A stretch of DNA of 36,006 bases from a virus. The notes under the pieces were generated by a model. That model was not told the origin of the DNA. It made no database searches and saw nothing but the letters and a program-made list of their open reading frames with translations. Shown here piece after piece: positions 1 to 36,006 of the stretch. The DNA lies in IMG/VR virus record IMGVR_UViG_3300000553_000139, positions 1 to 36,006 of that record; one strand, written 5' to 3'. Positions within the stretch are counted from its first letter, which is position 1. Every line of letters begins with the position of its first letter. The position numbers were made by a program, and so were the translations under genes.

Positions 1-163
1 CTGATTCATGCCCGACCTGGGCCAGGAATGTCGCAACCCGGGCGTCCGTGTTGATTTCATATTTTTCCATGGCATCGTTAAGCGGATCCGCGTAGATCTG
101 CGCCCGGGCCAATGGGCATCCGTACATGTCGGCAAGTTGTTGTGGTGTGATTTTCATTGTCAT
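1..163 (-). CDS. GH19 chitinase-like endolysin, N-terminal part, cut by window edge
   Basis: Reading leftward from an ATG at 163, this frame is open to the window edge and gives about 54 residues. They contain ITPQQLADMYG, then PLNDAMEKYEINT, then RVATFLAQVGHES. This pattern, with a helix beginning ITPQQL, a conserved PLN.AM..Y.I.T and FLAQ.GHES, is typical of the start of phage GH19 (chitinase/lysozyme-like) endolysins, whose catalytic Glu lies in the HES segment. The enzyme would cut cell-wall glycan at lysis. An AAGGA sequence 7 bases upstream supports the ATG at 163; a second ATG at 157 is possible. It is the last visible gene of the late operon and follows the holin-like and lipoprotein genes, as expected for a lysin. 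The C-terminal part lies outside the window. Confidence 0.82.
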   Translation of the reverse strand, partial: MTMKITPQQLADMYGCPLARAQIYADPLNDAMEKYEINTDARVATFLAQVGHES

Positions 164-165
164 GA

Positions 166-480
166 TCAATCCTTTTTTACTCGAGGAGGACAGCATTCGG
201 ATTGACACCTTCTCCTATCCTCCCAAAGCAAATCAAAATCCTTTTCGTTATCAGCTTTATGATCGGCAAGGTCCTTGTCATTTTCAGCCTTATGCGCTGC
301 AAGGGCAGTCTGCCACTCTGTTCGCGTTTCTTTGATGCTTCCCTTTAGGTCGCGCCACATAAGCGACATGATAGAGGCTATCACGACCAATAATGCAATG
401 ACCGGCTGCGAGTCTTGAGGAGAGTGTTGCGCTATTTTCTCCAATACTGCTAAAAGCTGGCTAATCTGTTCAGGTGTCAC
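166..480 (-). CDS. small membrane protein with helical tail, lysis module
   Basis: A 104-residue product with a GTG start; AGGGG about 8 bases upstream supports it. Residues about 27-43 (VIALLVVIASIMSLMW) form one hydrophobic segment. The rest is charged, helical and rich in Asp, Lys and Glu, with a short internal repeat (AAHKAENDKDL, ADHKADNEKDF). It stops 3 bases before the endolysin start. One membrane span plus a hydrophilic coiled tail beside an endolysin suggests an accessory lysis protein such as an anchored spanin-like or holin-like factor. No family is recognised with confidence. Confidence 0.7.
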   Translation of the reverse strand: MTPEQISQLLAVLEKIAQHSPQDSQPVIALLVVIASIMSLMWRDLKGSIKETRTEWQTALAAHKAENDKDLADHKADNEKDFDLLWEDRRRCQSECCPPRVKKD

Positions 481-507
481 GGTTCAATCCCCTTTCCGGC
501 CGCTCCA

Positions 508-541
508 GGCTGGGAAGATAAATTCAGCAATCTTCCCAGCC
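508..541 (-). repeat. perfect 11-bp hairpin overlapping the micro-gene stop
   Basis: GGCTGGGAAGA (508-518) and TCTTCCCAGCC (531-541) are exact reverse complements around a 12-base loop. In the minus-strand transcript the stem starts inside the last codons of the 24-residue zinc-ribbon gene and its stop codon lies in the loop. No U-run follows, so it is not a classical terminator. It could be an attenuator or an mRNA-stabilising structure ahead of the next lysis gene. Confidence 0.6.
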
Positions 542-598
542 GCAGACCTTACAGTAAGAAATATCAGTCAAGAGACTTCCACACTGTGGGCATCTCAT
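524..598 (-). CDS. 24-residue zinc-ribbon microprotein
   Basis: The ATG at 598-596 overlaps the upstream stop as TGATG, and the frame runs 24 codons to a TGA at 526-524. The peptide has Cys at positions 3, 6, 16, 19 and 24. It contains CPQCG and CKVCG, two well-formed zinc knuckles 9 residues apart, so nearly the whole protein is one zinc ribbon. No Shine-Dalgarno is evident, so translation would depend on coupling with the upstream gene. Function is unknown. The regular CPxCG/CxxCG spacing and the gapless overlap argue for a real gene, but its shortness and the hairpin across its end leave doubt. Confidence 0.55.
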   Translation of the reverse strand: MRCPQCGSLLTDISYCKVCGWEDC

Positions 599-927
599 CA
601 GGAAGCGGCAACCTGGTCACCTGCAGGAGGCAACGGTAAAAAAGTGAGGATTGGCCAGCCTGACGCGGCATCCTTCTGCAGCGCCGCGATGATCTCATTC
701 GGATCATTGGCGTGGCTGGTATCGATGGTCACCGATTTGCCGCCGATCTGTAGCGCGAAGCTCTCAGCGGTGGGAAGAAGAGCCTGAGCGACATGCAGCC
801 CCTCAACTATCGGTACCGGCACTCCTCCGACCATGGCAACAACAGAAGCGGCCAGGGGGATAAGGGTGTTAAGGACTGAAACTGTGGTCTGAATCGGAGT
901 CGGGGTGGTATTTGCCTGGTCTGTCAT
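598..927 (-). CDS. hypothetical protein of the lysis module
   Basis: A 109-residue protein. The frame is open much further upstream (to 1371), but the ATG at 927 is chosen because it overlaps the stop of the lipoprotein gene as ATGA and because the region upstream is better explained by that gene in another frame. Residues about 21-45 are hydrophobic (IPLAASVVAMVGG) and could be a weak membrane segment; the rest is soluble in character. The C-terminus is rich in Pro and Leu. I recognise no family. The position between a lipoprotein and the endolysin suggests a lysis or virion accessory role. Confidence 0.7.
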   Translation of the reverse strand: MTDQANTTPTPIQTTVSVLNTLIPLAASVVAMVGGVPVPIVEGLHVAQALLPTAESFALQIGGKSVTIDTSHANDPNEIIAALQKDAASGWPILTFLPLPPAGDQVAAS

Positions 928-1304
928 TTGGTGGTTGCTCCCTTGATCGCCTGAAGGTCTGTCAGGAGATCTGTTAAAGTTTTCGCTGACGCATCTGCTT
1001 GTGTCATATTGCCCGTCTGCTCGGCAAGCACTAACGCATCGTTCGCTGCTTGATATGTAGACGGTACTTTCTTGTAAAGGTTGGACGCCTTCAGGCAGTC
1101 TGCAGCCGGGATCATCCCCTGCTTGCAGCCGAGGTCTATCCCCTGGAATACAGTTATCGCATCCGCTTTGGTGTTGATCAGGTTGTTCGCCGCATCCGCC
1201 ATCGGATTCCCGACTGACGGGGTGCAGGCTGTCAGGGTGAACCCACCAAAAAGAAGAGCCACGGACAGGATCAATAGAACAATAAGTGTTTGTTTCTTCG
1301 TCAT
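924..1304 (-). CDS. phage lipoprotein, lysis module
   Basis: A 126-residue protein with a type II signal peptide: lysines at positions 3-4, a hydrophobic core about 7-22, and a lipobox LTAC with Cys27. The mature part is small, polar and alpha-helical (ADAANNLINTKADAITVF and following). The gene sits between a holin-like gene and other lysis genes, starts 3 bases after the previous stop, and has GGAGGGG upstream of its ATG. A membrane-anchored lipoprotein here could be an outer-membrane spanin subunit, but no partner embedded in another frame was identified, so that role is inferred from position only. Confidence 0.72.
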   Translation of the reverse strand: MTKKQTLIVLLILSVALLFGGFTLTACTPSVGNPMADAANNLINTKADAITVFQGIDLGCKQGMIPAADCLKASNLYKKVPSTYQAANDALVLAEQTGNMTQADASAKTLTDLLTDLQAIKGATTK

Positions 1305-1306
1305 GG

Positions 1307-1555
1307 TTAAAGCCCCTCCTTTGGGGCCGGTGGTACTGCTGGTTGAGGAAGAGGAGGCGCAGGGGTATCAATCGCTGTTGTCTGGTTCCCTCCCTGAGGT
1401 TGCCACGCCATCAAATGATAGCCAAAAAGAGCAGTGATACCATATTGCAGATAGCTGACGAAATTATTCGCGTCCGCTTTCCCGCAAATAACCAGGGCGC
1501 CCCACATAAAAAACAAGGCAGCGCCAGCATATAATTTCATCTTGTCATCTTTCAT
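1307..1555 (-). CDS. putative holin (two membrane segments)
   Basis: An 82-residue protein with two hydrophobic stretches, about residues 9-25 (YAGAALFFMWGALVICG) and 31-50 (FVSYLQYGITALFGYHLMAW), then a Pro- and Ala-rich hydrophilic tail. Small size, two spans, a charged N-terminus and the first position in a lysis cassette fit a class II holin, which would perforate the inner membrane to release the endolysin. The start is well supported by AAGGAGG six bases before the ATG, the strongest ribosome site of this block. No specific holin family is recognised. Confidence 0.65.
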   Translation of the reverse strand: MKDDKMKLYAGAALFFMWGALVICGKADANNFVSYLQYGITALFGYHLMAWQPQGGNQTTAIDTPAPPLPQPAVPPAPKEGL

Positions 1556-1643
1556 TTTCGCCTCCTTAATTTTAAAATTACGATATCAAAATATACTCAT
1601 TTATTCAACGTCATATTGGATATACTTAATCTTAAACTTTATA
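1556..1643 (-). promoter_or_regulatory. AT-rich intergenic gap before the lysis cassette
   Basis: An 88-base, strongly AT-rich gap in an otherwise gapless operon. It holds a perfect 14-bp palindrome TAATTTTAAAATTA (1567-1580) just upstream of the holin-like gene's ribosome site. On the minus strand there is a TTGAAT with a poor -10 match 17 bases later. An internal promoter or a regulator site for the lysis genes is possible, but no hexamer pair is convincing. Confidence 0.3.
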
Positions 1644-2093
1644 TTATTTCACAGTCTCTACAGGGAAGTTCATCATCCACAGATGTTCCGGCGTAAGGCG
1701 CTTGATCGTCTCAGGCCGATAGGGTAACGCCCCTCCCTTCTGCAAAGCCTTCCCGACGAATTCTGAGCACCACCACTTTGATTCATCTTCCCAATCGTGA
1801 TGCAAACCAAGGCCAAGAATGCCCCACCAATCATATGGCTTACCGATATTTCTCCACGCCCACGAGATCGCCGCTTTTGAATCACAGGGGATCGTCATGA
1901 TGCAAGCATTCTCAGCGATGGAGATCCTTTCCGACAAGGGGACCAGGGCCACGCCTTCAGGTGCATCCGCACCAAGAACGCTCTTGCCGACGATAATCTC
2001 AACATGAGACCAACGGGACCAGGTGATAGCCCGAATAAGCCAGCTACCGACAATTTTCCGACGAGTAAAAAGTATCCTGATTTCATCCTGCAT
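1644..2093 (-). CDS. permuted papain-fold (YiiX/NlpC-like) hydrolase
   Basis: A 149-residue protein with the layout of circularly permuted NlpC/P60-like (YiiX/YaeF-type) enzymes: an early His in WSHVEIIVG (His30) and a late nucleophile Cys in WWCSEFVGKAL (Cys109), with aromatic residues and IGKPYDWWG between them. Known relatives are thiol hydrolases acting on peptides, amides or lipids. In phages such proteins sit near the tail-fibre and lysis genes and may act on the cell envelope. It overlaps the preceding gene by 11 bases. The substrate cannot be inferred from sequence. Cys109 and His30 are both present, so it is probably active. Confidence 0.7.
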   Translation of the reverse strand: MQDEIRILFTRRKIVGSWLIRAITWSRWSHVEIIVGKSVLGADAPEGVALVPLSERISIAENACIMTIPCDSKAAISWAWRNIGKPYDWWGILGLGLHHDWEDESKWWCSEFVGKALQKGGALPYRPETIKRLTPEHLWMMNFPVETVK

Positions 2094-2583
2094 AGATTAC
2101 CGGCCATCCCCCGGAAAAATCATAAGTTGAAGGGTTCGCTGAAGCCCGCATTGCAGCGTTATGGGTTTCAGCCTGGGCAAAGGTTGCTTGATCCTGGGCG
2201 GCTGCGGCTGCAAAGATCTGCCCGGCGAGGGTCTGTGTCATGGTGATGAAAGATCCATCCATCGTCTTCCATTGAAGTCCGTTCGGGATGTTGGCACCCA
2301 TGAGAACAAGGCCCAACTGCTGGGATCTGCTGAAGGTGTCAGAGTTGAACCATTTTCCAGCTGCCTGATATCCGCCTGTTTGCGTCCTAATGTCTCGCAT
2401 GGCTTTGATCTTTTCCCACATCTGGTCAACTACAGAAACCGGATTAAGGAATGCCTGATATCGAGGATCAGTATCGGGAATCGCAGCCTGATTTGGATAG
2501 ACATTAGGATCTTGAGGACAGCCAAAAACTGTAGATACGGCTGTCTCGGTCGAGTCGGTGAATTGGACATAAACCGTTGCCAT
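2083..2583 (-). CDS. DUF4376-like tail-fibre accessory protein
   Basis: A 166-residue protein. The centre has the DUF4376 pattern: KIKAMRDIRTQTGGYQAAGKW, then NSDTFSRSQQLGLV and LQWKTMDGSFITMT, then a helical segment ending in YDFSGGWP. Proteins with this domain usually follow tail-fibre genes and are thought to be part of, or to assist assembly of, the fibre tip. The N-terminal 50 residues are beta-rich with a Pro-containing loop. It directly follows the fibre gene (11-base gap) in the same operon. The biochemical role is not established for the family. Confidence 0.75.
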   Translation of the reverse strand: MATVYVQFTDSTETAVSTVFGCPQDPNVYPNQAAIPDTDPRYQAFLNPVSVVDQMWEKIKAMRDIRTQTGGYQAAGKWFNSDTFSRSQQLGLVLMGANIPNGLQWKTMDGSFITMTQTLAGQIFAAAAAQDQATFAQAETHNAAMRASANPSTYDFSGGWPVIYAG

Positions 2584-2594
2584 TGTTAGTCTCC

Positions 2595-3548
2595 TTAGAT
2601 TGTATAACTGCTGATATTAAGCGTAACACTTGGAGTCCCGGAGCCTACCCATATTTCATAATAAAGCGTCTGCGGGGTGAGTAGAGATAACGAGGAAAAG
2701 GAAAAACTCTCGCCCCCTGCTGAAACTCCGCTTGAGCTTGCCATTTGCTGCGCTCCTACCCCCAAAACAGATGCAGCCAAAGCAACGTAAGTCGAGGCGT
2801 TTGCTGTATTATTGCTTAATGTCCAATACCCTGAAATGGTTTTGGCATTCAACGGAACAGCCGATGCAATTGACAAGGAAGTCCATGCACCTTGAAGTGT
2901 AGAGGTGTTTAAAACTGTGACATTGTAGATTGATATTAATCTATCAAGCTGCAAGCCTATTACAAATTGGCTTGCAGCATTAGTCGGCCAGACAGAAAGC
3001 AGGGCAGAGGCCGTGTACCCTGCTGGCATATTCGCACCGCCATAAACATTCGGAGCATTAACCGAAGTGGCATTGTATCCCAGGAGTGCAACATTCTGCG
3101 TGGTTGGGTTGTAAATAGCATAGACAGCGCAAAATCCAGATACCGGCCCAGCAGCCCCGGTGTCCATATATCCGGCACCTGGACCGCCTGCCATGTTCAG
3201 CGTTTTGTTCAGGTTTGCAATCTTGTAAGCAGTCCCGCCCAGGGCGGTTTCCAGGATGACTTCATCCGCCGTAAAGGTGATTGATGTTGCTGCTGCTGTG
3301 AGGCTGGCCTTCAGATTCCTGGCTGTTCCGACCACAGAAAGCGGCTGGCATACGATCCAGTATGAATTCGTGGAATCCCTCATCATCAGGAGGCCTGTGG
3401 CTGTATTAGCCCAGGTCATGAAAGGAAAAGTCGTGGTGGGAGCGGATGCCCCGCTGTTTTCTGAGACAAGAGCGGCCAGGGCCGCGTTTATCTCTGCCAG
3501 AACTGTCGCCCCGCTTCCGTCAGCGATCGTCATTGTTGCTTGTGCCAT
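2595..3548 (-). CDS. tail fibre / tail-tip structural protein
   Basis: A 317-residue protein rich in Ala, Ser, Thr and Gly with alternating beta patterns and almost no charge, as in phage fibre or tail-tip surface proteins. The N-terminus (ATVLAEINAALAALVSENSG) is a short helix that could dock on the J-like protein encoded just upstream. No catalytic motif is seen. The ATG at 3548 has AAAGGAG at good spacing. Its place between the J-like tip protein and a DUF4376 protein supports a receptor-binding role, which is inferred from context. Confidence 0.7.
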   Translation of the reverse strand: MAQATMTIADGSGATVLAEINAALAALVSENSGASAPTTTFPFMTWANTATGLLMMRDSTNSYWIVCQPLSVVGTARNLKASLTAAATSITFTADEVILETALGGTAYKIANLNKTLNMAGGPGAGYMDTGAAGPVSGFCAVYAIYNPTTQNVALLGYNATSVNAPNVYGGANMPAGYTASALLSVWPTNAASQFVIGLQLDRLISIYNVTVLNTSTLQGAWTSLSIASAVPLNAKTISGYWTLSNNTANASTYVALAASVLGVGAQQMASSSGVSAGGESFSFSSLSLLTPQTLYYEIWVGSGTPSVTLNISSYTI

Positions 3549-3557
3549 AATTCTCCT

Positions 3558-6545
3558 TTAATAAGCTGCGGCCAGCCAGTTGACTGTACGGGCGACACCG
3601 ATGCCGCCATTTAAAATTTGAATCGTTGCCCCGGATTTTGTCTGAGCCGTCAGGATTACATCATCGCCCTGAGAACCACTGACGATCGTGACCTGGAGAT
3701 TCGGGGCGACCTGAAAAGGTGTTGCATAGGTAATGGAAAGCCCGCCAGCTGGGACTGAAATCCCTGTTCCCTTGTCTGTCCTGTCAGGAACATCGACCGT
3801 GAAGACAAAGGAAGTCAGGATCGCCACGACTGAAGGATCATTACTATATAGATAGGCTCGGAAGCGTATTTTTCTGGCTGTGTATGATCCAGGAGTGAAA
3901 TCTTGCCACGCCCCGTATGTCCCGGTATTGTCAGAAAGCGCTACCTGCATCCGAAGGCCAGCTTGTCCTGAGTAATTTCCTGCAATGCTGGCAGCTGCTT
4001 TGACATCAGCGATGGTACTGAAAAGCGAATACGGGTTATCTGCCCTGGCTGTATAGGCAATAGACAGGTTGCAGATCTGGGAAAACCCGAGATCGACCTC
4101 ATGCGCTGTCGGAATCTGGTAATATCCGGAAGGAGAAACGCCACCGAAGAAGGCTACATCTGGCTGGGTTGAAAGCTGGGAAATCGTAGAGAAGTTTGAA
4201 GCTCCTGCAAGCTCCACATTTCCATTCACGATAGTCGCACCACCAGAGAATGTTCCGAGAAGCCCTGTCCCAAATTCGTCAATGGTTGCCACTATATTCT
4301 TGGTAATGCTCGATCCGACAATCACCACTGAAGAAGGGGAAGCTGAATAAGCATAAGGGCAATGTGCCGCCACCCAGTACGTACCATCTCCATCAGCTGC
4401 AATCGTGGTTGTGGGTGTGCGGCCAAGCACCTGGGCAGTCGCCCACGCAGTACCCTTTCTTATCTCATAATCGACAGCCCTGACCGGATCTGTGACGGAA
4501 TCCCAAGCCAGCATCGCCAATTGTCCACGCCATGTCACGATCAGATTGTTGACATTCGCCATCGGTGCCTTCAGGGCAGATCCGGTGACTGTGTACTGAT
4601 AGGCCGGTACATTTGCAAGCTGCTCGGTTGCGGCGCCATAAATATTGAATGATTGAAACTTGAAATAGAGCGGCTTACCCATCATGGTCAGGTCAAGCGG
4701 GTTTCCCTTAGCGATGGCTCCGTCTACTCTGACCACGATATCGCCGACATTGTGGGCCGTTGCTGCTGAATTGTAACAGCCACGCAGAAGGCCTGAAAGG
4801 GCATAGGCATTCGATCCGGTCAAGCTTGCGCCCTGGTAGGCTATGAATTCAGGTGGAATCCCAGGAGTCAGGATGGCGAGAAGGGTGGACATGTTTGCGG
4901 CATCGGTTGCGGATCCTGAAGTCAGCTGACCGCCCAGGCCATCAAGCAGAACAGCAAGGGAAGTATCGCCTGAAAGCATCCCGGCTGTCAGATGTCCGAC
5001 CCTTGATGGTGTTGTGGCCTGCCCGATTTGGTTGTAGCTGTTCCCATCATTGGAGGCCCAGATATTACAGCCACCCCAGGCTGTCCCGGCCTTCCCTGTT
5101 ACCGCGATCCAGACTTCAATTCCACTTGTGCCGGCCACATCTGCCACCGGCGGTTCAAAGAAGGCAGGAGTGAAAACGCTCCCAGGGGCGATATTGTAAT
5201 TTGCAGTATATCCGGTGCTGCCTCCCGGTGTGGCCTGTACTCTGCTGGCTGCTCCAGGTGGCGCATCCTCAGCGGTGATAGCCAGAGTTCCTGTATCGTC
5301 TTCTTCGACGATCAGGATTCTTACCGGCTTGAGATTGAGGCCGAGAGCCGTATCTGTGATCGTGACGATATCAGTCGGCTCAAGGTATGCGTAATTCCAA
5401 CCAAGATTGAAGATATACTGGTTGCGGATATAGACAGACCTCGCCAATATCAAGCTTGCCGCAGAATAGGCTGCGTTCGGATCGGTAATCTGGTGGGCCG
5501 TGATCTGATCCATGGGGATCAATCCGAATGTATCGATCGATACTTGATCCTGGACGGTACAAATCTCAGTATTGAACTCGTTGTTGATATTCAGATATTC
5601 GAGCGAGATTTGATTGAACGCGTCAGATGTTGTGTTGGCGGTTGTCGGAACAGCGTTCCTTTTCACCTGAACCGGATCATCGCCGGAGCCACCTATGATA
5701 AAATCATCATCCGTCAGATTTATAAGCGTCGAGGTGGGCGCCGTATAGGTGTACCCATATCCGGAAGCGTTTTGATCGCCATAAGGAACAACCTTCAACA
5801 CACCTTCGGAAAAATAGACACCTGTATTGAGAATCTGCATCAGATCTGTGAGCATCTGGGCAAGCGTATCTTGTGTATCGTAACAAGGAGACAAAAATAG
5901 GCCCATTGCCCCGCAGTAATTCTGGAAAGATGTTAAAGATCCGATTTTCGTTGAAGAAAACCCGGCTCCATAATGGGTATTGGTCAGAAGATCGTAAACG
6001 ATGTCTGCCGGATTCGCCCCGTTGTATCCATAAGCTGCATTTGCAAAATTTCCGTATACCTCGAAGCTGAAAGCAGGCATTGAGGTGTCGGTATCGAGAT
6101 TGAAATTCGCAGCTGAGACGTAGGCTATTCCGGGATAGTTCAGGCTCTGGCTCGGGTGCAAGCTGTCCATATACGGCCAAGTGGACTGCGGATAAGTCCC
6201 ATACAAACCCGACCAGACCGTCTGATCGATTACTTCACGGGTTTTTCCTGCCCACATGCTTGGAATACCGGAAATCTGGCCTTCGCAAAGAGCCATGACA
6301 AAAGAAGCTGTGTACGTCCAGGATGTCTGGGAAGATGTAACGCCCCCGCCTCCCTTGCCGCCACCCCCGCCATTGTTGGTAACATGGGGAACAGCGGTGA
6401 AATCTCCATACCAGAGAATATTGCCGGTTACTCTGCATCGGCCATAGGCCAGCGGGATAGGGTTTCCCTGGCAGGATGTCTGCATCTGGATAGCGGTCTG
6501 GACAGGATCGACCGTATTGATAGGAGCTGATCCGCCACCACCCAT
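3558..6545 (-). CDS. J-like tail tip / host-specificity protein
   Basis: A 995-residue protein, the usual size for lambda gpJ-type central tail-tip proteins. It starts with a Gly-rich segment, then QGNPIPLAYGRCRVTGNILWYGDF, which matches the beginning of phage tail-tip (J-like, GTA-type) proteins. A Gly-run (NNGGGGGKGGGG, near residues 57-68) is followed by TASFVMALCEGQISGI, also typical. The middle contains the LTDLMQILNTGVYFSEGVLKVVPYGD region found in these proteins, and the C-terminal half is made of fibronectin/Ig-like beta domains. It would close the tail tip and contact the receptor. The start overlaps the stop of the NlpC/P60 gene as TAATG. Confidence 0.85.
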   Translation of the reverse strand: MGGGGSAPINTVDPVQTAIQMQTSCQGNPIPLAYGRCRVTGNILWYGDFTAVPHVTNNGGGGGKGGGGVTSSQTSWTYTASFVMALCEGQISGIPSMWAGKTREVIDQTVWSGLYGTYPQSTWPYMDSLHPSQSLNYPGIAYVSAANFNLDTDTSMPAFSFEVYGNFANAAYGYNGANPADIVYDLLTNTHYGAGFSSTKIGSLTSFQNYCGAMGLFLSPCYDTQDTLAQMLTDLMQILNTGVYFSEGVLKVVPYGDQNASGYGYTYTAPTSTLINLTDDDFIIGGSGDDPVQVKRNAVPTTANTTSDAFNQISLEYLNINNEFNTEICTVQDQVSIDTFGLIPMDQITAHQITDPNAAYSAASLILARSVYIRNQYIFNLGWNYAYLEPTDIVTITDTALGLNLKPVRILIVEEDDTGTLAITAEDAPPGAASRVQATPGGSTGYTANYNIAPGSVFTPAFFEPPVADVAGTSGIEVWIAVTGKAGTAWGGCNIWASNDGNSYNQIGQATTPSRVGHLTAGMLSGDTSLAVLLDGLGGQLTSGSATDAANMSTLLAILTPGIPPEFIAYQGASLTGSNAYALSGLLRGCYNSAATAHNVGDIVVRVDGAIAKGNPLDLTMMGKPLYFKFQSFNIYGAATEQLANVPAYQYTVTGSALKAPMANVNNLIVTWRGQLAMLAWDSVTDPVRAVDYEIRKGTAWATAQVLGRTPTTTIAADGDGTYWVAAHCPYAYSASPSSVVIVGSSITKNIVATIDEFGTGLLGTFSGGATIVNGNVELAGASNFSTISQLSTQPDVAFFGGVSPSGYYQIPTAHEVDLGFSQICNLSIAYTARADNPYSLFSTIADVKAAASIAGNYSGQAGLRMQVALSDNTGTYGAWQDFTPGSYTARKIRFRAYLYSNDPSVVAILTSFVFTVDVPDRTDKGTGISVPAGGLSITYATPFQVAPNLQVTIVSGSQGDDVILTAQTKSGATIQILNGGIGVARTVNWLAAAY

Positions 6546-6955
6546 TATTTAGCCCTCCAGAAGGAATGAAGCCTTCCTTTCAATTCCGAGCCTTCAGCTG
6601 AAGCATAGACAACGCCCTGCCGGTAATAGGCGTGAATGACTAAGGGCCAATCGACAACGATGGCAGCATGAGACGCGCACCGGCCAAACTGGAACATCGC
6701 TATGTCTCCCGGCTGCGGATCTTCGACCTGGTCGCAATATTGTCGGAGGTAATTCAGGAAGCGTTCTCCTCCCTGGTGGAGATGCCAGTCGGGCGGATAA
6801 TCCTCAACCTTCAGATCTGGGCCGAGTCCTGTTTCTCGAAAAACTCCGATAACGAAATGAGCGCAATCCACCCCGACACCCTTTATCATGGCCTTGTGGT
6901 GAAAAGGTGTCCGAATCCAGGACTCTGCTTCTATTAAGATCTCGTCGGATTTCAT
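6545..6955 (-). CDS. NlpC/P60 tail assembly peptidase
   Basis: A 136-residue NlpC/P60-family protein. The nucleophile Cys is in VDCAHFVIGVF (Cys30) and the catalytic His is in CASHAAIVVD; a second His follows in LVIHAY. The N-terminal AESWIRTPFHHKA resembles the substrate-binding lead-in of GTA and phage NlpC/P60 proteins. In the homologous tail module (DUF2460, DUF2163, NlpC/P60, J-like) this protein is a tail-tip peptidoglycan hydrolase that may open the wall during DNA injection. The start overlaps the previous stop as ATGA. Confidence 0.85.
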   Translation of the reverse strand: MKSDEILIEAESWIRTPFHHKAMIKGVGVDCAHFVIGVFRETGLGPDLKVEDYPPDWHLHQGGERFLNYLRQYCDQVEDPQPGDIAMFQFGRCASHAAIVVDWPLVIHAYYRQGVVYASAEGSELKGRLHSFWRAK

Positions 6956-7803
6956 ATTGCAGTTTCCGGTACCGGGATAAATGGCATCCCTTTGAATTTT
7001 GTCTGGTTACCGAACTTGGTCTGGCAGGTTGTCAGATTCTTGTCGCAGCCAGGGTAGAGAGTCATCGAATCCCCGGATGAAGGGGCATTCGGAAGCGGGT
7101 TGTAGACCAAAAAACCGCCAGAACCGGAAAATTTGATGGTTCTCTTTAATCCTGCCAGCACTCCTGTATTCCAAACCACGTAACCCATGTTGAAAAATCC
7201 CTGAGCCTGGACTATAGAACAGTTGATAGACGAGACTGTAGATCCGCCAGAATCAGATGCACCGACCGCGTAAGCTGACCTCGAAACTCCGCAATCCGTG
7301 TCATAAAGGGAATACATGCAATTCGCTTGATACAGATTCCTGGGCATCTGAAGGCTGAACTGCGACACATCAGAATTGATCCTCGCTTTCATCCCTGCCC
7401 GGGCGATTTCTAAATCCGCAAAAAGGCCAGAAAAGATATTTATGGTTCCGACAACTGTAGGGACCGGAGAAAGATAAGCCCTTTCGAGCTTTAGACTCGC
7501 CCCGTCAAAAGCTCCGCCAGCGGCCGCGGCCAACATCGCCAAGCCATTCACCAGATCCGTTGACTTCGGGTAGATCTCGACATCGAGCGTATCGACTTCC
7601 AGACCAATGACGATCCGAGTCTTTGACCGTTTGAAGGTTGGTCCGGATGACGAAAAAGTATTCCCCCCGGAAACGAGATCCATATCGAAATCCGTGAACC
7701 GCAGAACAGTCCCGTTGATAAGCGTAATCGTGTAGAGATCGGCCAGGGTGAATTCAGTGCTGTTCTGCATAAGGGTGAGCAATGCTCCGGATATTGTCTT
7801 CAT
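6952..7803 (-). CDS. DUF2163-type tail-tip (hub) protein
   Basis: A 283-residue protein of the DUF2163 / phage BR0599 type. The N-terminal domain reads TLADLYTITLINGTVLRFTDFDMDL, and the C-terminal domain has a Cys-containing segment (LYQANCMYSLYDTDCGVSRSAY and later CDKNLTTCQTKFGN). In the related gene transfer agent these two domains form a distal tail hub and an iron-sulfur-like Cys cluster has been described; the four Cys here fit that layout. The start is moved to the ATG at 7803 from a longer frame (7857), because that ATG follows the previous stop and has AGGT upstream. Confidence 0.8.
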   Translation of the reverse strand: MKTISGALLTLMQNSTEFTLADLYTITLINGTVLRFTDFDMDLVSGGNTFSSSGPTFKRSKTRIVIGLEVDTLDVEIYPKSTDLVNGLAMLAAAAGGAFDGASLKLERAYLSPVPTVVGTINIFSGLFADLEIARAGMKARINSDVSQFSLQMPRNLYQANCMYSLYDTDCGVSRSAYAVGASDSGGSTVSSINCSIVQAQGFFNMGYVVWNTGVLAGLKRTIKFSGSGGFLVYNPLPNAPSSGDSMTLYPGCDKNLTTCQTKFGNQTKFKGMPFIPVPETAI

Positions 7804-7805
7804 AC

Positions 7806-8426
7806 CTATACCTTGTTGCCGGGGGCCCCAATGAACTCCAGCTTTTTCAGATCCCAAAGATCCTGCATGAAATTATTAAAATCAGAGGCGTCTTGCAGGA
7901 ATCTGCACCGATAATAATAAGATCCTGACCAGGTGAGAGATGCGCTCATAGCCGGGGCAACTGTAAAGGTGATCAGGCCGGCCGAGCTGACGGTAAAGTC
8001 AGTGCCAAGCGTTTTCAGGACTCCATTGACATAAACAGAAGGATTCCCGTTCAGGTTCTGAACTGGCTCGGCAAAGGTGAAACCGCCGGCGCCTAAAGTC
8101 CGGGTAAGTTGAAAAGCAGTGGTCGATCCGTTGCCTTGACCAAAGCTCATCAGTGTGACGGAATTATCAAGCGGTACCGTATAAAGGAAATTATCCCACT
8201 GCCCTTTAACCAAAAGGAAAAACCCGATCAAGGTCTGAAGGTCCGCACCACGGTTGCCACCTTTAAGGAACTCAAAAGCAAGACTGATCTTCCAAAGAGG
8301 ATAAGCCGAATACGAGGTCCGGAGTTCCTTCATGCTGACAGCCCGTTTTATTGCCGTGGCAAAGGTGGGACTGATCACCACATTCCAGGCCAATCCAGGG
8401 AGTGATGGGAAAACGTTTTGACTCAT
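7806..8426 (-). CDS. DUF2460 distal tail protein
   Basis: A 206-residue protein of the DUF2460 family. It begins FPSLPGLAWNVVISPTFATAIKRAVS and continues YPLWKISLAFEFLKG, the hallmark N-terminal pattern, then GFFLLVKGQWDNFLY. The C-terminal half carries a beta domain (NPSVYVNGVLKTLGTDFTV) and ends with a YYYRCRFLQD segment. Family members form the distal tail ring that joins the tail tube to the tip. It lies immediately after the tape-measure gene (3-base gap) and before DUF2163, the standard order. Confidence 0.85.
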   Translation of the reverse strand: MSQNVFPSLPGLAWNVVISPTFATAIKRAVSMKELRTSYSAYPLWKISLAFEFLKGGNRGADLQTLIGFFLLVKGQWDNFLYTVPLDNSVTLMSFGQGNGSTTAFQLTRTLGAGGFTFAEPVQNLNGNPSVYVNGVLKTLGTDFTVSSAGLITFTVAPAMSASLTWSGSYYYRCRFLQDASDFNNFMQDLWDLKKLEFIGAPGNKV

Positions 8427-8429
8427 TGA

Positions 8430-10961
8430 TCACACCCTTTGAGGACTGAAGTTCCGAACCTGCCGTTTCAATGCGTCAGAGATCGCGCCAGAATTATTCA
8501 TGAAAAGCTGCTGGACGCTCTTGGCGTCGATCGCATGGACATGAAGATGTGTATCCCCTCCCCCACCTAATCCTCCGCCTTCACGGACATTCTGCGCAAA
8601 CTGAGAAGGAACAATCATTTCTCCTTTGTGAATCTTGGTGATCATGTCGCCGGGGACGTCCCACGACCCGACCGCATGGCCACGGCTGCCGAGCACCATC
8701 GCCAGCATGGCAGCAAAAGCAGCAGCAGCCAGGATCGGACCGACGTAAGGATATCCTGCGACAGATCCAGCAGCCTTGGCCGCGACCACCGGGGCCGTTG
8801 CCGTGACCTGGGCGTCTGCTGATGTCTGGGTGGAAATCGCGGTTGCAGTGTTTGTCGCCTCCGCCGTCGCCTCGGTTTCGATCAATCCCGTCTTTTCCAA
8901 GATTGAACGCAAAACGCTTCCGCTCTTGGTCAACGAGGTCATGTTCAATTCTTTTGCAGCCCACTTTATGACCTGCTGAGCGCACATCTGGATAAACTCA
9001 GCCATGATCGATTGAAAGATATTATGGAGTGCCTTTTGAGCTGTCGTGGTTCCTTGAACAATGCCGTTAACTGATGTGGCAATTGCATTGGTGATAGGGG
9101 CAAGCATCTGATCGCAGGCTTTCTTCTGCTCGACCAAGATCTCATTATTGATTTTTTGGACTTCCTTGGCATATGTCCTTTCAAGGGTTAGTTTCTCTTC
9201 CTTGAGCTTGGCGTAAGCGACCAAGTCATCTTGATAAAGGGTCATCTTTTTGTTGAGCGCATCCAGATTGATCTGGAACTGCTGTGCAGAAAGATCCCTT
9301 TCCCCTGCAAGTTCCTGCTGATTGGAGATCTGACCAAGGTCCAGCTTCTCTTTTAGCTCATCTTTCTTCTGCTCGATAAGGCTTGTACTAAGATCTTTCT
9401 GAGCGGTTATCTGCTCTTCATCCAAGGATCTGGACTGAAGAGCCTGGGCCTTGTGGATATTAAAAAGCTCATGCTCGATGGCTCGGCGGATGGCTTTTTC
9501 TTTTTCGCCGTCGCCCTGGACCTGGGCAAGTTTCTCCGTCCAGAATTGCTCTTCCATCTCTTTCGAGTCTTTGAAATAGCTGCCTTCGGCCTCTTTCATC
9601 TGATCAAGCTCGTTCTTCCATTCCTGCAGGCGTTTATCCTGATCCGCCTTCCCTTTCTTCTCTTTCGGCTCGACAAAGGTCTTGTTCCCGCCGGATTGCT
9701 TCAGGGCATTATCTTGACTTGCCGGATCTTTCCCCGCTGGCGCCGGAGGAAAAAGCGCGTCCTGGATTGCCTTCCCGGCCCGCTGAGAATCCTTGATGAT
9801 CCGATTCATCGAATCTTTTATGATCTTCTCGTTTGCGGCCATTCCCTGTTTCCAGGCTGCTTTTACGCCGACCCAATCTCCTTTGAGAGCGGCCATAGCT
9901 ATTTTCGCAAGGGTCTTGCAATTCTCTTCAAAGATACGGAAATAATCTCCTATTCCTTCAAAGACGAGCTTGCAGCCGTTCTGAAAACCGATCAGCCCAA
10001 CTTCAACGACGCGGATCGTCGAGGTGAAAACATTCAGGGATTTCACACCGCCGCTTTTAACGAGGCAGTCCTCGATAGTCGTTTTGATGCCGTTGAAAGT
10101 TTCTTTGATGAAAGTCCAAAAATCGGAGACGATTGCGCCGACGAGTTTAAATACATCGCCAAGTTGCCCGATGATATTGATGAGTCCGGATACGGCATCT
10201 ACGCCTTCGCCTTTGAACCAGTCACCCAGGGCGACAAACATCGGAAGAACATCCTTGCCGACGGCGATCATGATCGCATCCATGGCGATACTGACTTCAT
10301 TCATAGCCATTTTATAGGCTTTGGTCTGGGTAACGCCCTCATCGCCAACGTGCATATTGTAGGCAATCTGAATCCGTGTGGCTTCCGCCTTCACATCGTT
10401 GTTCAGCTTCATCAGCTGAGTCATTTCGTCGGCCCCGCGACCGAACATAGCCTGGGCTGCCATATTCCGGTCGGTACCTTCCTTGTAGTGCATCATGGCA
10501 TCGAGAGCGGATGTCATGAGATCTTCCTGGTTCTTCAGATTCCCGTTGGCGTCACGGGTTGAAATCCCCATATTTTTCAGGGATTGCTCGTTTGTCCTCA
10601 GCTGTCTGTCAAGCTTTGAAGCTGCGCCAGTATAGACATCAGCAGAAGATCCTATCAGTTTGAGCCCTATGCTTAATTGGCCGGCTGCTTCGCTTGTAAT
10701 TCCCAATTTTTTGGAAAGCTGTGATACTTGAGTATCAAAGGAAGTCACTGATTGAAGTGCTTCCTTGAACATAGCTCCACCAGCCAGAATCGCCGAAAAA
10801 CCCATCAGCACACCCTTGAACTGGCTGAAGCCTTCAGTCAACTGACCGAGGGGCCCTGCCATCTGGCTAACGCCGTCCTTCAGGGCCTGACTCGCTGCCG
10901 CAATTGCCTGCTGGGCTTCCGATGAATCGCCGCCGATCCTTACATCAATATCGTTTCCCAT
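8430..10961 (-). CDS. tail tape measure protein
   Basis: An 843-residue protein, the longest tail gene apart from the tip protein. It sets tail length and is ejected with DNA. Features: an N-terminal helical part, hydrophobic patches near residues 53-65 (MGFSAILAGGAMF) and 730-760 (VGPILAAAAFAAMLAMVLG), and a long charged coiled coil about 430-630. The C-terminal GHAVGSWDVPGDMITKIHKGEMIVPS is very typical of tape-measure proteins. At about 843 residues it predicts a tail of roughly 125 nm by the usual 1.5 angstrom per residue rule (inference). It directly follows the two tail chaperone frames. Confidence 0.88.
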   Translation of the reverse strand: MGNDIDVRIGGDSSEAQQAIAAASQALKDGVSQMAGPLGQLTEGFSQFKGVLMGFSAILAGGAMFKEALQSVTSFDTQVSQLSKKLGITSEAAGQLSIGLKLIGSSADVYTGAASKLDRQLRTNEQSLKNMGISTRDANGNLKNQEDLMTSALDAMMHYKEGTDRNMAAQAMFGRGADEMTQLMKLNNDVKAEATRIQIAYNMHVGDEGVTQTKAYKMAMNEVSIAMDAIMIAVGKDVLPMFVALGDWFKGEGVDAVSGLINIIGQLGDVFKLVGAIVSDFWTFIKETFNGIKTTIEDCLVKSGGVKSLNVFTSTIRVVEVGLIGFQNGCKLVFEGIGDYFRIFEENCKTLAKIAMAALKGDWVGVKAAWKQGMAANEKIIKDSMNRIIKDSQRAGKAIQDALFPPAPAGKDPASQDNALKQSGGNKTFVEPKEKKGKADQDKRLQEWKNELDQMKEAEGSYFKDSKEMEEQFWTEKLAQVQGDGEKEKAIRRAIEHELFNIHKAQALQSRSLDEEQITAQKDLSTSLIEQKKDELKEKLDLGQISNQQELAGERDLSAQQFQINLDALNKKMTLYQDDLVAYAKLKEEKLTLERTYAKEVQKINNEILVEQKKACDQMLAPITNAIATSVNGIVQGTTTAQKALHNIFQSIMAEFIQMCAQQVIKWAAKELNMTSLTKSGSVLRSILEKTGLIETEATAEATNTATAISTQTSADAQVTATAPVVAAKAAGSVAGYPYVGPILAAAAFAAMLAMVLGSRGHAVGSWDVPGDMITKIHKGEMIVPSQFAQNVREGGGLGGGGDTHLHVHAIDAKSVQQLFMNNSGAISDALKRQVRNFSPQRV

Positions 10962-10967
10962 TTCACA

Positions 10968-11243
10968 TCATCCTTGAGGGAACGCATCAAACAAACTTCC
11001 CCCGTTTTCATCGAGACAAGATACCGGATCCGTCACTTCATTTTCGTTTTTGATAATTCCCCAATATTTGCAAATCGAATTCAGCAAGAGATACTGGGGA
11101 GGGTTGAGCTTGTGAAATCTTGCTATTTCTTGAACGCGAGGAATGGTCATGGAGTCATCAATATACTCCCACGTCCAACCCGGAAAGCAGGTCAAGAGGT
11201 AGGAGTACAATTGACCCCAGTCTATTGGTTCCCCGCTATCGCT
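10968..11243 (-). CDS. tail assembly chaperone T part, made by -1 frameshift
   Basis: The frame ending at 10968 is open upstream past its only plausible in-frame start (a TTG at 11210) and reaches the slippery site at 11249-11243. Reading from 11243 adds 11 residues (SDSGEPIDWGQ) before YSYLLTCFPGWTWEYIDDS. The product would be the second half of a G-T type chaperone fusion of about 187 residues, which bridges tape measure and tube protein in lambda-like tails. PGWTWEYIDDSMTIPRVQEIA fits second chaperone segments known between tube and tape-measure genes. The TTG has no convincing ribosome site, which supports expression only by frameshifting. Confidence 0.7.
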   Translation of the reverse strand, partial: SDSGEPIDWGQLYSYLLTCFPGWTWEYIDDSMTIPRVQEIARFHKLNPPQYLLLNSICKYWGIIKNENEVTDPVSCLDENGGSLFDAFPQG

Positions 11244-11530
11244 CCCCCCGCCGGGGCACTCTCCAGGCCCGACAGATTCATGACTGCCTGAGTGACGGGA
11301 ACCATATTCCGCATATCGACCATGTTCTCAACATCATCCTTGGTGATGTTTGGATAATTCCGAGAAAGAGCCGAGCGGATGATCTCAATACAGGTATCAA
11401 GATCTTCATCTTCCAAAGATCCGAGTTTCATCGTCTTGATCCTTGGAAGAAGGGTACGGATCTGCTTCAAGGACAAAGCTGGGACGGTCATTACTTCCTC
11501 GCCGAGCTTGATTTCTTTTCCGTCTATCAT
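11222..11530 (-). CDS. tail assembly chaperone G part
   Basis: A 102-residue acidic helical protein (LSLKQIRTLLPRIKTMKLGSLEDEDLDTCIEIIRSAL). The ATG at 11530 is chosen because it overlaps the tail-tube stop as ATGA and has GGAG 9 bases upstream; an upstream ATG at 11545 would lack a good site. In lambda-like tails the G protein coats the tape measure and a minor fraction of ribosomes shift to make G-T. The last codons here contain a G-run slippery heptamer 7 codons before the stop, exactly where such shifts occur. Confidence 0.75.
   Translation of the reverse strand: MIDGKEIKLGEEVMTVPALSLKQIRTLLPRIKTMKLGSLEDEDLDTCIEIIRSALSRNYPNITKDDVENMVDMRNMVPVTQAVMNLSGLESAPAGGAIAGNQ
11243..11249 (-). other. 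slippery heptamer for programmed -1 frameshift
   Basis: In the minus-strand mRNA the bases are G GGG GGA in the frame of the G protein (codons GCG GGG GGA GCG). This fits the X XXY YYZ rule: both tRNAs can re-pair as GGG GGG after slipping one base back. The next -1 codons are AGC GAT AGC and the shifted frame stays open to 10968, while the original frame ends at TAG (11224-11222). Confidence 0.7.
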
Positions 11531-12561
11531 TCGTTCACACTCCATGTCATGACTTGGCCGTTGCCTGGATCGAAGGCTTGCATATCGAACTCAGGTATTG
11601 CGAAATCCTCATTCTTAAACCCGATTGCCATCTTCTGAGGGATTGCCATCGGGAAAGAAAATGAGGTCATCTTTCCGAGATACTGAACCGTCAAATCGAA
11701 CTTCAACGTTGGGGCATAACCCATCGGCAAGTTTTGGACGGTCTGTTTAGATGCGGTGGTGAAGTTGGCGTTTGTGTACTGATAGTTGATCAGTACCGTT
11801 AATCCGGCGTCAGCAGAAGAGAAGGTGTATACGCCGGTAGACGTATTAACCGAATATTGACCCGCTGCAGGGGCGGAGGCGACGCGCTTCATCGGCATGC
11901 CGGTTGCCACATACATGCAACCGAGATCAGCGACAAAGACCGCCCCGTTGCCGGTTGAAAGCTGTGAACTCGGATAAGCCACAACGGAAGAAGCGGAACA
12001 CGTACAGGTGACCGTCAAGCCGGTTCCTGTGCCGCCCGTGGTCGCGCCCGATGCTGTCGGCGCAACCGTATAGGCACCAGAGTTGAGGATCTGAAGGCCG
12101 GTAACGACACCAGCTGCTGCCGTAACAACTGCCTGGGCCTTGACCGTTGATGTACCTGTCGAGACCGTGATGATATCACCGGTGACATAGGAAGTACCGC
12201 CAGCGACAATCGTCATGCCCGTAACGCCACCGACAGACGCCGGAGGAACGACCATTCCGATTGTGTCAGAGTAGTTCGCGAAGATACCGGGAAGAAGCGT
12301 CTGACCAAAAAAGAGCGCATTCCAAGCGGCAGCGAAGATCCGCGCCGGTTTCACCTTGATTCCCATCTTCACCTTGCCACGGCCCACAGCCACGGCAAAC
12401 TGATTCTGGCCGTAAAGCTCCTTGATGTCGCCGGACAGGTCAATCTGACCGTCCTGGAGAACCATCAGAGGGATTGGAGTCGGGTTCGCGATCGAATTTC
12501 CCCAAGCGTCCTGCAGGGGCGTGGCATACATATTCCCAGCCCCGAAAGCATATTGAGACAT
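11527..12561 (-). CDS. major tail tube protein with inserted beta domain
   Basis: A 344-residue protein. The N-terminal MSQYAFGAGNMYATPLQDAWGN and IDLSGDIKELYGQNQFAVAVGRGKVKMGIKVKPARIFA, with a C-terminal LKFDLTVQYLGKMTSFSFPMAIPQKMAIGFKNEDF, fit phage tail tube proteins placed just before the tail chaperones. Residues about 110-195 form a low-complexity, Thr/Gly/Ala/Val-rich segment with two similar units (GMTIVAGGTSYVTGDIITV; GLQILNSGAYTVAPTASG), like decorative beta domains that protrude from tubes. Its length exceeds that of a simple tube protein (about 150-250) by about the size of this insert. The tube is a hexameric stack through which DNA passes. Confidence 0.78.
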   Translation of the reverse strand: MSQYAFGAGNMYATPLQDAWGNSIANPTPIPLMVLQDGQIDLSGDIKELYGQNQFAVAVGRGKVKMGIKVKPARIFAAAWNALFFGQTLLPGIFANYSDTIGMVVPPASVGGVTGMTIVAGGTSYVTGDIITVSTGTSTVKAQAVVTAAAGVVTGLQILNSGAYTVAPTASGATTGGTGTGLTVTCTCSASSVVAYPSSQLSTGNGAVFVADLGCMYVATGMPMKRVASAPAAGQYSVNTSTGVYTFSSADAGLTVLINYQYTNANFTTASKQTVQNLPMGYAPTLKFDLTVQYLGKMTSFSFPMAIPQKMAIGFKNEDFAIPEFDMQAFDPGNGQVMTWSVNE

Positions 12562-12574
12562 TGTTTTTCTCCTG

Positions 12575-13000
12575 TTAAGCTACTTTGATTGTAATAGGGA
12601 TGATGGCCACAGCCTGGTCCCCCAACACACCTTCGTCTGTTACTATCGCCCCATCGATCCAGGCATGCTGCGCCAGGCCGCCGAGCGTCTGTTTGTTGCT
12701 CACCGGATCCGGAGCAATTGAAGCAGCGACCGCATCGACAAGCCCGTTTATGATGGTTGACGGGGCGATCGTTTTATCCATCTGGGTGTGAGCGTAGATA
12801 AAAAGGTCGAGAGTGAGCGTCCAAACCTGATTTAATCCTGGGTTTGTTGACGGAATTTCCTTTTTCTGGTTTTGGAACAATGCTGGCTGGGATCCTTGAG
12901 GAACGTCGCCCCAGTGAACGATTCTCCTGGAAGTTGTGATGAACCCTGGGGTCGATGACACAAGTGCGAAAAAAGCCGCATAGATCTGTTCACGATTCAT
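12575..13000 (-). CDS. tail terminator-like protein
   Basis: A 141-residue protein between an HK97 gp10-like protein and the tube protein, the usual place of the tail terminator (lambda gpU-like). MNREQIYAAFFALVSSTPGFITTSRRI at the N-terminus, then LTLDLFIYAHTQ and a C-terminal beta segment AVAIIPITIKVA, fit this alpha/beta fold. The protein caps the growing tail and joins it to the head. It overlaps the preceding gene by 4 bases. Assignment rests on order and fold pattern rather than a strict motif. Confidence 0.65.
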   Translation of the reverse strand: MNREQIYAAFFALVSSTPGFITTSRRIVHWGDVPQGSQPALFQNQKKEIPSTNPGLNQVWTLTLDLFIYAHTQMDKTIAPSTIINGLVDAVAASIAPDPVSNKQTLGGLAQHAWIDGAIVTDEGVLGDQAVAIIPITIKVA

Positions 13001-13482
13001 ATTCCGAATGCCTTTTTGGCTGAATCTCGCACAGCCTGTTCAATTTTCGCTTGAATTTCAGGAGCCATCTCATTCAAGGCAGAGCCCAGGAATGATCTCG
13101 GGCCATAATGCTTCACGCCAGGAGGATGCTTTTGGAAATAACGAGCCTTTGCATTCTCAAGCATCTTCCGAGGGCCGCCCCGCGCACCAGCGCCGACCTT
13201 CCGGTCAAAGCCAAGCTCCCAGAACCGACCATAGCTGACGTTAGTCCCGACGATCCCGACGAATTTTCCGCCATTTGAATCAAACGATGGAGTGACACTC
13301 CGGCTCAAGCGGCCGGTCTTTCGGTTTAGCGACTGACCGGATAATTTTTCCTGTTTGACCTTCTTGGTCAGATCCATGGTCAATTTCTTGATGCAAGTTT
13401 CCAGCTCGTCCCGTAAGTTGCCTGGGAAAGCATCGAAGTTTGCAATGACGGCATCTGAGCCAACAAGCCACGCCCTGATCAT
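12997..13482 (-). CDS. HK97 gp10-like tail completion protein
   Basis: A 161-residue protein with the HK97 gp10 pattern: KTGRLSRSVTPSF, then GIVGTNVSYGRFWELGF, then HYGPRSFLGSALNEM. The fold is a small alpha/beta neck or tail-completion protein that joins the connector to the tail. It overlaps both neighbours by 4 bases (ATGA type), showing translational coupling with the gp6-like connector upstream and the terminator downstream. Confidence 0.82.
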   Translation of the reverse strand: MIRAWLVGSDAVIANFDAFPGNLRDELETCIKKLTMDLTKKVKQEKLSGQSLNRKTGRLSRSVTPSFDSNGGKFVGIVGTNVSYGRFWELGFDRKVGAGARGGPRKMLENAKARYFQKHPPGVKHYGPRSFLGSALNEMAPEIQAKIEQAVRDSAKKAFGI

Positions 13483-14057
13483 GGTGTGATCACCCTCTGG
13501 TAGTCCGAAAGAACGGATTGAATCGCATCTGAAAGCCCCTTCTGGCTATACGACACAATCTCACCTCCGATGTTCTTGCTCACCTGTCCTATTCTGTCCC
13601 GCTCCCTGTAACGCATAGACGCAAGCTCGATGCAGGCCTGCTCGATCTCAAAAGGAATCACTGAATACCCTGCCTGGTATTGGATAAAAATATTCTGGTA
13701 TCCTCGAGTAAATGCGTATGTCCCACCAACAAGCATGATCGAAAACTGATCAAAGACGAATCCTGGGGGATCGAGAGAGCCAGGAGGAGAAGGCACAGAA
13801 GGCGGGATCACATTTCCGTCAATGGTCAAAGAAGAAACCGAAATAATCGGGTAATTTTTAAGAACCATAGTCACGCCGTCGCTGCCGTCCCGGTAATCCG
13901 AATATGACGCAACAGGGATCGTTCGATTCAGCCACATCTGGATATAGTTCGATGTTGCTGTGATCAGCCGGGAAAGCAGCGTATCATCGTTCGCATTCGT
14001 GACGTTCAGCCACTGCTTAAGGTTGGTCAGTGTCGTGAGATCTGACGGATCAGCCAT
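13479..14057 (-). CDS. gp6-like head-tail connector
   Basis: A 192-residue protein. LTTLTNLKQWLNVTNANDDTLLSRLITATSNYIQMWLNRTI is the signature N-terminal helical region of phage gp6-like connectors; the C-terminal IEQACIELASMRYRERDRIG helix is also typical. A beta insert of about 60 residues (DYRDGSDGVTMVLKNYPIISVSSLTIDGN) is common in the longer members. The protein forms a ring under the portal. It overlaps the upstream coiled-coil gene by 8 bases. Confidence 0.87.
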   Translation of the reverse strand: MADPSDLTTLTNLKQWLNVTNANDDTLLSRLITATSNYIQMWLNRTIPVASYSDYRDGSDGVTMVLKNYPIISVSSLTIDGNVIPPSVPSPPGSLDPPGFVFDQFSIMLVGGTYAFTRGYQNIFIQYQAGYSVIPFEIEQACIELASMRYRERDRIGQVSKNIGGEIVSYSQKGLSDAIQSVLSDYQRVITP

Positions 14058-14463
14058 CTTTCAACGCTTCCAGCGCGGCTATCTTCTGGGTAACGATCAG
14101 CGACTCTTCCAGGTAATTGTCGACATTTGGGTCAGAGTAGAGTTTATTTTTTGCCTCTTCGACCTCTGCCTCGGCTTTCGCAATTGCCGGAGCCTTTGCA
14201 TCGTCCAGGAGCTTTTTTGCAGCTGCCGCGGCCTCCATTTCTTCACGAACCCGCTGGGCTTCTTCAGCGTCCGCCTTTTCCTTCTCAGCCTGGGCGACTA
14301 AATCTTCCTCGGATGCTTGATACTCAACGAGTTTCAGACCATGAGAAGAAAGATCGTCTACAGCTTCAGCCGGAGCAAACACACAACCGTCAACGGTCTC
14401 AAGATCCTGGCCACGCCATGAACAGCCCGTCATTCCTTCTGGCATTTCCAATTTTGCAAACAT
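14050..14463 (-). CDS. coiled-coil protein downstream of the capsid gene
   Basis: A 137-residue protein. The first 45 residues include GCSWRGQDLETVDGCVFAPAEAVDDLSSHGL and look like a small folded domain. Residues about 50-115 form a highly charged Ala/Glu/Lys coiled coil (EEDLVAQAEKEKADAEEAQRVREEMEAAAAAKK). The start has AAAAAGGAG six bases upstream. The position between capsid and connector suggests a head accessory or head-completion protein. No family is recognised. Confidence 0.7.
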   Translation of the reverse strand: MFAKLEMPEGMTGCSWRGQDLETVDGCVFAPAEAVDDLSSHGLKLVEYQASEEDLVAQAEKEKADAEEAQRVREEMEAAAAAKKLLDDAKAPAIAKAEAEVEEAKNKLYSDPNVDNYLEESLIVTQKIAALEALKDG

Positions 14464-14492
14464 TGGTTTTCTCCTTTTTCGACTTTAATTGA

Positions 14493-14520
14493 GGGGCAAC
14501 GCCATGTTAGACGTTGCCCT
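14493..14520 (-). terminator. hairpin after the major capsid gene
   Basis: GGGCAACG (14494-14501) and CGTTGCCC (14512-14519) form a perfect 8-bp GC-rich stem with a 10-base loop, about 20 bases after the capsid stop in the minus-strand transcript. The bases that follow (CTCAATTAAAG) are not a U-run, so termination would be partial at most. A leaky attenuator or 3'-end protector that raises capsid expression over downstream genes is plausible. Confidence 0.5.
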
Positions 14521-14539
14521 GTTCCTGAACGGTCAATTA

Positions 14540-16030
14540 TCAGCCTGGGGAAATGTTGCTGATTATACCAAGAGCAAAAGGAGCATAGACGGCCAGGACT
14601 TCTTCAGCGTACACGCCGAATTCCTGAGCCCTGGTCCGGAGCGGCCAGTCGATCTGGTAATAATCCTGACGGACCTTGACTTCGGCCACATTCGGGACGT
14701 TGTTCGATTTGTACTGCATTGGAAGATCCTCACACCAACCGATGATCGTGCCGGCGGGAAGCGCCGGATGGATCATGACAGGGATCTTGATGCCGCCGTT
14801 CATTGCAAACGGGTTGAAGTAGTAGCCAATTACGCCACCAGCAAGCATCCCCTCATATCCGCCACCCGGAGGAGTGAAGATCTGCAAGAGAGGAGCGCCA
14901 GAAGCTCCAGCCAGACACTTATTGGAAACATCGTTCAGCTGCTGGGCGTTCATCCAGAGCACGGTCGGGCTGACCTGATAGTTGTTCCACATAGTGAGGA
15001 GCATCAGGTCAATCTCGTTGACAGTTCCGCGTCCCGATGCGGTGAGTTTGGTTCCGGTCCCGGGTGTACCAGTTGCCAGCATGTTGATGTATGCGCCGGA
15101 ACCGCTCTTCAGCGCAGCTGAAAGAAGTCCGTCAAAGGCTAAAGTGGCATTCGCCGAATTATCAGCGGTGATGGCCGTTGCAGCCTGATAGATGCCAGCA
15201 AGAGGCAAACCGAAGGTGACGCTGTTTGTGGTGGTGATCGCTTCCAGCTTCTCGCTGCCTGCCGTTCCCACATACCATGCATAGCCGACAGCTCCCTGAA
15301 TGGCGGTGGTGCTACATGAAAGAAGCTGCCCGAGGGTGATTGCCTGGGTCGCATTTGCCGACTTGTTCGATGATCCACCGTTCAGCGTGTAGGTGTTTGC
15401 ATCAGCGCCGGTGAAGGTTGTGGAGGTTGGTACTCCGTTCGCCAAGGAAGCGCCGCGGTATCCCTCTCCGGTCAGGGCAACAACGATGACGGAATATGTC
15501 GCTGCAGGAAGGGTCATGCCCGAGCCGCCAGCAGAAAGAGTCGGGGTAGCAGGAATGCCGAGAGAGATTGAACGATTACCGAACAGAAGTGCGTTTTCTT
15601 CCTTCAGCATCATTTTCTGAAGAACGCGCATTGTGCCGGTTGCCCGGATATCCTCATAGGTCTGAGCTGAGTTGATTGCCTCAAAGGTGATCTGATCTTC
15701 CTCGCCGATCGTGCAATAAGAAGCTGCCTTTGGAGTGACGGAATAGCTCATACGGGCAGTTCTCTGACCCTCTTTCGCCCATCCCATCGCATCATAACCA
15801 GATCCGACCAGGGCCGTGATCACATTCCAGTTTGTTGCGGTGCCCAGGCCTCCGCCGACTCTGGGCAGCCTGTTTCTGATCGGGGTATTGATCGGGACCA
15901 GATTTTTTGAAGGTGCCTGCAGATCATAGGCGACGAGGCCTGTTGATGTGCTGACCGTCTTGGCTATATCGTCGTTGGGTGCGCCAAGTGCCCCTTTAAG
16001 CATGTCAAGCGTTTGCTGTGTAATTTCCAT
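14540..16030 (-). CDS. HK97-fold major capsid protein with inserted Ig-like domain
   Basis: A 496-residue protein after the protease/scaffold gene. Conserved capsid parts: STGLVAYDLQAPSKNLVPINTPIRNRLPRVGGGLGTATNW, then TYEDIRATGTMRVLQKMMLKEENALLFGN (spine helix), and a C-terminal P-domain with LWMNAQQLNDVSNKCL and the closing VAEVKVRQDYYQIDWPLRTRAQEFGVY. Residues about 165-280 (AATYSVIVVALTGEGYRG and following) form a Thr/Ala/Gly-rich beta domain not part of the core fold, likely an Ig-like surface decoration. No separate delta domain is seen at the N-terminus. Start supported by AAGGAGAACAGG. Confidence 0.87.
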   Translation of the reverse strand: MEITQQTLDMLKGALGAPNDDIAKTVSTSTGLVAYDLQAPSKNLVPINTPIRNRLPRVGGGLGTATNWNVITALVGSGYDAMGWAKEGQRTARMSYSVTPKAASYCTIGEEDQITFEAINSAQTYEDIRATGTMRVLQKMMLKEENALLFGNRSISLGIPATPTLSAGGSGMTLPAATYSVIVVALTGEGYRGASLANGVPTSTTFTGADANTYTLNGGSSNKSANATQAITLGQLLSCSTTAIQGAVGYAWYVGTAGSEKLEAITTTNSVTFGLPLAGIYQAATAITADNSANATLAFDGLLSAALKSGSGAYINMLATGTPGTGTKLTASGRGTVNEIDLMLLTMWNNYQVSPTVLWMNAQQLNDVSNKCLAGASGAPLLQIFTPPGGGYEGMLAGGVIGYYFNPFAMNGGIKIPVMIHPALPAGTIIGWCEDLPMQYKSNNVPNVAEVKVRQDYYQIDWPLRTRAQEFGVYAEEVLAVYAPFALGIISNISPG

Positions 16031-16058
16031 CCTGTTCTCCTTGAATTGAATTTGCTTT

Positions 16059-17240
16059 TCAGCGCCCTTGGTACATCTTCTTGATTTGGTGTTCGGCCTT
16101 TTGCTCAGGAGTCATCTTTTCAAACTCCTCGGTAGCCGCTTTTTCGATAGCGGCGGCATCGTCATCTTTGCTGACGGAAACTGTCTTTGTGATTGCCTTT
16201 GAAGGGGCCGGAGCTGCCTCGAGCTCAGCCACCCTTTTCTTCAAGGCTTCGTTTTCATCAGCCTTCTTCCCCAATATCGCGAGCGCCACCTTCTCCTTCT
16301 TTAAAGAGTCAGCAGCGGCCTTCTTGAGTCCTTCAATTTCCGCTGCGTATTCAACATCGCCGTCATCGGTTTCATGGGAAATCATAGCTTCGACATGACC
16401 GGCTGCAGCTGCAAGGGCGGCTTTCAGATCATTGATATGACCCATCGTCTCTTTGCTGAACTTGGCACCCACCTTCTTCAGATCATCAGCCTGGGCACCC
16501 ATCATCACGACATCAGGATCCGTTGAAGCAGGGACCATGGCCTGCAGGCTGGCTATCATCTCGGAAGACTCTTCCGCTGCCATTCCCTGAAAGATCGAAC
16601 AGCCCTCGACAAGCCAATCACGGAGCCTTTGAGGGATAGGTGAGGAATCGCCTTCATATTGCGATTCCCATTCTGCATCGCTGGTGATCCAGGAGATTGA
16701 AGACAAGACGGAAGCGAGATCCGAGACGGCATACATGCCTTTTTTTAGCGGTTCGCCCTGGGCGACAATCTGCGGATCCACTACCTTGCCCAGGTCATCT
16801 GCATCTTCCGCTTTGTAGCAGGTGAAAACCGCTTCCGGGTTTGCAGGCCGGTCGACCAGGGAAACTTCAACAAGCTTGATGGCCTTGATGACGGACTTAT
16901 CAAGCTCATCCCGGCCCAGGACTTTACCACCAATACTGAATCCCTTGTAAACGCCGGTCTGGACTTTCTTGACTGCAAGAGGATCGACAATATGAGCGCC
17001 GAAGTTGGTCTTGCCCGTGTCATCCACTTCTGCTGAAATGGCGGTCCCGGCCGCAATGTTCTGATGCATCTCTCTGACCGCGCCAAACTTCATGTAATCC
17101 GGCAAAGCGGCCTTCATCGCATCAGCTGTGATTGTCTCGCCATCAGAGTCGACCGCTTCGGTGGAGGCATATCCCCACACCTTGATCGTCCCGTCATCTT
17201 GCTCCTCAGTCTTGCTTATTGCTGCATATAGCTTTTTCAC
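16059..17240 (-). CDS. prohead protease fused to scaffold-like coiled coil
   Basis: A 393-residue protein with a GTG start (GGAGG 7 bases upstream; overlaps the portal stop). Residues 1-145 are an XkdF-like/HK97-type serine protease: VWGYASTEAVDSDGE, His59 in REMHQN, Ser102 in GVYKGFSIGGKV and Asp130 in LVEVSLVDRPANPEA. Residues about 165-260 form a separate segment of unknown role and about 265-393 a long charged coiled coil (KKAAADSLKKEKVALAILGKKADENEALKKRVAELEAA), as expected for a scaffold that is cleaved after assembly. No separate scaffold gene is present, so this tail may fill that role. Confidence 0.82.
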   Translation of the reverse strand: MKKLYAAISKTEEQDDGTIKVWGYASTEAVDSDGETITADAMKAALPDYMKFGAVREMHQNIAAGTAISAEVDDTGKTNFGAHIVDPLAVKKVQTGVYKGFSIGGKVLGRDELDKSVIKAIKLVEVSLVDRPANPEAVFTCYKAEDADDLGKVVDPQIVAQGEPLKKGMYAVSDLASVLSSISWITSDAEWESQYEGDSSPIPQRLRDWLVEGCSIFQGMAAEESSEMIASLQAMVPASTDPDVVMMGAQADDLKKVGAKFSKETMGHINDLKAALAAAAGHVEAMISHETDDGDVEYAAEIEGLKKAAADSLKKEKVALAILGKKADENEALKKRVAELEAAPAPSKAITKTVSVSKDDDAAAIEKAATEEFEKMTPEQKAEHQIKKMYQGR

Positions 17241-19519
17241 TCCGTATCCTCCTCGTCGTCATAATCAGTCTCAGGCAACACGTCGCACACGCATCTCGGA
17301 TGCAAAGGAGGACCGTCGCCACCATCGTTCGGGAAATCATCATCAATACCGACGGTCACTCCGTCGATCTCTTGGCATTCTTCGCAGCACGTAGGGGCCG
17401 CGATCCACGTCTTGCCCTGGACAACTCCGCTTGCCTTGTAGGCATTCAGATTGCCGTTGACGTCTGCAAAGGCTGTTTCTGTCCTGGCGATCGTCTCAGC
17501 CCGGGCATCACTGAATGCGTAATTGTCGGCGATCATGTCGGCGAGCTCGTCATTGCTCAGACCATCTTCCATGGCCTGCTGGATATCGCTTCTCAGGTAC
17601 TCGCGAGTGCTGTCAGTGATCGCCCACTCTGCATCCGGATTTTCCACCAGCTCACCATCAACCCATTTCATGCCGACAAGCTCTGCGGACCGCTGCTGGG
17701 CATACTCAACGGCCTTTTCATTCACCAGGTCAGTCATCTCTTTTGGAATATCGCCAATCCCCAGCTGCAGGAAGGCTTCACCTGAGCCGTCCTTGCCGAT
17801 GATCTCGATGATCTCCTGGACATCAGATGCCATTTCGTCCCATCCGTTCAGCTGGATATTCTTTATGATCAAAATGAGCCTTGCCTCATCGTCGGCAGAT
17901 AGCTTCTTTCCCAGAGTATCAATAACCTGACTTGCAACATCCTTCGCCTGCGCCTTGAAGAAGGATTTCAGCACGTTTTCCATCTTCTGCCTTTCGCCCA
18001 CAATCGCAGGGCGTTCCCTGTCGATGTGGGCCACCTGTTTTTTTCCCTTTGTCACTGCCCCCTTTTCTTTCCCCTGGGCAGCAGCAGCCGTACCTTCTTC
18101 CTTCGAGGGCACATTGGTATCGGTGGTTTCAGGAACCTGGACAGGTGCATCCGGAGCGGCACCAGGAGCGGCAACCACGATAGGAGGCGGAGGCGGTTCT
18201 GGTTCTGGCGGGGGATTGATGATGTCCTTTAAAAGAATCGGACCTGTTGCCGTGTAGATCATCAACTCGTTGCCATTAGGGTCAGGATCAAGCCCATCGA
18301 TAGCCCTGGCCTCGTTGATGGTCATGGATCCGTTCTTCATCTTGGTATCCACAATCTTCGCCTGGATCTCAGGCTGCATCGCGGTTTCTTCTTCCCAGAA
18401 GAAGCCCAGGTCAGGAAAACCAAGATATTTTCCAATGATCGTGTTGGCCAACTGCTGGATCCACAGCATGATCGGCTCAAGGCCTTCGGAGATTGCCGCT
18501 TCCTGAGCCGTCTCAGCTGTCGCACGATTCATCTGCTTCGTGAAAGCTTGAGGGCTGATAGAGAACGCAAAGCAGACGATCCGAGCAAGCCATTCGTCAA
18601 AGTCATCCTTTGTAACGCCAGCCTTGGTCTCTTGTATTTTAAGGCCGCCCGGGACAAACTTTGCGTGACTCCTGGCTGCCGTGTTTCCCTCAAGGAGAGA
18701 ATCCCAATATTTCTGAAACTGAGCTATCTGATCAGGGTTCCAGGTCTCAGGGACACCGATCAACGCCTCGGGGATATTCCCTTCGGTGTAATATTGAAGC
18801 TGGTGAAGGGATCGACGAAGCGCCACGTTTACAGTGAAGACGATCTGCTCGACCGGCGAATATCCATACACCTTATGAGTGCGGGGATTTCTCGGCATGT
18901 AAATCATTTCATCCGTCGAATAGTCGACTGCTGGCATCCCCTTTAATACTTGCTGGTACGCCACCTGTGGAGCTGCAGGAGTTCTTCCTGACTGATCGAC
19001 AATACGCTTGATCGTCGATCCGTCGATAGGGTCGAATGAATACGGCTGGCCGCCAACAGTCGGATGGACGTAAAGAGTTGGAGCGTCCAGGACAAACAGA
19101 TCCTCGAGCAGCATGCGCAGCCAGGTCGACCAGTCGTGCTCTTTGTCTGGAAGCTGCAGGAAGTCGTAAACTGTCTTGCAACGGTCATCTGCCTGGGCTT
19201 TCTCGTCCTTCGGCTTGATGTTCCAGGTCATCTTTGCAATCTGGTCTTTCCTGGTCTCGATGACCAGGCGCAAGACGTCGCAAGTCTCTGAAAGCGATCG
19301 CATCTGAGTGAAGGTGATATTCTCGCCATCTCTCGGCTGTCTGGACACGTTCTGCATCACAGGAAAGTCGAACTGTCTGCCGATCGCAGCGTCTTGCGCA
19401 ACAGGAGCCAACGGATCACCCGGGCCGAACCAATCAGGCTTCTTGCCGGTGAGAATATATTTGACGCCGGTAGTCAATCGCGTGATCAGCCCGGCTTCAA
19501 TTGGTTTCTTGTTCGCCAT
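17237..19519 (-). CDS. portal protein fused to MuF-type head morphogenesis domain
   Basis: A 760-residue protein, much longer than a usual portal. Residues about 60-435 are portal: TCDVLRLVIETRKDQIAKMTW, then DLFVLDAPTLYVHP, then MIYMPRNPRTHKVYGYSPVEQIV and the stem/wing part. A Pro-rich linker (436-460) follows. Residues about 505-750 are a MuF/SPP1 gp7-like minor head domain with DARAETIARTETAFADVNG, the pair CCEECQEIDG (Cys712, Cys715) and PPLHPRCVCDV (Cys743, Cys745), which likely bind zinc. In most phages the two are separate neighbouring genes. The start overlaps the terminase stop as TAATG. Confidence 0.85.
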   Translation of the reverse strand: MANKKPIEAGLITRLTTGVKYILTGKKPDWFGPGDPLAPVAQDAAIGRQFDFPVMQNVSRQPRDGENITFTQMRSLSETCDVLRLVIETRKDQIAKMTWNIKPKDEKAQADDRCKTVYDFLQLPDKEHDWSTWLRMLLEDLFVLDAPTLYVHPTVGGQPYSFDPIDGSTIKRIVDQSGRTPAAPQVAYQQVLKGMPAVDYSTDEMIYMPRNPRTHKVYGYSPVEQIVFTVNVALRRSLHQLQYYTEGNIPEALIGVPETWNPDQIAQFQKYWDSLLEGNTAARSHAKFVPGGLKIQETKAGVTKDDFDEWLARIVCFAFSISPQAFTKQMNRATAETAQEAAISEGLEPIMLWIQQLANTIIGKYLGFPDLGFFWEEETAMQPEIQAKIVDTKMKNGSMTINEARAIDGLDPDPNGNELMIYTATGPILLKDIINPPPEPEPPPPPIVVAAPGAAPDAPVQVPETTDTNVPSKEEGTAAAAQGKEKGAVTKGKKQVAHIDRERPAIVGERQKMENVLKSFFKAQAKDVASQVIDTLGKKLSADDEARLILIIKNIQLNGWDEMASDVQEIIEIIGKDGSGEAFLQLGIGDIPKEMTDLVNEKAVEYAQQRSAELVGMKWVDGELVENPDAEWAITDSTREYLRSDIQQAMEDGLSNDELADMIADNYAFSDARAETIARTETAFADVNGNLNAYKASGVVQGKTWIAAPTCCEECQEIDGVTVGIDDDFPNDGGDGPPLHPRCVCDVLPETDYDDEEDTE

Positions 19520-21867
19520 TACGCATTCCCCTTCGCTTGATTGGCATAGAAGTCAAGAATGCCTGTTGTGTTGTCGGTAAACATGCCGAATGCTCCACCC
19601 GCTGCATCTGCGTCGTCATCGTGCTTTTTGGGATTGCCGTCGAAAGATTCAAGGGAGCAAAACACGGCTTCATTCCAGTCGCCCCTGACAAACAGCACAT
19701 TCCCGGCTTTGCATTGTGCTGAGAACGGGCCGAACCTTGTCACCTTGTCGCCACGCTCAGGCCTGGCCGAAACGGAGTATCCGGACAGATCAAGAACCAT
19801 GTCTTTCGCCTGTGCCTTTCCGGCCTGCCCTGGATCTTGAGGCAACCCGATACGAACCGAAGTTCCGTCACTGCTCGCCAGATTTTTCAAAGACTGACGC
19901 ACCTCGAATGGCCCCACTCGATCTCGGTAGACATGCTTCACATAGAATCGTTTGGTCTTTCTGCAGCGTCCCATTCTCCAGCCGACAGTCCAGTCCGGAT
20001 CATTGGTACCGTCATACTCAGTAGCGGCAAGATCCCAATATCGGACCTCATCGAGATCAGCCGGCGCAACATCGACAACTGATACCCATTCGCGCCGGAA
20101 ATAGAGCCCCGCTGCAGGACGGATCTTCCAATTGCCTCCAAGCAATCGAGCCTGGGTCACGACATCCAGCGCCTTAAGGTTGGCAAGGTACCCAGGGTCT
20201 TTCTTGAGAAGCGCAGGATTGTCATGGATTGTCGATGGAATGAACGTGAATGATTTCGGCTCACATTCCGGGCCGTGCTGGTCTATAAGTTCCTGTCTGG
20301 AGGCACCCCATGCGATTTTGTCATTCACTCGACAGAACCAGCGGATCACGCCGCCGCGCTCTTTTATTGGATATCCTGTCTCCTGATCAATCCACCACGC
20401 GATAAGTTCAGCGACGAAGGAATCAGGATCCGGGTTACAGGTGCCGCGGATATAAGGACGCACTCCACAGGTTGAACGATTCCGGGAAAGCATATAGAAG
20501 AATTGATTGCGGGTGAAATGCGTCAACTCGTCAAAGCAGTTCTTGTTGACTAATCCAAAATCTGTTATATAATGCGAAGTGTCTTCAATAGTTAAATCAA
20601 CAACAAATCTTTTCCCGCATGGCTTTATACTCAATGAATCAAGATAAACATCCTCTTCCGCAATCAGTTCTTTCCCCGTATACGGGTGGACATACCGTAA
20701 TTTACGGAGGATATGTCTTTGAGCTTTGTCCTGATCACCCGAAGGCAAACCATTTTGGATTTGTCGTACAACATCGATTAGTAAAAGAGAGGGAGTCCGG
20801 TTTCTACCTTTCCCCACACATGCAAGTGCACCATAAAAACGGTGATAAAACTGACAATTCTCCAGAGAACCTTGAAATATTAAACCGTTCAGAACATATG
20901 AGGATGCACAGGAAAAAAGATTTCGAGAAAAAGCATACGCCCTTGACGCAAAAGATAGTGAAGGAGGCTCTTTTTCGAGGTGGCTTAAAACACGCCGCGG
21001 CCGTTCTTGGTTGCCACACAGAGACAATTCGCAACCGGTACCCGGACCTTGTTTCTCCTTATAAAAGGAAAAGCCCGACGAAAATTGACGATCCCGAGAT
21101 AATTGAAAAAGTATTGTCTTGCGCCAAAAACGAGAGAAAAAGCGTGAGAGATACCGTCCAAGAAACTGGAGTTTCTTACCGCACCATAATGAGAATTTGC
21201 GACAGGAACGGGGTCCAATGGATTGCTCCATTCCGAGGGAAAGGTGAGATTCATTCACAATATCGTCGTAAGACTTCCATCCCGAGTCCGTCAAAATCTT
21301 GTGAGTGAACGAATGCTCCTGAAACTTTCCGTTTCTTGCTTTAGCCCTTACACAATTTTCTAAACGCCGATTTCCTTTCCATAAAACCTTCTTACTCCCT
21401 TGGAGTGTACGTACCTCGTCACCTATCTCTATTTCTGACAGAGCTTTTTTTGTTCCATCTGCCATGCTGATCAAGGTGTCTTCAGCGCAACAGATCAGCG
21501 GAACTTCCGCACCTTGCCAATCGAGGACGGATGTTTCCTGCTCGAGGTGTCCGATTGCAACCTTGCCGCCTTTCGGAAATTGATATGTCAGGTTGGAAAT
21601 GTTCGGCTTTCCACCAGCCAGGGAAAGAATATTTCCCATCTGGTCCCAGGTAGATCCAGGCTTCTTTGCATCCGCCAAAGTCCGACGAAAGATGACGGTG
21701 TAAAAACCTTTATTCCCCTGGACGTGTCGCAAAGGCTCAAGGAGAAGCGCCCAGCTTTTTCCACCACCAGCCGCACCGCCATAGATAGCGATATCAGCTG
21801 ATGTGCTGAGGAAAACAGTCTGTGCGCCTGCTTGCGGCCTAATCTCCATCATTGTCATTTCTGCCAT
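19519..21867 (-). CDS. terL: terminase large subunit interrupted by an intein
   Basis: The continuous frame encodes 782 residues from the ATG at 21867 (starts at 21858, 21852 or 21849 are also possible; none has a clear ribosome site). The ATPase Walker A is YGGAAGGGKSWA; Walker B is split by an intein: EVPLI before, CFDELTHF after. After removal of about 318 residues the mature enzyme is about 464 residues, the normal size. The C-terminal RNase H-like nuclease keeps its acidic residues: VRYWDLAATEY, GLPQDPGQAGK and KKHDDDADA. It packages DNA through the portal. Because the Walker B aspartate-glutamate pair lies right after the intein, the unspliced protein should be inactive. Confidence 0.93.
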   Translation of the reverse strand: MAEMTMMEIRPQAGAQTVFLSTSADIAIYGGAAGGGKSWALLLEPLRHVQGNKGFYTVIFRRTLADAKKPGSTWDQMGNILSLAGGKPNISNLTYQFPKGGKVAIGHLEQETSVLDWQGAEVPLICCAEDTLISMADGTKKALSEIEIGDEVRTLQGSKKVLWKGNRRLENCVRAKARNGKFQEHSFTHKILTDSGWKSYDDIVNESHLSLGMEQSIGPRSCRKFSLWCGKKLQFLGRYLSRFFSRFWRKTILFQLSRDRQFSSGFSFYKEKQGPGTGCELSLCGNQERPRRVLSHLEKEPPSLSFASRAYAFSRNLFSCASSYVLNGLIFQGSLENCQFYHRFYGALACVGKGRNRTPSLLLIDVVRQIQNGLPSGDQDKAQRHILRKLRYVHPYTGKELIAEEDVYLDSLSIKPCGKRFVVDLTIEDTSHYITDFGLVNKNCFDELTHFTRNQFFYMLSRNRSTCGVRPYIRGTCNPDPDSFVAELIAWWIDQETGYPIKERGGVIRWFCRVNDKIAWGASRQELIDQHGPECEPKSFTFIPSTIHDNPALLKKDPGYLANLKALDVVTQARLLGGNWKIRPAAGLYFRREWVSVVDVAPADLDEVRYWDLAATEYDGTNDPDWTVGWRMGRCRKTKRFYVKHVYRDRVGPFEVRQSLKNLASSDGTSVRIGLPQDPGQAGKAQAKDMVLDLSGYSVSARPERGDKVTRFGPFSAQCKAGNVLFVRGDWNEAVFCSLESFDGNPKKHDDDADAAGGAFGMFTDNTTGILDFYANQAKGNA
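20546..20573 (+). promoter_or_regulatory. sigma70-like promoter for the antisense HNH gene
   Basis: TTGACT (20546-20551), a 16-base spacer, then a perfect TATAAT (20568-20573). Transcription would begin near 20580, leaving about 39 bases before the HNH ATG at 20619. The hexamers lie within the last dozen intein codons (the minus strand reads SHYITDFGLVNKN across them), so the promoter is inside the intein and would travel with it. Chance similarity is possible since these codons are also under protein constraint. Confidence 0.55.
20619..21308 (+). CDS. HNH homing endonuclease encoded antisense within the intein
   Basis: A 229-residue protein on the strand opposite to the terminase. Residues 32-97 match HNH_3-type homing endonucleases: YVFELCPDHPKANHFGFVVQHRLV, then VHHKNGDKTDNSPENLEIL, then SEHMRMH, with His71-His72, Asn84 and His93 as the catalytic and metal residues. 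Two helix-turn-helix-like segments follow (about 122-142, HAAAVLGCHTETIRNRY, and 174-198, VRDTVQETGVSYRTIMRICDRNGV), suitable for target recognition. No Shine-Dalgarno precedes the ATG at 20619 or the second ATG at 20634. The full frame lies within the intein, overlapping both splicing domains at its ends. It would cut intein-less terminase alleles. Confidence 0.85.
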   Translation: MALYSMNQDKHPLPQSVLSPYTGGHTVIYGGYVFELCPDHPKANHFGFVVQHRLVKERESGFYLSPHMQVHHKNGDKTDNSPENLEILNRSEHMRMHRKKDFEKKHTPLTQKIVKEALFRGGLKHAAAVLGCHTETIRNRYPDLVSPYKRKSPTKIDDPEIIEKVLSCAKNERKSVRDTVQETGVSYRTIMRICDRNGVQWIAPFRGKGEIHSQYRRKTSIPSPSKSCE

Positions 21868-22378
21868 TGTCAGGAAGGAAGATATGAACAAAAGCTGATT
21901 TTGTTGTCAGGGTTCCCTCTAACTCAACTCTTTCTTTGAACATGCCGAGGTGTCTGGCGATAAGCTCAAGGGCTCTGATCTTGTCGTTGGTCTTGAGCTT
22001 CAACGTGCGGCCATTCTCGCTGAAGGATTCAGAGACCTCAGAGACAAAAGCCGCTTCTTCATCGGTAAGCTCTGAGCTTTCGCGGAGTGAAACGCCACCA
22101 GGTCCCCACTTCATCACTGCCCGAGGATCGCCGAACCCAATCTTTGCCAGTTCGTTCAAGACACGATCAGAGGTTATCTCAGTTCGCTTCTCTCGATCGG
22201 CCATTGCCTTCTGGATAGCCTCTGCTATCTCAGGTTTTCTCAGGATCTCATATCCAATAGAATCTGCTCTCTTGGCGCTATACCCTGCTCTGATTGCAGC
22301 CTGGGTAGCGTTGAGGTCAACGAGGTATTCGGCAACGAATAATCGCTGTTTTTTTGAGGTGATTCCTTTTCCGGCCAT
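21839..22378 (-). CDS. terS: terminase small subunit (Terminase_2 family)
   Basis: A 179-residue protein. The N-terminal half is classic: LTSKKQRLF-like ITSKKQRLFVAEYLVDLNATQAAIRAGYS, then SIGYEILRKPEIAEAIQ, a DNA-binding helix-turn-helix domain. Next come DRVLNELAKIGFGDPRAV and KIRALELIARHLGMF, also typical of this family. It recognises the packaging site and passes DNA to the large subunit. AGGAA six bases before the ATG supports the start, and a late promoter is expected in the gap upstream. It overlaps the large subunit gene. Confidence 0.93.
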   Translation of the reverse strand: MAGKGITSKKQRLFVAEYLVDLNATQAAIRAGYSAKRADSIGYEILRKPEIAEAIQKAMADREKRTEITSDRVLNELAKIGFGDPRAVMKWGPGGVSLRESSELTDEEAAFVSEVSESFSENGRTLKLKTNDKIRALELIARHLGMFKERVELEGTLTTKSAFVHIFLPDNGRNDNDGD

Positions 22379-22586
22379 TGAATATTCCTGAAAATTATAA
22401 AACTTTTTTCAAGATAACCATGGCCGGGTAAAAAAGTAAATGTACTTTCTAGCTTTTAATTCTATGATATTATTTATCCATACTTTTCAACACATACAGA
22501 CTATTAAATATGGATAAATAATCGTGAATGCAGCTTGGGAATAAAATTGAGAATAAATTCTTTGAAAATTGCAGAGAAAATCGCCC
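22379..22586. promoter_or_regulatory. late-operon control region with 14-bp inverted repeat
   Basis: A 208-base AT-rich gap between the early-operon end and the terminase genes. It contains a perfect 14-bp inverted repeat, ATTATTTATCCATA (22469-22482) and TATGGATAAATAAT (22509-22522), spaced by 26 bases. On the minus strand a TTGAAA (22490-22485) lies between the arms and a TATAAT lies just before the terminase ribosome site, but these two are not spaced as a pair. A near direct repeat, AAAATCGCCC with similar flanks, lies at 22577-22586 and 22597-22606. This is the likely late promoter and regulator-binding site; hexamers are not certain. Confidence 0.5.
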
Positions 22587-22904
22587 TCAATTTGGTAAAA
22601 TCGCCCCAATTTTCTTCAATTCATTTTCAAGTTCGACCAGGGAATTTTTACCGACAGCTTTGAATTTTAAAATCTTACTCCTCCCAGCTTCAAGAACCTG
22701 CAGGATGGTAGTGATCCCGTTTTTCGACAAAGCGTTCCGCATCCTGGCGCTCATCTCCAAATCATCCAGAGAGGTTTCCTTTGGCTGCTCATCGCTTCCG
22801 GATCCGGAAGCCTCAACCGTGGAAGTCTTATGGATGATGTTTCGAAAAAACCCTCTCATCTCTTCTTTGTCCTCTTCGTTTTCAAGTTGAAAAATTATCC
22901 TCAT
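22587..22904 (-). CDS. free-standing RNA polymerase alpha C-terminal domain homologue
   Basis: A 105-residue protein. Residues about 45-103 match the alpha subunit C-terminal domain: SLDDLEMSARMRNALSKNGI, then FKAVGKNSLVELENELKKIG. Compared with E. coli alpha, the DNA-contact residues R265, N268, G296, S299 and E302 correspond to Arg54, Asn57, Gly85, Ser88 and Glu91 here; K298 is Asn87. The N-terminal 45 residues are an acidic helix and a Ser-rich linker, not an alpha NTD. The start at 22904 overlaps the previous stop as ATGA and has GAGGG upstream; a GTG at 22961 is rejected. It is the last early gene, next to the late control region, suggesting a transcription role (inference). Confidence 0.82.
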   Translation of the reverse strand: MRIIFQLENEEDKEEMRGFFRNIIHKTSTVEASGSGSDEQPKETSLDDLEMSARMRNALSKNGITTILQVLEAGRSKILKFKAVGKNSLVELENELKKIGAILPN

Positions 22905-23071
22905 AACTCCCTCTGATTTGATTTTTGTACTGTCGCATGTTCGGCCGCTGAGGCCGACCACACAACATCATTCCGCATGAGTTTTCCCTCACAGCTGGGA
23001 CAAAGGCTTTCCGAAGGATCTACTTCCTTGGAGCATCCGGCGCATAGATTGCTTGGTAACCGCTCGGTCAT
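22901..23071 (-). CDS. 56-residue zinc-ribbon protein
   Basis: A 56-residue frame from the ATG at 23071-23069 to a TGA at 22903-22901. It has two Cys pairs, CAGC (10-13) and CPSC (24-27), with SKEVDPSESL between them, a compact zinc ribbon. The C-terminal half is polar with no motif. Both ends overlap neighbours as ATGA: with the putative helicase loader upstream and the alpha-CTD gene downstream. This gapless chain is strong support for a real gene. Function unknown; such ribbons bind nucleic acid or protein partners. Confidence 0.72.
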   Translation of the reverse strand: MTERLPSNLCAGCSKEVDPSESLCPSCEGKLMRNDVVWSASAAEHATVQKSNQREL

Positions 23072-23508
23072 TGGGTAACCTCAGCATCGCCCTGGGCAAA
23101 GAATTTTATCCGGTCCTGTTGACTCACTGCCTCGTCCATGGACAAGTCACCAGCCAGCATCCTCTTGATGATTTCAAGGTGCTGTAGATTCCTCTCGACT
23201 TCTTCCGGCGTGAGATTCACTGTCTGCTCAGCCAGTCTTTTTTGATTCAAATCCTGCTGCAGCTGCTGTGATGCAGCCTGGAACGCACTTTCCTTGAGTT
23301 CGAGGAGCTGCTTGATTGTCGGGAAAAAACTCGTCTCACGCTCCACCATATCGGCAGCCACCAAAAACTGCTCATTTGAGAAAACAGGAAGGAGATGGTG
23401 CATCACCTTTCCGCAGAAGAAAGCCAGCTCTGCTTCAGATTTTTTCCCGCAAAACATCACGTTCCAACCGACAACCACTCTTTTCACCGTTCTTGGATCA
23501 AGCCTCAT
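23068..23508 (-). CDS. putative replicative helicase loader
   Basis: A 146-residue protein directly after the replication initiator, overlapping it by 11 bases. The helical N-terminal part (AELAFFCGKVMHHLLPVFSNEQFLVAADMVERETSFFPTIKQLLELKESA) has the pattern of G39P-type loader/inhibitor proteins, in which a helical domain ends in a F-PT-I- motif. The rest is a charged helix rich in Gln and Glu (QQLQQDLNQKRLAEQTVNLTPEEVERNL). Phage replication modules often pair an initiator with such a protein to load host DnaB. Assignment rests on order and pattern; no AAA domain is present. Confidence 0.6.
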   Translation of the reverse strand: MRLDPRTVKRVVVGWNVMFCGKKSEAELAFFCGKVMHHLLPVFSNEQFLVAADMVERETSFFPTIKQLLELKESAFQAASQQLQQDLNQKRLAEQTVNLTPEEVERNLQHLEIIKRMLAGDLSMDEAVSQQDRIKFFAQGDAEVTQ

Positions 23509-24364
23509 CTTGCACCCCCAGAAGTTCTCTTGCCTGTTTTTCCTTCAAAGACATCGCCTCGGCTCGCGATCGTCGGGCGGGGCTCTTGTTTCTGGTTTTC
23601 TCCTTTGTCGCGAACTCCTCGCCTTTGAGAATCCAATTTTTCCAGGCAGCGGTCCAATTCATTAACATTTTTCCATCGGAGATAGACCGATTCACAAAAA
23701 GTTCTGTTTCCGCATCGATGTCGATCGTGATTTTCTTTTCGTTCGCCCAGGAGAGCATTTCATCTGAAATCGAAAACTCTGGATCGATGGTGGTGGGGAA
23801 AAGAATTTCTTCGGGTGCTGTTGCTCCATCGGTTTGCACTGCCTCTCTACTGTCTTTTAGAGTAGGTACTGGTACTGGTACTGGTACTGGGGTAGTGCGT
23901 TTCGTAGTACGTTCGTCGCACGGCGGTAGTACGCTCGTACATCTCTTATATTCTTGATACTGTTCTTTCGTGATACCCTTTATCCCCATACCTTTTAATT
24001 CGTTGTAAACTTTACTATTTTCTTTTGATAATCGAATAAATCTGTTTTCTTCGCTCCTTTCCTTGGACTCAGCGACCCATGGGTTATGCTCAATCCAGTC
24101 ATGGACACAAAACACCCCTTCTTCCACGTCGATCCATTTCCCGATAATCGCATCAAAAAACTGTCCAGGGTTCCCCCTCCAATCAGCGGCGAATTCGATG
24201 TCGTCAGGATCCATATCCGACAGGATTCCATCCGGCTTATTATTTGCCACCCAGGCCCAAAGAATCTGAAGGCTTCGTACTCCTTCTAAACCCGTCAATT
24301 TGACCAATTTGCCTGTTTTTGGATGTGTCCAGAAATTCACTGCTATGCGGATATCGGTATTCAT
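23498..24364 (-). CDS. phage replication initiation protein
   Basis: A 288-residue protein with a winged-helix-like N-terminal part: NFWTHPKTGKLVKLTGLEGVRSLQILWAWVANNKPDG and FFDAIIGKWIDVEEGVFCVHDWIEHNPW. The low-complexity middle contains PVPVPVPVP, encoded by the hexamer repeat. The C-terminal ISDEMLSWANEKKITIDIDAETELFVNRSISDGKMLMNWTAAWKNWILKG is the common C-terminal domain of phage O-like and DnaD-like initiators, often binding the loader. The ATG at 24364 is preferred over a TTG at 24367, with GGAAG upstream. Replication probably starts from repeats inside this gene, as in lambda O. Confidence 0.78.
   Translation of the reverse strand: MNTDIRIAVNFWTHPKTGKLVKLTGLEGVRSLQILWAWVANNKPDGILSDMDPDDIEFAADWRGNPGQFFDAIIGKWIDVEEGVFCVHDWIEHNPWVAESKERSEENRFIRLSKENSKVYNELKGMGIKGITKEQYQEYKRCTSVLPPCDERTTKRTTPVPVPVPVPTLKDSREAVQTDGATAPEEILFPTTIDPEFSISDEMLSWANEKKITIDIDAETELFVNRSISDGKMLMNWTAAWKNWILKGEEFATKEKTRNKSPARRSRAEAMSLKEKQARELLGVQDEA
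23865..23938. repeat. iteron-like repeats inside the replication gene
   Basis: Four tandem GGTACT hexamers (23865-23888) are followed by GTAGTGCG (23892-23899), GTAGTACGTTCGT (23904-23916) and GTAGTACGCTCGT (23926-23938). The last two differ by one base and are 22 bp apart, about two helical turns. Repeats in the middle of an initiator gene are a known origin layout, and a DNA-binding role is plausible. The hexamer run encodes Pro-Val repeats. Confidence 0.55.
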
Positions 24365-24367
24365 CAA

Positions 24368-24526
24368 TTATCTTCCGATGGCTTTTTTAAGGTTATTTAA
24401 AGCGTGTATCAGATCGCCCTTTGCTTCGACAATCTTCTCGGTTTTACGTGGTGTTGCGGCGTTCACGTGCCAATTCGTATCATTGACGATACGTTCTATT
24501 TCTTTGAGGGTTTCTCGATATGTCAT
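24368..24526 (-). CDS. 52-residue hypothetical protein before the replication gene
   Basis: A 52-residue frame from the ATG at 24526-24524 to a TAA at 24370-24368, two bases before the initiator TTG/ATG region. It has AGGA seven bases upstream. The product is helical and charged (TYRETLKEIERIVNDTN, KTEKIVEAKGDLIHALNNLKKAIG) and has no Cys or membrane segment. Its fit into an otherwise empty 160-base gap, with a ribosome site and tight downstream spacing, supports a real gene. Function unknown. Confidence 0.65.
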   Translation of the reverse strand: MTYRETLKEIERIVNDTNWHVNAATPRKTEKIVEAKGDLIHALNNLKKAIGR

Positions 24527-24530
24527 AAAG

Positions 24531-24722
24531 TCATCCTAATTTATGTTTATCCCTACACGGAGCACAGGCACCGCCCACAAGCCTCAGAGAATCACATTCA
24601 CACCACTCGCAGATCCCCGGCTCGCCTTGTGGTATTGCTGCTGCCTGGTAGCGGACCTTTCGGAGGGCTATGGAGTCGAGCACAGCGTCACGTTCTTGTT
24701 GTTGGTCTATTTCGTCAGACAT
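24531..24722 (-). CDS. TraR/DksA-type zinc finger protein
   Basis: A 63-residue protein. DEIDQQQERDAVLDSIALRKVR is the typical N-terminal helix and CEWC (38-41) with CAPC (53-56) forms the zinc site. The layout of an N-terminal D-E--Q motif, a short helix and a C4 finger fits phage TraR/DksA C4-type proteins, which enter the secondary channel of RNA polymerase and alter promoter use. It overlaps the preceding gene by 16 bases with GAGG seven bases upstream of the ATG. It may act on the same polymerase as the alpha-CTD protein encoded downstream. Confidence 0.78.
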   Translation of the reverse strand: MSDEIDQQQERDAVLDSIALRKVRYQAAAIPQGEPGICEWCECDSLRLVGGACAPCRDKHKLG

Positions 24723-25237
24723 TCCCTTACCTCAGTCCCAGAGGGGATCTCTTCGCTTGCAATGCGTTCGTATACGTCAACAATGTGTTCATCGCAGCAT
24801 GCACCTTTCCCCCTGTAGAGGATATTTGACGGTCGGCCGCAATGACATTTAGGGAATTGATCGGTTATATGGCTATCAAACCAAGGCTGGGCCTCCTTGC
24901 CGAATTCCTCGGATTCGTCTGGAATATGCCCAGGGCCACACAACTCATTGTGTATCCAAGCCATTGCCTCCTCTGCGCCCTTTCCGTGTTGCCATTCAAT
25001 CCACGCTGCCTGCATAGTGACTACGTGGTTGTGTATGATGGTATTTCCTGTCCTGAGTGCCGATTTTAATTTTCCGACCGTCTCTTCCTCGCTAAATATA
25101 GGGCGGGTGTTCCAATCTTTTATCCAAATCTTCTCAAAGTAAATCGGACAGTCTTCATTGAAGCATCTGACCGTCCCAACCCGTGATCCAGGTTCAGGTA
25201 ATGCCCCACAGAAGGGGCATGGTAGTGGTTCTTTCAT
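24707..25237 (-). CDS. Lar-like zinc ribbon fused to a Cys-rich domain
   Basis: A 176-residue protein. Residues 1-46 match the Lar family (restriction-alleviation type): EPLPCPFCGALPEP, then VRCFNEDC, then KDWNTR; Cys7, Cys10, Cys25 and Cys30 would bind zinc. The middle is helical (TVGKLKSALRTGNTIIHNHV and EEAMAWIHNELCGPGHI). The C-terminal part has FPKCHCGRPSNILYRGKGACCDEHIV, a second possible zinc site. Lar proteins of this type protect phage DNA from type I restriction in some phages; many homologues are uncharacterised. It overlaps the previous gene by 4 bases (ATGA). Confidence 0.72.
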   Translation of the reverse strand: MKEPLPCPFCGALPEPGSRVGTVRCFNEDCPIYFEKIWIKDWNTRPIFSEEETVGKLKSALRTGNTIIHNHVVTMQAAWIEWQHGKGAEEAMAWIHNELCGPGHIPDESEEFGKEAQPWFDSHITDQFPKCHCGRPSNILYRGKGACCDEHIVDVYERIASEEIPSGTEVRECLTK

Positions 25238-25530
25238 CGCCTTCCCCTTTTTGAATTCGCCTTCTTGTGAGTGACAACATAAAGGGAAGCCTGGTGCCTG
25301 ATCATTTTGTATGCCAGCCGGTCAATGGTGCCACCGGGGAGCGTATCTATGATCGCCCTGAAAAGAAGCTCAGCATTTGCATCGTGCGCTTCTGCAACCT
25401 TTTCCAGTGAAACACCTGGGACAAGTCGAGGAAACTCGTCAGAGATGATTATTTCAACACTCTCAACCGGATCTACGCCCATCTGCTGGGCCTTCATGAG
25501 TCTTACGGTTTTCATATTTTCGGGTTTCAT
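25234..25530 (-). CDS. hypothetical early protein
   Basis: A 98-residue protein with AAGG seven bases before the ATG at 25530; an internal ATG at 25515 is an alternative. Features are a basic C-terminus (HKKANSKRGRR) and a helical middle (LEKVAEAHDANAELLFRAIIDTLPGGTIDRLAYKMIRHQASLY). I recognise no family. It lies in a run of small early genes after the MBL-fold gene and overlaps the Lar-like gene. Confidence 0.6.
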   Translation of the reverse strand: MKPENMKTVRLMKAQQMGVDPVESVEIIISDEFPRLVPGVSLEKVAEAHDANAELLFRAIIDTLPGGTIDRLAYKMIRHQASLYVVTHKKANSKRGRR

Positions 25531-25539
25531 GTCATTTCC

Positions 25540-25743
25540 TTATGCGAAATGTGGTAAAAATTTCCTTATGCTCTCATTGGATGCTGGGCGAATTTCAATC
25601 CCATATAATTCTTGTAATCGTTTCTTTTCTTTCGATGTGGCGGCGCAATCACGTAGGATGCCTATAACTTTATCGTCAACTCGGAATTCAGCGAATGTCA
25701 CGGGTTTTGGCTCCTCCCCCACATCTGACAGTTTATTGCCCAT
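25540..25743 (-). CDS. hypothetical early protein
   Basis: A 67-residue protein. The ATG at 25743 is chosen because AGGA lies 8 bases upstream; a GTG at 25755 is also in frame. The sequence is mixed alpha/beta (FAEFRVDDKVIGILRDCAATSKEKKRLQELYGIEIRP), with no zinc or membrane features. It directly follows the MBL-fold gene, overlapping only if the GTG is used. Function unknown. Confidence 0.6.
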   Translation of the reverse strand: MGNKLSDVGEEPKPVTFAEFRVDDKVIGILRDCAATSKEKKRLQELYGIEIRPASNESIRKFLPHFA

Positions 25744-25751
25744 ATAGATCC

Positions 25752-26465
25752 TCACTTTTTACACGCAAACACCGGGATACCCGTCAGCTTCCGGACTTCC
25801 CGCACAGCGTGATCCTCGTTTATGTTATCATCCGACATATGCATCAGATGGATCTCTTTAACCTGGCTCATATCATTGGCTTTAAAAAGGTCCAGGACAT
25901 GATCGAGGCCGAAGTGCGTCCGGATCACCCGATCGTACCGGCTCTTGTCGATCGCGCCGGTGTTTAACCTCTCCTGCAGGATGGCCAGGGAATAGTTGCA
26001 CTCGACCATGATGTGAGTGAGACCAGTGAACCGTTGGAGTAGGTAGGCCGTATCGGTAGCGAAGAGCAACTTGTCTCCCCCATTGCTGGCTATCAAGAAA
26101 CCAAGCGGCTCTTGGCAATCATGGACCGTATCGAATGGCATAACAGACCATGATCCTACCCTGAACTGCTCACCGGCTTTAACGATATGTAGACGGTGAG
26201 TGCTTGGAAGGTTTTTCAATTCCGAGGCGGTACCCTGGCTCATGTAGACATCAACGCCGTACTTCATAAGGTCGTTTATTGCCTTGGAATGATCACCATG
26301 TTCATGACTTACAAGGCATCCGGACACGGTTGACATTTCAAATTTCAGGGCCTCTCTAATCTTGGAGATCGGGACACCACAGTCCAGGAGAAGGGAGCTT
26401 TTCCGGCTGGTTATCCTATAGCAGTTCCCGGAAGAGCTGCTATTTATGGATTGGATGTCGATCAT
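25752..26465 (-). CDS. metallo-beta-lactamase-fold hydrolase of the recombination set
   Basis: A 237-residue MBL-fold protein with SINSSSSGNCYRI, LLLDCGVP and the metal motif SHEHGDHS (His54, His56, Asp58, His59), then a later VHDCQEPLGF (His), ATDTAYLL (Asp) and RTHFGLDH / LMHMSDDN (His). The fold matches YycJ/WalJ-like and related nuclease-type members. Its start touches the RecT stop. Phage gene sets with an SbcC-like ATPase, RecT and an MBL protein are known, and the MBL protein is thought to supply the exonuclease partner of RecT, since no YqaJ or lambda-exo gene is present here (inference). Confidence 0.8.
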   Translation of the reverse strand: MIDIQSINSSSSGNCYRITSRKSSLLLDCGVPISKIREALKFEMSTVSGCLVSHEHGDHSKAINDLMKYGVDVYMSQGTASELKNLPSTHRLHIVKAGEQFRVGSWSVMPFDTVHDCQEPLGFLIASNGGDKLLFATDTAYLLQRFTGLTHIMVECNYSLAILQERLNTGAIDKSRYDRVIRTHFGLDHVLDLFKANDMSQVKEIHLMHMSDDNINEDHAVREVRKLTGIPVFACKK

Positions 26466-27481
26466 CAGAAATCAGGTCCGCCAGTTGATGATGTATCGGG
26501 ATCCTCTTGCTCTGATTCCTGTTTTTCCTGTTTTTCGGCATCATTTGAGGGGATATCTTCCTGTGTAGCCTCTGGCTTTACGTCAATAATCTCACCGTTG
26601 GCGTTTTCGTTATAATCTTCCTCTACTTTAGCCTCCCGAAAGGTTGATTCGTTCTGCAGCATAGTCTGGTAGGCATCGTCAATCTTCTGGCTGTCGATCG
26701 TGATGTCTCCATACGCGGCCCGCTTGACGGTCTTGAGGGCCATCTGCTCAAACCATCCGTCAATCACCTCTTTCTCTCCGGTTCTCTTATTGTTCTTCCA
26801 AATATCCTTCTCGCCTCCCCAGAATTCGGCGCTGGCGTTTTTCGGCTTTCGTTTCATGATGTCTTTCAGGCTCATAGTGACCAGCCTGTTTTTTTCCGGC
26901 TTGGTATGGAATTCATAGTAATAAAATCCACCAACTATCTCCCCGCGATCAAAAGGATTGACGATATTGAGCTCAAAGCTCTCGATCTTGTTATTTCGAT
27001 CCTTCTTTACAACCTTGAATTGATCGTTCGAATAGACCAGGTCGACAATGATATTGTCCGGAACGTCCAGTCCGTATTTATAGGATTTGAGTTCAAGGCC
27101 CCGGTAACCAGGGATGAAGGTAATATCGTAAAGTTTGGTCGTATTGTTTTTGAAAGGGATCATCGACACATGATTCTTTTCAAGCGGATCCCATCCGATT
27201 CTGGCAGCCGACACAACATTCCTGGCCATGCCATCCATATTGATGGTGTTCCAGTTAATTGGAAGCGGATCCCGGTATTCTTCTTTCTTCTTCAGTCGCT
27301 TTTCCTCTGCCAGCTTAAGAACAGAGTCGACGGCCATGAAGTAATTCTGGGCCAGCCGTTTTTGATATTTTGTCAGGGCAATTTCGCCAACATTGGTCCC
27401 GAATTCGTTCACCACCTTGAGCATGAATCTTTCGGAGGTGGATTGCTCCTGTTTGGTTAAATCTGTTATTGGTGCGGTCAT
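26465..27481 (-). CDS. recT: RecT-family single-strand annealing recombinase
   Basis: A 338-residue protein. Conserved RecT features: DGMARNVVSAARIGWDPLEKNHVSMIPFKN, then DITFIPGYRGLELKSYKYG, then YYYEFHTKPEKNRLVTMSLKDIMKRKPK, and a C-terminal WFEQMALKTVKRAAY. The acidic C-terminus (from about residue 285) is disordered. RecT anneals complementary strands in phage recombination. The ATG at 27481 has GGAG nine bases upstream; the longer frame to 27511 overlaps the upstream gene and is less likely. Confidence 0.88.
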   Translation of the reverse strand: MTAPITDLTKQEQSTSERFMLKVVNEFGTNVGEIALTKYQKRLAQNYFMAVDSVLKLAEEKRLKKKEEYRDPLPINWNTINMDGMARNVVSAARIGWDPLEKNHVSMIPFKNNTTKLYDITFIPGYRGLELKSYKYGLDVPDNIIVDLVYSNDQFKVVKKDRNNKIESFELNIVNPFDRGEIVGGFYYYEFHTKPEKNRLVTMSLKDIMKRKPKNASAEFWGGEKDIWKNNKRTGEKEVIDGWFEQMALKTVKRAAYGDITIDSQKIDDAYQTMLQNESTFREAKVEEDYNENANGEIIDVKPEATQEDIPSNDAEKQEKQESEQEDPDTSSTGGPDF

Positions 27482-27494
27482 GGCGTGGATCTCC

Positions 27495-29432
27495 TTATTG
27501 TTCAATAGCAAAATTTACGGTGAGGTCTTTGTGGGCTTCGCTGACGACCAGGCTGATAACCTGGGTGTCCATCTTGGGTAACGAGGTGATGCTCTCCCGG
27601 TTGTCTACGATGATCAACGGGCGGAAATTATGGTGTTCTGAAATAGTCCGGATGATGTCAAGACCGGCCTGAATCCGCGCCGCATTGTTAAGAGATCCAT
27701 ACGGAACGCCGTCGACCGTCAACACGCAGGTGTCGGTCAGGCCGCCGTTGATCTGCTCTTCGTACATTTTGAAACGGACGAATTTGAATTTTCCGTTGAT
27801 CTTTTCGTCCAGCATGGACACCTTCTCTCGGGTGAACGTCTCTATCAGGAGGAGGGCTTTTTCAAGCTCGGAAAACTCATCTGCCAGCTGGCGCTCTTCT
27901 TTCTTTAGGTCCCGGATCCGGTCTTCAGCCCTGTGTAATGCTTCAACGGCAGAGATGTGCTGGTTGTTAAGGGCGATCTGCTCTTCAATAACGGCTTTTT
28001 CTGCCTCGGCCTTTTCGACAAGAGAAGAATTGCCAGCCTGCAGGGAGGTGATCTCCTCTTCGATGGCCTCTTTTTCCCGGACGGCGGTTTTGTATTCAAC
28101 AAGGTCGGTGAGGTCGGGAGCTGCTGATCGTGCACTATCGATCTCACTCGTTATCTTGGTTTTTTCAGCTGCTCGTTCTTCGATTTTATCCTGCAGGGAG
28201 GCAATTTCTCCTTGCAGGGCGAAGTTTTTCCCTGTCAGCTCATCAATAGTTTTCTTATTCCCCTTCCCTTCCGAGTTCAGCTTTTCCAGAGTGGTAGATT
28301 TATTGAGGTTGAATTCCCCTCTCGCCTTTTCGAGTTTTTCTGGTGGGAGCTCCTGGTTACAGGTAGGGCAGACGGAACCTGTGAAGGTCAAGTCGTTTAC
28401 CCGGTACCACTCCTTTTTGATGGAGTCGTTCTTCTCTGTAAGCGCCTCGATCGCCCGGTCATTCGATCGAACCTTAAACAATAAATCTTGCAGTTTTGTG
28501 GTATAGATTCCCTCCTGATCTCGCATCGCGTCAATGATTGACCGCTTTTTTGAAATAGCGGCCTCGGTCTGGTTGGAGAACGTTCGCTTGATCTGGCCGA
28601 TGATCTCTTCCTGCTTCATCAGCCTTTCCCGCATGGTGACAATTCCGCCGCCAGCCTTGATTGTGGCAATCTCCTGGTTCTGCTGGTCCAGTTCGGCACG
28701 CAACTTTGTCAATCGGTCGATGATCGCCTGGGGATTCGTCACAGCCAGGGCGGTTGGCTTTGAGCGCTCAGCCTCATCAACACGCCCGGGTAACTGATTC
28801 AGGGCCTCATTGATTTTCCTTCTTCGGCTGGAGACGATCGCTTTGTATTCGTCACAGGTTTTACCATCGAGAATCGGGACCAGGGCGGCAAGATCCGGAT
28901 GCAGGCTGATTACCTCTTCGTCGGTAACGTTCCCGCAGACCTCCAACAGGATTTCCCGCTGCTTTGACCATTTCAGCCCGGCAAAGGTATGAGGGTTGGT
29001 CAGCAGCTTGAATAGCGTTTCTTCGACGCCGATCGCGGCAACCTTGTCCTGGTATCCACCTTTTGTTATCGGTACATCGTTGAAGTAATATTCAGTCTCG
29101 TGGCCGGTAAACTCCTTGATGGCGGATCCACGCTTCCTTGTGTATTTCTCAACGTAGATCTTTTTGAGCTTCACCGAAGTTCCATTGATAAATGTGGCCT
29201 CAACTTCATGGTCAAGCATGGGGAAGGCAACACCTGTCGAATCCAGGGTTTTGATTTCGAATTCCTTTGAGCCCAGGGTGTCTTTGTCAAAAAGAAGCCA
29301 GGAGATGCTGTCGGCGATCGTGGTCTTGCCGGTGGCGTTGTCGCCCAGGATGATGATATCCTTGCATCCTGCGGTCAGGGTGAAGTCCCTGATGCCCTTG
29401 AAATTCTTGATTCTCAATTTGTCGAGTTTCAT
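27495..29432 (-). CDS. SbcC/Rad50-like ATPase
   Basis: A 645-residue SMC-like protein. N-terminal KLRIKNFKGIRDFTL and Walker A GDNATGKTT (30-38). Two coiled-coil arms (about 235-345 and 375-540) flank a zinc-hook-like CPTC (Cys355-Cys358). The C-terminal lobe has a signature-like PYGSLNNAARIQAGLDIIRTI and a Walker B-like PLIIVDNRES with Asp610; the usual Glu after Asp is Asn611, with Glu613 two residues further, as seen in other phage members. It would process DNA ends with the MBL-fold nuclease and RecT, whose genes follow. About 645 residues is short for SbcC (about 1000). Confidence 0.85.
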   Translation of the reverse strand: MKLDKLRIKNFKGIRDFTLTAGCKDIIILGDNATGKTTIADSISWLLFDKDTLGSKEFEIKTLDSTGVAFPMLDHEVEATFINGTSVKLKKIYVEKYTRKRGSAIKEFTGHETEYYFNDVPITKGGYQDKVAAIGVEETLFKLLTNPHTFAGLKWSKQREILLEVCGNVTDEEVISLHPDLAALVPILDGKTCDEYKAIVSSRRRKINEALNQLPGRVDEAERSKPTALAVTNPQAIIDRLTKLRAELDQQNQEIATIKAGGGIVTMRERLMKQEEIIGQIKRTFSNQTEAAISKKRSIIDAMRDQEGIYTTKLQDLLFKVRSNDRAIEALTEKNDSIKKEWYRVNDLTFTGSVCPTCNQELPPEKLEKARGEFNLNKSTTLEKLNSEGKGNKKTIDELTGKNFALQGEIASLQDKIEERAAEKTKITSEIDSARSAAPDLTDLVEYKTAVREKEAIEEEITSLQAGNSSLVEKAEAEKAVIEEQIALNNQHISAVEALHRAEDRIRDLKKEERQLADEFSELEKALLLIETFTREKVSMLDEKINGKFKFVRFKMYEEQINGGLTDTCVLTVDGVPYGSLNNAARIQAGLDIIRTISEHHNFRPLIIVDNRESITSLPKMDTQVISLVVSEAHKDLTVNFAIEQ

Positions 29433-29701
29433 ACGATTTCCTCGATCGATATAAGGTTGGCAATGGTGAACGTTCGCCAGGCTCCCTTCTCCAGGTCAAA
29501 GACGGGAAAGTTGGTTTCAGAAGGCGGCTTGGCCGTAGTTCTCTCAACGTTTTCCATGGTTACTTTCGGAAGAAGATCAGCGTGGCGGCTGCAAATCATT
29601 GTCCGCTCGGTACCGTCTTTCTTAGTGAAAACGATTTTCAGCTTCTTGTTTACGGAGAATTCTTTTTCCAAAGATTCTCGCGTGTGATTTTTCTTTTCCA
29701 T
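29429..29701 (-). CDS. SH3-like beta-barrel early protein
   Basis: A 90-residue protein with the pattern LKIVFTKKDGTERTMICSRHADLLPKV, then NFPVFDLEKGAWRTFTIANLISIEEIV, which matches the small SH3-fold phage proteins (DUF2693-like) with a K-DGT-R-M and an EK--WR-F motif. They are small nucleic-acid or protein-binding proteins of unknown function. GGAG lies eight bases before the ATG, and the stop overlaps the ATPase start as ATGA, so it is co-translated with the recombination set. Confidence 0.72.
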   Translation of the reverse strand: MEKKNHTRESLEKEFSVNKKLKIVFTKKDGTERTMICSRHADLLPKVTMENVERTTAKPPSETNFPVFDLEKGAWRTFTIANLISIEEIV

Positions 29702-29722
29702 TTTTTCAACTCCGTGGTAGAT

Positions 29723-30205
29723 TTATTGATGTTTATGGTTGGTTTCTTCCGTGGACCGGTCGTCAGTTCCCGCTGATGGCCGGTTTTCTTTTGGAGCGCG
29801 GGGATGATCCCGCATCAATCTTCCGCGTGAAATTGAAGGATCTATGGTTCTGATAACCCGAAGATCCCATTCGCACGCGGCCTCTTCCTTCACGCCAGAT
29901 TCCATAAGCAGGAATACCGCTATCGCTGCATCTATTCCAAATCTGTCTTGGCTTTCAACAAGATCCGCCATGGCTCTCACGTATCCGCTCGCGAAACCCT
30001 CGTCAGCGCTCTCTTGATGCCGTAAGACCTTTGGAGGAAGCGCGATTTCCTCCACCGCTTCAAACCCTGAATCTCTGTCTGCAAGCTCCTGAACGTACTC
30101 GGTAAAGTTAAGCCCTGCTTTCTTCGCCTGGGATTTGAGTTGAGCCTTTGTTGTCGCCCTTAATTTGGTTGTAACAGTTGGCGTTTTCCTGTCTTTTTCT
30201 TTCAT
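29723..30205 (-). CDS. hypothetical protein with possible ribbon-helix-helix N-terminus
   Basis: A 160-residue protein. Residues 10-45 (TVTTKLRATTKAQLKSQAKKAGLNFTEYVQELADRD) resemble a ribbon-helix-helix DNA-binding unit: a strand followed by two helices. The middle is helical (GYVRAMADLVESQDRFGIDAAIAVFLLMESGVKE), and the tail is polar and disordered. A DNA-binding regulatory role is possible but no family is certain. It starts two bases after the DUF1064 stop. Confidence 0.6.
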   Translation of the reverse strand: MKEKDRKTPTVTTKLRATTKAQLKSQAKKAGLNFTEYVQELADRDSGFEAVEEIALPPKVLRHQESADEGFASGYVRAMADLVESQDRFGIDAAIAVFLLMESGVKEEAACEWDLRVIRTIDPSISRGRLMRDHPRAPKENRPSAGTDDRSTEETNHKHQ

Positions 30206-30207
30206 TG

Positions 30208-30546
30208 TTACACCTGGTCTTTAGTAACGATCTCGATCCTAATCGGCGGGTATTCCGCCTCGACCTGCTTGATCTTGTTTTTGCACTCCTGGGTTATCAT
30301 TCCTTTGGTGTCAACAAATCTAACCGTCCCATCTGCCAAGAACTCAATGAAGTCCACCCGGTAAAACACGCCACCAGACAGACGAAAAGGAACCTGCATC
30401 AAAAACAGGACAACTTCTCCGATCCGCTTTCTGATCTTGAGCTGCTGGTAGTAACGCTCCTCGAGCTTTGAATCGAAAACGATCCCGTCGCTCTCGACCT
30501 TTACGGCGCTATATTTATGCTTCAGGTATTTCATGGCCCAGGTCAT
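30208..30546 (-). CDS. DUF1064 PD-(D/E)XK nuclease
   Basis: A 112-residue protein: KYSAVKVESDGIVFDSKLEERYYQQLKIRKRIGEV, then FRLSGGVFYRVDFIEFLADGTVRFVDTKGMITQ. The pattern with Glu29, Asp65, Asp79 and Lys81 is the PD-(D/E)XK nuclease core. DUF1064 proteins are small phage endonucleases, some of the Holliday-junction resolvase type. Two starts are possible, at 30546 (GAGG eight bases upstream) or at 30534. It follows the DUF4116 gene closely. Confidence 0.78.
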   Translation of the reverse strand: MTWAMKYLKHKYSAVKVESDGIVFDSKLEERYYQQLKIRKRIGEVVLFLMQVPFRLSGGVFYRVDFIEFLADGTVRFVDTKGMITQECKNKIKQVEAEYPPIRIEIVTKDQV

Positions 30547-30549
30547 CCT

Positions 30550-31125
30550 TTAAACCTCAACCTCAATGTTCAGCATCCCTGCGATCTTGATAAAAAGCTC
30601 TTTAACGAGGCAATACTGCAGGGCGTAGGGGTCATTCTTGGCCGCTTCAAGGCAGACAGCCTCGGTCTTGGATTCCTCCGGGCAATACCGCAGGGCGTCG
30701 GGGTCATTCTTGGCCGCTTCAAGGCAGACAGCCTCGGTCTTGGATTCCTCCGGGCAATACCGCAGGGCGTAGGGGGAATTCTTGGCCGCTTCAAGGCAGA
30801 CAGCCTCGGTCTTGGATTCCTCCGGGCAATACCGCAGGGCGTAGGGGGCATTCTTGGCCGCTTCAAGGCAGACAGCCTCGGTCTTGGATTCCTCCGGGCA
30901 ATACTGCAGGGCGTCGGGGTTCTTCTTGGCCGCTTCAAGGCAGACAGCCTCGGTCTTGGATTCCTCCGGGCAATACTGCAGGGCGTAGGGGTCATTCTTG
31001 GCCGCTTCAAGGCAGACAGCCTCGGTCTTGGATTCCTCCGGGCAATACTGCAGGGCGTCGGGGTCATTCTTGGCCGCTTCAAGAACCGCTTCAATAGATA
31101 AAATTGCTGCAAATTTAATTTTCAT
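30550..31125 (-). CDS. DUF4116 repeat protein built from 24-residue units
   Basis: A 191-residue protein with six full and one partial copies of a 24-residue unit beginning LEAAKNDPDALQYCPEESKTEAVC. The units differ almost only at KN(D/A/S)P(D/Y)AL(Q/R)YC, so changes cluster at a few surface-like positions. DUF4116 repeats form helical solenoids in large virus and protist proteins and occur in some phages. The unique N-terminus (MKIKFAAILSIEAV) and C-terminus (LVKELFIKIAGMLNIEVEV) cap the array. At the DNA level the copies are nearly identical, indicating recent expansion. Function unknown; a protein-binding scaffold is a reasonable guess. Confidence 0.8.
   Translation of the reverse strand: MKIKFAAILSIEAVLEAAKNDPDALQYCPEESKTEAVCLEAAKNDPYALQYCPEESKTEAVCLEAAKKNPDALQYCPEESKTEAVCLEAAKNAPYALRYCPEESKTEAVCLEAAKNSPYALRYCPEESKTEAVCLEAAKNDPDALRYCPEESKTEAVCLEAAKNDPYALQYCLVKELFIKIAGMLNIEVEV
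30611..31083. repeat. 72-bp tandem repeat within the DUF4116 gene
   Basis: About 6.5 copies of a 72-bp unit, recognisable by TTGGCCGCTTCAAGGCAGAC recurring every 72 bases. Since 72 is a multiple of three, all reading frames of both strands that are open in one unit stay open, producing long spurious frames. Copies differ at only a few bases, suggesting slippage or recombination-driven copy number change. Confidence 0.9.
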
Positions 31126-31143
31126 TTTCTCTCCCTTTTAAGA

Positions 31144-31166
31144 AGCCCCCGGACAACCCAGGGGCT
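31144..31166 (-). terminator. hairpin between early micro-genes and DUF4116 gene
   Basis: AGCCCC (31144-31149) and GGGGCT (31161-31166) pair, with a loop of 11 bases. In the minus-strand transcript the stem is followed by TCTTAAAA, a weak U-run. This may be a partial terminator or attenuator in the early operon. The next gene's ribosome site (GGGAG) follows immediately. Confidence 0.5.
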
Positions 31167-31243
31167 ATTCGATTACCAATCGTTTTCTTCGTTCGATGGG
31201 TTAAAACTTCACTTACGGTTACATGGCATCCTCCTCTTGGTTG

Positions 31244-31381
31244 TTATTGGTCGGTTTCTCTCTTCTCTCCTCCAAAATCTTCTTCACACTTTCTTCCGCC
31301 CCGCCGATGCAAAGCGCAAAACACGATCCAGACAATGGTTACGCCAACCAGAGCGCAAGATACGATTGCCAGGAAGACCAT
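31244..31381 (-). CDS. 45-residue single-span membrane protein
   Basis: The ATG at 31381-31379 has AGGG eight bases before it, and the frame runs 45 codons to a TAA at 31246-31244. Residues 2-24 (VFLAIVSCALVGVTIVWIVFCAL) form a strong membrane span; the remainder is basic then acidic (RRGGRKCEEDFGG). It starts two bases after the stop of another small membrane gene. Function unknown; phage micro-membrane proteins can act in superinfection exclusion or in blocking host functions. Confidence 0.62.
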   Translation of the reverse strand: MVFLAIVSCALVGVTIVWIVFCALHRRGGRKCEEDFGGEKRETDQ

Positions 31382-31383
31382 GA

Positions 31384-31518
31384 TCACCCTCTCAGAAATG
31401 GAGCCAGCAGAAAAAGTGTAAAAGCCAGGGCGGCGATCTGGACATAAGCGCCGACAAATCTTTGACCGGCTGACGGCTTGCCAAGCCTCAAATACCCTCT
31501 ATCCGCATGATTGATCAT
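31384..31518 (-). CDS. 44-residue single-span membrane protein
   Basis: The ATG at 31518-31516 has AAGGAG five bases before it, an excellent ribosome site, and the frame runs to a TGA at 31386-31384. Residues about 22-41 (VGAYVQIAALAFTLFLLAPF) form one membrane span with a basic N-terminal part (RGYLRLGKPSAGQR). Codon-level spacing with both neighbours indicates an operon of micro-genes. Function unknown. Confidence 0.65.
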   Translation of the reverse strand: MINHADRGYLRLGKPSAGQRFVGAYVQIAALAFTLFLLAPFLRG

Positions 31519-31527
31519 GGCTTCTCC

Positions 31528-31644
31528 TTATTTTGTTAGATAGTGGAATACAGTTATGACAATCAGGCAGAGGACTACACGGATCAGGTTGATGACCGCC
31601 CTTTCGTCTCTGTCGAAATCCCTATCTGCGTAGTCGATTCTCAT
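31528..31644 (-). CDS. 38-residue single-span membrane protein
   Basis: The ATG at 31644-31642 overlaps the stop of the coiled-coil gene as ATGA; the frame ends with a TAA at 31530-31528. Residues 1-16 are charged (DYADRDFDRDERA), and 17-35 are hydrophobic (VINLIRVVLCLIVITVFHY). The translational coupling is the main support for this gene. Function unknown. Confidence 0.58.
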   Translation of the reverse strand: MRIDYADRDFDRDERAVINLIRVVLCLIVITVFHYLTK

Positions 31645-31919
31645 GCTTGAGCCCTCCGTTTAGATGAAATCTTTAACTTCGCTCTTTCCTCGCGCTCTTT
31701 GGCCTTCCGCTCTATATTCTTCTGCCTGTAATGCTGAAGGACATCCCCTCCTGAGGCCAGAACCATATTAATCTCTTGGCGAGTTGAAGAAATATCCTCT
31801 TCACGACTGGAAAGTTCGATTTTCTCCTGCCGGTCCTGCGCAATATCGGCCACCATCCGCTTGAGGCTGACTATCTCAGCCAGCAGCTCAGAATTTGAAG
31901 GTTCTTTTTTCGAGTCCAT
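31641..31919 (-). CDS. coiled-coil early protein
   Basis: A 92-residue charged helical protein (ELLAEIVSLKRMVADIAQDRQEKIELSSREED and HYRQKNIERKAKEREERAKLKISSKRRAQA) with no membrane span. The C-terminus is strongly basic and may bind nucleic acid. It overlaps the 57-residue membrane gene by 32 bases and the next one by four. No family is recognised. Confidence 0.65.
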   Translation of the reverse strand: MDSKKEPSNSELLAEIVSLKRMVADIAQDRQEKIELSSREEDISSTRQEINMVLASGGDVLQHYRQKNIERKAKEREERAKLKISSKRRAQA

Positions 31920-32061
31920 TGTCTATGGCCTCCAAAGGTGTAAGGTGAGGATTTTTCACTGCTGAAGGGATGGTTTCAGCCACCCTGTCGTGTGATACAA
32001 TGCAGACCGAAGAGATCGTTATCATGACGATGATCAGGAAGAGCCATTCTTGAAATCTCAT
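31888..32061 (-). CDS. 57-residue membrane protein after the Cro-like gene
   Basis: The ATG at 32061-32059 overlaps the Cro-like stop as ATGA, and the frame runs to a TGA at 31890-31888. Residues 6-23 (WLFLIIVMITISSVCIVS) are a membrane span or signal sequence; the rest is polar. The 32-base overlap with the following gene is unusually long but both frames look well formed. Function unknown; early position suggests a host-interaction role. Confidence 0.6.
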   Translation of the reverse strand: MRFQEWLFLIIVMITISSVCIVSHDRVAETIPSAVKNPHLTPLEAIDNGLEKRTFKF

Positions 32062-32264
32062 TTCACCCGCGCCTTTGCTTCTTCAGCGGTCATGAGTCCT
32101 TGATTGACCAGGGCGGCCAGAATCTTCTTTGACACCCCAACACCCCAAGAACCTCGTGCGCCGTTAATTACGGACAAGGTGGTAGAGTAGGAAAAACCAT
32201 TAAGGGCGGCCCATTTCCTTACGCTCAGATCCCGGTCCCAAATTTTTATACAAATTTCATTCAT
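32058..32264 (-). CDS. Cro-like regulator
   Basis: A 68-residue DNA-binding protein on the strand opposite to the repressor. The helix-turn-helix is DLSVRKWAALNGFSYSTTLSVINGARG, followed by VSKKILAALVNQGLMTAEEAKARVK. The ATG at 32264 is preferred over 32288 because AAAGG lies seven bases upstream. Position, size and divergence from the repressor identify it as the Cro or early regulator that competes for operators between the two genes. Confidence 0.75.
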   Translation of the reverse strand: MNEICIKIWDRDLSVRKWAALNGFSYSTTLSVINGARGSWGVGVSKKILAALVNQGLMTAEEAKARVK

Positions 32265-32274
32265 ACTCTTGCCT

Positions 32275-32327
32275 TTGTGTGTCTTCATGTGCTACGGTTG
32301 TGTTATTGTGTATCGTATGCCTATAAA
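32275..32327. promoter_or_regulatory. immunity region with repressor promoter and repeated TTGTGT
   Basis: Between the divergent regulators. For the plus-strand repressor: TTGTGT (32298-32303), 18-base spacer, TATAAA (32322-32327), then AAAGG before the ATG at 32348. TTGTGT occurs three times in the same orientation (32275-32280, 32298-32303, 32306-32311), candidate operator half-sites. No clear minus-strand -10/-35 pair was found, though the Cro-like gene must have one here. Confidence 0.5.
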
Positions 32328-32347
32328 ATACCCCAAAGGTAACCCAT

Positions 32348-32899
32348 ATGCAAGATAAAAACGACCCCAATGTAAGAAATATACTTTCAGAAGTAAGAAG
32401 ACACTTCAAATGTAAGAATCTTACTGACTTGGCAGATTATATTGGTGTTAGTAAAAACACTGTTTACGGGTGGATTGGTCGGAAAAGTATCGGTGATCCC
32501 TCTCTGATTATCGAGAAAGACAAAAGGATCAGCGTAAAATTCTTGCGAACCGGAGAAGGTGGGTTAATAGCAAATCAAGTAAGCAAGTCGATAAAGATCG
32601 AGAATGAGGATTTGCAAGATAGGGCAGATAAAGGGCAGGAAGAAGGTGGAGTAGTTATTGATTCACGTCTGATTCCAATGGCAGTCGAAGTCTTAGAATC
32701 AGATTCAATTTGCAGTCCAGCCCTGGCGAGTAATATCAGGGCATTTCATAAATCCATAAAGAACGAGGAAGAAATGCACGGAATGAAAGAAGAAATGAAT
32801 GAGATGAAGAGGGCAATTGTTGATCTTACTAAAGAAATCCGTGCACTCAAGGTTCAAGAGCCTATCGACAAAAAAGAGACTAAACAAGCGAATGGCTAA
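32348..32899 (+). CDS. CI-like repressor with HTH and coiled coil
   Basis: A 183-residue protein. The N-terminal domain has NLTDLADYIGVSKNTVYGWIGRK (about 24-46), a bacteriophage CI-type helix-turn-helix, and continues DKRISVKFLRTGEGG. The C-terminal part (137-175, KNEEEMHGMKEEMNEMKRAIVDLTKEIRALK) is a coiled coil for oligomerisation. There is no S24/LexA-type peptidase domain, so induction by RecA-mediated self-cleavage is unlikely and another trigger is implied. Divergent to the Cro-like gene; AAAGG eight bases before the ATG. Confidence 0.8.
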   Translation: MQDKNDPNVRNILSEVRRHFKCKNLTDLADYIGVSKNTVYGWIGRKSIGDPSLIIEKDKRISVKFLRTGEGGLIANQVSKSIKIENEDLQDRADKGQEEGGVVIDSRLIPMAVEVLESDSICSPALASNIRAFHKSIKNEEEMHGMKEEMNEMKRAIVDLTKEIRALKVQEPIDKKETKQANG

Positions 32900-32984
32900 A
32901 TTGGGACTTCGGGTCATTGTATCGGCAAAGAAGGAAAATCCTGAATACCACATTGTAGATAAGAAGAAAGTATTTCGAAAATAG
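32892..32984 (+). CDS. possible 30-residue protein after the repressor
   Basis: The ATG at 32892 overlaps the repressor stop by 8 bases and the frame runs 30 codons to a TAG. The peptide is basic (LRVIVSAKKENPEYHIVDKKKVFRK) and has no known motif. There is no clear ribosome site, so translation would depend on coupling. It may be a chance frame; it fills most of the gap before the lipoprotein gene. Confidence 0.3.
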   Translation: MAKLGLRVIVSAKKENPEYHIVDKKKVFRK

Positions 32985-33005
32985 AATAAAAATCCAAAGG
33001 TAATC

Positions 33006-33491
33006 ATGATGAAACAAAACTTGATAGTGGCTGCATTAATACTTTTATGTTCCTTGCTCTTCGGATGCGGTTCACCGACTCCCCAGAATCTAACTCCTGA
33101 GCAAAGGAAATCAGCGGTTATCCTCGCCCCTAAAGATAAGGTCTGGAAAGTGCTCATCTCAACCATTGGGATGAATTGGACTATTCAGACGATGGACAGA
33201 GAAAGCGGCTTACTTACTACAAAAGATGGAGTCGTGGGTGTGGGGTATAACAATGCAGGGATGGAAGAGTTTGTTTACCCGCCCCAAGTCTTCATGGGAA
33301 CCTGGAATGGAATGCGCATGAGCTTGAAGATCCTTGCAGTTGAAAACGAACCTGGGAAAACAACAGTGACGATTAATGCAGCTTATGCTGTCTATGAAGA
33401 TAACGTCATGCACTCATGGGTCCAGGCAAAATCAAATGGATCTTTTGAAAACCAGATGCTGGCAGGAATCGAGAAAAAAGTAAAAGAATAA
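33006..33491 (+). CDS. prophage lipoprotein (conversion gene candidate)
   Basis: A 161-residue protein with a type II signal peptide: Lys3, a hydrophobic core 5-19, and lipobox LFGC (Cys21). The mature part has KVWKVLISTIGMNWTIQTMDRESGLLTTKDG, a pattern of small alpha/beta lipoproteins like BamC N-terminal repeats, then a beta-rich segment ending in helix GSFENQMLAGIEKKVKE. AAAGG five bases before the ATG. It is expressed in the same direction as the repressor and is a probable lysogenic conversion gene, perhaps excluding related phages at the envelope (inference). Confidence 0.7.
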   Translation: MMKQNLIVAALILLCSLLFGCGSPTPQNLTPEQRKSAVILAPKDKVWKVLISTIGMNWTIQTMDRESGLLTTKDGVVGVGYNNAGMEEFVYPPQVFMGTWNGMRMSLKILAVENEPGKTTVTINAAYAVYEDNVMHSWVQAKSNGSFENQMLAGIEKKVKE

Positions 33492-33508
33492 CTTCCAAGG
33501 GGACCCAG

Positions 33509-33904
33509 ATGAATTGGTTCGGCTTCTTAAAATACCTAAAGGGTGCCCCTGGTAAATCTGAGCCACTCAAAAGCTCCAACGTCCTCGGTCTTCATTTTGA
33601 ATATCTGCAATCGATCGAGGCCTATTATAAGAATCGGGAAAATCCAGCTTCTAGGGAAAAGGCTATAGAGGCTTGTCGTCAACAGATCAATATTGCTTCT
33701 GCAGCAGTGAAGGCATTAAAAGAAGAAAACCTGTGGCCAGTCACGCATAAAGGATATGAGCAGCTTGCTATTATTTTCGAGAAATCTGCCCAATTTCAAG
33801 AAGCCATTGATTTATGTTTTCAGGCTAAAGATCAAGGGTGGTCGGGTAATTGGGACAAGAGAATAGAGCGCTGCGAGAAGAAAATGAAAAAGATAAGAGA
33901 GTAG
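33509..33904 (+). CDS. helical TPR-like hypothetical protein
   Basis: A 131-residue helical protein with alternating Ala/Tyr/Leu positions (HFEYLQSIEAYYKNRENPASREKAIEACRQQI, and HKGYEQLAIIFEKSAQFQEAIDLCFQAKDQGW), which fits two or three tetratricopeptide-like repeats. AAGGGG before the ATG. It may act with the lipoprotein just upstream. No family is certain. Confidence 0.6.
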   Translation: MNWFGFLKYLKGAPGKSEPLKSSNVLGLHFEYLQSIEAYYKNRENPASREKAIEACRQQINIASAAVKALKEENLWPVTHKGYEQLAIIFEKSAQFQEAIDLCFQAKDQGWSGNWDKRIERCEKKMKKIRE

Positions 33905-33934
33905 CCCAGGCGATGCTGGTAAAGATGATCCCTC

Positions 33935-33964
33935 TTGACTTATTGCTATATTGTAGTTACAATA
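33935..33964 (+). promoter_or_regulatory. promoter and palindromic operator of the BrnT/BrnA operon
   Basis: TTGACT (33935-33940), 17-base spacer, TACAAT (33958-33963). The -10 is half of a palindrome ATTGTAGTTACAAT (33950-33963), extendable by one pair to 33949-33964, a likely BrnA operator that would block the polymerase. The predicted transcription start is at about 33970, next to the BrnT ATG at 33969, with no ribosome site, so the toxin message may be leaderless. Confidence 0.65.
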
Positions 33965-33968
33965 AAAC

Positions 33969-34250
33969 ATGAAAATCGAATATGACCCCCAGAAACGGCA
34001 GGAAACACTCGACGATAGAGGCATCGATTTTGAAGATGCGCCTGCTGTTTTCTGTTCGTCTCGCAAGATCACATGGAGGGACAACCGTCAGGATTATGGA
34101 GAAGAACGATTGATCACCATGGGGGAGCTTGCCGGAAGGTTAGTCATCGTTGTTCACACCGAGAGGGATAACGCCACAAGGATTATCTCCATGAGGAAAG
34201 CCAATGAAAGAGAAAAGCTCTGGTTTGAAAAGCAATTTAAAGAAGATTGA
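33969..34250 (+). CDS. brnT: BrnT-family toxin
   Basis: A 93-residue BrnT-type toxin (RelE-like RNase fold): KIEYDPQKRQETLDDRGIDFEDAPAVF, then DNRQDYGEERLITMGELAGRLVIVVHTERDNATRIISMRKANEREK, which follows the family pattern closely. BrnT toxins cleave RNA and stop growth, and are neutralised by BrnA. It overlaps the antitoxin gene by 47 bases. In a prophage it may stabilise the element or abort other infections. Confidence 0.9.
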   Translation: MKIEYDPQKRQETLDDRGIDFEDAPAVFCSSRKITWRDNRQDYGEERLITMGELAGRLVIVVHTERDNATRIISMRKANEREKLWFEKQFKED

Positions 34251-34506
34251 CAGTCATATCCTTGGCGAAGCGGATTACAAAGATATTCCGGAACTGCCCG
34301 AGAATTTCTTCACAGACGGTCAACTGCTCCTGGACGGTCAGCCAGTTAAACGTCGCAGGGGAAAACAGAAAGCTCCGGTCAAAAAACAGTTGACCGTGAG
34401 ATTGAATTCTGATGTTGTTGACTTCTTCAAAGACCAAGGAAGAGGATGGCAAGCAAAGATCAACAAGGCCCTCGTCGATTACGTGAAGGCGCACAAACAT
34501 ACATAG
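34204..34506 (+). CDS. brnA: BrnA-family antitoxin
   Basis: A 100-residue protein: DYKDIPELPENFFTDGQLL, then RGKQKAPVKKQLTVRLNSDVVDFFKDQGRGWQAKINKALVDYVKAH, a ribbon-helix-helix DNA-binding domain of the BrnA family. It binds BrnT and represses the operon through the palindrome upstream of the toxin gene. The long overlap with the toxin gene ensures co-translation. Confidence 0.88.
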   Translation: MKEKSSGLKSNLKKIDSHILGEADYKDIPELPENFFTDGQLLLDGQPVKRRRGKQKAPVKKQLTVRLNSDVVDFFKDQGRGWQAKINKALVDYVKAHKHT

Positions 34507-34598
34507 CGACCCTTCTCCCGGTAAAGTACATCCGGAGGTTGCACCACAATGAGCGCCCGACCTCACAAGACAAAAAATTAACGGGCTAGGAGTCCATC

Positions 34599-34814
34599 AT
34601 GCTCGACGGTCAAAGCATCAACATCCCCTGCAAGAATTGCGGAGAAAATACGCCGCAAACGGTCGGATGGCTCAAGTCTAACGGAAAGTTCACTTGTGCT
34701 TGTGGAACTGTCATCAATGTTGACAGTTCTGACTTCCTTAGAGAAATCAAGAAGGTCGAAGATTCTCTTGATGATTTCAAGGCGAAGGTCGGAAATATTA
34801 AGATCAATCTTTGA
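34599..34814 (+). CDS. small zinc-ribbon protein
   Basis: A 71-residue protein with AGGAG six bases before the ATG. IPCKNCGENTPQTVGWLKSNGKFTCACG forms a zinc ribbon (Cys11, Cys14, Cys33, Cys35), followed by a charged helix (SSDFLREIKKVEDSLDDFKAKVG). An antisense frame of similar length is rejected because it has no ribosome site or motif. Position between BrnA and integrase suggests an accessory role; function unknown. Confidence 0.7.
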   Translation: MLDGQSINIPCKNCGENTPQTVGWLKSNGKFTCACGTVINVDSSDFLREIKKVEDSLDDFKAKVGNIKINL

Positions 34815-34845
34815 TATTTTATCCATGTTTTCCCCTTATCAATTA

Positions 34846-34881
34846 GTTATGATTCATGCCAATATCATAACCACTGGTTAT
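34846..34881. promoter_or_regulatory. overlapping inverted repeats upstream of the integrase
   Basis: GTTATGAT (34846-34853) and ATCATAAC (34864-34871) are exact inverted copies; ATAACC (34867-34872) and GGTTAT (34876-34881) form a second, tighter dyad sharing the middle arm. The integrase ATG is 18 bases further. These may be regulator or integrase/excisionase binding sites. The core attachment site was not identified. Confidence 0.45.
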
Positions 34882-34898
34882 AGAGAAACGCAAAACAA

Positions 34899-35957
34899 AT
34901 GAGCGTAAGAGAACACCCAACAAAACCAGGGCACTGGATAATTGACTGTCGCCCCTCCGGATACATGGGAAAAAGAGAGAGGCTTGTTGTCCAGGGCAAT
35001 ACAAGGGTTCAAGCCCTGGATATCGAAAAAAGTATAATGCGGCGCCATGTTGATATGCCGTCCTCTGCTACAGCCAAGACGATCGCGGCAATTTATCCCA
35101 TTTGGATATCCTACTATAAGGCAAATCGTGCGCCATGGAGCGTTGTCAACGTAGAAGGATGCTGGAACAGGACGTTGCGTAATGCGTTTGGAAAGCTGCA
35201 GCCTAAAATGCTGACCAGGTCGATAATTGAGCAGTACAAATCGTCAAGATTGACTGCAGGAGTAAAACCAAGGACCATCAACAAGGAAATCGCTTTTCTA
35301 TCCGGAATGCTCAAATGGGCCCAGGAGAATGACCTTTGCGATCCGCTCCCATTCCTCATCAAGGGTTTCCCTGCTAAAATGATTGTCTCTCCGAAGCCGA
35401 GGCCGTTAAATCAAGAACAGATAACCATGATATATAACGAGATGCCCCATAATCTTAAGCTGGCATTCCTCCTTATGGCCGACGCCGGGCTGAGGCACCG
35501 TGAAGCCTTAGGGTTAAAAAGAGAGTCTGTCGAGTTTACCCAGGGAGTTATCTTTGTGACGGGCAAAGGAGGAAAAGAAAGGATCGTCCCGATCACGACC
35601 GATCGACTAATGAAAGAACTCGAGTTAAAGAAGGACGTGACGGGATGGTTAACTGTGAACTCAGTGACCGAAAAGCCATATCTAACAATTGGAGTCCAAT
35701 TGAACGAGGCTGTAAAAAAGGCAGGACTCGATAAGCATGTATACCCTCATCTCCTCCGTCACAGCTTTGGTACAAATGCGACAATGGCAGACTTCTCTTT
35801 GTCGTCCTTGCAGTCCATCATGGGGCATAGTTCAGTAAATACGACAGGCCTCTATCAACATTTAGCAGGAGAATATTTGAGGAATGAAGGCAGGAAATTG
35901 AACTCTATGGTACATAATGTTTGTCCACATGGAAAGTTGAATATTCAAGATAAGTAA
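34899..35957 (+). CDS. int: tyrosine recombinase integrase
   Basis: A 352-residue tyrosine recombinase. N-terminal arm-binding region 1-50 and core-binding SAM-like region about 60-155 (AAIYPIWISYYKANRAPWSVVN). Catalytic residues in order: Arg199 (DAGLRHREALGL), Lys223 (VTGKGGKER), His284 and Arg287 (PHLLRHSFG), His310 (MGHSS) and Tyr319 (TTGLYQHL), all present, so it should be active. It integrates and excises the prophage. The gene reads off the right end, so the attachment site probably lies just beyond the window. No ribosome site is seen before the ATG. Confidence 0.93.
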   Translation: MSVREHPTKPGHWIIDCRPSGYMGKRERLVVQGNTRVQALDIEKSIMRRHVDMPSSATAKTIAAIYPIWISYYKANRAPWSVVNVEGCWNRTLRNAFGKLQPKMLTRSIIEQYKSSRLTAGVKPRTINKEIAFLSGMLKWAQENDLCDPLPFLIKGFPAKMIVSPKPRPLNQEQITMIYNEMPHNLKLAFLLMADAGLRHREALGLKRESVEFTQGVIFVTGKGGKERIVPITTDRLMKELELKKDVTGWLTVNSVTEKPYLTIGVQLNEAVKKAGLDKHVYPHLLRHSFGTNATMADFSLSSLQSIMGHSSVNTTGLYQHLAGEYLRNEGRKLNSMVHNVCPHGKLNIQDK

Positions 35958-36006
35958 ATAATATTGTTAATTTATTTGCGTTCACTTAACGAATAAACAG
36001 TTCATG

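Follow-up and report, generated by a model that had tools for sequence, protein, structure and literature searches.

By current understanding, an intein endonuclease is a domain fused in frame, an arrangement that ties nuclease expression and folding to the host protein. The intein that Dalgaard et al. described in 1997 reportedly carries its HNH domain in this way, as part of the intein polypeptide; the locus described here likewise has an HNH-type nuclease, but as a separate protein encoded antisense. Also related are the "fractured genes" of Dassa et al. (2009), in which split inteins are said to flank a free-standing endonuclease gene, so that the endonuclease is its own protein between intein halves. 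In that arrangement, however, host gene and intein are broken in two, whereas here the frame of the phage terminase TerL is continuous and overlaps a nuclease gene on the opposite strand.

TerL inteins are known from mycobacteriophages, where they sit in the ATPase domain, one site (TerL1-e) lying in Walker B, and five have been shown to splice (Kelley et al., 2016, PMC5050341). Our intein shares this location in the TerL ATPase domain, Walker B site included; in contrast, the endonucleases of the mycobacteriophage inteins are in-frame LAGLIDADG domains, and that study does not mention an antisense gene (PMC5050341). The "hidden HNH" insertions ShiLan and Pacc40 sit in phage DNA methylases (Arsenault, Gosselin, Gogarten, 2025, PMC11855218). 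Like our locus, they place an HNH in a different frame of an insertion whose host-gene frame remains open, and they resemble it further in spreading like a homing element and in the poorly structured host-frame product (PMC11855218). Yet they have no detectable intein splicing domains, whereas our locus holds a complete intein; and their start and stop are reported along the insertion, the opposite strand going unmentioned (PMC11855218), whereas our HNH is antisense. A same-strand, frameshifted HNH of the ShiLan type was rejected for our locus because its HNH is on the other strand and splicing domains are present.

An antisense homing endonuclease gene is described for the Didymium S956 group I introns (PMC13182076, citing Johansen 2006), and as described there it too lies opposite to the host-gene strand inside a self-splicing element. 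Because an intron leaves at the RNA level, nothing requires its antisense strand to remain open; here, in contrast, the sense strand must be translated through the nuclease gene. A survey of full-text literature that included few subscription papers or preprints found no report of an antisense endonuclease gene in an intein; the layout was also unfamiliar to the preliminary description of this DNA. Each component is thus known, while the arrangement is one for which we found no report in inteins, its nearest precedents being the ShiLan-type HNH and the antisense group I intron genes. We suggest, with a probability of roughly 0.86, that the element is a mobile intein in a phage TerL, with its homing endonuclease encoded separately on the opposite strand.

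The TerL intein and its antisense HNH gene

The stretch analysed, hereafter the window, is the 36,006-base IMG/VR virus record IMGVR_UViG_3300000553_000139. Its TerL frame (19519-21891, minus strand) runs open over 790 aa and has Pfam matches to Terminase_6N and Terminase_6C; the likely start is the ATG at 21867, with the frame open as far as the TTG at 21891. The N-terminal extein (21493..21867, minus strand) carries Walker A GGAAGGGKS and the Terminase_6N match, and the C-terminal extein (19519..20538, minus strand) the remaining ATPase and the RNase H-like nuclease (Terminase_6C, E 6e-12). Between them, at 20539..21492 on the minus strand, lies an intein of 318 aa, residues 134-451 of the frame, with splicing blocks at both ends; the preliminary description had placed it exactly. 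It is inserted between PLI and the Walker B sequence CFDELTHF, beginning CCAEDTLI with C1 at 21492 and ending in LVNKN at 20539, whose terminal N is followed by the Cys+1 of CFDELTHF. Block B is found around HSFTHKIL (21315-21298), block F is VVDLTIEDTSHYI and block G is LVNKN. The intein has a G+C content of 43%, against 51-53% in the exteins, an A+T-richness that fits expectation for a recent arrival.

The N-terminal splicing half (residues 1-85; 21238..21492, minus strand) contains blocks A and B with the invariant His64, and the C-terminal half (residues 262-318; 20539..20709, minus strand) HPYT and blocks F and G. In AlphaFold predictions, which drew on 24 family members, pLDDT is mostly above 90 over residues 1-80 and 80-96 over residues 261-318, but falls below 50 in most of 137-261, which lies opposite the HNH; both ends are thus predicted with confidence to fold as a Hint domain around a middle predicted to be disordered. 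Foldseek matched the model, N-terminal half included, to the gp41-1, MchDnaB and Ssp DnaB inteins. Across 24 aligned inteins C1, H64, N318 and HPY are invariant; among 44, C1 is present in all 44 and the +1 residue is C in 36, T in 5 and S in 3. Two departures, a Ser replacing the Thr of TxxH in block B and a penultimate residue that is K, R, Q or S and never His, make splicing efficiency uncertain. We counted this against the mobile-intein reading, as we did the Pfam scores under curated cut-offs: PF05203 gives a weak N-terminal Hint match of 20.2 bits (cut-off 32.1), and PF14890 does not match the window intein. The intact Hint domain and catalytic residues nevertheless suggest that the insert would splice itself out at Walker B.

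No endonuclease lies in frame between the splicing blocks, where Pfam reports only the terminase and the weak Hint match; the same absence had been noted by eye, and the low-confidence AlphaFold middle agrees with it. A group I or II intron was also considered and dropped, as an Rfam scan of 19300-22500 matched no intron RNA structure.

On the plus strand, the same DNA encodes an HNH_3 homing-endonuclease-like protein (20634..21308, alternative start 20619), matching PF13392 with E 5e-11 and 42.4 bits against a cut-off of 24.8. The preliminary description had read the whole ORF, 20619-21308, as a 229-residue protein with H-N-H residues; the identification stands and the HH, N and H columns are invariant in our HNH alignment, but the start is more likely the ATG at 20634 (224 aa), since most relatives start about 15 codons before a YxGG motif. 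The two helix-turn-helix segments it proposed are borne out by Pfam helix-turn-helix models, and in the AlphaFold model (mean pLDDT 85) the HNH core is followed by two helical segments; several PHROGs HNH families match as well. No solved nuclease in the PDB is a good match to this model, the only HNH being I-HmuI at E 0.4, which we counted against the mobile-intein reading. Judged from homology, the protein probably cuts or nicks intein-free terL. Its gene runs into both splicing domains, as had been described, its 3' end overlying intein residues 63-85 and its 5' end residues 262-287. Within the latter, a palindrome at 20676-20685, CCGTATACGG, encodes PYTG on both strands, within the invariant HPYT of the intein and the N-terminus of the HNH.

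Selection on both strands

The phase shared by the two genes sets HNH third positions on intein second positions. Over 15 pairs drawn from six groups, per-codon differences at intein positions 1/2/3 were.37/.29/.63 before the HNH gene,.32/.53/.26 in the HNH core and.31/.22/.54 after the gene: within the HNH gene the peak falls on the HNH third position, and elsewhere on that of the intein. The cleanest pair, L112 and L113, gave counts of 11/5/33, 21/80/16 and 6/2/14 in these three regions. We conclude that the middle is constrained as HNH and the ends as intein. The two overlaps behave as expected if both frames count: at 21238..21308, where the HNH C-terminus covers intein residues 63-85, the rates are mixed (.26/.39/.30), and at 20634..20709, where the HNH N-terminus lies over the HPYT strand region, every codon position has a low rate (.22/.32/.21).

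The intein frame was examined further by shuffling synonymous HNH codons and counting intein-frame stops. In the window about 10 stops were expected and none was observed, a value never reached in 3000 shuffles; seven members had 5.7-15 expected per locus and 26 further members 8.2 on average, with none observed in any of them. The HNH frame is under purifying selection, where the preliminary description had named decay at neutral rates as evidence against its reading, and the DNA is coding on both strands, as it had held. Together, the substitution pattern and the stop test show that in its middle the intein is a disordered spacer without constraint, in which stops are avoided so that TerL production continues. 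The locus offers a strong natural example of antisense dual coding, in which selection can be measured on each strand.

Recurrence and probable mobility of the TerL intein family

With a single HNH or intein sequence as query, first scans found almost no relatives. The family came into view through patterns and alignments. A pattern for the intein end directly before CFDELTHF, built without regard to the HNH, found 8 IMG/VR contigs, all 8 with the intein and all 8 with the antisense HNH. A broader pattern, [IV]N[KR]N followed by CFDE, gave 27 stretches, of which 2 were unrelated; among the remaining 25, the antisense HNH is present in 21, while the other 4, of which three are distinct, are mini-inteins of 147-151 aa that lack it. 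L184 and L189 both carry the antisense HNH. In a scan with the HNH alignment, embedded copies lay inside a long antisense frame and free-standing copies had only short antisense frames. Finally, a scan of IMG/VR with a pattern from blocks F/G of the intein alignment, the HNH not being used, returned 80 loci with the HNH antisense in 78; the other two are L246, cut off at a contig end, and L275, a mini-intein. A LAGLIDADG-like motif is absent from all 80.

All searches together yielded 128 HNH sequences (68 clusters at 90% identity), with an identical codon phase relative to the intein in 128/128, so that the antisense layout, which the preliminary description proposed to look for in relatives, is the rule in this family. 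The full HNH motif is retained in 63 of the 68 clusters, the others being truncated, decayed or variant. The same description would have counted a splicing intein with no relative carrying the plus-strand gene as contrary evidence; here the only relatives lacking the HNH are mini-inteins or decay products. The host gene was TerL wherever inspected (ten confirmed by Pfam or PHROGs), and insertion is always in Walker B, where an acidic pair follows the +1 residue at a distance of 2, 3 or 5 residues. Homing genes can thus hide where annotation pipelines report a terminase only.

Among named phages, tblastn of INPHARED with three HNH and two intein queries found no case; the HNH matches inspected, in phiH and Javan74, are free-standing and on the same strand as their neighbours. 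Among bacterial genomes, neither 289 from the phylum of the Verrucomicrobiota hit nor 385 from the class of the Pseudorhizobium hit yielded another full copy. A large subgroup from many metagenomes (L223-L252 and similar) has Ser or Thr at +1 before [xx]A[VI]EEAGNY, with a weak ribosome-site signal at the HNH start. In L132 a single TerL frame (989-5365, minus strand) apparently holds four inteins: a mini-intein in Walker A, the Walker B intein with antisense HNH, and two more minis in the C-terminal half. In L111 (1730-5458, minus strand) and L182, TerL has a Walker A intein with an in-frame LAGLIDADG-like endonuclease adjoining a Walker B intein of the antisense-HNH family (a mini in L182), two endonuclease layouts in one gene.

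Several observations indicate movement, as the preliminary description had supposed. L109, with the intein, and L010, without it, are sister TerLs; when the L109 flanks are joined, 1200 bases align to L010 at 87.75% identity with no gaps, and the 948-base insertion is thus exact. L010 is a clean empty allele of the intein-less kind sought, and 80 TerL relatives have no sign of an insertion at the Walker B site. The window's best TerL matches, at about 60%, lack the intein, which is scattered over a tree of 59 TerLs such that at least 6 changes are needed. Between the window and L093, identity is 71% for the HNH, 56% for the splicing domains and 49% for the exteins; intein and HNH are more alike than exteins in some pairs, and others look more vertical. 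Distances of HNH and intein correlate beyond those of the extein (partial r 0.37). The exact empty site, the patchy distribution and the closeness of intein and HNH in some pairs strongly indicate that the intein is mobile.

The embedded HNHs form one clade except for L173, an exception explained by decay: this relic on a Pseudorhizobium pelagicum chromosome contig (3762-4528) is without TerL context and retains only the C-terminal half of the HNH, together with a remnant of antisense block B. L253 and L279 also have decayed HNHs. A homing cycle predicts such empty, full, decayed and mini states at a single site, in an order that we can only propose; comparing these alleles would make the origin of intein-endonuclease partnerships testable.

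Expression and alternative explanations

In 31 relatives we took the ATG nearest 15 codons before the YxGG motif, a rule chosen after the list was viewed, and found ribosome-site-like pairing with a mean of -5.3 versus -1.4 kcal/mol; pairing at -5 or better occurred in 61% versus 9%, reached by 0/5000 null draws. The effect is weak in 22 further loci (P 0.012) and the window HNH gene has no good ribosome-binding site, both of which we counted against the mobile-intein reading. Upstream of the gene, in blocks F/G, is a promoter-like TTGACT-N16-TATAAT (20546..20573, plus strand, 11/12 matches), with a matching sequence in the same position in most relatives. It lies on the codons for LVN and HYI, and so is mostly dictated by the conserved protein, which likewise counted against this reading; promoter scores slightly exceed a synonymous null (9.81 versus 9.24, 0/500 null draws as high). 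Independent HNH expression from its own start is plausible on these signals.

The two genes might be integrated beyond their overlap, with blocks F/G (HYIT...LVNKN) read backwards as the -10/-35 promoter of the nuclease, splicing strands serving as both nuclease ends, and antisense transcription through terL timing or regulating packaging. We consider this somewhat unlikely; if true, the intein would be a self-contained two-strand selfish element whose protein-splicing motifs double as regulatory DNA.

Antisense ORFs are generally common, and the window has many unrelated ones, so the plus-strand frame might be a by-product of intein coding. The probability of this is close to nil: HNH_3 homology, conserved catalytic residues, a confident fold and recurrence in 68 clusters speak against it, and the concentration of substitutions at HNH third positions, with the homology, refutes it. 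A real protein need not be a homing enzyme, or still be one; it could have been recruited, e.g., to regulate terL by antisense transcription or to attack co-infecting phages. Such a role would fit with the purifying selection maintained over long divergence, with the two helix-turn-helix-like segments and with the overlap of an antisense gene with an essential late gene. We give it little credence, as the H-N-H residues are intact in most copies, the pattern of presence and absence is typical of homing, and phages tolerate the decayed and mini forms.

It is equally improbable, in our estimate, that a free-standing HNH jumped once, in reverse orientation, into a mini-intein and persists there without driving its movement. 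Many related HNHs are indeed free-standing, and an insert between splicing halves is in the usual place of intein endonucleases. Against this, the embedded HNHs form one clade that is confined to this TerL intein family, over a wide range of TerLs, their distances track those of the intein beyond the extein, and copies lacking the HNH are a small minority. We favor the mobile intein with an antisense endonuclease, in which nuclease and splicing are uncoupled, each on its own strand, but move and evolve together as a single element across a large family of TerL inteins from uncultured phages.

Homology suggests how splicing, expression and cutting could combine in such an element. TerL would be translated with the intein, which would splice out at Walker B, and the HNH gene would be expressed separately from the antisense strand, from its own start. 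In mixed infection the HNH would cut or nick intein-free terL alleles, and break repair would copy intein and HNH together, as the empty site and patchy distribution suggest. Later loss of the nuclease would leave the mini-inteins that we observe, if change runs in that direction.

The window phage is probably temperate, as indicated by a tyrosine-type integrase match (34899-35957, plus strand; phrog_1, E 1e-52), and its late genes are on the minus strand. It also encodes a RecT-like annealing protein and an SbcC-like protein (26465-29432, minus strand), a phage recombination pair that could be used for break repair during homing.
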